A stretch of 35,754 bases of DNA, taken from NCBI GenBank assembly GCA_903889245.1, contig CAISWQ010000084.1:1-35754 (forward strand), given 5' to 3'. The position numbers and the translations under genes were made by a program. The notes below the pieces were generated by a model. It was not told the origin of the DNA and searched no databases. It saw nothing but the letters and a program-made list of their open reading frames with translations. Below are positions 1 to 35,754 of the stretch, piece after piece (position 1 is the stretch's first letter; each line of letters opens with the position of its first letter). This DNA is from an uncultured Lentisphaerota bacterium (GTDB lineage Bacteria; Verrucomicrobiota; Kiritimatiellia; CAIQIC01).

Positions 1-111
1 ATTCAACTGCTGGTGCAGAAAGCGTGCGGCTATCGGAATCGCGAGAGACTCAAAGCAGACATCCTCTTTCACTTGGGCGGCTTGAACCTCGATCCGGTTC
101 GCGCTCAATGA
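1..111 (+). mobile_element. C-terminal fragment of a probable transposase (ISL3-like), cut by the window edge
   Basis: Frame 1 is open from base 1 to a TGA at 109-111 and gives 36 residues. They include KACGYRNRERLKADILFHLG and end in GGLNLDPVRAQ. An aromatic 'GYRN/GFRN' segment followed by a short hydrophobic stretch close to the stop is how I remember the C-termini of ISL3-type DDE transposases. The family name is from memory and only the last part of the protein is visible. Bases 112-183, between this stop and the next gene, hold no gene and no inverted repeat I could recognise, so the end of the element is not located. It could instead be the end of an unrelated host gene. Confidence 0.45.
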
Positions 112-183
112 AAAATCACCCCATGAACCCAGAAGAACCAGCAACACCTTGTCCCCGGTTCCAATGCAACCATGCACGTGGGG

Positions 184-564
184 TTATTCCCAAGAAGCCT
201 TTTGCTCTTCGTTCGTTACCGGTGTGGTCACGGCAGGCGTAACCTGTTCGACGCCGACGCGGCCGAGACGCTTGAAGAGTGGCGAGGAGGTCGGACGGGT
301 GGCGTACATCAGGTTCTCGCCTACTTCCTGCACGGCGGCCGCTGACGCGGCTGGTATGGGGGCGGGCGGTGCGGTGAAATGCAATTCCGGCTTGGGCACT
401 GGGGCCGCTTGGGCCGCCGCGGTACCGGCGGCGTGCTGGTGCTGCATGGCCAGATGATGCTTCTTGCGCCGGTTTGCAATCCAAAAGGCCGCCACCGCGA
501 ACAACATGGCGATACAGGTGGCGATGACCGCCGTTGTACCAATCAGATCGTTAAGCTCTCTCAT
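184..564 (-). CDS. Small single-pass membrane protein, function unknown
   Basis: A 126-residue protein not recognised as a member of a named family. Residues about 9-30 form one hydrophobic helix (ATCIAMLFAVAAFWIA). A basic cluster (NRRKKHH) follows, which predicts an N-out/C-in anchor. The rest is Ala/Pro-rich and probably disordered. Its ATG at 564 lies 14 bases inside the end of the upstream ATPase gene, so the two are translationally coupled. It is the last gene of a four-gene minus-strand operon with a response regulator and two ATPases. A membrane anchor or adaptor for the ExeA-like ATPase is a reasonable guess from context only. Confidence 0.6.
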   Translation of the reverse strand: MRELNDLIGTTAVIATCIAMLFAVAAFWIANRRKKHHLAMQHQHAAGTAAAQAAPVPKPELHFTAPPAPIPAASAAAVQEVGENLMYATRPTSSPLFKRLGRVGVEQVTPAVTTPVTNEEQKASWE

Positions 565-1429
565 CGTGGTGTCCCCCTGGATTCGAGGCGCTGGCTAATT
601 GCAAGGCGGGCGTCTGGGTTTCATGGATGGCCTGATGCATGATGTCACCGGTGATGCGCGAGGCATGCATGGCGCATCCGATGAGCATCGCGGTGTCGCA
701 CATGTTGTTGATCAGTCGTGGCAGCCCTTGGCTGGCCTGAAAAACTTCTTGCAGAGCGCCTTCCTCAAAGATCCAGATATCGCCACCGGCAGCGCGGACA
801 CGGTGCTGGACATACTCGACCACCTGCCGGTCGTTTAAGGGCTCCAACCGCCAGTTGAACTGGAAGCGCTGGGCGAGCGACGGTTCAGCCGCCATGTGCT
901 GCAAGAGATCGTGGTGGCCGGACAGCAGAATGGTGATGGCCGTATCCACGGGCGTACCGTCGCGCCGGCGCACGCGGATGTTGCTCAACAGGTGCAGGAA
1001 CTCGAAGGAGGCGTTCTCGCGCAACATCTGAGCTTCGTCAATACTCAAGACCAAGTGCCGGGTGGCGGGGTTATCCTCGGCGAAGAGAGCTTGGATGATG
1101 TCCAGCGCGGCGGCGAGATCGTCAATCGGTTGGCGGTGACCGAGGCGCGCGAGAAACTGCTTGGCGAAGGCGAGTGTGCTGACCGGTGGCGCATCCAGTT
1201 GGATATAAAGCGTTCCAGGCCGATTGCGGATTTTTTCAGCAAGCAGTTCCATGACCATGGACTTGCCGACACCATAGGGACCAGACAGTGTCCCGCCGAG
1301 TTTCTGCTCTTCGACCAAGTATAATAGGCGTGCCAAGCCTTCGCGGTGCTGGTCGGAGAGGTAGGCGAAACGTGTGTCAGTGGCATTCTGAAAAGGACGC
1401 TCCCGCAGGCCCCAGTACTGGAAATGCAT
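551..1429 (-). CDS. ExeA/GspA-like AAA+ ATPase
   Basis: A 292-residue AAA ATPase of the ExeA/MshM type. It opens with the family's typical N-terminus (YWGLRERPFQNATD). Walker A is GPYGVGKS at residues 50-57, Walker B is LVLSIDEAQ with D131/E132, and a sensor-like segment reads ILLSGHHDL. Relatives drive assembly of type II secretion or type IV pilus machinery, and one subfamily sits in exopolysaccharide/PEP-CTERM loci. No peptidoglycan-binding domain is attached, unlike full-length ExeA. The ATG at 1429 directly follows the TAA of the KaiC-like gene (TAAATG). Position next to a polysaccharide synthase gene pair suggests a role in envelope polysaccharide or secretion, which is an inference. 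Confidence 0.85.
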   Translation of the reverse strand: MHFQYWGLRERPFQNATDTRFAYLSDQHREGLARLLYLVEEQKLGGTLSGPYGVGKSMVMELLAEKIRNRPGTLYIQLDAPPVSTLAFAKQFLARLGHRQPIDDLAAALDIIQALFAEDNPATRHLVLSIDEAQMLRENASFEFLHLLSNIRVRRRDGTPVDTAITILLSGHHDLLQHMAAEPSLAQRFQFNWRLEPLNDRQVVEYVQHRVRAAGGDIWIFEEGALQEVFQASQGLPRLINNMCDTAMLIGCAMHASRITGDIMHQAIHETQTPALQLASASNPGGHHDERA

Positions 1430-2395
1430 TTAGGCTCCTCCTCTGCCCGGCCCTGCACGCATGGGCGGCGGCACCCCCGCCGCGCCTGGCGCCGGGCGTG
1501 CGCCCGGCTGGCTTTGATTCAACATGAGGGAGGCAAAACTGGCGCGACCTTTGCTGGCCGCGGGCGCCACTGCTTCGGAGAGATGCGCGTGCTGTGCGTA
1601 GGTCGGGGAAACGGACGAAGGCGGGGGCGCAGGTTGTTGAGCCGCCGCGGTCGCCGCGGCAATACTGACCGGCGACGTAGCCGGCTTCGCTGGTGCGGCG
1701 ACGGGAGCCGCCGCATGCAACGCGATACCCTTATGAACGATAATGTCGAAGAAGAACCCCTCCGGGTCCGCGTTGAGGCCCAGATATTTATTGACCACCA
1801 TCTGATGAGCTTGCACGCCCTGATCGTGGTTGAGTGAAATCGAAACCGGGACCACATCCTCGACCAGTTTGCGCAGACGGACGGCGGGGGCGGAAACTGG
1901 GCGGGGAAGAGTGAAAAGCGCTGTCACTCCGAGACGTTCAAACGCGCGCACCAACGAGAAGACATGTTCCGGCAGGTGGGTGGCATCTGGCAGCGTGATC
2001 CAAGGCAGCACGCTATCAATCACCACGCGTTGTACCGCCTGCTGCTCAATGATTTCCTTCAACTGGATAAAGCCATCAGGAGGCAGGTTGATGTTGGCCT
2101 CGTGATCGCGGCCGGGGACAAACTCGTTGTATTCCAGCAGAGTCAACGCGCCCGACTCGATCGCCGGGGCCAAGGGCAGATTCAAGGACTCGGCGGTAAT
2201 AACCAGATCTTGTGACGGACGAGTGGAGAGCATCAGCGCGCGCTCCTGTTGCCGCAAGGCCTGCGCGATGAAGTGCAACCCCACAATTGTCTTGCCGGCG
2301 CCGGCCCGACCGGTGACCAAGGCAACCCGGTTGGGGTAGATACCGCCATATTTGGCATCGAAGAAGGGTATTCCCAACGGTGTTTTGATGATCAT
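1430..2395 (-). CDS. KaiC/RAD55-like RecA-fold ATPase with disordered tail
   Basis: A 321-residue protein with a single RecA-type domain (about residues 1-220) and an Ala/Pro-rich tail (about 220-321). Walker A is GRAGAGKT at residues 29-36, preceded by the KaiC/RadA-like opening GIPFFDAKYGGIYPNRVALV. A Walker B-like strand reads RVVIDSV. Where KaiC and RadA proteins carry catalytic glutamates on the second strand (an 'EE' pair), this protein reads LMLSTRPSQD. ATP binding is therefore likely but hydrolysis may be weak or lost. Its start overlaps the response regulator's end by 4 bases (ATGA). The pairing with a CheY-like protein recalls regulatory KaiC-like proteins rather than DNA repair enzymes. 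Confidence 0.75.
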   Translation of the reverse strand: MIIKTPLGIPFFDAKYGGIYPNRVALVTGRAGAGKTIVGLHFIAQALRQQERALMLSTRPSQDLVITAESLNLPLAPAIESGALTLLEYNEFVPGRDHEANINLPPDGFIQLKEIIEQQAVQRVVIDSVLPWITLPDATHLPEHVFSLVRAFERLGVTALFTLPRPVSAPAVRLRKLVEDVVPVSISLNHDQGVQAHQMVVNKYLGLNADPEGFFFDIIVHKGIALHAAAPVAAPAKPATSPVSIAAATAAAQQPAPPPSSVSPTYAQHAHLSEAVAPAASKGRASFASLMLNQSQPGARPAPGAAGVPPPMRAGPGRGGA

Positions 2396-2793
2396 ACTTG
2401 CCCCCTGTTGACGGAAGCACCCGCGACAGGCTTGGCCTTCAAAATCTTCTCAATGCTGGACCGCACAAACGTCATCTCAAAGGGCTTGGTAAGAAAATCG
2501 GTGATGCCCAATTTTTCGCATTCGCCGAGGGCCTCGGGGGAGGGGTAGCCGGAAACAACAACAATCGGCGTCTGGGGTTGCGCCGCGCGCAGACGGCGGA
2601 TCAAATCCAAGCCGCTGATGGTACCCGGCATTTGCAGGTCGGACACAATGACGGCATACTGCCCCATCCGCGCCAAGTCCAGGCCCTTTTGTCCGTCGCT
2701 GGCCACATCCACCTCGTGGCCCATCTCCTGCACGATCCGCTTCAACAATGCCCAGACGACCGGCTCATCTTCGATGATCAGAATCTTCGTCAT
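2392..2793 (-). CDS. Single-domain response regulator (CheY-like)
   Basis: A 133-residue receiver domain with every key residue present: acidic pair E8/D9 (ILIIEDEP), phospho-acceptor D52 (IVSDLQMPG), switch Ser81 (VVVSGYP) and Lys103 (FLTKPFE). There is no output domain, only about 12 extra residues at the C-terminus. It is the first gene of the minus-strand operon and diverges from the glycosyltransferase gene across an 88-bp region. No histidine kinase is in the window. It probably acts by protein contact, perhaps on the KaiC-like ATPase encoded next to it, which is inference from the ATGA overlap. Confidence 0.9.
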   Translation of the reverse strand: MTKILIIEDEPVVWALLKRIVQEMGHEVDVASDGQKGLDLARMGQYAVIVSDLQMPGTISGLDLIRRLRAAQPQTPIVVVSGYPSPEALGECEKLGITDFLTKPFEMTFVRSSIEKILKAKPVAGASVNRGQV

Positions 2794-2825
2794 GGTCAGC
2801 CCCGTGTTGATTTCCTACAGCGCAC

Positions 2826-2854
2826 TTGCACTTGATGCGCGGCTATAGTATAAA
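2826..2854 (+). promoter_or_regulatory. Sigma70-like promoter for the polysaccharide operon
   Basis: TTGCAC (2826-2831), a 17-base spacer and TATAAA (2849-2854) stand in the divergent region. The predicted start is near 2861 and AGAGGGA serves as ribosome binding site just before the ATG at 2882. The -10 box matches consensus in five of six bases and the -35 box in only three. The complementary strand holds a possible TATACT for the divergent response-regulator operon, but its -35 partner is poor. Confidence 0.45.
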
Positions 2855-2881
2855 CGACGCCGTTCAAATGCAAGAGGGAAT

Positions 2882-4399
2882 ATGATTGGCTCTACGCCGC
2901 AGCAGAATCAGGGTGCTCCAGTTGCATTGGCGGGGACGGAACAGCGCGCGGCCGGTGTTATGACCGAGCAGAAAATGGGGATCAAGGATCGTTGCCCACA
3001 TTGCCGTTTGAGTATTCGTGTGGTCCAGACTCCGGCCCCCATGGTTTGCCCGTTCTGTGAACAGCGCATGACGCGGGAGGAATCCCCCCTGCAACCGGCA
3101 ACGCCCGAACCGCCAGGTGTATTGGGCACGCGCAACGGCGTGGAGAACTATTCGCGCCCGACCCGGTTGATCATCATCCTGTTGACGTTTTTCATTGTGC
3201 TGCTGCTCTCTGTCGCCGTGTTTTTGAAGTTGTATAACCTTCAATACTATTGGTATCAGCCGTGGGTCAATTTCTACAGCTTGACGGTTGGCATCTTTAT
3301 CCTGTCGCGGTTTTTCCTGTCCGCTTTCTACATGGCCCCGCCGGATGTCGGCTATGAGCCCACCGTGGCGGTTATTGTTGCCTGCCGCAATGAGGAAGGC
3401 TCCATTGAGAAGACCATTGGCCGTATTTATGCCGAGGGTTATCCGCACTCCAAATTGGAAGTGGTGGCTGTCAATGATGGCTCAACGGACAATACGCTGG
3501 CCGAAATGATGCGCAGCCAGGCGCGCCACCCCGCTTTAATCGTGGTGGATTTCGAGACGAATCTGGGTAAGCGGCATGGAATGGCTGTGGGCGCCCGGCT
3601 CGCGCGCAGCGAAGTGCTGGTCTATGTGGATTCCGACAGTTTCCTGTTCCCCGGTGCCATTCACAAGGTGGTGCAGGGCTTGGCCGATCCCACTGTGGCG
3701 GCCGTGGCCGGGCATACCGACGTGGAGAATGTGGATGTCAATGTGCTGACCAAGATGCAGGATGTCCGTTATTTTGTTTCGTATCGTGTCATGAAGGCAG
3801 CGGAGAGTTTGTTTGGCGCCGTGAGTTGTTGCCCGGGCTGTTTCTCTGCCTACCGCAAATCTTGTGTGTTGCACGTCTTGGATGCGTGGTTGCACCAGAA
3901 GTTCTTGGGCCGCTATGCCACCTTCGGAGATGATCGTGCCTTGACGAACATGCTGCTGAAGAACTATCGGATTCTCTACGATGATGAAGCCTTGGCCACG
4001 ACGATTGTGCCTGAGCATTGGGGCAAGTACATCAAGCAGCAGTGCCGCTGGAAGCGTTCGTGGGTGCGTGAAATGTTCCTTGCTGGTCGCTTTCTGTGGC
4101 GCAAGCACCCGGTGGCGGCCATTTCCTGGTATGCGATGACGGTGTTGCCGATGATCGCGCCGTTGATCATGTTCAATGCACTGATTGTCATTCCGTTGAC
4201 CTTGCACATTGTGCCGGCCTTCTATATCGGCGGTGTATTGGTCGTGACCTTGCTCTGGTCGTTATACTATCTGGAAAAGACCGGTCGGCCGCATTGGTGG
4301 ACCGGTTTCGTCTTCGTCATTACCTATGTCTTATTCTTCAGTTGGCAGGGGTATTACGCGTTCGCAACGATGCGGAAAACTTCATGGGGGACACGATGA
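2882..4399 (+). CDS. Processive membrane glycosyltransferase family 2 (NodC/PgaC/hyaluronan-synthase type) with N-terminal zinc ribbon
   Basis: A 505-residue inner-membrane polysaccharide synthase. Two CxxC pairs (CPHC 38-41, CPFC 56-59) form a probable zinc ribbon. Helices follow at about 96-118 and 131-150. The GT-A domain has VACRNEE (167-172), NDGS (198-201), DSDS as the DxD motif (250-253), CCPGCFSAYR (316-325), GDDRALT with the catalytic acid (349-355) and QQCRW as QxxRW (386-390). Several helices close the protein. These motifs mark a processive beta-glycosyltransferase using a UDP-sugar, most likely UDP-GlcNAc. The start has RBS AGAGGGA. The stop overlaps the next ATG (ATGA), coupling it to the PgaB-like protein. 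The cytoplasmic zinc ribbon is not part of standard PgaC or NodC. Substrate is not determined by the sequence. Confidence 0.88.
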   Translation: MIGSTPQQNQGAPVALAGTEQRAAGVMTEQKMGIKDRCPHCRLSIRVVQTPAPMVCPFCEQRMTREESPLQPATPEPPGVLGTRNGVENYSRPTRLIIILLTFFIVLLLSVAVFLKLYNLQYYWYQPWVNFYSLTVGIFILSRFFLSAFYMAPPDVGYEPTVAVIVACRNEEGSIEKTIGRIYAEGYPHSKLEVVAVNDGSTDNTLAEMMRSQARHPALIVVDFETNLGKRHGMAVGARLARSEVLVYVDSDSFLFPGAIHKVVQGLADPTVAAVAGHTDVENVDVNVLTKMQDVRYFVSYRVMKAAESLFGAVSCCPGCFSAYRKSCVLHVLDAWLHQKFLGRYATFGDDRALTNMLLKNYRILYDDEALATTIVPEHWGKYIKQQCRWKRSWVREMFLAGRFLWRKHPVAAISWYAMTVLPMIAPLIMFNALIVIPLTLHIVPAFYIGGVLVVTLLWSLYYLEKTGRPHWWTGFVFVITYVLFFSWQGYYAFATMRKTSWGTR

Positions 4400-7300
4400 T
4401 TACACAACAACAGCAGCAACCGGTGCCAACCCAGCCTGTGAGCAGTCGTGGCGAGTCACCTGACCGGAGGTATATCCAGCCGGTGACCGTCTCCTATGCA
4501 TCTTCATGGATGCATTTTCTCATCGTGCTCTGTCTGCTGATTGCGTGGTATTTCCCGATGCGTATTCTGATCGGACATTGGCTGTGGCCCAAGATTGATC
4601 CAGGTCCCCGGACCTCCCATGCGTTTGTCGCCCTGGCTTACGAGGGGGTTTCCAAGCGTACCAACGAAGTCAGCACGGCGCTCTTCGTAGAGCATCTGGA
4701 TGCCTTGCGCGACCGCGGCTACGTGCCCATTGGCCTGGAAGATGTGCGGCAACTGGTGTACGACGGTAAACCAGTACCCCAGAAAGCCGTGCTGTTGACC
4801 TTTGACCATGGCCGCAAAACCTCCTATTTTGCGGTGGACTCCATTCTCCGCGGGGCCGGTTGGAAGGCGGTGATGTTCCTATGGACCAAGCCGATCATTG
4901 AAAAGGACTCGGCTGCGTTGCTGTGGCCCTATATCCGCATCATGTCCCGTTCCGGCACGTGGGAACTCGGTGCGCAAAGTCATAACGGATTCGCCTCTAT
5001 CCCAGCCAGTCCGCGTGGTTATCTGGGGCACTTCATGACCACCGCCCAATGGCTGGCCGAGGAGAACCGCTTTGAAACGCCTGTTGAGTTTGCCAACCGG
5101 TTGGCGACGGATCACGATGTTTGTCTTCAGACCATTGAGAAAAAAGTGGGTGTCAAGCCGATGGCTTTCGCCTATCCCTATGGGGATTTTGGCCAGTTTG
5201 AATCCCGTGCTGTGTTTGCGCGACGCGTCAATCTGCAACTCGCCAACAAGTATTATGGTCTCGGCTTTCTGACCGGCAATCTGGCGGCCAATACCCGATA
5301 TAGCGATCCCAAACGTCTCAACCGCGTGCGTGTCAAACCAGAGTGGAGTGGGGAGGATCTCGCCGCTTTTCTGGACCGTTCCTGGCCCATTGAGGAAAAC
5401 AACGCTTCCACCAACTCCTCGCGTATGGCTTCTGCTTGGATTGTGGACTGGGGCGGGATGAAAGAGGAAAAAAACCGCATGACGCTGTATGCTCCGGAGC
5501 AGATCTCCGGCGCCAAGATGTGGTTGGCCGGCAGTGATTTGACCAAGGATTTCTTTGCGCGCGTCATCTTTAGTGATCTAAACGGCCAGATGGGCATTTA
5601 TGCGCGCGCTGCAGCCGATGAGGAATCCTATGTGTACCTCGGTCTTGATTCCCAAGGCTCTGTCTGGTTGCGCCAGACGCGGTTTGGCAAGGATGCTAGC
5701 CGCATTGAGGAAGAGCAGTCGCGTGACATGAGTGTGTGGTTGCGCCAGAAGCACGTCAGTCTTGAGCGTTTCACCTTGGCGTCTGCTCACACCTATGTGG
5801 ATCCTTCCCGCGAGCATGCCTTGGATATCTATGCCCGCGGACCCTTGCTCTTCGCGCGGTTGGATGGCAAGCCGATCTTCAATGACCGCGTTTTGCTGCG
5901 TGGCGACATGAAGCCCGGCATGCTGGGGTTGAGCGTGTGGCATCCTGAAAAGGGCCGTGCCAAGGTGACCGTCTCCGAAATCGCATTACGGACTCAGGAT
6001 CAGGCCTTGGCCGCTTGGAACTCGGCCAGCCAGATGGACCCGGCGGTGTTCCGGTGGGTGCATCAAAATGCCTATCACCTCACCGATATCAGCCCGCCGT
6101 GGATCAATTTCTCACCCTCCGGGCAGATGATCAAATCATCTTGGGATCCCCATGCCTATCGCATGCTATCCCAGATGTATCAATTGCGCCTGGTGCCGCG
6201 TGTGGTGATCAACGATGAGCGCGCCCTGACCCGCCTCGCCCCCTCGCAGTTAGGCGACCGCTTGGCAGAGACAAAGGCGCAAGGGCTGTATGTGGCCATG
6301 GATGAGATGCAGAATCCCTCCTCCCAGCGCATCATGGCCTGGCTACAGCAATGTGCGCAGGATTTGCGCGGGCGCGGAATGAGTATGTTGGTGCGCTTGC
6401 CGGCGGCGTTGGAAAAGCCGGCCATCGTGCGCTCTCTGCTGGCGATGAGCCCGCAATTGCAAGTGGTTGCCGCGCCGACTTCGCCCCTGCGGGCCCCGGA
6501 CGCCAAGGGCAAGACGAATGTGCCCACTGCGCAGTTGGAACAGGTGCCGGAACCCGATCAGGATAAGGACATGCCTGTCTTCTATGAACTCAATGCCTCT
6601 GCGGAGACGCAGGGCGAGCCGACCCCGGCTTTCCAAGCCTCACGCCTGCAGCAGGACGGGCAAGCGGCCTTCCTTGATGCCGACTACAATAAGGCCATCA
6701 GCCTCTGGCAGAAGTGGTTCTCCTTTGAGCCCAACAATCCACGTGCGCCGATGCTCATTGGTGATGCGTATCTCCGGTTAGGCGACCTCAAACAGGCGCT
6801 GACCAACTACGACACCAGTCTGAACTTGGATCCCGGCCAGATCCGCTTGGCGCTGCGCCGCGCCGGCTTGCTTGATACCATGGGCCGTTCCGAGGACGCC
6901 ATGAACGGACTGAATATGTATGCCCGTCTGTTCCCGGAAAACACCGAAATCATGCTTGCGCAGGCCGAGTGGTTGCGCCGGCACGAGCGCGGGCCCGAGG
7001 CCATTCCGATTGTGAAGCACGTCATCTCGACCGATACCAACAACTTCGAAGCGGCTGCCATGATGTTGCGTCTGCCCGTCTCCCCCGCGGAGTTTCGCTC
7101 CAACATGGAGACGCTGTTGCGTATTGGTGATAAACCCGAATTTCACTATGAGTTGGGCCAAGCCATCTGGAAGTATGATCTGTTGAGTATGCCCGGCAGC
7201 CATGCGCTTGTCCGCACGGTGCGCCGCGTGGCTACGCAGACCAAGGACACGCGTGTCGCCTCGCTCTATGAGCGTCTGTTGCCACGTACCTCGCAGGTCA

Positions 7301-8370
7301 CGGACGTCTTCGCTGGTGGCCGGATCAGCGATGCGTGGTGGCTTGATGGTGGTAATTTCAATGCGGAGGGTGGCAAACTGCAGTTCCGCACCGATGACAC
7401 CCATACCGAAGCCACCATCCGCCTCCTCGGTTCCGAGCACTTCCGCGATGCCTATGCCGAGGCCGTCTTTCAGCGCAAAAATGGAGCCTTCTGGCTCTAT
7501 GCCCGTCGTACCGGTGAGCATCTCGTCCGCTTCGGTCTGGACGAGGCGGGCAAGTTGTTCCTGCAACTGTGGCGTAACAGCCGCATAGTGGACCAACGCA
7601 CCAAGTCGTGGACCGAGCCCAAGGGTACCGCCAAACTCCGCCTCGAGGTGCGCGGCGATGGCGTCATGGGCTACATTGATGGGCAGCCCGCTTTCAATTC
7701 GCCCCTTGAGTTGCCGCGCGATTTTGAACTCGGCTGGGTGGGCATGGCGACTTTCAGCTCTGACCGCGGCAAAGCCCAAGCCATCCTCGAACGCGCCAGC
7801 GCCGGACCCCTCGCGCCGCGCCTGCTCTCGCTCTCTGCTCTGAAGGATGAGGCCGATCTGGACGCCAGCCTGGCCATCATCCGGCCTGAAATCAATCATC
7901 TCACCGATATTGCGCCGCAATGGTTCCGCATCGGCGCGGATGGTAACTGGGTGACGGCGCTTGGCAAGGAGGAGCAACTCCTGCGGCTGTTCGCGCGCTA
8001 TTATCGCGTCCGCCTGATGCCCACGGTCACGGTCGAACCCGGCGCCCAATTGCGGCCCGATGATCTGATTGCCAATGCCGCCAAGTACAAACTGGACGGC
8101 TTTACCCTCGTTTATCCCGTGCTGCCCGACGCCGCCTGGTTCGACGCCATGGAGCACGCGCTCGGCGCGGCCAATGTCAAAATTCTGGTGATCTCAATGG
8201 AGACCGATAAGGGGTTGGCCCGCATGCGTGGCGTGGCGGCGGGCGCCGACCTGCTTTCCACCAGTGTTGAACCTACGCAAGAAGCCCTGCTGCAGGTCTG
8301 GGGCCGCGATGGCGCGCATAAGCCGCTGACCGAACTGCCTGCCGCCAAACCAGCCCTGCTTCTATTCTGA
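4396..8370 (+). CDS. PgaB-like polysaccharide deacetylase fused to TPRs and duplicated sandwich/barrel-like modules
   Basis: A 1,324-residue membrane-anchored protein. The ATG at 4396 overlaps the previous stop and has GGGGG five bases upstream. A signal anchor spans about 39-60. A NodB-type deacetylase region follows (about 77-330: LTFDHG at 134-139, H196, FAYPYGD). The second Asp of the usual TFDDG motif, a metal ligand in PgaB, is His138, and the usual His pair is only SHNGF, so the metal site is altered. Then come a beta-sandwich-like region (about 360-530), a barrel-like region beginning LTDISPPW (about 557-700), TPR-like helices (about 745-880), a second sandwich (about 968-1135) and a second barrel-like region beginning LTDIAPQW (about 1165-1298). 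It probably modifies or exports the polymer made by the preceding synthase. Whether it deacetylates is uncertain. Confidence 0.75.
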   Translation: MITQQQQQPVPTQPVSSRGESPDRRYIQPVTVSYASSWMHFLIVLCLLIAWYFPMRILIGHWLWPKIDPGPRTSHAFVALAYEGVSKRTNEVSTALFVEHLDALRDRGYVPIGLEDVRQLVYDGKPVPQKAVLLTFDHGRKTSYFAVDSILRGAGWKAVMFLWTKPIIEKDSAALLWPYIRIMSRSGTWELGAQSHNGFASIPASPRGYLGHFMTTAQWLAEENRFETPVEFANRLATDHDVCLQTIEKKVGVKPMAFAYPYGDFGQFESRAVFARRVNLQLANKYYGLGFLTGNLAANTRYSDPKRLNRVRVKPEWSGEDLAAFLDRSWPIEENNASTNSSRMASAWIVDWGGMKEEKNRMTLYAPEQISGAKMWLAGSDLTKDFFARVIFSDLNGQMGIYARAAADEESYVYLGLDSQGSVWLRQTRFGKDASRIEEEQSRDMSVWLRQKHVSLERFTLASAHTYVDPSREHALDIYARGPLLFARLDGKPIFNDRVLLRGDMKPGMLGLSVWHPEKGRAKVTVSEIALRTQDQALAAWNSASQMDPAVFRWVHQNAYHLTDISPPWINFSPSGQMIKSSWDPHAYRMLSQMYQLRLVPRVVINDERALTRLAPSQLGDRLAETKAQGLYVAMDEMQNPSSQRIMAWLQQCAQDLRGRGMSMLVRLPAALEKPAIVRSLLAMSPQLQVVAAPTSPLRAPDAKGKTNVPTAQLEQVPEPDQDKDMPVFYELNASAETQGEPTPAFQASRLQQDGQAAFLDADYNKAISLWQKWFSFEPNNPRAPMLIGDAYLRLGDLKQALTNYDTSLNLDPGQIRLALRRAGLLDTMGRSEDAMNGLNMYARLFPENTEIMLAQAEWLRRHERGPEAIPIVKHVISTDTNNFEAAAMMLRLPVSPAEFRSNMETLLRIGDKPEFHYELGQAIWKYDLLSMPGSHALVRTVRRVATQTKDTRVASLYERLLPRTSQVTDVFAGGRISDAWWLDGGNFNAEGGKLQFRTDDTHTEATIRLLGSEHFRDAYAEAVFQRKNGAFWLYARRTGEHLVRFGLDEAGKLFLQLWRNSRIVDQRTKSWTEPKGTAKLRLEVRGDGVMGYIDGQPAFNSPLELPRDFELGWVGMATFSSDRGKAQAILERASAGPLAPRLLSLSALKDEADLDASLAIIRPEINHLTDIAPQWFRIGADGNWVTALGKEEQLLRLFARYYRVRLMPTVTVEPGAQLRPDDLIANAAKYKLDGFTLVYPVLPDAAWFDAMEHALGAANVKILVISMETDKGLARMRGVAAGADLLSTSVEPTQEALLQVWGRDGAHKPLTELPAAKPALLLF

Positions 8371-8384
8371 TAGCGGCAGTGCGT

Positions 8385-8427
8385 ACGGCGCGGTTTTCAG
8401 GGGTTGGAAACCGCGCCGTTTTCTTTT
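8385..8427 (+). terminator. Strong rho-independent terminator
   Basis: A perfect 12-bp stem (ACGGCGCGGTTT at 8385-8396 and its complement at 8408-8419) surrounds an 11-base loop and is followed by TTTCTTTT (8420-8427). It lies 15 bases after the deacetylase stop. The stem's inner part and loop coincide with the first, degenerate unit of palindrome array A. Confidence 0.88.
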
Positions 8428-8474
8428 CCAAACCTTGGAAACAAGCTGGGTACGCCAGTCCAATCCCTGGAAAA
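8393..8474. repeat. Palindrome array A, 3 units, 31-32 bp period
   Basis: Three 19-bp units related to TTTTCCAAGGCTTGGAAAA lie at 8393-8411 (degenerate: GTTTTCAGGGGTTGGAAAC), 8424-8442 (TTTTCCAAACCTTGGAAAC) and 8456-8474 (half-degenerate: CAGTCCAATCCCTGGAAAA). The steps are 31 and 32 bp. The spacers share no sequence. The array sits between convergent genes. Confidence 0.75.
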
Positions 8475-8525
8475 AAGATGTGTCTCCAAGAGAGGCGGGC
8501 GCGGCACGTCCGGCTTTGGCAGGCT

Positions 8526-9722
8526 TCAAACCTTGGGCATCGCGGCGATGGCGGTGCAGAGGTATTCAATGTTTTGCGGCGTGATGCCGGCGACATTGAT
8601 ACGCCCGCCGCCGACGATGTAGATGCTGCGCTCGACGCGGAGCCACGCAACCTGTGCATCGCTCAAGCCGCTGAAGGAGAACATGCCCTTCTGGCGTGCG
8701 ATGAAACTGAAGTCGCCGGGTACGCCATGCTGCTTGAGCGCGTCCACAAACTGGTGGCGGACGCCAGTGATGTGGTGGCGCATGGCGTCGAGTTCACCGA
8801 GCCACTGCTGCTTGAGCTCTGGCGTAGTCAGGATGTGGCTGACGATCAGGCCTCCGTGGGCCGGCGGGTTCGAGTAGTTGACGCGCACGGCGATCTCGAT
8901 GTTGCTGAAGATGGTCGCCGCGGCCTGCGCGTTGGCGGCGATGAGCGTGAGCGCTCCGGTGCGGTCTTGGTAGAGGCCGAAGTTCTTCGAGAAGCTGCTG
9001 GCGATCAGCAGTTCCGGGCAACGCGCGGCGAGCGCGAGCACGCCGGCGCGGTCGGCGTCGAGTCCGTCGCCGTAGCCCTGATAGGCGAAGTCCACGAACG
9101 GCAACCAGCCGCGTTCAGCCGCGATGGCCGCGACCTCCTGCCACTGCGCGGTCGTGAGGTCCACGCCGGTCGGGTTGTGGCAGCAGGCGTGGAGCAAGAC
9201 GACATCGCCAGCGGGAATCTGCTTGAGCGCAGCGAGCAGGGCGGTGTGGTCCAAGCCCTTGGTGGCGGGGTTGTAGTAGGCATATTCCTTGACTGGGAAG
9301 CCGGCGGCGGCGAAGACGCCGCGGTGGTTGGCCCAGGTCGGTTTGCTCAACCAGAGCGTGGCCTGCGGTAGAAATTTGCGGAGAAAATCCGCGCCGACAC
9401 GCAATGCCGCCGTGCCGCCGGGTGTCTGTGCCGTACGCGCGCGGCTAGCCGCAAGCACAGGGTGCTCCGCGCCGAGTACCAGCTCCTGCACGAGCGTGCG
9501 GTAGGTGGGGTCACCGGCGATGGGCATATAGGACTTGCTCTTCGCGCCGGCCAGGAGCGCCGCCTCGGCAGCCTTGACGCTGGCGAGGATCGGGGTGCGT
9601 CCGTTCTCATCCACGAAGACGCCGACGCCGAGGTTGATCTTGTGCGGATGCGGGTCCTGTTTGAAGGCCTCGGATAGGCCGAGGATGGCGTCGGGGGGTG
9701 CGGCAGGGATGTGCTCCAGCAT
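8526..9722 (-). CDS. Aspartate/aromatic amino-acid aminotransferase (class I, AspC/TyrB type)
   Basis: A 398-residue PLP enzyme, almost the same length as E. coli AspC. It shows INLGVGVF at the start, the cofactor-contacting TPGGTAALR (100-108), HNPTGVD with N183, FVDFAYQGYGDG (209-220) and the PLP lysine K246 in SSFSKNFGLY. The family moves amino groups between aspartate or aromatic amino acids and 2-oxoglutarate in the cytoplasm. Motifs do not separate AspC from TyrB, so no symbol is given. The ATG at 9722 has AAGGAG nine bases upstream. It follows the nucleoside diphosphate kinase gene by 27 bases on the same strand, so the two may be cotranscribed. Confidence 0.92.
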   Translation of the reverse strand: MLEHIPAAPPDAILGLSEAFKQDPHPHKINLGVGVFVDENGRTPILASVKAAEAALLAGAKSKSYMPIAGDPTYRTLVQELVLGAEHPVLAASRARTAQTPGGTAALRVGADFLRKFLPQATLWLSKPTWANHRGVFAAAGFPVKEYAYYNPATKGLDHTALLAALKQIPAGDVVLLHACCHNPTGVDLTTAQWQEVAAIAAERGWLPFVDFAYQGYGDGLDADRAGVLALAARCPELLIASSFSKNFGLYQDRTGALTLIAANAQAAATIFSNIEIAVRVNYSNPPAHGGLIVSHILTTPELKQQWLGELDAMRHHITGVRHQFVDALKQHGVPGDFSFIARQKGMFSFSGLSDAQVAWLRVERSIYIVGGGRINVAGITPQNIEYLCTAIAAMPKV

Positions 9723-9749
9723 GGCAAACTCCTTGTCGGTGGCGGATGG

Positions 9750-10913
9750 TCAGGCGTAATAACGCTTCACGATCAGCGAGATGATGTCTTCCTCGGGCTT
9801 GACGATGCCGATTTCGCGCGCGGCGTTCTCCGGCGAATCGGAGGCGTGTGCGGCGTTGACCATCACATCGCGTCCGAACTCGCGGCGGACACTGCCCGGC
9901 TGCGCCTTGCTGGGATCAGTTGGGCCCAGAATGCTGCGAATTTTTTCGACCGCGTTCGTGCCCGCATAGACCAGGGCTAGGCAGCGCTCACGCCCGGGCT
10001 GTTTCTTCTCTGTGGCCGGGCAATGGTTCGGCATCTGGCCGGTCATAAATTGGATAATCTGGAAGAACTGGTTGTCGCCATAGAGCGGGCCGAGACTTTC
10101 CCCCAGTGCGCGCTTGATATCCTCGGGGATCTCCAGACCCAGTTCCGTGTTGAGCGCCTTGGCGGCCTTTTCGGCCACGACACCTTTAAGCTTCTCGCGC
10201 AGCACCGCCTGTACCGGTCCATAGAATTGCTCGGCCTCGGCAACACTCATGCGGTGTACCTTGGCTGCGACGATGCGCAGGCCGGAGCCGGAGAACAGAT
10301 CAATGATGTTGCCCGGCCGTGCGCTGGGGAAACGGAAATTATCCGGCTTGATCAGCACCAGTGTCTTCTGCCTCTGTTCGCCGCTGGTGACATCCACGGC
10401 GGTTTCAATGATGCCGCCATCAGTCGGGGAAAATTTGGCCCAGAGCTGTAGCGCGGTCTTGACCGACTCCGCGCTGGCGCCGATCAGCACGGCCGGCTCG
10501 AAGTAGCTGACCTTGCCGTGTTCGTCGAGCACGTAATCGCCAAAGGTGTCGCGGACCGTCTCGGCCGATTCAAGTCCTGTGCCGATGTGTCCGGTGGCCT
10601 TGATGATCTTCTGTACCGCCTCGTCGCCCTCGAAGAGCAACATCAACACACGGCGGCGCCGGCCGGTGCGTGAGTCGGGTAGATAGGCGCCAAGCACATA
10701 AGCGCTCAACAGTTGCCGTTCAATGAGATCCAGATCCTTGTCCGCACTGATGCAGGCGGCATACTGTTCCACCAACTCGTGGCTTGGGCCGAACATGCGC
10801 GCCCCCACCAGATCAAGACCGGTGCGACTCATCAGGCGGCCGATCACGCCGCCGGTACGCGACTTCGCGATGGTGTACGGATTGATCAAGGCAAAGGCTA
10901 ATTCTTTAGACAT
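9750..10913 (-). CDS. ndk: Nucleoside diphosphate kinase, two fused domains with the first one degenerate
   Basis: A 387-residue protein holding two NDK folds; normal NDK is about 140 residues. The C-terminal copy is intact: LVLIKPDN (185-192), REFGRD (344-349) and NAAHASDS with catalytic His356. It carries an insertion of roughly 60 residues relative to a standard NDK. The N-terminal copy opens with FALINPYT, where the active-site lysine of IKPD is lost. Its RDTFGDYVLDEHGKVSYFEP segment has no NxxH, so it cannot form the phosphohistidine. The active half should exchange gamma-phosphates among NTPs and NDPs; the other half may be structural or regulatory. The ATG at 10913 is chosen for AGGAG five bases before it. 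An upstream in-frame codon would add 15 non-homologous residues. Confidence 0.88.
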   Translation of the reverse strand: MSKELAFALINPYTIAKSRTGGVIGRLMSRTGLDLVGARMFGPSHELVEQYAACISADKDLDLIERQLLSAYVLGAYLPDSRTGRRRRVLMLLFEGDEAVQKIIKATGHIGTGLESAETVRDTFGDYVLDEHGKVSYFEPAVLIGASAESVKTALQLWAKFSPTDGGIIETAVDVTSGEQRQKTLVLIKPDNFRFPSARPGNIIDLFSGSGLRIVAAKVHRMSVAEAEQFYGPVQAVLREKLKGVVAEKAAKALNTELGLEIPEDIKRALGESLGPLYGDNQFFQIIQFMTGQMPNHCPATEKKQPGRERCLALVYAGTNAVEKIRSILGPTDPSKAQPGSVRREFGRDVMVNAAHASDSPENAAREIGIVKPEEDIISLIVKRYYA

Positions 10914-10938
10914 GGGTGCTCCTGAATTTCGCGGCCGG

Positions 10939-10967
10939 ACAATAGGGCCAGATGGCACCTAAATCAA
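10939..10967 (-). promoter_or_regulatory. Predicted sigma70-like promoter of ndk
   Basis: On the minus strand TTGATT (10967-10962), a 17-base spacer and TATTGT (10944-10939) each match consensus at four of six positions. Transcription would start near 10932, giving a leader of about 19 bases with the AGGAG ribosome binding site. Confidence 0.45.
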
Positions 10968-11043
10968 GGCATGAGTTGCTGTCTGCCGGAGGTGCTTCGT
11001 ATTATGAGGCTGGTGCGTGGGGCGGTGCTGTTTGGAAAGTGTA

Positions 11044-11063
11044 AGCCCCGCAGGGGCGGGGCT
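11044..11063 (-). terminator. Possible terminator after metK
   Basis: A perfect 8-bp GC-rich stem (AGCCCCGC / GCGGGGCT) with a four-base loop lies 27 bases after the metK stop. On the minus strand it is followed by TTACACTTTCC, a weak U tract. The rest of 10914-11089 shows only the ndk promoter. Confidence 0.45.
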
Positions 11064-11089
11064 GGCGCAGAGTGGCTGGTGTGCGCGCA

Positions 11090-12292
11090 TCACATGATGG
11101 CGAGCAGGGCATCCACTTTGCTGGTCTGCTCCCAGGTGAAGACGTCGAGGTCCTCGGTGCGGCCGAAGTGGCCGTAGGAGCTGGTGTGCTGGTAGATCGG
11201 GCGCAGGAGGTTGAGTTGCGCGATGATCTCCGCGGGCTTGAGGCCGAAGACGCACTGGACGGCCCGCGCGATCTTTTCGTCAGAGGCGATGCCGGTGCCG
11301 AAGGTCTCGACGAGAACGCTGACGGGGTGGGGGTGGCCGATGGCGTAGGCGACCTGCACCTCGCAACGGCGCGCGAGCTTGGCGGCGACGATGTTCTTGG
11401 CGATCCAGCGGCACATATAGGCGGCGCTGCGGTCCACCTTGCTCGGATCCTTGCCGGAGAACGCGCCGCCGCCGTGGCGGCCCATGCCGCCGTAGGTATC
11501 CACGATGATCTTGCGGCCGGTGAGTCCGCTATCGCCGGAGGGGCCGCCGACGACGAAGCGGCCGGTGGGGTTGATCAGGTATTCGGTCTTGGCGGTGAGC
11601 AGCTTTTTGGGAATGACCTTCTTGATGATCTGCTCGATGCAAAACTTCTCGATGGTCTTGTGCGCCACGTCGGCGGCGTGCTGGGTGGAGATGACGACGT
11701 TGGTGACGGCGACGGGGCGGCCGCCTTCGTAGGCGACGGAAACCTGGCTCTTGGCGTCGGGACGGAGCCACGCGATCTTGCCGGTCTTGCGGATGCGGGT
11801 GAGCTCGCGGCCGAGGCGGTGCGCGAACATGATTGGCGCGGGCATCAGCTCGGGCGTCTCGTCGCAGGCGTAGCCGAACATCAGGCCCTGGTCGCCGGCG
11901 CCCTGCTCGGCGGTCTTCTTGCCCTTGGCCTTCTTGGCGTCCACGCCCTGCGAGATATCGGGCGACTGGGTGGTGAGCAGGTTGTTGATGAAGACGCGGT
12001 CGGCGTGGAAGAGGTCGTCGTTGTGGGTATAGCCGATGTCGCGGATGGCTTCGCGGACGATGGAGCTGACGTTGACGACGCTATCCATCGGGCGCTGGCC
12101 GATGGCGGGGATGGTGATCTCGCCGCCGACGACGACGACGTTGGTTTTGGCGAAGGTTTCGCAGGCGACGCGGCTGCGGCGGTCAATCGCGAGGCAGGCG
12201 TCGAGGACGGCGTCGGAAATCCGGTCGCAGACCTTGTCGGGATGGCCTTCGCCAACGGACTCGGAGGTGAAAATGTACGAGCGTGTATTCAT
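11090..12292 (-). CDS. metK: S-adenosylmethionine synthetase
   Basis: A 400-residue cytoplasmic enzyme that makes S-adenosylmethionine from methionine and ATP. Signatures are [13 protein letters not shown] (8-20, with His17), the hexapeptide region [12 protein letters not shown] and the phosphate-binding GGGAFSGKD. Length is close to the usual 385-400. The ATG at 12292 is preceded by AAAGGGA at good spacing. An in-frame codon 33 bases further up would add residues with no homology. It follows ptsI by 42 bases, too short for a SAM riboswitch, so it appears to be cotranscribed with ptsH-ptsI. Confidence 0.97.
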
Positions 12293-12334
12293 AGTATTGT
12301 CCCTTTCTGAAAAAGCGCGGCACACTGTAGCGGG

Positions 12335-14113
12335 TTATTCGACCAATTCAAGGATTTCCGGAGCGATCTGGGCGAGCAAGGTATGGCAGTTGTGCAGGAC
12401 CTCGTCGGCGGAGCCGGAGCGTAGCGCGGCCTGACCGAGTTCCTCGGCCTGGGAGTAGCGCAGGCTGCGGATGACGTCCTTGACCAGCGGGACGCCGGGC
12501 GCGTTGACGCTCAACTCATCCACGCCCAGCCCGACGAGCAGCGGCACGAGCATGGGGTTGGCGGCCATCTCGCCGCAGACGCCGGTCCAGATGCCGTGGT
12601 CGTGGCTGACATCAATCGTGTGCTTGATGAGCTTGATGATCGCCGGGTGCGTCGGCTCGTAGAGGTCGGTGACGAGCTCGTTGACGCGGTCCACGGCGAG
12701 CGTGTACTGGACGAGGTCGTTGGTGCCGATGCTGAAGAAGCGGACGTGCGGCGCGATCAGGTCGGCGGTCAGCGCGGCGGAGGGGACTTCGATCATGACG
12801 CCGACCTCGATGTTTTCATCGTAGGGTTCGCCGCGGGCGGTCAGCTCGTTCTTGGCCTCGGCCAGCAGGCGGTTGGCCTCGATGACTTCCTTCACGTTGC
12901 TGATCATGGGATACATGATCTTCACGTTTTTCAAGGTGCTGGCGCGGAGGATGGCGCGGAGCTGCATCTTGAAGAACTCCGGCTGGGCGAGGCAGAAGCG
13001 GATGGCCCGCCAGCCCATGAACGGGTTGACCTGCTGCGGCATCTTGAGGTGGCTGATAAACTTGTCGCCGCCGATATCCATCGTGCGGATGATGGTGGTG
13101 GCCGGGGCGACGCGGCGCGCTACCTGGAGATAGGCCTCGGTCTGCTCGTCCTCGGAAGGGACGTTGTTCAGAAACAGAAACTCGGTGCGGAAGAGGCCGA
13201 TGCCGTCGGCGCCGTTGAGGACGGCCGTATCGGCGTCGGCGGGCAGTTCGATGTTGGCGGCCAGCGGGAGGTTGTAGCCATCGCGTGTCATCGCGGCTTG
13301 GTCGCGCAGTTCGCCGAGGCGGAGGCGGATGGCGGCGTGCGCCTTGCGCTTGCGCTCATAGCGCTCGATGCGTTCGGCGACGGGCCGCACAAAGACCAGG
13401 CCGTGCTGGCCATCCACGAGCACGGGGTCGCCGGCGGTGACCCGCAGGCTGACATCGTGCATGCCGACGACCGCCGGGATGCCGAGCGCGCGGGCCATGA
13501 TAGCGGTGTGGCTGGTCGGGCTGCCGAGGTCGGTGGCAAAGGCGAGCACCTTGCTCTTGTTGAGGCCGGCGGTCTCCGTCGGCGAAAGGTCGTGCGCGAT
13601 GATGATGCAGGGCTCGGCCAGCTCCGACAGGGCGGAACTGCTGCGGCCCGCCAGGTTGTGCAGGAGGCGGCGCGCGATGTCGCGCACGTCCACCGCGCGC
13701 TCGCTCAAGTATTCGTCCTGCAGGTCGTGCAGCGCCTGCGCGTAGCGGTTGGTGACCTCATGCAGGACATACTCGATATTCTTGAGTTCGTGCTGGAGCA
13801 TCCGCACGATTTCGTCGTAGATGGCGCGGTCCTCCAGCATCAGCAGGTGCGCCTCGAAAATCTCCGCGCTCTCCTTGCCGAGGCTCTCGGTCATGCGGTG
13901 CTGCAGGTCACGAATCTGCTGGCGGGTGGCGACCAGCGCCTGCTCGTAGCGCTGCAACTCGTGCGGCACATCCGCTGGTCTGATGTCGCGGACGACGACC
14001 GACTCGTCCTCGGGCGCGAGCACAAAGGCTGGCCCGCTGATGATGCCGGGCGAGACACCGACGCCTTTGAGTTCCAGTTCGGCAGCGGCGGCGTTGGAGG
14101 GCTGGGGGTCCAC
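12335..14113 (-). CDS. ptsI: PTS enzyme I (phosphoenolpyruvate-protein phosphotransferase)
   Basis: A 592-residue cytoplasmic protein that moves phosphate from PEP to HPr. It has the phosphohistidine segment DLGSPTSHTAIMARA with His202, LFRTEFLFLN and IRTMDIGGDK of the PEP-binding barrel, and the catalytic cysteine near residue 513 in GVCGEMAANP. E. coli enzyme I has 575 residues. The start is GTG at 14113, directly after the HPr stop (TGAGTG), with GAGG close upstream. No enzyme II component is encoded in this window, so this pair could serve a regulatory PTS or sugar uptake genes elsewhere. Confidence 0.96.
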   Translation of the reverse strand: MDPQPSNAAAAELELKGVGVSPGIISGPAFVLAPEDESVVVRDIRPADVPHELQRYEQALVATRQQIRDLQHRMTESLGKESAEIFEAHLLMLEDRAIYDEIVRMLQHELKNIEYVLHEVTNRYAQALHDLQDEYLSERAVDVRDIARRLLHNLAGRSSSALSELAEPCIIIAHDLSPTETAGLNKSKVLAFATDLGSPTSHTAIMARALGIPAVVGMHDVSLRVTAGDPVLVDGQHGLVFVRPVAERIERYERKRKAHAAIRLRLGELRDQAAMTRDGYNLPLAANIELPADADTAVLNGADGIGLFRTEFLFLNNVPSEDEQTEAYLQVARRVAPATTIIRTMDIGGDKFISHLKMPQQVNPFMGWRAIRFCLAQPEFFKMQLRAILRASTLKNVKIMYPMISNVKEVIEANRLLAEAKNELTARGEPYDENIEVGVMIEVPSAALTADLIAPHVRFFSIGTNDLVQYTLAVDRVNELVTDLYEPTHPAIIKLIKHTIDVSHDHGIWTGVCGEMAANPMLVPLLVGLGVDELSVNAPGVPLVKDVIRSLRYSQAEELGQAALRSGSADEVLHNCHTLLAQIAPEILELVE

Positions 14114-14419
14114 TCAATCCTCGAAGAATTTCTGCTGGATCAGGTCCTCGATGGCGTCGAGCGCCTCGCTGGCGTCCGGTCCCGTGGCGGTGACCTGCAG
14201 GATCGCGCCTTGATACCCCTCGATGGTCATCAGGCCGATGATGCTCTTGCCGGAGACCCGCTGGCCGTCCTTTTCCACGGAGATGTCGCTTTGGAAGCGG
14301 TTGGCGGTCTTGACAAACAGGGCGGCCGGCCGGGCATGAATCCCGAACCGGTTCTGGATCGTCAGGGCGCGCGTCAGTGGCGCAATCCCTTCTTTGACCT
14401 CTGATATGCTTGTGCTCAC
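14114..14419 (-). CDS. ptsH: Phosphocarrier protein HPr
   Basis: A 101-residue HPr with an extra N-terminal stretch of about 14 residues. The active histidine is His28 in FGIHARPAALFV. The regulatory serine equivalent to Ser46 is kept as Ser59 in GKSIIGLM, so HPr kinase control is possible; no hprK is in the window. The start is GTG at 14419, the only credible initiator in frame before the conserved domain. The ribosome binding site is a weak GGGCGGG. First gene of ptsH-ptsI-metK. Confidence 0.93.
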   Translation of the reverse strand: MSTSISEVKEGIAPLTRALTIQNRFGIHARPAALFVKTANRFQSDISVEKDGQRVSGKSIIGLMTIEGYQGAILQVTATGPDASEALDAIEDLIQQKFFED

Positions 14420-14448
14420 AACCCGCCCCGCGGTCTTTCCGCGACCGC

Positions 14449-14477
14449 AGCATAGTCCGCGCGCGCGACTTCGGCAA
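14449..14477 (-). promoter_or_regulatory. Predicted promoter of ptsH-ptsI-metK
   Basis: On the minus strand TTGCCG (14477-14472), a 17-base spacer and TATGCT (14454-14449) each match consensus at four of six positions. An inverted repeat GCGGTC-N7-GACCGC (14430-14448) covers the predicted start site and could be an operator. Confidence 0.4.
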
Positions 14478-14478
14478 G

Positions 14479-14508
14479 CAACAATCTCGGCGGCAACAGT
14501 CTCGGCGG
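14479..14508. repeat. Tandem direct repeat, 2 x 15 bp
   Basis: CAACAATCTCGGCGG (14479-14493) and CAACAGTCTCGGCGG (14494-14508) lie head to tail with one mismatch. They abut the predicted -35 box of the ptsH promoter on its upstream side, a position typical of activator sites. The regulator is unknown. Confidence 0.5.
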
Positions 14509-14526
14509 CCCGGCGGGCGCGGCTTT

Positions 14527-14542
14527 TTTCCGCTTGCGGAAA
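14527..14542. promoter_or_regulatory. Palindrome upstream of marR, candidate operator
   Basis: TTTCCGCTTGCGGAAA is a perfect 7+7 inverted repeat with a two-base centre, 51 bases before the marR ATG and within the divergent marR/ptsH region. MarR dimers bind palindromes of this size, usually near their own promoter. A second, smaller inverted repeat (TTCG-N5-CGAA at 14576-14588) lies just before the marR start. Confidence 0.4.
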
Positions 14543-14593
14543 TCCGCAGGGTGGCTATCCTCCGCGCGAAGATATTTCGTAACTCGAACTAAT

Positions 14594-15073
14594 ATGCCGG
14601 TCCCCCGTCCAGTCTTGCAACGGTTCGCCGCGCGGCTCGTCGCCCTGCTGCCGCGGCTCTCGCGCGGCATCACCCAGCGCGATCTGGAGACCATCGGCGC
14701 GCTGACCCTGCCGCAGATGTGGGCGCTGGAACACCTGCTCGATCACGGCCCCTGCACCATGTGCACCCTGGCGGCTGAAATGCGCCTGCAAGGCTCGACG
14801 GCGACCGGGCTGGTGGACCAGCTTGAACGCTGCGGGCTGGTGGCGCGGAGTCGCGGCCGCGAGGACCGGCGCGTGGTGCGCGTGGCGCTGACGGCGCGCG
14901 GCCGGCAGCGCCTGGAGAAAGTCCGCCGCCAACGGCGCGCCTCCTTGATGCAGGGTTTCGAGAAGCATTCGGCGGCGGAACGCGCCAATTTTTTGAAATC
15001 CGTGGAGAAACTGGTGCTGGAATTTGCCAAACAGGCGCAGCCCTCCGCGGCCGGCAGGAAAGACACCCTATGA
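14594..15073 (+). CDS. MarR-family transcriptional regulator
   Basis: A 159-residue winged-helix protein. The DNA-binding part runs from LTLPQMWALEHL through MCTLAAEMRL and TATGLVDQLERCGLV, to the wing RSRGREDRRVVRVALTARG. MarR proteins usually repress efflux genes and release DNA on binding a small molecule. It is the first gene of an operon with tolC-, MFP- and RND-type pump genes, and its stop overlaps the next ATG (ATGA). This strongly suggests that it controls the pump. The ATG at 14594 begins MPVPRPVLQRF; no good Shine-Dalgarno precedes it, and an upstream in-frame ATG at 14534 would add 20 residues. Confidence 0.88.
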   Translation: MPVPRPVLQRFAARLVALLPRLSRGITQRDLETIGALTLPQMWALEHLLDHGPCTMCTLAAEMRLQGSTATGLVDQLERCGLVARSRGREDRRVVRVALTARGRQRLEKVRRQRRASLMQGFEKHSAAERANFLKSVEKLVLEFAKQAQPSAAGRKDTL

Positions 15074-16500
15074 AATCCGCCTTCCTCTGTTTGCCTTTGG
15101 CGGCCCTCCTGGCGGGCTGCGTCTCGGCGCCCGCGCCGGACTCGGTTGCCAAGCCCTGGAAGCCGCCACAACACGCGCAACCCGCGCCGCAGACCTGGCA
15201 GGAACTGCGCGCGCGCAAGCCCGACCTCTCCCGGCCGCTGACGCTGGCGGAACTCGCCGACCTCGCGCTCCAGAACAATCCCGCCAGCCGCCTGGCTTGG
15301 CACAACGCGCGGGTCGCGGCGGCGCAGGTCGAGCAGGCGCGCGGCTACTTCATGCCCTCGCTGACCGCCGCCGCCGGCATCACGCGCCAGAAGGTGGAGT
15401 CCACGGTGGCGCAGCTCGATCAGAACTACCTGAACTATCAGCCCGGCCTGCAGCTCAACTACCTGATCTTCAACTTCGGCGGTGGCCGCGAGGCAGCGGT
15501 GGAACAGGCCCTGCAAACGGTCTATGCGGCGAACTACGCGTTCAACAGCTCGTTGCAGGGCATCCTGCTCAACGTGCAAAACGCCTACTTCGGGGTCGTC
15601 AGCGCGCAGGCCGGCATCCTCGCGGCGCAGGCGCAGCTCAAGGACACCCGGACCGCGCTCGAGGCCGCGCAAATCCGGCGCGACCACGGCGTCGGCCGCG
15701 AGCTGGATGTGTTGCAAGCGCAGGCCGCGGTGGACCAGTCCGCGTTTCAGCTCGCCGGCGCCGAGGGCGCGGAAAAGAACGCGCAGGCCGCGCTGACGCA
15801 GGCGCTCGGCCTGCCGGCCGATGTCGCGGTCATGGTCGCCACGCCGACCCAGACGCTGCCGGCGGCGGTGGAGGCGGCGCAGTTGACCCGGCTGATTGAT
15901 GCCGCGCTCGCGCGCCGGCCGGACATCGCCGCGCTGCGCGCCCGCCTCAAGGCCAGCGAGTCCGCGATCAAGGTCGCCGGCGCGCCGAACTGGCCGTCGC
16001 TTTACCTGACCGCCCACGGCGCGCGCAACTTCAACACCATCTGGACTGGCGACTTCGTGGCCGAGCGCGACTGGAACTACGGCGCGGGCGTGAATCTGCA
16101 ATGGACGTTCTTCGATGGCTTGCAGACGATCAACGCCCGGCGCGCGGCCGAGGCGCAGGCTGCCGCAGTCCGCGACCAGGTACAGCAGGCGGAACTCGCC
16201 GCCAGCGCCGCGGTGTGGAGCGGCCACCAGAACTACCAGACCGCGCTGAAGAAATTCGCCGCGAGCGAAGCGCTGCTCAAGAGCGCGCAGGCCGCCTACG
16301 ACCTCGCGCTCGATAGCTACAAGGCCGGCCTGATGAGCATCCTCGACCTGCTGACCGCGGAAACGCAACTCGCCCTGGCGCGCAGCCAGCATATCGGCGC
16401 GCGGCAGGACGCCTTCACGGCGCTGGCCAACCTCGCGTTTGCCAGCGGCACGCTCGACAAGGAAAACCTGGATGTGCCGCAGGCGGATGGAAAGCCGTGA
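15070..16500 (+). CDS. Outer-membrane efflux lipoprotein (TolC/OprM-NodT type)
   Basis: A 476-residue outer-membrane channel subunit. It has a signal peptide with lipobox LLAGC (Cys17). Two repeated TolC-type coiled-coil/beta-barrel halves follow (LNYLIFNFGGGREAAVEQ in the first, LQWTFFDGLQTINARRAAEA in the second). The second half ends with LDSYKAGLMSILDLLTAE, the usual closing signature of the family. It should trimerise and connect the RND pump to the outside. It overlaps marR by 4 bases and lies 58 bases before the adaptor gene. Confidence 0.93.
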   Translation: MKSAFLCLPLAALLAGCVSAPAPDSVAKPWKPPQHAQPAPQTWQELRARKPDLSRPLTLAELADLALQNNPASRLAWHNARVAAAQVEQARGYFMPSLTAAAGITRQKVESTVAQLDQNYLNYQPGLQLNYLIFNFGGGREAAVEQALQTVYAANYAFNSSLQGILLNVQNAYFGVVSAQAGILAAQAQLKDTRTALEAAQIRRDHGVGRELDVLQAQAAVDQSAFQLAGAEGAEKNAQAALTQALGLPADVAVMVATPTQTLPAAVEAAQLTRLIDAALARRPDIAALRARLKASESAIKVAGAPNWPSLYLTAHGARNFNTIWTGDFVAERDWNYGAGVNLQWTFFDGLQTINARRAAEAQAAAVRDQVQQAELAASAAVWSGHQNYQTALKKFAASEALLKSAQAAYDLALDSYKAGLMSILDLLTAETQLALARSQHIGARQDAFTALANLAFASGTLDKENLDVPQADGKP

Positions 16501-16506
16501 CCCAGC

Positions 16507-16548
16507 GAACAACGAACAACGAACATCCAACATCGAACATCGAACGAC
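16507..16548. repeat. Heptamer tandem repeat, 6 units
   Basis: Six exact seven-base steps: GAACAAC, GAACAAC, GAACATC, CAACATC, GAACATC, GAACGAC. They fill the gap between the tolC-type and adaptor genes and stop one base before the adaptor's GGAG ribosome binding site. They share the seven-base period, but not the sequence, of the repeats at 20993-21129 and 26759-27206. Confidence 0.8.
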
Positions 16549-16558
16549 GGAGATGAGT

Positions 16559-17713
16559 ATGAACATGGAAACTATTTTCAAGGTGACGCGAACCGGGCTG
16601 CTGCTGCTGCTGCTGGTGGCTTTGGCGGGTTGCGGCAAGAAGCAGGCGGCGCCGCCGGCGATGAAGTTCCCGGTCAAGCTGACGCCCGCCCTCCAGATGG
16701 AGGCGCCGGTGCTGATCAGCGCCTTCGGGACCACCAAGGAGCGGATGAGCGTGGACATCGTCCCACAGGTGTCGGGGCAGATGCTCAAGACCTTCATCAA
16801 GGATGGCGCGGTCGTCACCAACGGCCAGCCGTTGTTCCAGATTGATCCGCGCGATTACGCCGCGCGCGTCCAGCAGGTCGAGGCCGCCCTCGCCGCCGAC
16901 AAGGCGAACCTCGAACTCGCGCGCCTGACCGTGGAGCGCAACCAGCCGCTGCTCGAAAAGAAGCTGATCTCCGCCGAGGACTTCGACACGCTCAAGACCA
17001 AGGCCGCCGCCGCCGCCGCCGCCCAGCAGGCCGACGAGGCGCAGCTCGCGCTCGCGCAACTGAACCTCTCGCGCTGCACGATCACCGCGCCGCTCGAGGG
17101 CGTCTGTTCCGTCCGCTATGCCGATGATGGCAACCTCGTCAACGCCGGCCAGACCCGGCTCGTGAACATCCGCAGCTATGACCCGCTGTTCGTGGACTTC
17201 GCCATCTCCGAGGAATATCTGTCGCTGGTCCGCCGCGCGCTCGCGGCCGGCCCGGTCAAGCTGGACCTGGTCCCGCGCGGCGAGACCAACAGCTACCCCG
17301 GCACGCTGGAGCTCATGGATAACGCCGTCAGCGCGATGACCGGCACGATCCAGTTGCGCGGTTCCGTGCCGAACCCCGCCCTCAAGCTCTGGGCGCAGCA
17401 GTTCGTCACCGTCAGCGTCAACGCCGGCACGGTCCCCGGCGCGGTGATGGTGCCGGAGGGCGCGATCCAGTTCGGCAAGCAGGGCCCCTATCTCTACGTC
17501 GTCAACGGCAAGCAAACCGCGGAGCTGCGACTGGTGCAGATGGGCGTCCGCGTCGGCGATCTCGTGCAGGCGGTCACCGGCGTTAAGGCCGGCGAACACG
17601 TCGTCGTGCTCGGCCAGTTGCTGCTGTTCCCCGGCGCGCCGACGGTGGATACGAGCCAGCCGCCGCCCGCCGCGCCACCCGCGGCCGCGCAACCGGGGCC
17701 CGCCGCGAAATGA
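16559..17713 (+). CDS. RND efflux periplasmic adaptor (membrane fusion protein)
   Basis: A 384-residue lipoprotein. The signal peptide ends in the lipobox ALAGC. The lipoyl/hairpin part follows (VDIVPQVSGQMLKTFIKDGA, QPLFQIDPRDY, then a long coiled coil and CTITAPLEGVCSVRYADDGN). Beta-barrel and membrane-proximal domains come next, and the tail is Pro/Ala-rich. It links the RND pump to the TolC-type channel. The ATG at 16559 is favoured by GGAG six bases upstream; ATGs at 16553 and 16565 are badly spaced. Confidence 0.93.
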   Translation: MNMETIFKVTRTGLLLLLLVALAGCGKKQAAPPAMKFPVKLTPALQMEAPVLISAFGTTKERMSVDIVPQVSGQMLKTFIKDGAVVTNGQPLFQIDPRDYAARVQQVEAALAADKANLELARLTVERNQPLLEKKLISAEDFDTLKTKAAAAAAAQQADEAQLALAQLNLSRCTITAPLEGVCSVRYADDGNLVNAGQTRLVNIRSYDPLFVDFAISEEYLSLVRRALAAGPVKLDLVPRGETNSYPGTLELMDNAVSAMTGTIQLRGSVPNPALKLWAQQFVTVSVNAGTVPGAVMVPEGAIQFGKQGPYLYVVNGKQTAELRLVQMGVRVGDLVQAVTGVKAGEHVVVLGQLLLFPGAPTVDTSQPPPAAPPAAAQPGPAAK

Positions 17714-17720
17714 GCGGAAC

Positions 17721-17834
17721 TTTTCCAGGGATGGGAAAGCCGGGGCCGCTGTTTTTCCAAGGCTGGGAACATTTCGGCCCAGACGTTTCCAAGGCTTGGA
17801 AAATGAAAGGGAGTTTTTTCCAAGGCTTGGAAAC
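17721..17834. repeat. Palindrome array B, 4 units, 31-32 bp period
   Basis: Units lie at 17721-17739 (TTTTCCAGGGATGGGAAAG), 17753-17771 (TTTTCCAAGGCTGGGAACA), 17785-17803 (GTTTCCAAGGCTTGGAAAA) and 17816-17834 (TTTTCCAAGGCTTGGAAAC). Steps are 32, 32 and 31 bp. The array fills the gap between the adaptor and pump genes inside one operon and ends 23 bases before the pump's start codon. Conservation rises toward the pump gene. Confidence 0.9.
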
Positions 17835-17857
17835 CTGTGTGAGAAACGGAGCGCAAC

Positions 17858-20800
17858 GTGAGCTTCTCTGAAATCTTTGTGCGGCGTCCGATCGCGACGG
17901 TCCTGCTGACGACCCTGATGGTCGTCGCCGGCGCGTGGGCCTACCTGCGCCTGCCGGTCAACAGCCTGCCGACGGTGGACTATCCCGTCATCCAGGTCAT
18001 CGTGGCCTATCCCGGCGCGAGCCCGGCGACGATGGCCAGCGCGGTCGCGCTGCCGCTGGAGAACGAGTTCACGCAGATCAACGGCCTGCAGACGATGATC
18101 TCCGACAACAAGCAGGGCATCAGCACGATCAATCTGACCTTCAGCCTCGATCGCAATGTGGACTTGGTGGCGCCGGACGTGCAGGCGGCGATCACGCGCG
18201 CGCAGAACAACCTGCCCAAGGATCTGCCGAATCCGCCAACCTACAAGAAGTTCAATCCCTCCGATCAGCCGATCTTTTACGTCATGCTGCACTCCGACAC
18301 GCTGACGCACGGCGACCTGAACGATTACGGCAGCCACGTGATTGCGCGCAAGTTGAGCATGATCGAGGGCGTCTCGCAGGTGCAGGTCTATGGCGCGAAG
18401 CGCGCGGTGCGCATCCAGTTCAGCCCGGAGAAGCTCGCGGCCTACCAGCTCGGCGTGGATGAACTGGCCACGGCGCTGCGCGTCGGCACGGTCAACATCC
18501 CGGGCGGCACGCTCAACGGCGCGATGCGCACCTACGTCATCGAGCCACAAGGCCAGCTCCGCACCGGCCGCGAGTTTGGCGAGCTGATCGTGGCGCAGCG
18601 CAAGGGCGCGCCGGTCCGGCTCAAGGACGTGGCGAACTGCGTGGATAGCCTGGCCAATGACCTCGTCAACATCAAGTACACCAAGCCCGGCGAGGCGGAT
18701 TCCGACAAGTGCGTCGTCATGGCCATCTCGCGCGCGAGTGGCGCCAACACGGTGGCCGTGGCGGATGAAATCACCCGCGAGTTGGATGAGGCCAAGCACT
18801 CGCTGCCCGGTTCCGTTAAGATCGAGGTGATGCACAACGGCGCCGACCCGATCCGCGAGAGCCTGCACGATGTGCAGACGACGGTCGTCATCGCGCTGGT
18901 CCTCGTCGTGCTGGTGATCTTCTTCTTCCTCGGCCGCGTCCGGGAAACGGTCATCCCCAGCATCGTGCTGCCGATCTCGCTCATGGGCACGATGCTGCTG
19001 ATGTACCCGAGCAACTTCAACATAGACATCCTCTCGCTGATGGGCATCATCCTCGCCGTCGGCTTCCTGGTGGATGATGCGATCGTCGTGCTGGAGAACA
19101 CCGTGCGCCATCTGGAGGAGGGCAAGAAGCCGATTCCGGCGGCGCTGCAAAGCATGAAGGAGATTTCCTTCACGGTCATCTCCACCAGCGCGGCGCTGAT
19201 CATCGTCTTCATGCCGCTGGTCTTCATGAGCGGCGCCGTGGGCCGCAACCTGCGCGAGTTTGCGCTGACCGTCATCTTCGCCGTCATCGTCTCGACCGTC
19301 CTGGCGTTGACGCTCTCGCCGATGATGTGCGCGCATATTCTGCAGCATGAAAAGGCGCCGAATGCCGTCCAGCGCTGGATCACCAACAGCATCAACCGCC
19401 TGATCCGCGGTTACGGCGCAGCCCTGCACTGGCAGTTGCGCCACAAGTGGATGGCCCTCCTGATGTTGCTGCTCTGCACGCTGGGTACGGGCGGCCTCTT
19501 CGTCGTGCTGCCCGGCGATTTCCTGCCGCCGGGCGACAGCTCCTTCATCTTCGGCGCCATCATCATGCCGCAGGGCGCCTCGACGGAACAGATGCAGACC
19601 TTCCAGAACAAGGTGATGGCGGCGCTCAAGGAGGAACCGGCCGTCAAGCAGATCGGCAGCGTCACCGGCTTCCAGCCCGGCGCCGATCAAAGCATTGGTT
19701 TTGTTTTTGTCCGTCTCAAGCCCACGTCCGAGCGGCCTCCGATTGATAAGCTTGTCGAGCAGTTTGGCCACAAGTTGTTCCGCTTCCCGGAGGGTATTGT
19801 GGCCTTGCGTGCCGCGCCCGTGCTCAAGATCAGCTCCGGCGCCGAGTCCACCATGATGGGCAGCGAATATGCCTATATGCTCTCCGGCCTGGACCGGGCC
19901 AGCGTCTATGCCACCGGCCTGAAGCTCGAACAGGAAATCCGGCAGGTGCCGGGTGTCAATGCGTTCGCTGTCCAGAACAGCGTCAAGCTCAACATGCCCC
20001 GTTTGAATGTGGCGCTTGACCGCGATCGCGCCTCCGCGCTCGGCATCAGCGCCGGGGCCATCGAGCAGGCGCTCGCCTGGGCCTTTGCCGGCGGCTATGC
20101 CACGCAGTTCACCACCGACCAGGATCAATATCAGGTCATCCCGGAGATCGAGAAGCCCAGCCAGCGTCTGCCGGAGAACCTCGGCCTGCTCTATCTGCGT
20201 TCGCAACTGACGGGCAACCTGGTCCCGCTCAAGTCACTCGTGAACTGGACCGAGGAGGCCAGCCCGCAGAACGTCCCGCACGCCAACCAGCATGAGTCGG
20301 CGACCATTTCGTTCAGCAAGTGGCCCGGCGTTCCGCTCGGTTATGTCACCAAGGCCATCGAAGAACGCGCCGCCAAGCTCCTGCCGCCGGGCGTCGAGGG
20401 CGGGTTCGTCGGCGACGCGCTGGAGTTCAACAAATCCATCGCCAGCCTGGGCATCCTCATTCTCATCGCCATCTTCCTCAAATACATCGTGCTGGGCGTG
20501 CTCTACGAGAGCTATGTCCACCCGTTCACGATTCTCACGACGCTGCCCGTCGCCATGTTCGGCGGACTGGCGACGCTTTACGTGGCGCATCAGCTCTTTC
20601 CGAGCAGCGGCGCCGGGGTGCTGCACCTCTACGCCTATATTGGGCTTTTCGTGCTGATGGGTTTGATTACCAAGAACGGCATCCTGATGGTGGACTTTGC
20701 CGAGCAGCGGCGGCGCGAGGGCAAGAACGCCTACGACGCCATCCACGACGCCTGCTGCGTCCGCTTCCGCCCGATCCTGATGACCGGCCTGTGTGCGATT

Positions 20801-20986
20801 CTCGGCGCGATGCCCATCGCGTGCCGCTTCGGCGCCGATGCCTCCAGCCGCCAGCCGCTCGGCCTTGTCGTCGTCGGCGGCATGGTCTTCGCGCAGATCA
20901 TCACGCTCTTCGTCACGCCCGGCATCTACCTCTATATGGAGAAACTCCAGGAGCGCTTCTTCAAGGTCCGCACCGACCTGGAGTGA
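17858..20986 (+). CDS. RND-family multidrug efflux permease (AcrB/MdtB/MdtC type)
   Basis: A 1,042-residue inner-membrane pump of normal RND size. It begins SFSEIFVRRPIATVLLTTLM. The proton-relay aspartates are in VGFLVDDAIVVLENTVRH (TM4) and the lysine in LITKNGILMVDFAEQRRREG (TM10). Two large periplasmic loops lie between helices 1-2 and 7-8. It works with the preceding adaptor and channel to expel hydrophobic or amphiphilic compounds by proton exchange. The start is GTG at 17858 with CGGAG eight bases upstream. The 31-32 bp palindrome array separates it from the adaptor gene. Confidence 0.95.
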   Translation: MSFSEIFVRRPIATVLLTTLMVVAGAWAYLRLPVNSLPTVDYPVIQVIVAYPGASPATMASAVALPLENEFTQINGLQTMISDNKQGISTINLTFSLDRNVDLVAPDVQAAITRAQNNLPKDLPNPPTYKKFNPSDQPIFYVMLHSDTLTHGDLNDYGSHVIARKLSMIEGVSQVQVYGAKRAVRIQFSPEKLAAYQLGVDELATALRVGTVNIPGGTLNGAMRTYVIEPQGQLRTGREFGELIVAQRKGAPVRLKDVANCVDSLANDLVNIKYTKPGEADSDKCVVMAISRASGANTVAVADEITRELDEAKHSLPGSVKIEVMHNGADPIRESLHDVQTTVVIALVLVVLVIFFFLGRVRETVIPSIVLPISLMGTMLLMYPSNFNIDILSLMGIILAVGFLVDDAIVVLENTVRHLEEGKKPIPAALQSMKEISFTVISTSAALIIVFMPLVFMSGAVGRNLREFALTVIFAVIVSTVLALTLSPMMCAHILQHEKAPNAVQRWITNSINRLIRGYGAALHWQLRHKWMALLMLLLCTLGTGGLFVVLPGDFLPPGDSSFIFGAIIMPQGASTEQMQTFQNKVMAALKEEPAVKQIGSVTGFQPGADQSIGFVFVRLKPTSERPPIDKLVEQFGHKLFRFPEGIVALRAAPVLKISSGAESTMMGSEYAYMLSGLDRASVYATGLKLEQEIRQVPGVNAFAVQNSVKLNMPRLNVALDRDRASALGISAGAIEQALAWAFAGGYATQFTTDQDQYQVIPEIEKPSQRLPENLGLLYLRSQLTGNLVPLKSLVNWTEEASPQNVPHANQHESATISFSKWPGVPLGYVTKAIEERAAKLLPPGVEGGFVGDALEFNKSIASLGILILIAIFLKYIVLGVLYESYVHPFTILTTLPVAMFGGLATLYVAHQLFPSSGAGVLHLYAYIGLFVLMGLITKNGILMVDFAEQRRREGKNAYDAIHDACCVRFRPILMTGLCAILGAMPIACRFGADASSRQPLGLVVVGGMVFAQIITLFVTPGIYLYMEKLQERFFKVRTDLE

Positions 20987-20992
20987 ACCGCG

Positions 20993-21129
20993 GCCAGCGG
21001 ACAGAGATCAGAGATCAGAAGTCAGCGGTCAGCATAATTATGAACATTCCTTGTTCGCTCTTCTGCGGTTTCTCCGCCTCTTCTTCTGTCTGCCCTCTGA
21101 CTTCTGATCTCTGACTTCTGACCTCTGGC
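20993..21129. repeat. Short element bounded by 40-bp heptamer inverted repeats
   Basis: Bases 20993-21032 and 21090-21129 form an inverted repeat with 34 of 40 positions identical. Both arms are seven-base-period runs (AGAGATC, AGAAGTC and similar). Only 57 bases lie between. Read on the minus strand, the arm leads through a purine-rich stretch to AAGGA-ATG and a 10-codon reading frame that ends at a TGA inside the other arm. This mirrors the arrangement of the four-helix-bundle element at 26759-27206, without the gene. It fills most of the 197-bp gap between the pump gene and glyQS. Confidence 0.75.
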
Positions 21130-21183
21130 TTGCGCGTTCTTCGCGCTTGACCCTGCGGGGTGGCTCAAGCACGATGCGCGGCC

Positions 21184-22623
21184 ATGAGTGCACAGGAAAA
21201 AAACAATAAACTGGAGGCGCTGGCTTCGCTCTGTAAGCGCCGCGGGTTCATCTTCCAAACCTCGGAAATCTATGGCGGCCTGAACGGCTTCTGGGATTAC
21301 GGCCCGCTCGGCGCCGAGCTGAAGCGCAATATCAAGGACGCGTGGTGGAAGGCGATGGTCCACGAGCGCGAGGACATCGTCGGGCTCGACTCCGCGATCA
21401 TCCAGCATCCGCGGACGTGGGAGGCCTCCGGGCATCTCGAAGGCTTCACCGACCCGATGGTGGATTGCAAGGCGTGCAAGAAGCGCTTCCGCGCCGACCA
21501 GTTCTGCGAGGAGCAGGGGCTGAAGTTGGAGTGCGACGCGAACAAAAAGCCGCTGCTGCCCGCGGGCGCCAAGTGCCCGGCGTGCGGCTCCAAGGACATC
21601 ACGCCGCCGCGCGCGTTCAACCTGATGTTCAAGACCTATGTGGGCCCGCAGGAGGACACCTCGACGCTCGCGTTCCTGCGGCCGGAGACCGCGCAGGGGA
21701 TTTTCGCGCAGTACAACAACGTGCTCGCGTGCGCGCGCGTGAAGGTGCCGTTCGGCATCGCGCAAATCGGCAAGGCGTTCCGCAACGAGATCAATCCGCG
21801 CAACTACACGTTCCGCTCGCGCGAGTTCGAGCAGATGGAACTGGAATTTTTCGTCAAGCCCGGCACCGACGCCGAGTGGCACGAGTACTGGGTGGCCGAG
21901 CGGCTCAAGTGGTACAGCCGCATCGGGCTGCCGGAGGGCCATCTGCACCGCTACGTCTATGGCAAGGACGAGCTCGCGCATTACGCGAGCGCGTGCGTGG
22001 ACGTGCTCTATGACTTCCCGTTCGGCACGCAGGAACTCGAAGGCATCGCCGCGCGCGGCGACTTCGACCTTGGCCGTCACCAGCAGTTCAGCGGCAAGTC
22101 CATGGAGTATTTCGACCAGGACACGAAGGAAAAATTCGTACCGCACGTCGTCGAGCCTTCGGCCGGCACCGACCGCATCGCGCTGGCGTTGCTGTGCGAG
22201 GCGTTCCACGAGGAATGGGTGCCGACTAGCGATGTCGCGGGCGCTCAGCCGATTCCCGTGGACTACGACAACCCGAAGCAGCCGCAGGGCCACGAGCTGC
22301 GCACCGTGCTGCGCTTCGCGCCGTGCATCGCGCCCATCAAGGTCGCGGTCTTCCCGCTGCTCAAGAACAAGCCCGACCTCGTGACCAAGGCGCGCGGCGT
22401 CTATGACACGCTGCGCAAGCGCTGGAGCGCGTTCTGGGATGTCGCCGGCGCGATCGGCCGCCGCTACCGCCGGCAGGACGAGATCGGTACGCCGTTCGGC
22501 GTCACGGTGGACTTCCAAACCCTGGAAGACGACACCGTCACGCTGCGCGAGCGCGACTCGATGCAACAGGTGCGTGTGAAGATTGGCGAATTGCCGGAAC
22601 GTCTGTCCGCCGCGATTGGATGA
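21184..22623 (+). CDS. glyQS: Glycyl-tRNA synthetase, single-chain homodimeric type
   Basis: A 479-residue class II aminoacyl-tRNA synthetase of the alpha2 type; the alpha2beta2 type would need two genes. It shows SLCKRRGFIFQTSEIYGG, a CxxC-rich insertion (CKACKKRF, CPACGSKD), motif 2 in FRNEINPRNYTFRSREFEQM and motif 3 in EPSAGTDRIALALL. The C-terminal anticodon-binding domain begins near APCIAPIKVAVFPL. It charges tRNA-Gly. The ATG at 21184 is selected from the conserved start; no clear Shine-Dalgarno precedes it. A GTG at 21160 would add eight residues. Confidence 0.96.
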   Translation: MSAQEKNNKLEALASLCKRRGFIFQTSEIYGGLNGFWDYGPLGAELKRNIKDAWWKAMVHEREDIVGLDSAIIQHPRTWEASGHLEGFTDPMVDCKACKKRFRADQFCEEQGLKLECDANKKPLLPAGAKCPACGSKDITPPRAFNLMFKTYVGPQEDTSTLAFLRPETAQGIFAQYNNVLACARVKVPFGIAQIGKAFRNEINPRNYTFRSREFEQMELEFFVKPGTDAEWHEYWVAERLKWYSRIGLPEGHLHRYVYGKDELAHYASACVDVLYDFPFGTQELEGIAARGDFDLGRHQQFSGKSMEYFDQDTKEKFVPHVVEPSAGTDRIALALLCEAFHEEWVPTSDVAGAQPIPVDYDNPKQPQGHELRTVLRFAPCIAPIKVAVFPLLKNKPDLVTKARGVYDTLRKRWSAFWDVAGAIGRRYRRQDEIGTPFGVTVDFQTLEDDTVTLRERDSMQQVRVKIGELPERLSAAIG

Positions 22624-22646
22624 TTTCGCCCAGAAAGGAAGTAACC

Positions 22647-23060
22647 ATGGAACCGATCAATTGCCCGCCGCCCGTGCCGCCGCCGGCGCCTCCTGCCCCG
22701 CAACCGTTCAAGGCCAGCGGGCCGCAGGACGAACGCATGTGGGCGATGCTGTGTCACCTGACGACCTTGAGTGGCATGGTGATTCCGTTCGGCAATATCA
22801 TCGGGCCGCTGGTCATCTGGTTGATCAAGCGCGAGGTGTACGGCTTGGTGAACGATCAGGGGAAGGAAGCGTTGAACTTCCAGATCACCATGACGCTGGG
22901 CGGTTTGCTCTGCATCCCGCTTTTCTTTGTCTGCGGGATCGGGATTGCCGTGCTGGTGCTGTTGAGCCTCTTCGACATCGTCTTCACCATCATCGCGGCG
23001 ATCAAGGCCAACGAGGGCGTGTGCTACCGCTACCCGCTGTGCATCCGGTTTATTAAATGA
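22647..23060 (+). CDS. DUF4870/Tic20-like small membrane protein
   Basis: A 137-residue protein. It has a Pro-rich N-terminus (about 1-25), the segment DERMWAMLCHLTTLSGMVIP, then GNIIGPLVIWLIKRE and NDQGKEALNFQITMT, and two further hydrophobic helices (about 85-120). This pattern matches the DUF4870 family, whose function is not established. The ATG at 22647 has AAAGGAAG upstream, 23 bases after the glyQS stop. An in-frame ATG at 22620 overlapping glyQS lacks a ribosome binding site. Confidence 0.8.
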   Translation: MEPINCPPPVPPPAPPAPQPFKASGPQDERMWAMLCHLTTLSGMVIPFGNIIGPLVIWLIKREVYGLVNDQGKEALNFQITMTLGGLLCIPLFFVCGIGIAVLVLLSLFDIVFTIIAAIKANEGVCYRYPLCIRFIK

Positions 23061-23083
23061 CGTCATGATGAATGGTGGTGTTT

Positions 23084-23341
23084 ATGCCAGACATCAATTT
23101 CGATTGTCCGCTCTGCGATCAAAACATGGAAGCGCCCATGAAGATGGTGGGCCTGAAGATCCTGTGCCCCGGCTGCCGCACCATCATCCAGATTCCCTGG
23201 CCCGCGGAGGTCGAGGCGCAGCGGCGCGAACGGGAAAAGTCGGCCACCGTGCCCATTGACCTCAAGGAACTGGGCGGCCTTCCGCCGGACCCGGAAAAGC
23301 GCCGGATCGTCATCACGCGCAACAGTGGCCTGCAAGGATGA
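23084..23341 (+). CDS. Small zinc-ribbon protein
   Basis: An 85-residue protein with two CxxC pairs (CPLC and CPGC) in the order expected for a zinc ribbon, then a charged, probably flexible tail. Function unknown. A similar double CxxC module begins the glycosyltransferase at 2882, although the two proteins share little else. The ATG at 23084 gives MPDINFDCPLC; an ATG at 23072 would add MVVF. The stop overlaps the next gene's ATG by 4 bases, linking it to the KamA-like enzyme. Confidence 0.7.
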   Translation: MPDINFDCPLCDQNMEAPMKMVGLKILCPGCRTIIQIPWPAEVEAQRREREKSATVPIDLKELGGLPPDPEKRRIVITRNSGLQG

Positions 23342-24423
23342 GCGTGGCGGCGCGTCACGCTCATCCTGCTGCTTGGCGCTGGCAACTGCGCCACCGCATC
23401 CTTTCCGTGGCGCAACTCATCGCGCACCTGCCCGCGCTGCGTGCGCAATCCGCCGGCCTCGCCGCCGCGGCGGAGCAATTTCCGCTCGCGATCACGCCTT
23501 ATTACGCCGGCTTGATCCGGCGCGCCGACGACGCCGATCCGATCTTCCGCCTCGCCGTGCCGCAGGCCGTGGAACTCGCGGAGCAGCAGTACCAGAGCCT
23601 CGACCCGATGGGTGAGGCGCGCCACACGCCCGTGCCCGGCCTCGTGCGCCGCTACCGCGACCGCGCGCTGCTGCTCGTCACGCCCCACTGCGCCACCTAC
23701 TGCCGCCACTGCGACCGCAAGCGCGTCGCCGGCCGCGGCACGGGGGGCATGACGACCGCGCAGTTCCAGCGCGCGGTGGCGTGGATCAGGCGGCATCGCG
23801 AAATCCGCGACGTGATTCTCTCCGGCGGCGATCCGCTGACGCTCGGCGACGCCGCGCTGGCGCGCATGCTGGCCGCGCTGCGCGCCCTTCCGCACGTCGA
23901 GATCATCCGCGTGCATACACGGACGCCGGTGACGCTGCCGCAGCGCATCACCCCGGCGCTCGTGAAGCTGCTCCGCCGCTTCCAGCCGCTCTGGCTCAAC
24001 ACGCAGTTCAATCACCCGCGCGAGCTGACCCCGCAGGCGTGCGCCGCCCTCGCGCGCCTGGCCGATGCCGGCCTGCCGCTCGGCAACCAGTCGGTGCTCT
24101 TGCGCGGCGTGAACGATGCCGTGGAGGTTCTGGAAGAATTGTTTCGCGGATTGGTGCGCAACCGCGTCCGGCCCTACTACCTTTTCCAATGCGAACTGGT
24201 CCGCGGCGCGGAACATTTCCGCGTGCCGACGCGGCGCGGCCTCGCCCTCATGGCTGAACTGCGCCGCCGCTTGAGCCTCATGGCGCTGCCCACCTTCGTC
24301 CTCGATACGCCCGACGCCGGGAAAATCCCGCTGACCACCGGCCACATCCTCGCCAGCGGCAACAAACAGCTCAAGCTGCGCGGCCTGCACGGCGAAATCG
24401 CCACCTATCCCGAACCGCAGTGA
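23338..24423 (+). CDS. KamA-family radical SAM aminomutase (lysine 2,3-aminomutase/EpmB-like)
   Basis: A 361-residue enzyme, shorter than clostridial lysine 2,3-aminomutase (about 416). The [4Fe-4S] motif is C118, C122 and C125 in CATYCRHCDRKR. SAM contact is ILSGGDPLTL. The PLP lysine is probably K329 in LDTPDAGKIP, where the usual GGGGK loop is one residue shorter. A lysine-contacting Asp in the clostridial enzyme (within QCDLS) is Glu here (QCELVRG). Possible roles are free beta-lysine formation or beta-lysylation of elongation factor P. Neither efp nor epmA is in the window, so the substrate stays open. It overlaps the zinc-ribbon gene (ATGA). Confidence 0.88.
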   Translation: MSVAARHAHPAAWRWQLRHRILSVAQLIAHLPALRAQSAGLAAAAEQFPLAITPYYAGLIRRADDADPIFRLAVPQAVELAEQQYQSLDPMGEARHTPVPGLVRRYRDRALLLVTPHCATYCRHCDRKRVAGRGTGGMTTAQFQRAVAWIRRHREIRDVILSGGDPLTLGDAALARMLAALRALPHVEIIRVHTRTPVTLPQRITPALVKLLRRFQPLWLNTQFNHPRELTPQACAALARLADAGLPLGNQSVLLRGVNDAVEVLEELFRGLVRNRVRPYYLFQCELVRGAEHFRVPTRRGLALMAELRRRLSLMALPTFVLDTPDAGKIPLTTGHILASGNKQLKLRGLHGEIATYPEPQ

Positions 24424-24491
24424 ACGTTTCCCAAGGAAAAGCACGGGTGTGATTTTGTGAGGCTTCCCGCATCGCGCATCCCGCCGCTGCT

Positions 24492-25055
24492 TCAGAGCGC
24501 GAGGAAATTTTTCAGGATGCGCTTGCCGTCTTGCGTCAGGATGGATTCCGGATGGAATTGGACGCCGTGGATCGGGAATTTTTTGTGGCGCAGGCCCATG
24601 ATTTCGCCTTGGTCGGTGTCTGCGGAAATTTCGAGATCGGCGGGCAGGCCTTCGCGCTGGACGATGAGCGAGTGATAACGCGTGGCCTCGAACGGGTTCG
24701 GCATTCCGGCAAAGACGCCGCGGCCATCGTGGCGGATCAACGAGGTCTTGCCGTGCATCAACCGCTCGGCGCGGACCACCTTGCCGCCGAAAACGTGGCC
24801 GAGGCACTGGTGGCCGAGGCAGACGCCGAGCAGCGGCAGCTTGGGCCCAAACTGGCGGATGACCTCGCACGAAATGCCCGCCTGCGGCGGATCGCACGGG
24901 CCGGGGCTGACGAGAATCTTCGCCGGCTTGAGCGCCGCGATTTGCTCCAGCGTGATCGCGTCGTTGCGGTACACCTGCACCTCCGCGCCCAGTTCGCCGA
25001 GATATTGGACGAGGTTGTAGGTGAAGCTGTCGTAGTTGTCTATCACGAGAATCAT
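24492..25055 (-). CDS. trpG: Anthranilate synthase component II (glutamine amidotransferase)
   Basis: A 187-residue class I glutamine amidotransferase. It begins [20 protein letters not shown]. The oxyanion strand is [13 protein letters not shown], the nucleophile is C79 in [11 protein letters not shown], and the His/Glu pair is in VQFHPESI. It supplies ammonia to TrpE for the first committed step to tryptophan, and may double as PabA for folate, as in several bacteria. RBS AGGATGA precedes the ATG at 25055. It is the last gene of the hisF-hisI-trpE-trpG run, separated from trpE by 160 bases containing array C and a hairpin. The 68 bases to the convergent kamA-like gene hold no clear terminator. 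Confidence 0.95.
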
Positions 25056-25079
25056 GGCGTCATCCTGTCAGTTGCGGTG

Positions 25080-25102
25080 GACCGCGCACTCCGTGCGCGG
25101 TC
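25080..25102. repeat. GC-rich perfect hairpin between trpE and trpG
   Basis: A 10-bp perfect stem, GACCGCGCAC and its complement, encloses the loop TCC. No U tract follows on either strand, so it is not a simple terminator. The neighbouring bases 25103-25120 repeat parts of the stem (GTGCGCGGAG). It may be a REP-like unit or processing hairpin. Confidence 0.55.
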
Positions 25103-25128
25103 GCCGTGCGCGGAGCGCCCGGCCCACC

Positions 25129-25209
25129 TTTTCCAAGGCTTGGAAAAACGCGGCGTGGTTTTTCCAAGGTTTGGAAAATTCCCGGTTTTCTTTTCCAAGG
25201 CTTGGAAAA
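25129..25209. repeat. Palindrome array C, 3 units, exact 31 bp period
   Basis: Units lie at 25129-25147 (TTTTCCAAGGCTTGGAAAA, a perfect palindrome around a central G), 25160-25178 (TTTTCCAAGGTTTGGAAAA) and 25191-25209 (again the perfect form). Steps are exactly 31 and 31 bp. The array lies between the trpE stop and the trpG start within one transcription direction. It is the best-preserved array in the window. Confidence 0.95.
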
Positions 25210-25215
25210 TGTGTT

Positions 25216-26751
25216 TCATCTACGCCCATCCGTGGCCGACTTTTTCCGCGCGTCGGCGAAGCGGCGGGCGAGGGCCAGCGCCTTGAGCATGCCGCGCGCC
25301 TTGTTCTGCGTTTCCTGAAATTCCTTCTCCGGGTCGCTATCGGCGACGATGCCCGCGCCGGCCTGCACGTAGGCGCGGCCCTGGTCGAGCACGACCGTGC
25401 GGATGGTGATGGCGGAATCGAGGTTGCCATCGAAGCTGAAGTAGCACACCGCGCCGGCATAAGGCCCGCGCCGCGCCTGCTCGAGTTCGGCGATGATCTC
25501 CATCGCGCGGATTTTCGGCGCGCCGCTGACGGTGCCGGCGGGGAAGGTCGCGCGCATCAGGTCGTAGGCGTCACGGCCCGCCTGCAACTCGCCGGTGACG
25601 TCGGTGACGATGTGCATGACGTGGCTGTAGCGCTCGATGGTCATCAGCTCCGGCACGCGCACGCTGCCGAACTGGCAGACGCGGCCGATGTCGTTGCGCG
25701 CGAGATCCACGAGCATGATGTGCTCGGCGCGCTCCTTCGGGTCGGCGAGCAGTTCCTGTTCGAGGCGCTGGTCCTCGGCGGGCGTCGCGCCGCGCGGGCG
25801 TGTGCCGGCGATCGGGCGCGTCTCCACGTGACCGTCCTCGCAACGTACGTGGATTTCCGGCGAGGAGCCGACCAGCGCGCTGCCGCCGAGGTCGAGCAGG
25901 AACATGTAGGGCGAGGGATTGACCGCGCGCAGGGCGCGGTAAACATCGAGCGAATCCTCGACGCCCTCGGCTTCGAAGCGCTGCGAAAGCACGGTTTGGA
26001 TGATGTCGCCGGCGCGGATGTACTCCTTGGCCTTCTCGACCGCGGCCATGAACCTGGCGCGCGGTGTGTTCGAGCGCGGCAGGGGCGTTTCCACCGGCGG
26101 CTGCGCCTCGACCAGCGTCCGCGCCTGCGGCGTTTGCAGGGCGCCGATCAGGAACTCAATCTGCGCGACGGCGTCGGCGTAGGCGCGCTGCGGGTCGCTC
26201 TGCACGTGCGCGTTGACGACGATGCGGATGGTGTGCTGGACGCGGTCAAAGATGATGAGCGCGTCGGTGACCATGAAGACCATGTCCGGCGCGTGCAGGT
26301 CGTCGCGCGTGGGGAGCGGCACACGCGGCTCGAACTGGGCGATGCAGTCATAGCCGAGGAAGCCGACCGCGCCGCCGACGAAGCGGGGCAGGGCGGGGTC
26401 GCGCACCGGCTTGAACTGCCGCATGTAGTCGCGCACGCCATCGAGCGGGTCGGTGTTTTCGCGCACCTGCTTGCCGCCGGCGTCGGTGACCTCCACGCGC
26501 CGCTCCCACGCGCGCAGGATGGCGCGCGGCGTGCCGCCGATGAACGAGTAGCGGCCGACGTTCTCGCCGCCTTCCACGCTCTCCAGCAGGAAGGTGTGGC
26601 TCGCGTGGTCGCGCTGGCGGAGTGCCGTGCGGATGCGCTCGTAGGCGGCGACCGGCGTCTCCTGATCGGCCAGCAGCTCGCGCCACACGGGGATGAGGTT
26701 GCCGTGCGTGGCGCGTTTGAGGAAGGTGGCTTTGTCAGGTTGGCAGGTCAT
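25216..26751 (-). CDS. trpE: Anthranilate synthase component I
   Basis: A 511-residue chorismate-using enzyme of normal TrpE length. It shows LLESVEGGENVGRYSFIG at the N-terminus, the TrpE feedback-site type motif. The catalytic part includes FLLDLGGSALVGSSPEI, RPIAGTRPRG, LLADPKERAEHIMLVDLARND, FPAGTVSGAPKIRAMEII and GAGIVADSDPEKEFQET. It converts chorismate plus ammonia to anthranilate with TrpG. The ATG at 26751 has only a weak Shine-Dalgarno, and its upstream bases are the end of the inverted repeat of the four-helix-bundle element. Translation signals of trpE may therefore have been reshaped by that insertion. Confidence 0.96.
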   Translation of the reverse strand: MTCQPDKATFLKRATHGNLIPVWRELLADQETPVAAYERIRTALRQRDHASHTFLLESVEGGENVGRYSFIGGTPRAILRAWERRVEVTDAGGKQVRENTDPLDGVRDYMRQFKPVRDPALPRFVGGAVGFLGYDCIAQFEPRVPLPTRDDLHAPDMVFMVTDALIIFDRVQHTIRIVVNAHVQSDPQRAYADAVAQIEFLIGALQTPQARTLVEAQPPVETPLPRSNTPRARFMAAVEKAKEYIRAGDIIQTVLSQRFEAEGVEDSLDVYRALRAVNPSPYMFLLDLGGSALVGSSPEIHVRCEDGHVETRPIAGTRPRGATPAEDQRLEQELLADPKERAEHIMLVDLARNDIGRVCQFGSVRVPELMTIERYSHVMHIVTDVTGELQAGRDAYDLMRATFPAGTVSGAPKIRAMEIIAELEQARRGPYAGAVCYFSFDGNLDSAITIRTVVLDQGRAYVQAGAGIVADSDPEKEFQETQNKARGMLKALALARRFADARKKSATDGRR

Positions 26752-26758
26752 GGAATCA

Positions 26759-26783
26759 CCAGAGGTCAGAAGTCAGAGTTCAG
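26759..26783. repeat. Left inverted repeat of the four-helix-bundle element
   Basis: A seven-base-period sequence (AGAGGTC, AGAAGTC, AGAGTTC, with a further AGAAGTC inward to 26790), an exact inverse of 27182-27206 over 25 bases. It contains the stop codon and last codons of the four-helix-bundle gene. Confidence 0.9.
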
Positions 26784-27156
26784 AAGTCAGTAAGAAGGGT
26801 TTCGGGTTGTTGATCATAGAGCCGAGCATCTTGCCGACTTCGGCGCACAGACCGGAAAGTCTGCGGTGTGTTTCATCGTTCAGGTAGTCAGTGTTGCGGG
26901 CGAAATCAATCCACGTATCGGTCTCGGCATTCTCGCCATCTGCATCCGTCAGTTTACTCACGAAATGAGCCTCATATTTTCGCTTCGCCCAAGCCTCGCG
27001 GAGGTTCGCACACACAGATCGCGACGACCTGCGTATCTGGTCGGTCAATGAATAGCGCTCATCTTTCGGAAAAGATTTCGAGACAGCAAAAATCTCCATC
27101 GCGAGGCTGTAAGCCTTTTGATAAGCAATCAAATCTTTCGCTGATCGAATCTGCAT
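26773..27156 (-). CDS. Four-helix-bundle protein (23S rRNA intervening-sequence / bS23 type)
   Basis: A 127-residue protein with the family's usual features: SAKDLIAYQKAYSLAMEIF, SFPKDERYSLTDQIRRSSRSV, ANLREAWAKR, FVSKLTDADGENAETDTWIDFA and YLNDETHRRLSGLCAEVGKML. The family was first met inside 23S rRNA intervening sequences, and the Avd proteins of diversity-generating retroelements share the fold. Its molecular role is not established. Here it stands alone between hisI and trpE. The ATG at 27156 follows a GGAAGAG-type ribosome binding site. The last residues (LLTSEL) and the TGA come from the left inverted repeat, so the repeat and the gene form one unit. Confidence 0.88.
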   Translation of the reverse strand: MQIRSAKDLIAYQKAYSLAMEIFAVSKSFPKDERYSLTDQIRRSSRSVCANLREAWAKRKYEAHFVSKLTDADGENAETDTWIDFARNTDYLNDETHRRLSGLCAEVGKMLGSMINNPKPFLLTSEL

Positions 27157-27181
27157 CTCTGCTCTTCCTTCTTCCTCACCG

Positions 27182-27206
27182 CTGAACTCTGACTTCTGAC
27201 CTCTGG
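27182..27206. repeat. Right inverted repeat of the four-helix-bundle element
   Basis: An exact 25-base inverse of 26759-26783. It lies upstream of the four-helix-bundle ATG and ends three bases before the hisI stop codon as read on the plus strand. Confidence 0.9.
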
Positions 27207-27209
27207 CCT

Positions 27210-27623
27210 CTACGGGTCGAGGTTGACCAGTTTGCAACTGGCGGGGTCAATCTTGCGGTAATAGCAATTGCGCGGCGCGCCGGTCTTGTTCTTGGTGTGG
27301 CAGATCGCGCCGCGACGCGGGCGCACGCGGTAGAGCAGGCTGTTCTGCTCGCAGTTCACGCGCGCCTCGACGAGGTCGAACGTCTCGCCGCTGGTCTGGC
27401 CCTTTTCCCAAAGCTCGTTGCGCGAGGTGCTCCACAACACGAGCGACTTCGTCTCCAGCGTTTTCCGGAACGCCAGTTCGTTGGTGTAGGCGACGAGGAT
27501 CACCTCGTTCGTGTCCGCATGCTGCACGGCGACGGGGATGATACCCTTCGATTGCCCGACTGCCTTCTCCAGCTTGTTGAAATCCAGCTTCAGGTCCAGT
27601 CCTTCTTCGAGTTCCTTGCTCAT
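27210..27623 (-). CDS. hisI: Phosphoribosyl-AMP cyclohydrolase
   Basis: A 137-residue enzyme for the third step of histidine synthesis (PR-AMP to ProFAR). Motifs are LVAYTNELAFRKTLET, LWSTSRNELWEKGQTSG and GAICHTKNKTGAPRNCYYR, with cysteines 91, 108 and 120. The metal motif that reads D-C-D-x-D in E. coli and B. subtilis HisI is N-C-E-Q-N here. Two aspartates have become Asn and one Glu, which may mark a subfamily with altered metal binding. No HisE domain is fused. It lies 15 bases after hisF, and the four-helix-bundle element begins just past its stop. Confidence 0.93.
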   Translation of the reverse strand: MSKELEEGLDLKLDFNKLEKAVGQSKGIIPVAVQHADTNEVILVAYTNELAFRKTLETKSLVLWSTSRNELWEKGQTSGETFDLVEARVNCEQNSLLYRVRPRRGAICHTKNKTGAPRNCYYRKIDPASCKLVNLDP

Positions 27624-27638
27624 GTCTTTTCCTTTTCC

Positions 27639-28400
27639 TTAAAACCGGACTTCCACGCCTCGCTCGCGCAGGTGTTTTTTCACCTGCGGAATGGTGAACG
27701 TGCCGAAATGGAAAACCGAGGCCGCGAGCACGGCATCGGCTTTGCCGGCGACGAGGCCATCGTAGAAGTGGTCGAGCGTGCCGACGCCGCCGGAGGCGAT
27801 CACCGGCACGGGCACGGCTTCGGCGATGGCGCGGGTCAGTTCCAGGTCATAGCCGGACTTGGTGCCATCCTTGTCCATACTGGTCAGCAGGATTTCGCCC
27901 GCGCCGCGCTGCACACCTTCGCGCGCCCAGGCGATGGCGTCACGCTCGGTCGGCTTGCGCCCGCCGTGGGTATAGACCGTCCAGCCAGGACGACCGACGT
28001 TACGGCGCGCGTCTATCGCGAGCACGATGCACTGGCTGCCGAACATGCCAGAGGTTTCGTTGATGATGTCGGGGTTGAGCAGCGCCGCGGTGTTCAGCGA
28101 AACCTTGTCGGCGCCCGCGAGCAACATCTTGCGCACGTCCGCCGCCACGCGGATGCCGCCGCCGACCGTCAGCGGCATGAAGACCTGTTGTGCGACGGCG
28201 CGGACGACCTCGACGATCGTGTCGCGCGCCTCGTGCGAGGCCGTGATGTCGAGGAACGTCAGTTCGTCGGCGCCTTGCGCCTCATAGGCCTTCGCCTGCT
28301 CGACCGGATTGCCTGCATCGCGCAGTTCGACGAACTTGATGCCCTTGACCACGCGACCGTCCGCGATATCCAGGCACGGTATGATTCGTTTCGCCGGCAT
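27639..28400 (-). CDS. hisF: Imidazole glycerol phosphate synthase cyclase subunit
   Basis: A 253-residue TIM barrel of normal HisF size. The catalytic aspartates are D11 in RIIPCLDI and the Asp of VLAIDARR. Phosphate-binding segments are [24 protein letters not shown] and [13 protein letters not shown]. With HisH (not in this window) it makes imidazole glycerol phosphate and AICAR. It is the first structural gene of the minus-strand hisF-hisI-trpE-trpG run, downstream of the predicted His/Trp attenuator. A GAGCGGAA stretch before the ATG is the likely ribosome binding site. Confidence 0.97.
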
Positions 28401-28411
28401 GTTCCGCTCTT

Positions 28412-28466
28412 ACTCTTAATCGAAACTCTTAACTCCTAATCGAAACTCTTAACTCGTAATCGTAAT
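28412..28466. repeat. Tandem repeat in the hisF leader
   Basis: Two near-identical 20-bp copies lie at 28421-28440 and 28441-28460 (they differ at one base), flanked by partial copies (28412-28420 and CGTAAT at 28461-28466). The internal steps are near seven bases (CGAAACT, CTTAACT, CCTAAT). The block separates the attenuator terminator from the hisF start and would be in the leader RNA of read-through transcripts. Confidence 0.75.
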
Positions 28467-28471
28467 CCCTG

Positions 28472-28504
28472 AAAACAACAAACCCCGGTCAACTTGGCCG
28501 GGGT
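28472..28504 (-). terminator. Attenuator terminator of the his-trp operon
   Basis: On the minus strand ACCCCGG (28504-28498) pairs with CCGGGGT (28488-28482). Two more pairs form inside, after a C-A mismatch. UUGUUGUUUUC follows (28481-28471). It is an intrinsic terminator 71 bases before hisF and after the leader peptide. Its 5' arm overlaps the GACCCC segment that can instead pair with the end of the leader coding region. Confidence 0.85.
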
Positions 28505-28544
28505 CTGGTGCAGTCGGATGGCTTGTGGTCCGACTTAGGACCCC
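28500..28544 (-). promoter_or_regulatory. Antiterminator stem of the his-trp attenuator
   Basis: On the minus strand GGGGTC (28544-28539, in the last codons of the leader peptide) pairs with GACCCC (28505-28500). Inside it AGTCGGA (28535-28529) pairs with TCCGACT (28518-28512). This structure uses five bases of the terminator's 5' arm, so the two exclude each other. A third option is region 1, CGGATGGC in leader codons 5-8 (28568-28561), pairing with GCCATCCG (28522-28515), which would break the inner hairpin. This is the 1:2, 2:3, 3:4 logic of classical attenuation. Confidence 0.8.
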
Positions 28545-28582
28545 GCTTCGCGCCAAGGATGCCATCCGTGCTGCGTCTTCAT
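28535..28582 (-). CDS. Leader peptide of the his-trp operon with two His and two Trp codons
   Basis: Fifteen codons read MKTQHGWHPWREAGS and a TAA. Codons 5 and 8 are His; 7 and 10 are Trp. A ribosome waiting at any of these would cover region 1 but leave the 3' end of the leader free, so the antiterminator could form. A ribosome that reaches the stop would cover GGGGTC and AGTCGGA and release the terminator. The genes downstream make both histidine (hisF, hisI) and tryptophan (trpE, trpG), matching the codon content. There is no Shine-Dalgarno; the predicted -10 box lies eight bases before the ATG, so the transcript may be leaderless. Reading, pairing and coordinates are direct; the mechanism is inferred from enterobacterial trp/his attenuation. 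Confidence 0.85.
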   Translation of the reverse strand: MKTQHGWHPWREAGS

Positions 28583-28590
28583 GCGCGCGG

Positions 28591-28618
28591 AGTCTAATGC
28601 GTTTCCGGCTGGATGCAA
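28591..28618 (-). promoter_or_regulatory. Predicted promoter of the his-trp operon
   Basis: On the minus strand TTGCAT (28618-28613), a 16-base spacer and TAGACT (28596-28591) stand upstream of the leader peptide. The -10 matches four of six bases and the -35 three. The start site would fall at or within two bases of the leader ATG at 28582. Confidence 0.45.
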
Positions 28619-28636
28619 GTTTTTGATTCTGCCGGT

Positions 28637-28686
28637 CCTTTCAAGGCTTGGAAAATCTTGTGGAAAATTGTCCAAGCCTTGGAAAA
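28637..28686. repeat. Palindrome array D, 2 units, 31 bp period
   Basis: Units lie at 28637-28655 (CCTTTCAAGGCTTGGAAAA) and 28668-28686 (TTGTCCAAGCCTTGGAAAA), 31 bp apart. They stand between the predicted his-trp promoter and the divergent ABC exporter genes, so here the array cannot be a terminator for an upstream gene. The remaining 28687-28748 shows no convincing promoter. With the attenuator and repeats this accounts for the 360-bp gap 28401-28760. Confidence 0.85.
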
Positions 28687-28760
28687 TCCGCGCCACCATT
28701 TGCGATGTAGCTGGGCGGCCAAATTTGCTAGCTTCGCGGGCAGTAACCAGGATGGATACC

Positions 28761-29522
28761 ATGACGCTTGCCATCGAAACGCAGGGTTTGACGCGCCAAT
28801 TCGGCACTGTGCGCGCAGTGGATGGACTCGATCTGCGCGTCGAGGCCGGCATGTTCTATGGCTTCCTCGGCCCGAACGGCGCGGGGAAATCCACCACGAT
28901 CAAAATGCTCACCGGTCTGCTCGCACCGACCAGCGGCACGATGCGGATCCTCGACACCGATCTGGGCGAGGCCGAGCGTGCCCGCGCCATCAAGCAGCGC
29001 ATCGGAGTCGTGCCGGAGAACCTGGCGCTGTTCGATAATCTGACGGGGCGCGAGTACCTGACGTTCATCGGGCGCATGTACCTGTTGCCGCCGGACATCA
29101 TCCGCACGCGCTGCCAGGAACTGCTCACGATCATGGACCTCGCGGGTGAGGAGACAAAGCTGACGCTGGAATATTCGCACGGCATGAAGAAGAAGCTCGC
29201 GCTCGCCGCGGCGCTGCTGCCGGATCCCGACCTGCTGTTCCTCGATGAGCCGTTCGAGGGCGTGGACGCGGTGGCGTCCCGGATGTTGCGCGATACGCTG
29301 AAGAGTTTCGTCAAACGCGGCGCGACGGTGTTCCTGACCTCGCACGTGCTGGAGATCGTCGAGAAGCTCTGCACCGATGTAGGCATCATCGCGCAGGGGC
29401 GGCTGGTCCAGCAGGCCTCGATGGCGGAGATCAGCGCGACTGGCTCGCTGGAGGAGTGCTTCCTGAAAGCGGTCGGCAGCGGACAGATCGAGGCGCAGAA
29501 ATTGAGCTGGCTGGAGGATTGA
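28761..29522 (+). CDS. ABC transporter ATP-binding protein
   Basis: A 253-residue nucleotide-binding subunit. Walker A is GPNGAGKST (37-45), the Q loop segment is IGVVPENLALFDNLTG, the signature is the divergent YSHGMKKKLALAAALL, and Walker B is LLFLDEPFEGVD followed by the switch His in FLTSHVLE. This type (CcmA/NatA-like) energises exporters of two subunits. The ATG at 28761 is favoured by AGGA eight bases upstream; one at 28752 has no properly spaced site. The permease gene starts two bases after its stop. Confidence 0.93.
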   Translation: MTLAIETQGLTRQFGTVRAVDGLDLRVEAGMFYGFLGPNGAGKSTTIKMLTGLLAPTSGTMRILDTDLGEAERARAIKQRIGVVPENLALFDNLTGREYLTFIGRMYLLPPDIIRTRCQELLTIMDLAGEETKLTLEYSHGMKKKLALAAALLPDPDLLFLDEPFEGVDAVASRMLRDTLKSFVKRGATVFLTSHVLEIVEKLCTDVGIIAQGRLVQQASMAEISATGSLEECFLKAVGSGQIEAQKLSWLED

Positions 29523-29524
29523 CT

Positions 29525-31246
29525 GTGGTGCTGCAGCATCTACGTACGTTGCTCTGGCTGCGCTGGCGGCTGACGGCCAACCAGTGGCGGCGCGGCGGGC
29601 AGATCAATGCGGTCATCGCGCTCGTGGTGACCATCGTAGGCGGGGGCCTGGTGGTGGTCGGCGGAGTGGGCGGCCTGCTGCTCGGCGCCCTGGTGCTGGC
29701 GCAGGCTACGCCGTTGGTGACCATGTTCGTCTGGGACGGCATCGTCGGTGTCTTCCTTTTCTTCTGGCTGATCGGGTTGATCACCGAGCTTCAGCGCTCG
29801 GAGGTGATTGATGTCACTCGCCTGCTGCACCTGCCGGTGTTACTGCGCGAAGTTTTCTTCCTGAACTATGCGGCCTCGCACCTGTGTTTGAGCCTGGCCA
29901 TCTGGGGCCCGCTGACGTTCGGCCTCGCGTTGGGCCTGGCCTTCGGGCGCGGCGCGCACATGCTCTGGTTGCTGCCGCTGCTCCTGGCGTTCTTCTTCAT
30001 GGTCACCGCCTGGACCTACTGCCTGCGCGGTTGGCTCGCGGCCCTGATGGTCAACCAGCGTCGGCGGCGTGCCGTGATCATGGGCCTGACCATGTTCCTT
30101 ATCGTCTTCGCGCAATTGCCCAACCTCCTGATGAACGTCTGGCGCGAGGATACACGCCGCATCGGCGCTGCCGTGGCGCACGACTCCGGGAAAGGCAAGC
30201 AAGTGGTGCAGGTCTTCACCTCGGTGAACCGTTACGCGCCGCCGCTCTGGCTGCCGCAGGGCGCGCAGGCGTTACAGGCGGGCTGCGTCTGGCCCGGCCT
30301 GCTCGCGACGGCAGGCATGGCCTTCATCGGCGTGCTGGGCTTGGCGCGCGCCTATCAGCTCACGCGCCGCTTCTATCAGGGCGACGACAAGCGCAAAGCT
30401 GTTCCGGCAATAGTCGTCATGGCATCGAGTGCTGGGAAGGTGCGCGAGCTTCTGCTCGTCGAGCGGACGCTACCGCTGGTGCCCGGGCCTGCCGCCGCCG
30501 TGGCGTTCGCCAATCTTCGCTCGATGCTGCGCGCACCGGAGGTGAAGATGGCGCTGGTGGCGAACGTCGTCGTCTTCGTGATATTGGCTGGGGGAATTTT
30601 TCTGCGTCATCACACCGCGGTGCCACCGGCGGGCCGGCCGTTCATCGCGCTGGCGGCCGCCTGCCTGACCGTGATGGGGCTGGTGCAACTGCTGTTCAAT
30701 CAATTTGGTTTTGACCGCGATGGCTTCCGCGCCATTGTGCTGCTGCCGAATGAGCGTTGGCAGATCTTGCTGGGGAAAAATCTGGCGTTATTCGGCATCG
30801 GCCTGCCGGTCTTCCTACTGCTGCTCATCCTGCTGGGCATCAGCGTGCATCTCGGGGTCGCGGAACTGGTTCAGGCCTGCCTCGGCTTCTGTTCCGTACT
30901 CCTTGCAGTCTGTGTACTCGGTAACTGGCTCTCGATCCTGTCGCCCTACCGCATTTCACCCGGCACGCTCAAGCCGACCAAGGCCAAGGCCAGCTCGCAA
31001 TTCCTGCTGGTGTTCGTGGGGCTGTTCATGCCGCTCCTATTCCTGCCGCTCTTCGTGCCGCCGTTGCTCGGCTTCCTGTGCGATAAATACACCGGGGTGC
31101 CCGGCGTGCTCATCACGCTGACGGGCGCCGCGGGGTTGCTCGGCTGCTCCGCCATGCTCTATGGCTTCACGCTCAAGCCGCTCGGTCGCCTGCTCCAGCG
31201 CCGCGAGCAGCGCATCCTCCAGGCCGTCACGCACGAAGTGGAATGA
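29525..31246 (+). CDS. ABC transporter permease, large multi-helix
   Basis: A 573-residue integral membrane protein with about 12 hydrophobic segments, among them the clusters at residues about 30-60, 70-90, 115-180, 350-400 and 415-550. It lacks recognisable substrate motifs. It starts with GTG at 29525, seven bases after GGAGG and two bases after the ATPase stop, so both are made together. It probably forms an export channel with the ATPase. The substrate is unknown. Confidence 0.85.
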   Translation: MVLQHLRTLLWLRWRLTANQWRRGGQINAVIALVVTIVGGGLVVVGGVGGLLLGALVLAQATPLVTMFVWDGIVGVFLFFWLIGLITELQRSEVIDVTRLLHLPVLLREVFFLNYAASHLCLSLAIWGPLTFGLALGLAFGRGAHMLWLLPLLLAFFFMVTAWTYCLRGWLAALMVNQRRRRAVIMGLTMFLIVFAQLPNLLMNVWREDTRRIGAAVAHDSGKGKQVVQVFTSVNRYAPPLWLPQGAQALQAGCVWPGLLATAGMAFIGVLGLARAYQLTRRFYQGDDKRKAVPAIVVMASSAGKVRELLLVERTLPLVPGPAAAVAFANLRSMLRAPEVKMALVANVVVFVILAGGIFLRHHTAVPPAGRPFIALAAACLTVMGLVQLLFNQFGFDRDGFRAIVLLPNERWQILLGKNLALFGIGLPVFLLLLILLGISVHLGVAELVQACLGFCSVLLAVCVLGNWLSILSPYRISPGTLKPTKAKASSQFLLVFVGLFMPLLFLPLFVPPLLGFLCDKYTGVPGVLITLTGAAGLLGCSAMLYGFTLKPLGRLLQRREQRILQAVTHEVE

Positions 31247-31300
31247 GGCCGCGGCTCGCGGGGACGCTCGCCCTCCCAACCGCCAGCTTTTTCTGTCTGA

Positions 31301-31306
31301 TATAAT
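31301..31306 (+). promoter_or_regulatory. Consensus -10 box before the radical SAM gene
   Basis: A perfect TATAAT lies 12 bases before the ATG at 31319, so a transcript would have a leader of only about five bases. No good -35 box is found at 16-18 bases upstream, so this may be chance or may need an activator. Confidence 0.35.
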
Positions 31307-31318
31307 CGCGCCCGGAAC

Positions 31319-32440
31319 ATGGATACCCAGCGCAAATTGGAAATTCTGGCGCAGGATGCGCAGTATGACCTCGCCTGCGCCTGCGGCACGCGCGACGACG
31401 AGCACCGCCGGCGCGGTGTCGGTGGCAAGTGGCTCTATCCCGTCACACTGCCCAGCGGCGGGCGCTCGCTGCTGCTCAAGACGCTCGTCTCCAACGCCTG
31501 CACCAACGATTGCAAATACTGCCCGCTCCGGCGCGGCTCGAACGTCGAACGCTGCTCGATGAGCGCCGACGAGATCGCCAACATCTTCCTGGAGTACCGG
31601 CGGACCGAAAACGTCTTCGGCCTCTTCCTCACCAGCGGCGTCACCGGCACGCCGGACCAATCCATGCAGCGGCTGCTCGATGCGACGAAGCTGCTGCGCA
31701 AGAAGCACCAGTTCCGAGGGTATATCCACCTGAAGATTTTGCCGGGCGCTTCCGACGCCGCGGTGGAGGAGGCGCTGACCTATGCGAGCGCGGTCTCGCT
31801 GAACATCGAGACGCCCGGCCGCCAGCACTTCGCGAAACTCTCCGAATGCAAGGACTACGACCGCGACATCATCCGCCCGCTGCGCCTCATGAGCCGCCTC
31901 ACCGCCAAGGGGCAGCCGCGCGCCGGCGTCAAGTGCACCACGCAGTTCGTCGTCGGCGCCTCCGACGAGACCGATGCCGAGATCGTCAAGTACATGGGCG
32001 GCCTCTATGACCGGCTGAAGTTCGAGCGCATCTATTTCTCCGCCTATCAGCCCGGCCTCGGCACGCCCGACATCCCCGGCGAGCGCGCCGTCCTCGCCGC
32101 GCCCGACGCGCTGCTGCGCCGCGAGCACCGGCTCTACCAGGTGGATTTTCTGCTGCGCAAATATGGCTTCAGCGGCCGCGAGCTTTTGTTCGGCAACAAC
32201 GGCAACCTCGATCTCGAACGTGACCCGAAGGAAACCTGGGCGCGCGCGCATCCGGAACTTTTCCCGGTCAACGCCAACAAAGCCGGGCGCGCCGAGCTGT
32301 TGCGCGTGCCGGGTTTGGGTTTGCTCGGCGTCGCACGGATTGTTGAGGCGCGTTTGCACCGGACCCTGCGCTCTCTTGCCGAGGCCGGGTTGAACGGGCG
32401 CATGATGACCAAGGCGGAATCCTATCTGGTCTGGTCGTAG
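31319..32440 (+). CDS. Radical SAM protein of the putative DNA modification/repair type, with helix-hairpin-helix end
   Basis: A 373-residue enzyme. The cluster motif is C61, C65 and C68 in NACTNDCKYCPLRRG, preceded by ACACGTRDDEHRR with further cysteines (20, 22). FLTSGVTGTPDQSM follows, and a C-terminal helix-hairpin-helix segment reads AELLRVPGLGLLGVARIVEA. This layout matches the 'putative DNA modification/repair radical SAM protein' family (TIGR03916), usually next to a uracil-DNA-glycosylase-like partner. No such partner is in the window. The reaction is not known. The ATG at 31319 follows GGAAC, a weak ribosome binding site. Confidence 0.85.
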   Translation: MDTQRKLEILAQDAQYDLACACGTRDDEHRRRGVGGKWLYPVTLPSGGRSLLLKTLVSNACTNDCKYCPLRRGSNVERCSMSADEIANIFLEYRRTENVFGLFLTSGVTGTPDQSMQRLLDATKLLRKKHQFRGYIHLKILPGASDAAVEEALTYASAVSLNIETPGRQHFAKLSECKDYDRDIIRPLRLMSRLTAKGQPRAGVKCTTQFVVGASDETDAEIVKYMGGLYDRLKFERIYFSAYQPGLGTPDIPGERAVLAAPDALLRREHRLYQVDFLLRKYGFSGRELLFGNNGNLDLERDPKETWARAHPELFPVNANKAGRAELLRVPGLGLLGVARIVEARLHRTLRSLAEAGLNGRMMTKAESYLVWS

Positions 32441-32471
32441 GAACAGGAAGGCGGGTTTGCCGAGGAGGCCC

Positions 32472-34472
32472 TTACGGCCTGGAGGAGGGGACGCCGCCGG
32501 GAAGAAGGTTCTGAATTTCCTGTTTGAGTTGCGCGGCGGCAGCTTCCTCCACCTTGCCGGGCTCGAATTTATGACCCACCAGTTCACCGAGTTCACTGAT
32601 GAGATTCTGGAGGTTGAACGGTTTGACCAGGACCCCGCGGATCGCCTTGCCGCCAAAGTTCTCCAGGCTGTCTGCTTCCTGTTCCGGCGCGGTGAGGATG
32701 ATGCTGGTACGATTGGGGTCGGCCAGCTTGATGGCTTGGGGCAGATAGGTGTGAACCCCGCCATCGGGAAGATGGGCGTCCAACAGGAGGATATCCGGCT
32801 CCTCGGCTTCCAGACGTTGCAGCATGTCCTGCGTGGACCGTGTGAGCATGACGCGCAAGCCGGCGTTCTTGTGCAAGGCTGTCCCGGTGACAATCAGCGT
32901 GGTCAGGTCGGCATCGGCCAGCAGCAAGGTGCGCGGGCCGGCCTGCGGTTTGATGCCCCGCGTCAGCAGGTGGCGGACGCGCGAGATGAAGAGGAAGGGC
33001 GAGAAGGGTTTGAGCACGTAGTCGTTGGCGCCGTTATCCAGCGCCTGGGCGGCCTGCTCTTCGCGTGTACTCAACATGATGATGGGGATCCGGTTGAAAC
33101 GCGGATTTTCCCGGATGCGCTTGAGCAAGCCCAAGCCGTTGGCGCCCGGCCCGCCCTCCTCCAGCACAATCAGGCGGTAGCGACCGCGCGACAGGGTTTG
33201 CAGCGCATCCTCGGCATCACGGCTGGGTAACACGGTCTCAAAACCATTGACCTCAAGGATGCGCTTGAGCAGCACGGCCACCTCGGCATGCGCCGAGATC
33301 AAGACATTATCCTTGCGCCGGGCCACTTTTGTTTCCGAGCTGACGACGCGGTTGCCCCCGCTGGTTTTGGCGACGTAGAGAAAATGCTCGGCAGGCTCCA
33401 AGGCCTTGTCAATCGTGGTGACGCCCTCGATGACCGTCACACCGCCGGAGAGCTTGATGACGTCAGGGACGGCCTCGGCTTTCCGCCGGCGCAACGTCTG
33501 CAACGCCTTTTCGATGGCGCGCATCGCGCCAAATTGGTCTTCGCCGGGGAAGAGCACGGCAAACTGTAGCGGGCTCCAGCGCGCGACGAGGTCGGTGGCG
33601 CGGAAGGAACTGGACAGGACCGCGGCCACCTCCTGCAACACATGGCCACACTGGGGCGTCGTGGCTGTCGCCTCCTCCAGCGACTGGCCATCCACCTCCA
33701 GCAGAACCAGCGCGAGCGGTTCCTGGCTGCCCGCGCTGAACGTGACGGCATTCTCAAAAAGCTCACAGAAGGCTGCGCGGTTGAGCAGGCCGGTGAGCTG
33801 GTCGCGCCGCGCATCGCGTGTAACTTCGTGGGCGCGACGCAGGCGGCCCATGATGAACTCGACCACCTGTTTGGCGTCCGCCGGTTTGCCGAAACAGCCA
33901 TCCACGTCCGGCACCAACCGCCGGCCAAGGATTTCCTCGTTCACCTTGGGCGCCAGCACGACGGTGGGGATGGCGGCCGTGATGGGTTTGGAACGCAGGA
34001 TTTCCAGCAGATGACGTCCATCCATATCCGGCAACACGAGGTCGAGCACGATGAAGACAAACTCGTGTTGCGCCAGTTGCTCCTGAGCCTGCGCGGCGGT
34101 GAGGGCCGTCAGCACTTCTTTACCTCCGGCCTCCAGGCCGCGGCAGACGGCCTCCATGAAGGGGGAGCGTTCGCCCACCAACAGGATGGAGGAGCGTGGC
34201 GGCGGCTGCCCGGCCAGTGCAGCGCGGAGCGCGGCGACGAGCGCGCGCGCATGCGCCATCAGGGCGGGCTCCGGCGACTCCTCGGTGTTCCGCGCCGCCT
34301 CGAAAATCTCGGTGAAACCATAGGAGGCGCTGGACACGCGCAGCGACTCGGCAATCATGCGGATATGCTTGGCCGCGGCGGCCTCGCCCGGCAACAACTT
34401 CAGCGCCGCCTCGAGCGCATCCACGCGCGGCCCCAACCCCTGCCGATACCATTGTTTGCTATGCGCTTCCAT
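32472..34472 (-). CDS. Multi-domain response regulator: pseudo-Hpt, REC, degenerate GGDEF, REC, REC
   Basis: A 666-residue signalling protein. Residues about 1-90 resemble an Hpt helical domain, but the phosphorylated histidine position reads AESLRVSSASYGF, with Glu. The first receiver (about 94-212) has D144 and K196. A GGDEF-like domain (about 216-376) starts DQLTGLLNRAAF but has RWSPLQF where RxGGDEF belongs, so it should not make cyclic di-GMP. The second receiver (about 388-505) has E438 in place of the phosphorylated Asp and keeps K488. The third (about 514-635) has D565 and K617. A short Pro-rich tail ends it. The ATG at 34472 has AGGG five bases upstream. It looks like a scaffold that reads phosphorylation on two of three receivers. 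Confidence 0.87.
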   Translation of the reverse strand: MEAHSKQWYRQGLGPRVDALEAALKLLPGEAAAAKHIRMIAESLRVSSASYGFTEIFEAARNTEESPEPALMAHARALVAALRAALAGQPPPRSSILLVGERSPFMEAVCRGLEAGGKEVLTALTAAQAQEQLAQHEFVFIVLDLVLPDMDGRHLLEILRSKPITAAIPTVVLAPKVNEEILGRRLVPDVDGCFGKPADAKQVVEFIMGRLRRAHEVTRDARRDQLTGLLNRAAFCELFENAVTFSAGSQEPLALVLLEVDGQSLEEATATTPQCGHVLQEVAAVLSSSFRATDLVARWSPLQFAVLFPGEDQFGAMRAIEKALQTLRRRKAEAVPDVIKLSGGVTVIEGVTTIDKALEPAEHFLYVAKTSGGNRVVSSETKVARRKDNVLISAHAEVAVLLKRILEVNGFETVLPSRDAEDALQTLSRGRYRLIVLEEGGPGANGLGLLKRIRENPRFNRIPIIMLSTREEQAAQALDNGANDYVLKPFSPFLFISRVRHLLTRGIKPQAGPRTLLLADADLTTLIVTGTALHKNAGLRVMLTRSTQDMLQRLEAEEPDILLLDAHLPDGGVHTYLPQAIKLADPNRTSIILTAPEQEADSLENFGGKAIRGVLVKPFNLQNLISELGELVGHKFEPGKVEEAAAAQLKQEIQNLLPGGVPSSRP

Positions 34473-34526
34473 AGGCACCCTGCCGCGGCAAAGACATAGC
34501 GTATTTGCGCCATGGCGGAAATACTA

Positions 34527-34638
34527 TTTTCCAAGCCTTGGAAAAAGAGGTCCTGACTGTTCCAAGGCCCGGAATAATCAAGCCAAGTTTGTCCCGGGCT
34601 TGGAAAAGACAGGGACAGTTTTTCCCAGCCTTGGATAA
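34527..34638. repeat. Palindrome array E, 4 units, exact 31 bp period
   Basis: Units lie at 34527-34545 (TTTTCCAAGCCTTGGAAAA, perfect), 34558-34576 (TGTTCCAAGGCCCGGAATA), 34589-34607 (TTGTCCCGGGCTTGGAAAA) and 34620-34638 (TTTTCCCAGCCTTGGATAA). All three steps are exactly 31 bp although the units have drifted. The 12-base spacers are unrelated. It lies upstream of the multi-receiver gene and downstream of the MoxR gene, both on the minus strand. Confidence 0.9.
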
Positions 34639-34651
34639 CAGGCGGCGCGGA

Positions 34652-35754
34652 TCAGGCGTAGTCCTTCTCGGACGGCTCTGGCACGGCCTCGATCAACTTC
34701 TTGACGATGTCCACGCTGGTCAGGCCCTCGGAGTCGGCGGCGAAGTTCGTGTAGAGGCGGTGGCGCAGCACGGGGATCGCGGCGCGCTTGATGTCGGCGC
34801 AACTGACGTGGATGCGGCCTTCGAGGATCGCGCGCGCCTTCGCCGCGAGCACGAGGAACTGGCCGGCGCGCGGGCCGGCGCCGACCGTGACATAATCCTT
34901 GATGAACTTCGGCGCGTGCTCGACAGCGGGGCGCGTGGCGCGGACGAGGCGGATCGCGTACTTGATGACGTGGTCGCTCACCGGCACCTTCTGGACGACA
35001 TCCTGCAAGGCGAGGAATTGCTCCTTCGTCAGCACCTTCTCGACGGTGACCTTGGTCTTGATGGTCGTGCTCTTGATGACGATCTCTTCCTCGTTCTCCA
35101 GCGGGTAATCCACCCAGACGAAGAACATGAAGCGGTCCATCTGCGCTTCCGGCAGCGGATAGGTGCCTTCCTGCTCGATCGGGTTCTGCGTGGCGAGCAC
35201 GAAGAACGGGGCGTCGAGCTTGTAGGTGATGTTGCCGACCGTGACGCGCTTTTCCTGCATGGCTTCGAGGAGCGCGGCCTGCGTCTTCGGCGGGGTACGG
35301 TTGATTTCGTCGGCGAGCATCAGGTTGCAGAAGATCGGGCCCTTGATGAACCGGAATTCCTTCTCCATCGTGCTCTTGTTCGTCTCCAGCACCTCGGTGC
35401 CGGTGATGTCGGTCGGCATCAGGTCGGGCGTGAACTGGATGCGCTTGAATTCCATGTCGAGGACCTTGGCGATGGTGCTGACCATGGTGGTCTTGGCCAT
35501 GCCGGGCATACCGACGAGCAGCGCGTGGCCGCCGGCGATCATCGCCATCAGGATTTCATCGAGCACTTCCTTCTGGCCGATGATGATCTTGCCGACCTCG
35601 TCGCGGATGTCCTGCGCATAGTCCTTCATTTGCTGGACGAGCTTGAGGTCCTCCGGCGAGGCCTCGACGGCCTGCGGGCGCTTGGGCGCGGGCCGCGCGG
35701 GGGCGGGGGCCGGCGGCGGCGGCGCGGCTGGTGCCGGGGCTGGTGCGGGGGCGG
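34652..35754 (-). CDS. MoxR-family AAA+ ATPase, 5' end beyond the window
   Basis: At least 366 residues. From the methionine at 35629 the protein is a standard MoxR ATPase: KIIIGQKEVLDEIL, Walker A VGMPGMAKTT, ITGTEVLET, Walker B LMLADEINRTPPKTQ, sensor FVLATQNPIEQEGTYPLPEAQ and the C-terminal lid. The frame stays open for 41 more codons to the window edge. It reads an Ala/Pro-rich stretch and then KRPQAVEASPEDLKLVQQ, which runs naturally into the domain. The true start is therefore probably outside the window. MoxR proteins act as chaperones with VWA-domain and DUF58 partners, commonly encoded just downstream. Here the downstream gene is the multi-receiver regulator, with array E between. 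Confidence 0.92.
   Translation of the reverse strand, partial: APAPAPAPAAPPPPAPAPARPAPKRPQAVEASPEDLKLVQQMKDYAQDIRDEVGKIIIGQKEVLDEILMAMIAGGHALLVGMPGMAKTTMVSTIAKVLDMEFKRIQFTPDLMPTDITGTEVLETNKSTMEKEFRFIKGPIFCNLMLADEINRTPPKTQAALLEAMQEKRVTVGNITYKLDAPFFVLATQNPIEQEGTYPLPEAQMDRFMFFVWVDYPLENEEEIVIKSTTIKTKVTVEKVLTKEQFLALQDVVQKVPVSDHVIKYAIRLVRATRPAVEHAPKFIKDYVTVGAGPRAGQFLVLAAKARAILEGRIHVSCADIKRAAIPVLRHRLYTNFAADSEGLTSVDIVKKLIEAVPEPSEKDYA

Follow-up and report, generated by a model that had tools for sequence, protein, structure and literature searches.

A gene-less, heptamer-armed hairpin upstream of glyS in a Lentisphaerota genome and its probable relation to elements that encode intervening-sequence proteins

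Results

The window analyzed in this work is the whole stretch of 35,754 nucleotides of contig CAISWQ010000084.1 from an uncultured Lentisphaerota bacterium (GenBank assembly GCA_903889245.1). In it, an AcrB-like RND gene (17858-20986) is followed by the glycyl-tRNA synthetase gene (glyS, start near 21184), and a hairpin of 137 bases at 20993-21129 lies in the gap that separates the RND stop codon from the conserved upstream sequence of glyS, not in a 23S rRNA gene. No S23-type gene for an intervening-sequence protein (IVP) is found inside this unit. Such a gene is present in a second unit of 448 bp at 26759-27206, which encloses a reading frame of the 23S rRNA intervening-sequence protein family (PF05635, E 3.5e-33); its product also matches the bAvd model PF22296 (E 3e-15). 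A single array makes up the third heptamer tract of the window. The features are as follows.

16503-16545, plus strand: single (GAACATC)n array, of the family that forms the arms at IVP loci L328/L334
20993-21032, minus strand: left arm of the hairpin, (TCAGAGG)-family heptamer array (20982-21034 in the tract scan)
21033-21089, no strand assigned: hairpin interior of 57 bases; its minus strand contains AACCGCAGAAGAGCGAACAAGGAATG, another dispersed repeat (IVP-arm family, locus L323)
21090-21129, plus strand: right arm of the hairpin, (CCTCTGA)-family heptamer array (21080-21131 in the tract scan)
26759-26798, minus strand: left arm of the IVP element, in which the IVP reading frame has its stop codon
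26773-27237, minus strand: open frame of the PF05635/bAvd-like protein (IVP), with a likely start ATG near 27156
27167-27206, plus strand: right arm of the IVP element

A palindrome, TTTTCCAAGGCTTGGAAAA, is repeated in the window at 17789, 17820, 25133, 25195, 28672 and 34531; elsewhere in the genome it often adjoins heptamer tracts, e.g. at C56:26023-26408.

The anatomy given in an earlier, sequence-only reading was borne out: the inverted arms measure 40 bp, are complementary at 34 of 40 positions and enclose 57 bases. Folded as RNA, the unit reaches −73.1 kcal/mol, compared with −40.7 ± 3.6 kcal/mol for shuffled sequences, none of 200 being as good (z = −8.9 on the plus strand and −7.6 on the minus strand). 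Given this high stability and the position in the gap described above, the hairpin might be retained for a function of its own, terminating transcription or being processed by RNase III at the boundary of the RND operon and glyS. We consider this very unlikely, since no T-run follows the hairpin, in same-genus relatives no such hairpin follows the RND gene or precedes glyS, and the same heptamer family is contained in coding genes. In the relatives checked, RND and glyS are not adjacent and are without tracts, and they offered no clean empty site for the unit. The RND-glyS adjacency (window 20986-21140) was seen only in the bacterium's own genome among these relatives, and the hairpin sits on the rearrangement point.

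On the minus strand, the unit does contain GGAATG, ten codons (MFIIMLTADF) and a TGA inside the opposite arm, as had been described. The sequence-only reading had seen in this start signal ('AAGGA-ATG') and stop the plan of a lost gene, and hence in the unit the 448-bp element with its reading frame deleted. An internal deletion copy would be in line with the heptamer family common to both units, which are about 5.7 kb apart, and with their similar hairpin plan. Yet aligning the interior with that IVP element, its ends as well as its core, gave a score of only 7.8-8, the same as for shuffles. Instead, the start signal is part of a different repeat family, GAACCGCAGAATAGCGAACAAGGAATNTCGAAGG, of which AACCGCAGAAGAGCGAACAAGGAATG is a member and of which the genome holds several further copies. 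In genome G001, an IVP element other than that of the window (L323) has the GAACCGCAGAATAGCGAACAAGGAATNTCGAAGG repeat as an arm; the match scored 13.4, a value that 1 of 100 shuffles attained. From this it follows that the unit, judged by its sequence, is composite, with one arm family enclosing a piece of another. Furthermore, each of the three frames of (TCTGACC)n contains a TGA, so that a stop in the opposite arm arises automatically and is uninformative as evidence of a lost gene, whereas (TCAGAGG)n has no stop in any frame. As the heptamer family also has many other tracts in the genome, descent of the hairpin from its neighbor by internal deletion seems hardly credible.

Similar inverted-repeat units without a gene turned out to be numerous, as the sequence-only reading had anticipated. 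The pattern TCTGACTTCTGACNTCTG (up to 3 mismatches) matched the genome 195 times (87 + 108), compared with 2 matches (2 + 0) for the backwards pattern. A tract census that covered stretches of the genome yielded 66 tracts scoring at least 16 and none in a Markov control. In 395 kb around tracts, 35 segments had a lag of 7, against 0-7 segments at other lags (14 and 21 excepted); in a 299-kb sample not chosen for tracts, period-7 tracts were few and belonged to other families. Only eight PF05635 matches, one of them weak, are present in the genome, and gene-less tracts therefore dominate. Where tracts on opposite strands lay less than 150 bp apart, the purine arm came first in 12:0 cases; the inverted pair is hence a unit with polarity and not a product of chance neighbors. 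Many short gene-less units with terminal inverted repeats thus occur in this genome, with ends in common with the gene-bearing IVP element. A 218-bp period-7 array at L002:1356-1573 (C66:20225-20442) mixes several heptamer families.

Arrays of this kind also run in frame through long open frames, which we named from reading their translations: isoleucyl-tRNA synthetase (IleRS), an RND pump, two E2-type lipoyl proteins, QueA and a nucleotidyltransferase. Six glycoside-hydrolase-like genes, likewise named from translations (L016, L018, L051, L004, L108 and L115), have a heptamer insert at the identical site after YRKxFDLP, five of the six as inverted pairs in which the TCCGACC change prevents a stop. 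The purine-rich arm can be read within genes because there is no stop codon in it; the '+' arms in coding sequence hold changes such as TCCGACC that avoid the stop. These in-frame palindromic inserts in unrelated genes were found for other members of the heptamer family, not for the 20993-21129 unit.

The arrays in these slots are interchangeable. In a comparison of 47 genomes, the IleRS linker of most class members was 39-57 bases long and non-periodic; in the bacterium's own order (and in G036) it consisted of differing heptamer arrays, all in frame: (TCAGAGG) in G000, (GTCCCTC) in G001, (CAATCGG) in G002, an ATGGTGA-type inverted pair in G003, AAGTCCA in G010, G011 and G014, and others elsewhere. 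In G002, the IleRS array is the same as the arms flanking an IVP gene of that genome (L326). At the RND slot, we found the TCTGACC family in G001 and G002 and GGATGGT units in G003, and the QueA slot of G005 held other arrays. The U32 site was filled in G002 and G003 and had unrelated sequence in G004 and G005.

Filled and empty versions could be compared at one intergenic site, hisI-trpE, where relatives display full, gene-less, remnant and empty states. The full IVP element of the window is present in G000, G002 and G003, and a gap of 17 bp in G001; G005 retains the remnant CCAGAGGTCAGATTTC, and the inverted pair seen in G014 is gene-less and of another IVP-arm family, GTCAGTTG. No target-site duplication was visible at hisI-trpE. 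In G010, the hisI-trpE gap (L260) contains an inverted repeat that encloses no gene and has a longer unit, CCGCTAATTAACGCGAATTTACGC...

Beyond the single site, arrays accompany most of the IVP genes sampled. Lag-7 arrays stood beside 21 of the 36 IVP genes of the class, and none at a distance of 670-900 bp. A larger set of 87 IVP loci spanned about a dozen phylum-level groups, with inverted arms (score at least 14) at 71 and a period-7 or -8 array at 73 of them; distant flanks showed inverted arms in only 3 of 37 cases. The arm heptamer varies between IVP elements, and copies within one genome have unrelated arms. Arm similarity tracks IVP protein identity (r = 0.50 over all pairs; 0.46 when the two loci come from different phylum groups, with a permutation p = 0.0002 that ignores the tree). 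The subfamily of the window IVP was represented by 21 members from about eight phyla (Lentisphaerae/Kiritimatiellia, Verrucomicrobia, Desulfobacterota, Planctomycetes, Sumerlaeota, Acidobacteria, Ignavibacteria and Cloacimonadota). Its loci, which were gathered by IVP similarity with a single-protein query and are hence not independent of the element's common descent, have a TCAGAGG-type tract within 70 bp upstream in 16/21 and downstream in 16/21 cases, and their cross-phylum flank similarity is at background beyond 140 bp. As the arm heptamer goes with the protein subfamily in different phyla, and flanks cease to be similar within about 140 bp, arm, IVP gene and arm make up one heritable and horizontally spread unit.

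The correspondence extends to arrays without a gene. In the bacterium's own genome, 36 of 47 period-7 tracts matched an IVP arm of the class at a score of at least 15, compared with 9 when heptamer columns were scrambled; a mirror-image control was unsuitable, as mirrored TCAGAGG resembles another arm family. For slot arrays, 16 of 30 matched IVP arms against 3.4 in the control; some match no sampled arm because arms evolve fast.

These results bear on the main rival explanation, in which heptamer tracts are immobile, slippage-born microsatellites similar to STRR, and IVP elements prefer to insert there, so that the arms are the target. Copy number indeed varies, the arrays occupy unconstrained linkers and gaps, and heptamer repeats are over-represented in bacteria (PMC4692102). 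Nevertheless, slippage would account neither for arm families that follow IVP subfamilies across phyla with a sharp end at the arms nor for inverted pairs of fixed polarity (12:0), and the same IVP-arm families also make up the gene-less arrays. We therefore regard it as unlikely.

An inverted pair with a short spacer is also reminiscent of REPINs, which would be mobilized by an IS200/RAYT-type Y1 transposase, and Y1_Tnp genes occurred in 20 of 20 genomes searched. Period-7 arrays bordered none of 12 Y1_Tnp loci, the bacterium's own genome has only two weak Y1_Tnp matches, and the arms are tandem heptamers rather than REP palindromes, all of which makes a REPIN-like origin extremely improbable. 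Y1 transposase and reverse transcriptase genes were not bordered by arrays (lag-7 segment of at least 11 at 1/20).

Discussion

With moderate confidence, we interpret the hairpin at 20993-21129 as non-autonomous and gene-less, belonging to a class of small mobile elements that resemble intervening sequences (IVSs) and are linked to IVP proteins. The sequence-only reading had proposed a MITE-like derivative. This description fits insofar as gene-less copies are many and their heptamers are common to the arms of IVP elements; its derivation as a deletion copy of the neighboring IVP element did not hold.

A full element consists of an arm, an IVP gene and an inverted arm, and each arm is built from 7- or 8-base units in a short tandem array. 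In this reading, the arm is part of the element and not of its target, given that different IVP subfamilies have different arms and that an arm stays with its protein in distant phyla. Copies without the gene, either inverted pairs or single arms, are by far the more numerous; they settle in intergenic gaps and tolerant protein linkers, and in coding linkers the purine-rich arm can be read through. This anatomy, the unit nature, the match between copies with and without the gene and the occupancy states are shown by the data above; the mechanism that we propose for them is inferred. In it, the transcript or single strand might fold into the arm hairpin, to which a pentameric IVP, related to Avd of diversity-generating retroelements, could bind, and the IVP may thereby help gene-less copies to spread in trans. 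By analogy with 23S rRNA, RNase III would process such hairpins in transcripts. Arrays in genes may survive since the purine arm is open in all frames. A reverse transcriptase was considered as local driver and rejected, as no RVT_1 match was found in the own or same-genus genomes (G000-G003); it is not needed in the cell at present, and a past or borrowed activity is possible.

We may further speculate that each IVP (S23/Avd-like) protein owns a heptamer 'address' in its arms and mobilizes gene-less copies that bear it, so that essential proteins of several phyla acquire in-frame linkers that are interchangeable. The elements would then form a previously unrecognized mobile-element class with the rRNA IVS as its special case, a generalization that we put forward tentatively and hold to be possible rather than probable. 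To our knowledge, the origin and spread of 23S rRNA IVSs and the role of S23/IVP proteins have been open questions since about 1990, and we know of no explanation so far for bacterial heptamer repeats. If the correspondence between IVP subfamily and arm heptamer holds, it would join these two puzzles, and it makes the question whether an IVP binds its own arm directly testable. Interchangeable in-frame arrays could moreover supply essential proteins with new disordered linkers. In the open-licence literature, we found no published link between heptamer repeats and IVP genes beyond the IVS repeats of Coxiella.

The closest known system is the 23S rRNA IVS of Coxiella, Leptospira and Xanthomonas, a stem with an S23 gene that replaces small rRNA loops (PMC4990558). 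In Coxiella, tandem GACAGAT heptamers precede the S23 gene and RNase III excises the IVS; the Xanthomonas protein of the PF05635 family is described as a homopentamer (PMC4990558), and structures of the family have been solved (2GSC, 2RLD). Common to both are the PF05635 protein, inverted arms as a long stem, short replaceable loops as sites, a sporadic distribution and, in Coxiella, the heptamers before the gene (PMC4990558). In contrast to rRNA IVSs, the elements described here lie outside rRNA, in intergenic gaps and protein-coding genes, are mostly gene-less, and belong to many arm families that coexist in one genome.

Bacterial MITEs are likewise short and gene-less and share inverted ends with a gene-bearing element; here the ends are heptamer arrays, no target duplication was seen and the partner gene is PF05635, not a transposase. 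Rickettsia palindromic elements also insert in frame within unrelated genes (PMC10969869), but they are fixed families of about 150 bp in Rickettsia, whereas we observe interchangeable heptamer arrays that match a protein-coding partner element. STRR of cyanobacteria, TAACTGA of Beggiatoaceae and G-rich heptamers of Xanthomonas/Nostoc are tandem, dispersed 7-base units, mostly intergenic, with some in ORFs in the stop-free direction; the accessible text of PMC4679880 and PMC4692102 mentions no IVP link for them, and they differ from the inverted pairs of fixed polarity found here. Finally, the match of the window IVP to the bAvd model agrees with the homology to Avd of diversity-generating retroelements noted in PMC10053308, although neither reverse transcriptase nor template nor variable repeat was found here.

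Nostoc and Brasilonema plasmids carry IVP genes (L314-L318) with arms of GGGGAGCA-type units, the Nostoc plasmid copies mostly with 8-base units. Some of these plasmid IVP genes directly precede a tyrosine recombinase.

Follow-up and report, generated by a model that had tools for sequence, protein, structure and literature searches.

A candidate leader-peptide attenuator with codons for both histidine and tryptophan upstream of mixed his-trp gene clusters in Kiritimatiellia

Background

Leader-peptide attenuators are textbook single-input sensors, and the locus examined here raises the question of whether one short leader can sense two unrelated amino acids. The window, which is the whole 35,754-nt stretch of DNA that was analysed (CAISWQ010000084.1, contig 84 of a 5.26 Mb draft genome), contains hisF, hisI, trpE, and trpG on the minus strand. 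A sequence-only reading had proposed that a 15-codon leader with both His and Trp codons, followed by an intrinsic terminator and alternative pairings, controls these genes. This proposal was examined by direct reading of the sequence, RNA folding, profile and covariance model searches, and comparison with related genomes. The class was inferred to be Kiritimatiellia, since contigs of related genomes match, by length and position, records named as Lentisphaerae, Kiritimatiellae, or Kiritimatiellaeota bacteria (G003, CAITZM010000055.1; G007, MHBK01000021.1; G304, SLLF01000296.1; G313, JARHXX010000054.1). Below, G numbers denote genomes and f numbers denote families.

Anatomy of the locus

The coordinates, peptide, terminator, and complementary segments given in the sequence-only reading were found to be correct to the base. 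The features, all on the minus strand, are as follows.

28591-28618 (-), promoter-like pair, -35 TTGCAT (28618-28613), 16-nt spacer, -10 TAGACT (28596-28591), 8 nt before the leader ATG
28535-28582 (-), leader ORF MKTQHGWHPWREAGS with His5, Trp7, His8, and Trp10 (28582-28538, with TAA at 28537-28535), probably leaderless
28561-28568 (-), region 1, CGGATGGC, overlapping the His5-Gly-Trp7-His8 codons and pairing with GCCATCCG (28522-28515) when no ribosome covers it
28539-28545 (-), region 2, CGGGGTC, the 5' arm of the antiterminator, in the last codons of the ORF
28512-28535 (-), inner hairpin within the antiterminator, AGTCGGA (28535-28529) with TCCGACT (28518-28512)
28499-28505 (-), region 3, GACCCCG, shared by the antiterminator (with region 2) and the terminator (with region 4)
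28472-28504 (-), intrinsic terminator, ACCCCGG (28504-28498), CCAAGTTGA, CCGGGGT (28488-28482), and U-rich tail TTTGTTGTTTT
27639-28400 (-), hisF, imidazole glycerol phosphate synthase cyclase subunit
27210-27623 (-), hisI, phosphoribosyl-AMP cyclohydrolase
26773-27156 (-), 23S rRNA intervening-sequence protein-like four-helix bundle gene
25216-26751 (-), trpE, anthranilate synthase component I
24492-25055 (-), trpG, anthranilate synthase glutamine amidotransferase

The genes were identified using profile searches. hisF matched TIGR00735 at 374 bits (cut-off 294.55), trpE matched TIGR00564 at 570 bits (cut-off 517.7), and trpG matched TIGR00566 at 258 bits (cut-off 121.05). hisI matched PF01502 with E=6.6e-23, whereas the NCBIfam hisI models matched below their cut-offs. 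The gene between hisI and trpE matched PF05635 with E=2.3e-33 and is also bAvd-like. There is no room for it in G001, where the hisI and trpE matches lie about 17 nt apart, so it looks like an insertion into the operon, with similar-sized gaps in G002 and G003. The gene on the other side of the leader (28581-29522 +, an ABC transporter ATPase) is divergent, so the terminator does not end an upstream gene.

The leader RNA folds at -54.7 kcal/mol against -40.3 +/- 3.7 for dinucleotide shuffles (z -3.9, 0 of 200 as low), and the region 1 pairing is part of the minimum free energy fold. A generic terminator scan did not list this terminator and a generic promoter scan listed no site; the promoter-like pair emerged from comparison. 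Searches against Rfam gave no match at gathering threshold in the window or in 20 related loci. Neither Trp_leader nor His_leader was among the weak matches at loose thresholds, and no T-box match was obtained.

Repeats were also noted. Palindromic repeats (TTTTCCAAGGCTTGGAAAA) occur at 17721-17841, 25129-25216, 28638-28693, and 34527-34637, often in arrays with a 31-nt step, and one pair lies just upstream of the promoter-like site while another lies between trpE and trpG. Tandem-like GATTACGAGTTAAGAGTTTCG repeats lie between the terminator and hisF (28405-28470 (-)), within the 71 nt that separate the two, and similar GATTACGA/GATTA runs precede hisF in several relatives.

Conservation of the leader and its codons

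A total of 33 leaders of this kind were found in the class. The order hisF-hisI-trpE-trpG is common in the class, and upstream of it 23 leaders were found, all of which contain at least one His and at least one Trp codon. These comprise the genus (MNTQHGWH[P/G/S]WR...), the family (MKR[K/Q]VWWH...), and families f2, f8, f10, f15, f20, and f36, for example MVTSWHWHDEGVSAGA, MLNRWWHHVSEGV, MRIARHPQREGWWAGGPARVRG, MSTRNNSHAWHRENGGSR, MKNKYWWHNVGKAGV, and MHVWTHWRSRGG. The three genus homologues, MNTQHGWHPWRSTGS, MNTQHGWHGWREAGS, and MNTQHGWHSWREAGS, keep every His and Trp, and substitutions in the genus avoid these codons except for a synonymous CAC/CAT change at His5. A covariance model built from ten of the leaders, with no condition on codons, was run over 346 genomes and recovered further leaders at hisF (G078, G129, G135, G075, and G073). 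One model hit, in contig 12 of G042 (MRTWHDW..., no co-oriented biosynthetic gene), was a false positive. Among 80 hisF loci of bacteria across many phyla, no similar leader was found except in the record of G003 itself. About a third of the his-trp clusters of the class have no recognisable leader; the same gene order without one was seen in G006, G007, G033, G034, G036, G037, G051, G077, G133, G134, G302, and G304, in some of which the hisF start closely follows an upstream gene.

The codon content of the leaders follows the gene content of the operons. Where hisF is elsewhere and hisI-trpE-trpG remains (G044, G309, G131, and G132), the leaders still have His and Trp (MFTNASNWHHFPQGPVRR, MYKTSAQWHHFPQGPGRR, MQFVGHWRGVDRRAG, and MRLSFRHWRWRQQI), so that all 27 leaders before operons holding his and trp genes, from 18 genera and 8 families, have both, although the peptides otherwise share little. 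Six leaders stand before trpE-trpG without his genes; all have Trp codons and five lack His (MNLKNCWRNSIPGSNRW, MNLKKCWRISGPGSERW, and MNLKNCWRILIPGPDRW in f21; MKNYWWNNLKKP and MKNRFEQKNWRGWRRGP in f20). These Trp-only leaders (G055, G043, G314, G313, and G315) mostly have promoter-like spacing that predicts a leaderless start. The sixth, in G316 (MNPLRWREHMTGRWQR), has one His codon and is possibly a relic, since it branches just outside the hisI-trpE group on the TrpE tree. Within f21, the group with hisI-trpE has WHH leaders and its sister group with trpE alone has W-only leaders. No such leader was found at hisF genes away from trpE, nor at hisG or trpB in ten leader-bearing genomes. A Fisher test of His codon against his genes gave p = 2.5e-5, but this overstates the case because the genomes are related: on the TrpE tree the His-less leaders represent only two events, one nested in f21 between His-bearing groups and the other in a divergent TrpE lineage.

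To determine whether the codon content could arise by chance, random ATG ORFs of 12-22 codons in the same loci were examined. Both residues occur in 7.4% of these, or in 44% if at least two Trp+His codons are required, which was the condition of the leader scan, so the enrichment is weaker than the raw figure. With 18 genera and 8 families all positive, chance is unlikely under either figure, and the codon frequencies agree (Trp 11.1% and His 9.6% in the leaders, against 2.6% and 2.0% in the random ORFs).

For the best-scoring promoter-like site in each leader, the same layout (TTG..., 15-18 nt, -10-like hexamer, 5-11 nt to the start codon) was found in 32 of 33 leaders. The hexamers were chosen by best score, so this support is comparative rather than experimental. 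No Shine-Dalgarno-like sequence is evident before the leader start in the window. The spacing predicts a transcript beginning at or within a few bases of the start codon, so the leader mRNA is probably leaderless. It may also couple ribosome loading to transcription start.

Structure and covariation

MAFFT alone did not align the stems, and a hand-made alignment of ten leaders with N padding was therefore used; it leans on the structure for G012, G038, and G048, and G038 is off by one column. On this alignment the antiterminator structure has 87.9% of cells paired and 9 pairs with changes on both sides, and its covariation score of 0.415, against 0.166 in shuffles, was reached by 0 of 500; sliding the partners destroys the signal. 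All 7 pairs of the inner hairpin show changes on both sides, with 92.8% of cells paired. Compensatory changes between regions 2 and 3 include GGGGTTTC:GAAACCCC in G038, GGGTTC:GAACCC in G048, and CGGGGCGGA:TCCGCCCCG in G306.

In a second test, the bases after GGGG matched the bases before CCCC of the same leader better than those of other leaders (TCC:GGA, TTTC:GAAA, TTTGA:TCAAG, TTCAAC:GTTGAG, CGGA:TCCG, and TTC:GAA), with p about 2.5e-4 on 12 less related leaders. Six hisF-first leaders without a clear GGGG anchor (G004, G005, G031, G129, G130, and G303) were left out. The duplex energy of the ORF end with the terminator arm, compared with shuffles, gave negative z in 20 of 23 hisF-first leaders, but the values were small because of GC richness, and no signal was obtained in the hisI-first leaders. 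The antiterminator is supported by compensatory changes in hisF-first leaders, whereas it is not clear in the four hisI-first leaders nor in a few hisF-first ones (G031, G130, and G303). A GC-rich hairpin plus T-run follows the leader in nearly all relatives.

Predicted mechanism

Equilibrium folding with masked ribosome footprints was performed, but the terminator won in nearly all states and the method could not discriminate between them. Snapshots of the transcript before region 4 is made, with an assumed ribosome footprint, were used instead. In the genus, region 3 is paired with probability 0.85-1.0 for stalls at His5, Trp7, or His8, 0.08-0.58 at Trp10, and 0.03-0.18 with the ribosome at the stop codon. 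Without a ribosome the genus leaders show mixed states (0.28-0.92), and a pairing comparable to that of region 1 is predicted in most relatives. The separation of stall from stop was weaker in G004, G005, G014, and G038. The sequence-only reading had also counted Trp10 among the stalls that favour the antiterminator; a stall there is predicted not to help, because the footprint of the ribosome would reach region 2.

These results are best explained by a ribosome-mediated transcription attenuator that senses the supply of both charged tRNA-His and charged tRNA-Trp through one leader ORF and controls hisF-hisI-trpE-trpG with OR logic. This explanation is considered likely, although in the absence of RNA or expression data the transcription start, translation, stalling, and response to starvation are inferred. 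In this model, a ribosome loads without a Shine-Dalgarno site. If both amino acids are plentiful, it runs to the stop codon and covers region 2 (GGGGTC), region 3 pairs with region 4, and transcription ends near 28472. If either His or Trp is short, the ribosome waits at His5, Trp7, or His8, region 2 pairs with region 3 (GGGGTC:GACCCC) around the AGTCGGA:TCCGACT hairpin, and RNA polymerase goes on into the operon.

Alternative explanations

The main alternative is a tryptophan-only attenuator in which the His codons come with the RNA, because TGGCAT is needed for base pairing in region 1 or is inherited by descent. The hexamer TGGCAT/TGGCAC does recur and overlaps the region 1 pairing in the state without a ribosome, and G316 keeps a His codon without his genes. 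However, His codons also occur outside TGGCAY, before the Trp codons in G048, G031, G129, G130, G131, and G132 and as HH pairs in others; CAC and CAT interchange at His5 in the genus; and His-less leaders were found only where his genes are missing from the operon. This alternative is considered unlikely.

A constitutive or protein-controlled terminator, or a small RNA with its own terminator, upstream of hisF and with an untranslated ORF would be compatible with the lack of an evident Shine-Dalgarno site, the absence of ribosome data, and the equilibrium folding. It appears very improbable, since the peptide diverges while its His/Trp content stays, the promoter-like site is placed to put the ATG at or near the 5' end, and region 2 at the end of the ORF covaries with region 3. 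A chance ORF ahead of a terminator serving the upstream region, for which the weak hit in G042 offers a parallel, is refuted by conservation in 8 families, and the upstream gene is divergent.

Comparison with known attenuators

The device appears to work like, and by the tested features belongs to, ribosome-mediated attenuators, but it is not a member of Rfam Trp_leader or His_leader. As in the trp leader of enterobacteria (trpL; PMC1183508), a short ORF with Trp codons and an antiterminator 2:3 set against a terminator 3:4 precede trpE, but here His is probably read as well, hisF-hisI precede trpE, and no Shine-Dalgarno site is evident. The his leader (hisL) appears to carry a run of seven His codons before his genes, with alternative hairpins, whereas one or two His codons mixed with Trp are found here. 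In Sinorhizobium meliloti (Alphaproteobacteria), the 5' end of the trpL/rnTrpL RNA is the ATG of a 14-aa leader ORF before trpE(G) (PMC7298713), and this leaderless attenuator is described for Trp only. The leaders of ilvGMEDA (Ile/Val/Leu) and thrABC (Thr/Ile) appear to read more than one amino acid, but of one pathway or branch, which His and Trp do not share. The Bacillus subtilis trp supraoperon, with hisC, seems to place a his gene and trp genes under one attenuator, although its sensor is TRAP, a Trp-binding protein, and His is not sensed. The mechanism is classical, while the sensing of two biosynthetically unrelated amino acids appears new, no leader described as reading His and Trp together having been found as far as the literature could be checked.

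It is probable, though not established, that Kiritimatiellia as a class uses a leaderless attenuator that integrates His and Trp as an OR gate, and whose codon set is edited in evolution as his genes join or leave the trp operon; it would be the first attenuator known to sense two unrelated amino acids. A leader of this kind would show that the same device can act as a logic gate, and it adds a phylum outside those in which such leaders were named by a broad 2010 survey (Proteobacteria, Actinobacteria, and Firmicutes; PMC2965389). The comparison gives a natural series (hisF-hisI-trpE, hisI-trpE, and trpE alone) in which codon content follows gene content, which makes the evolution of regulatory input directly testable.
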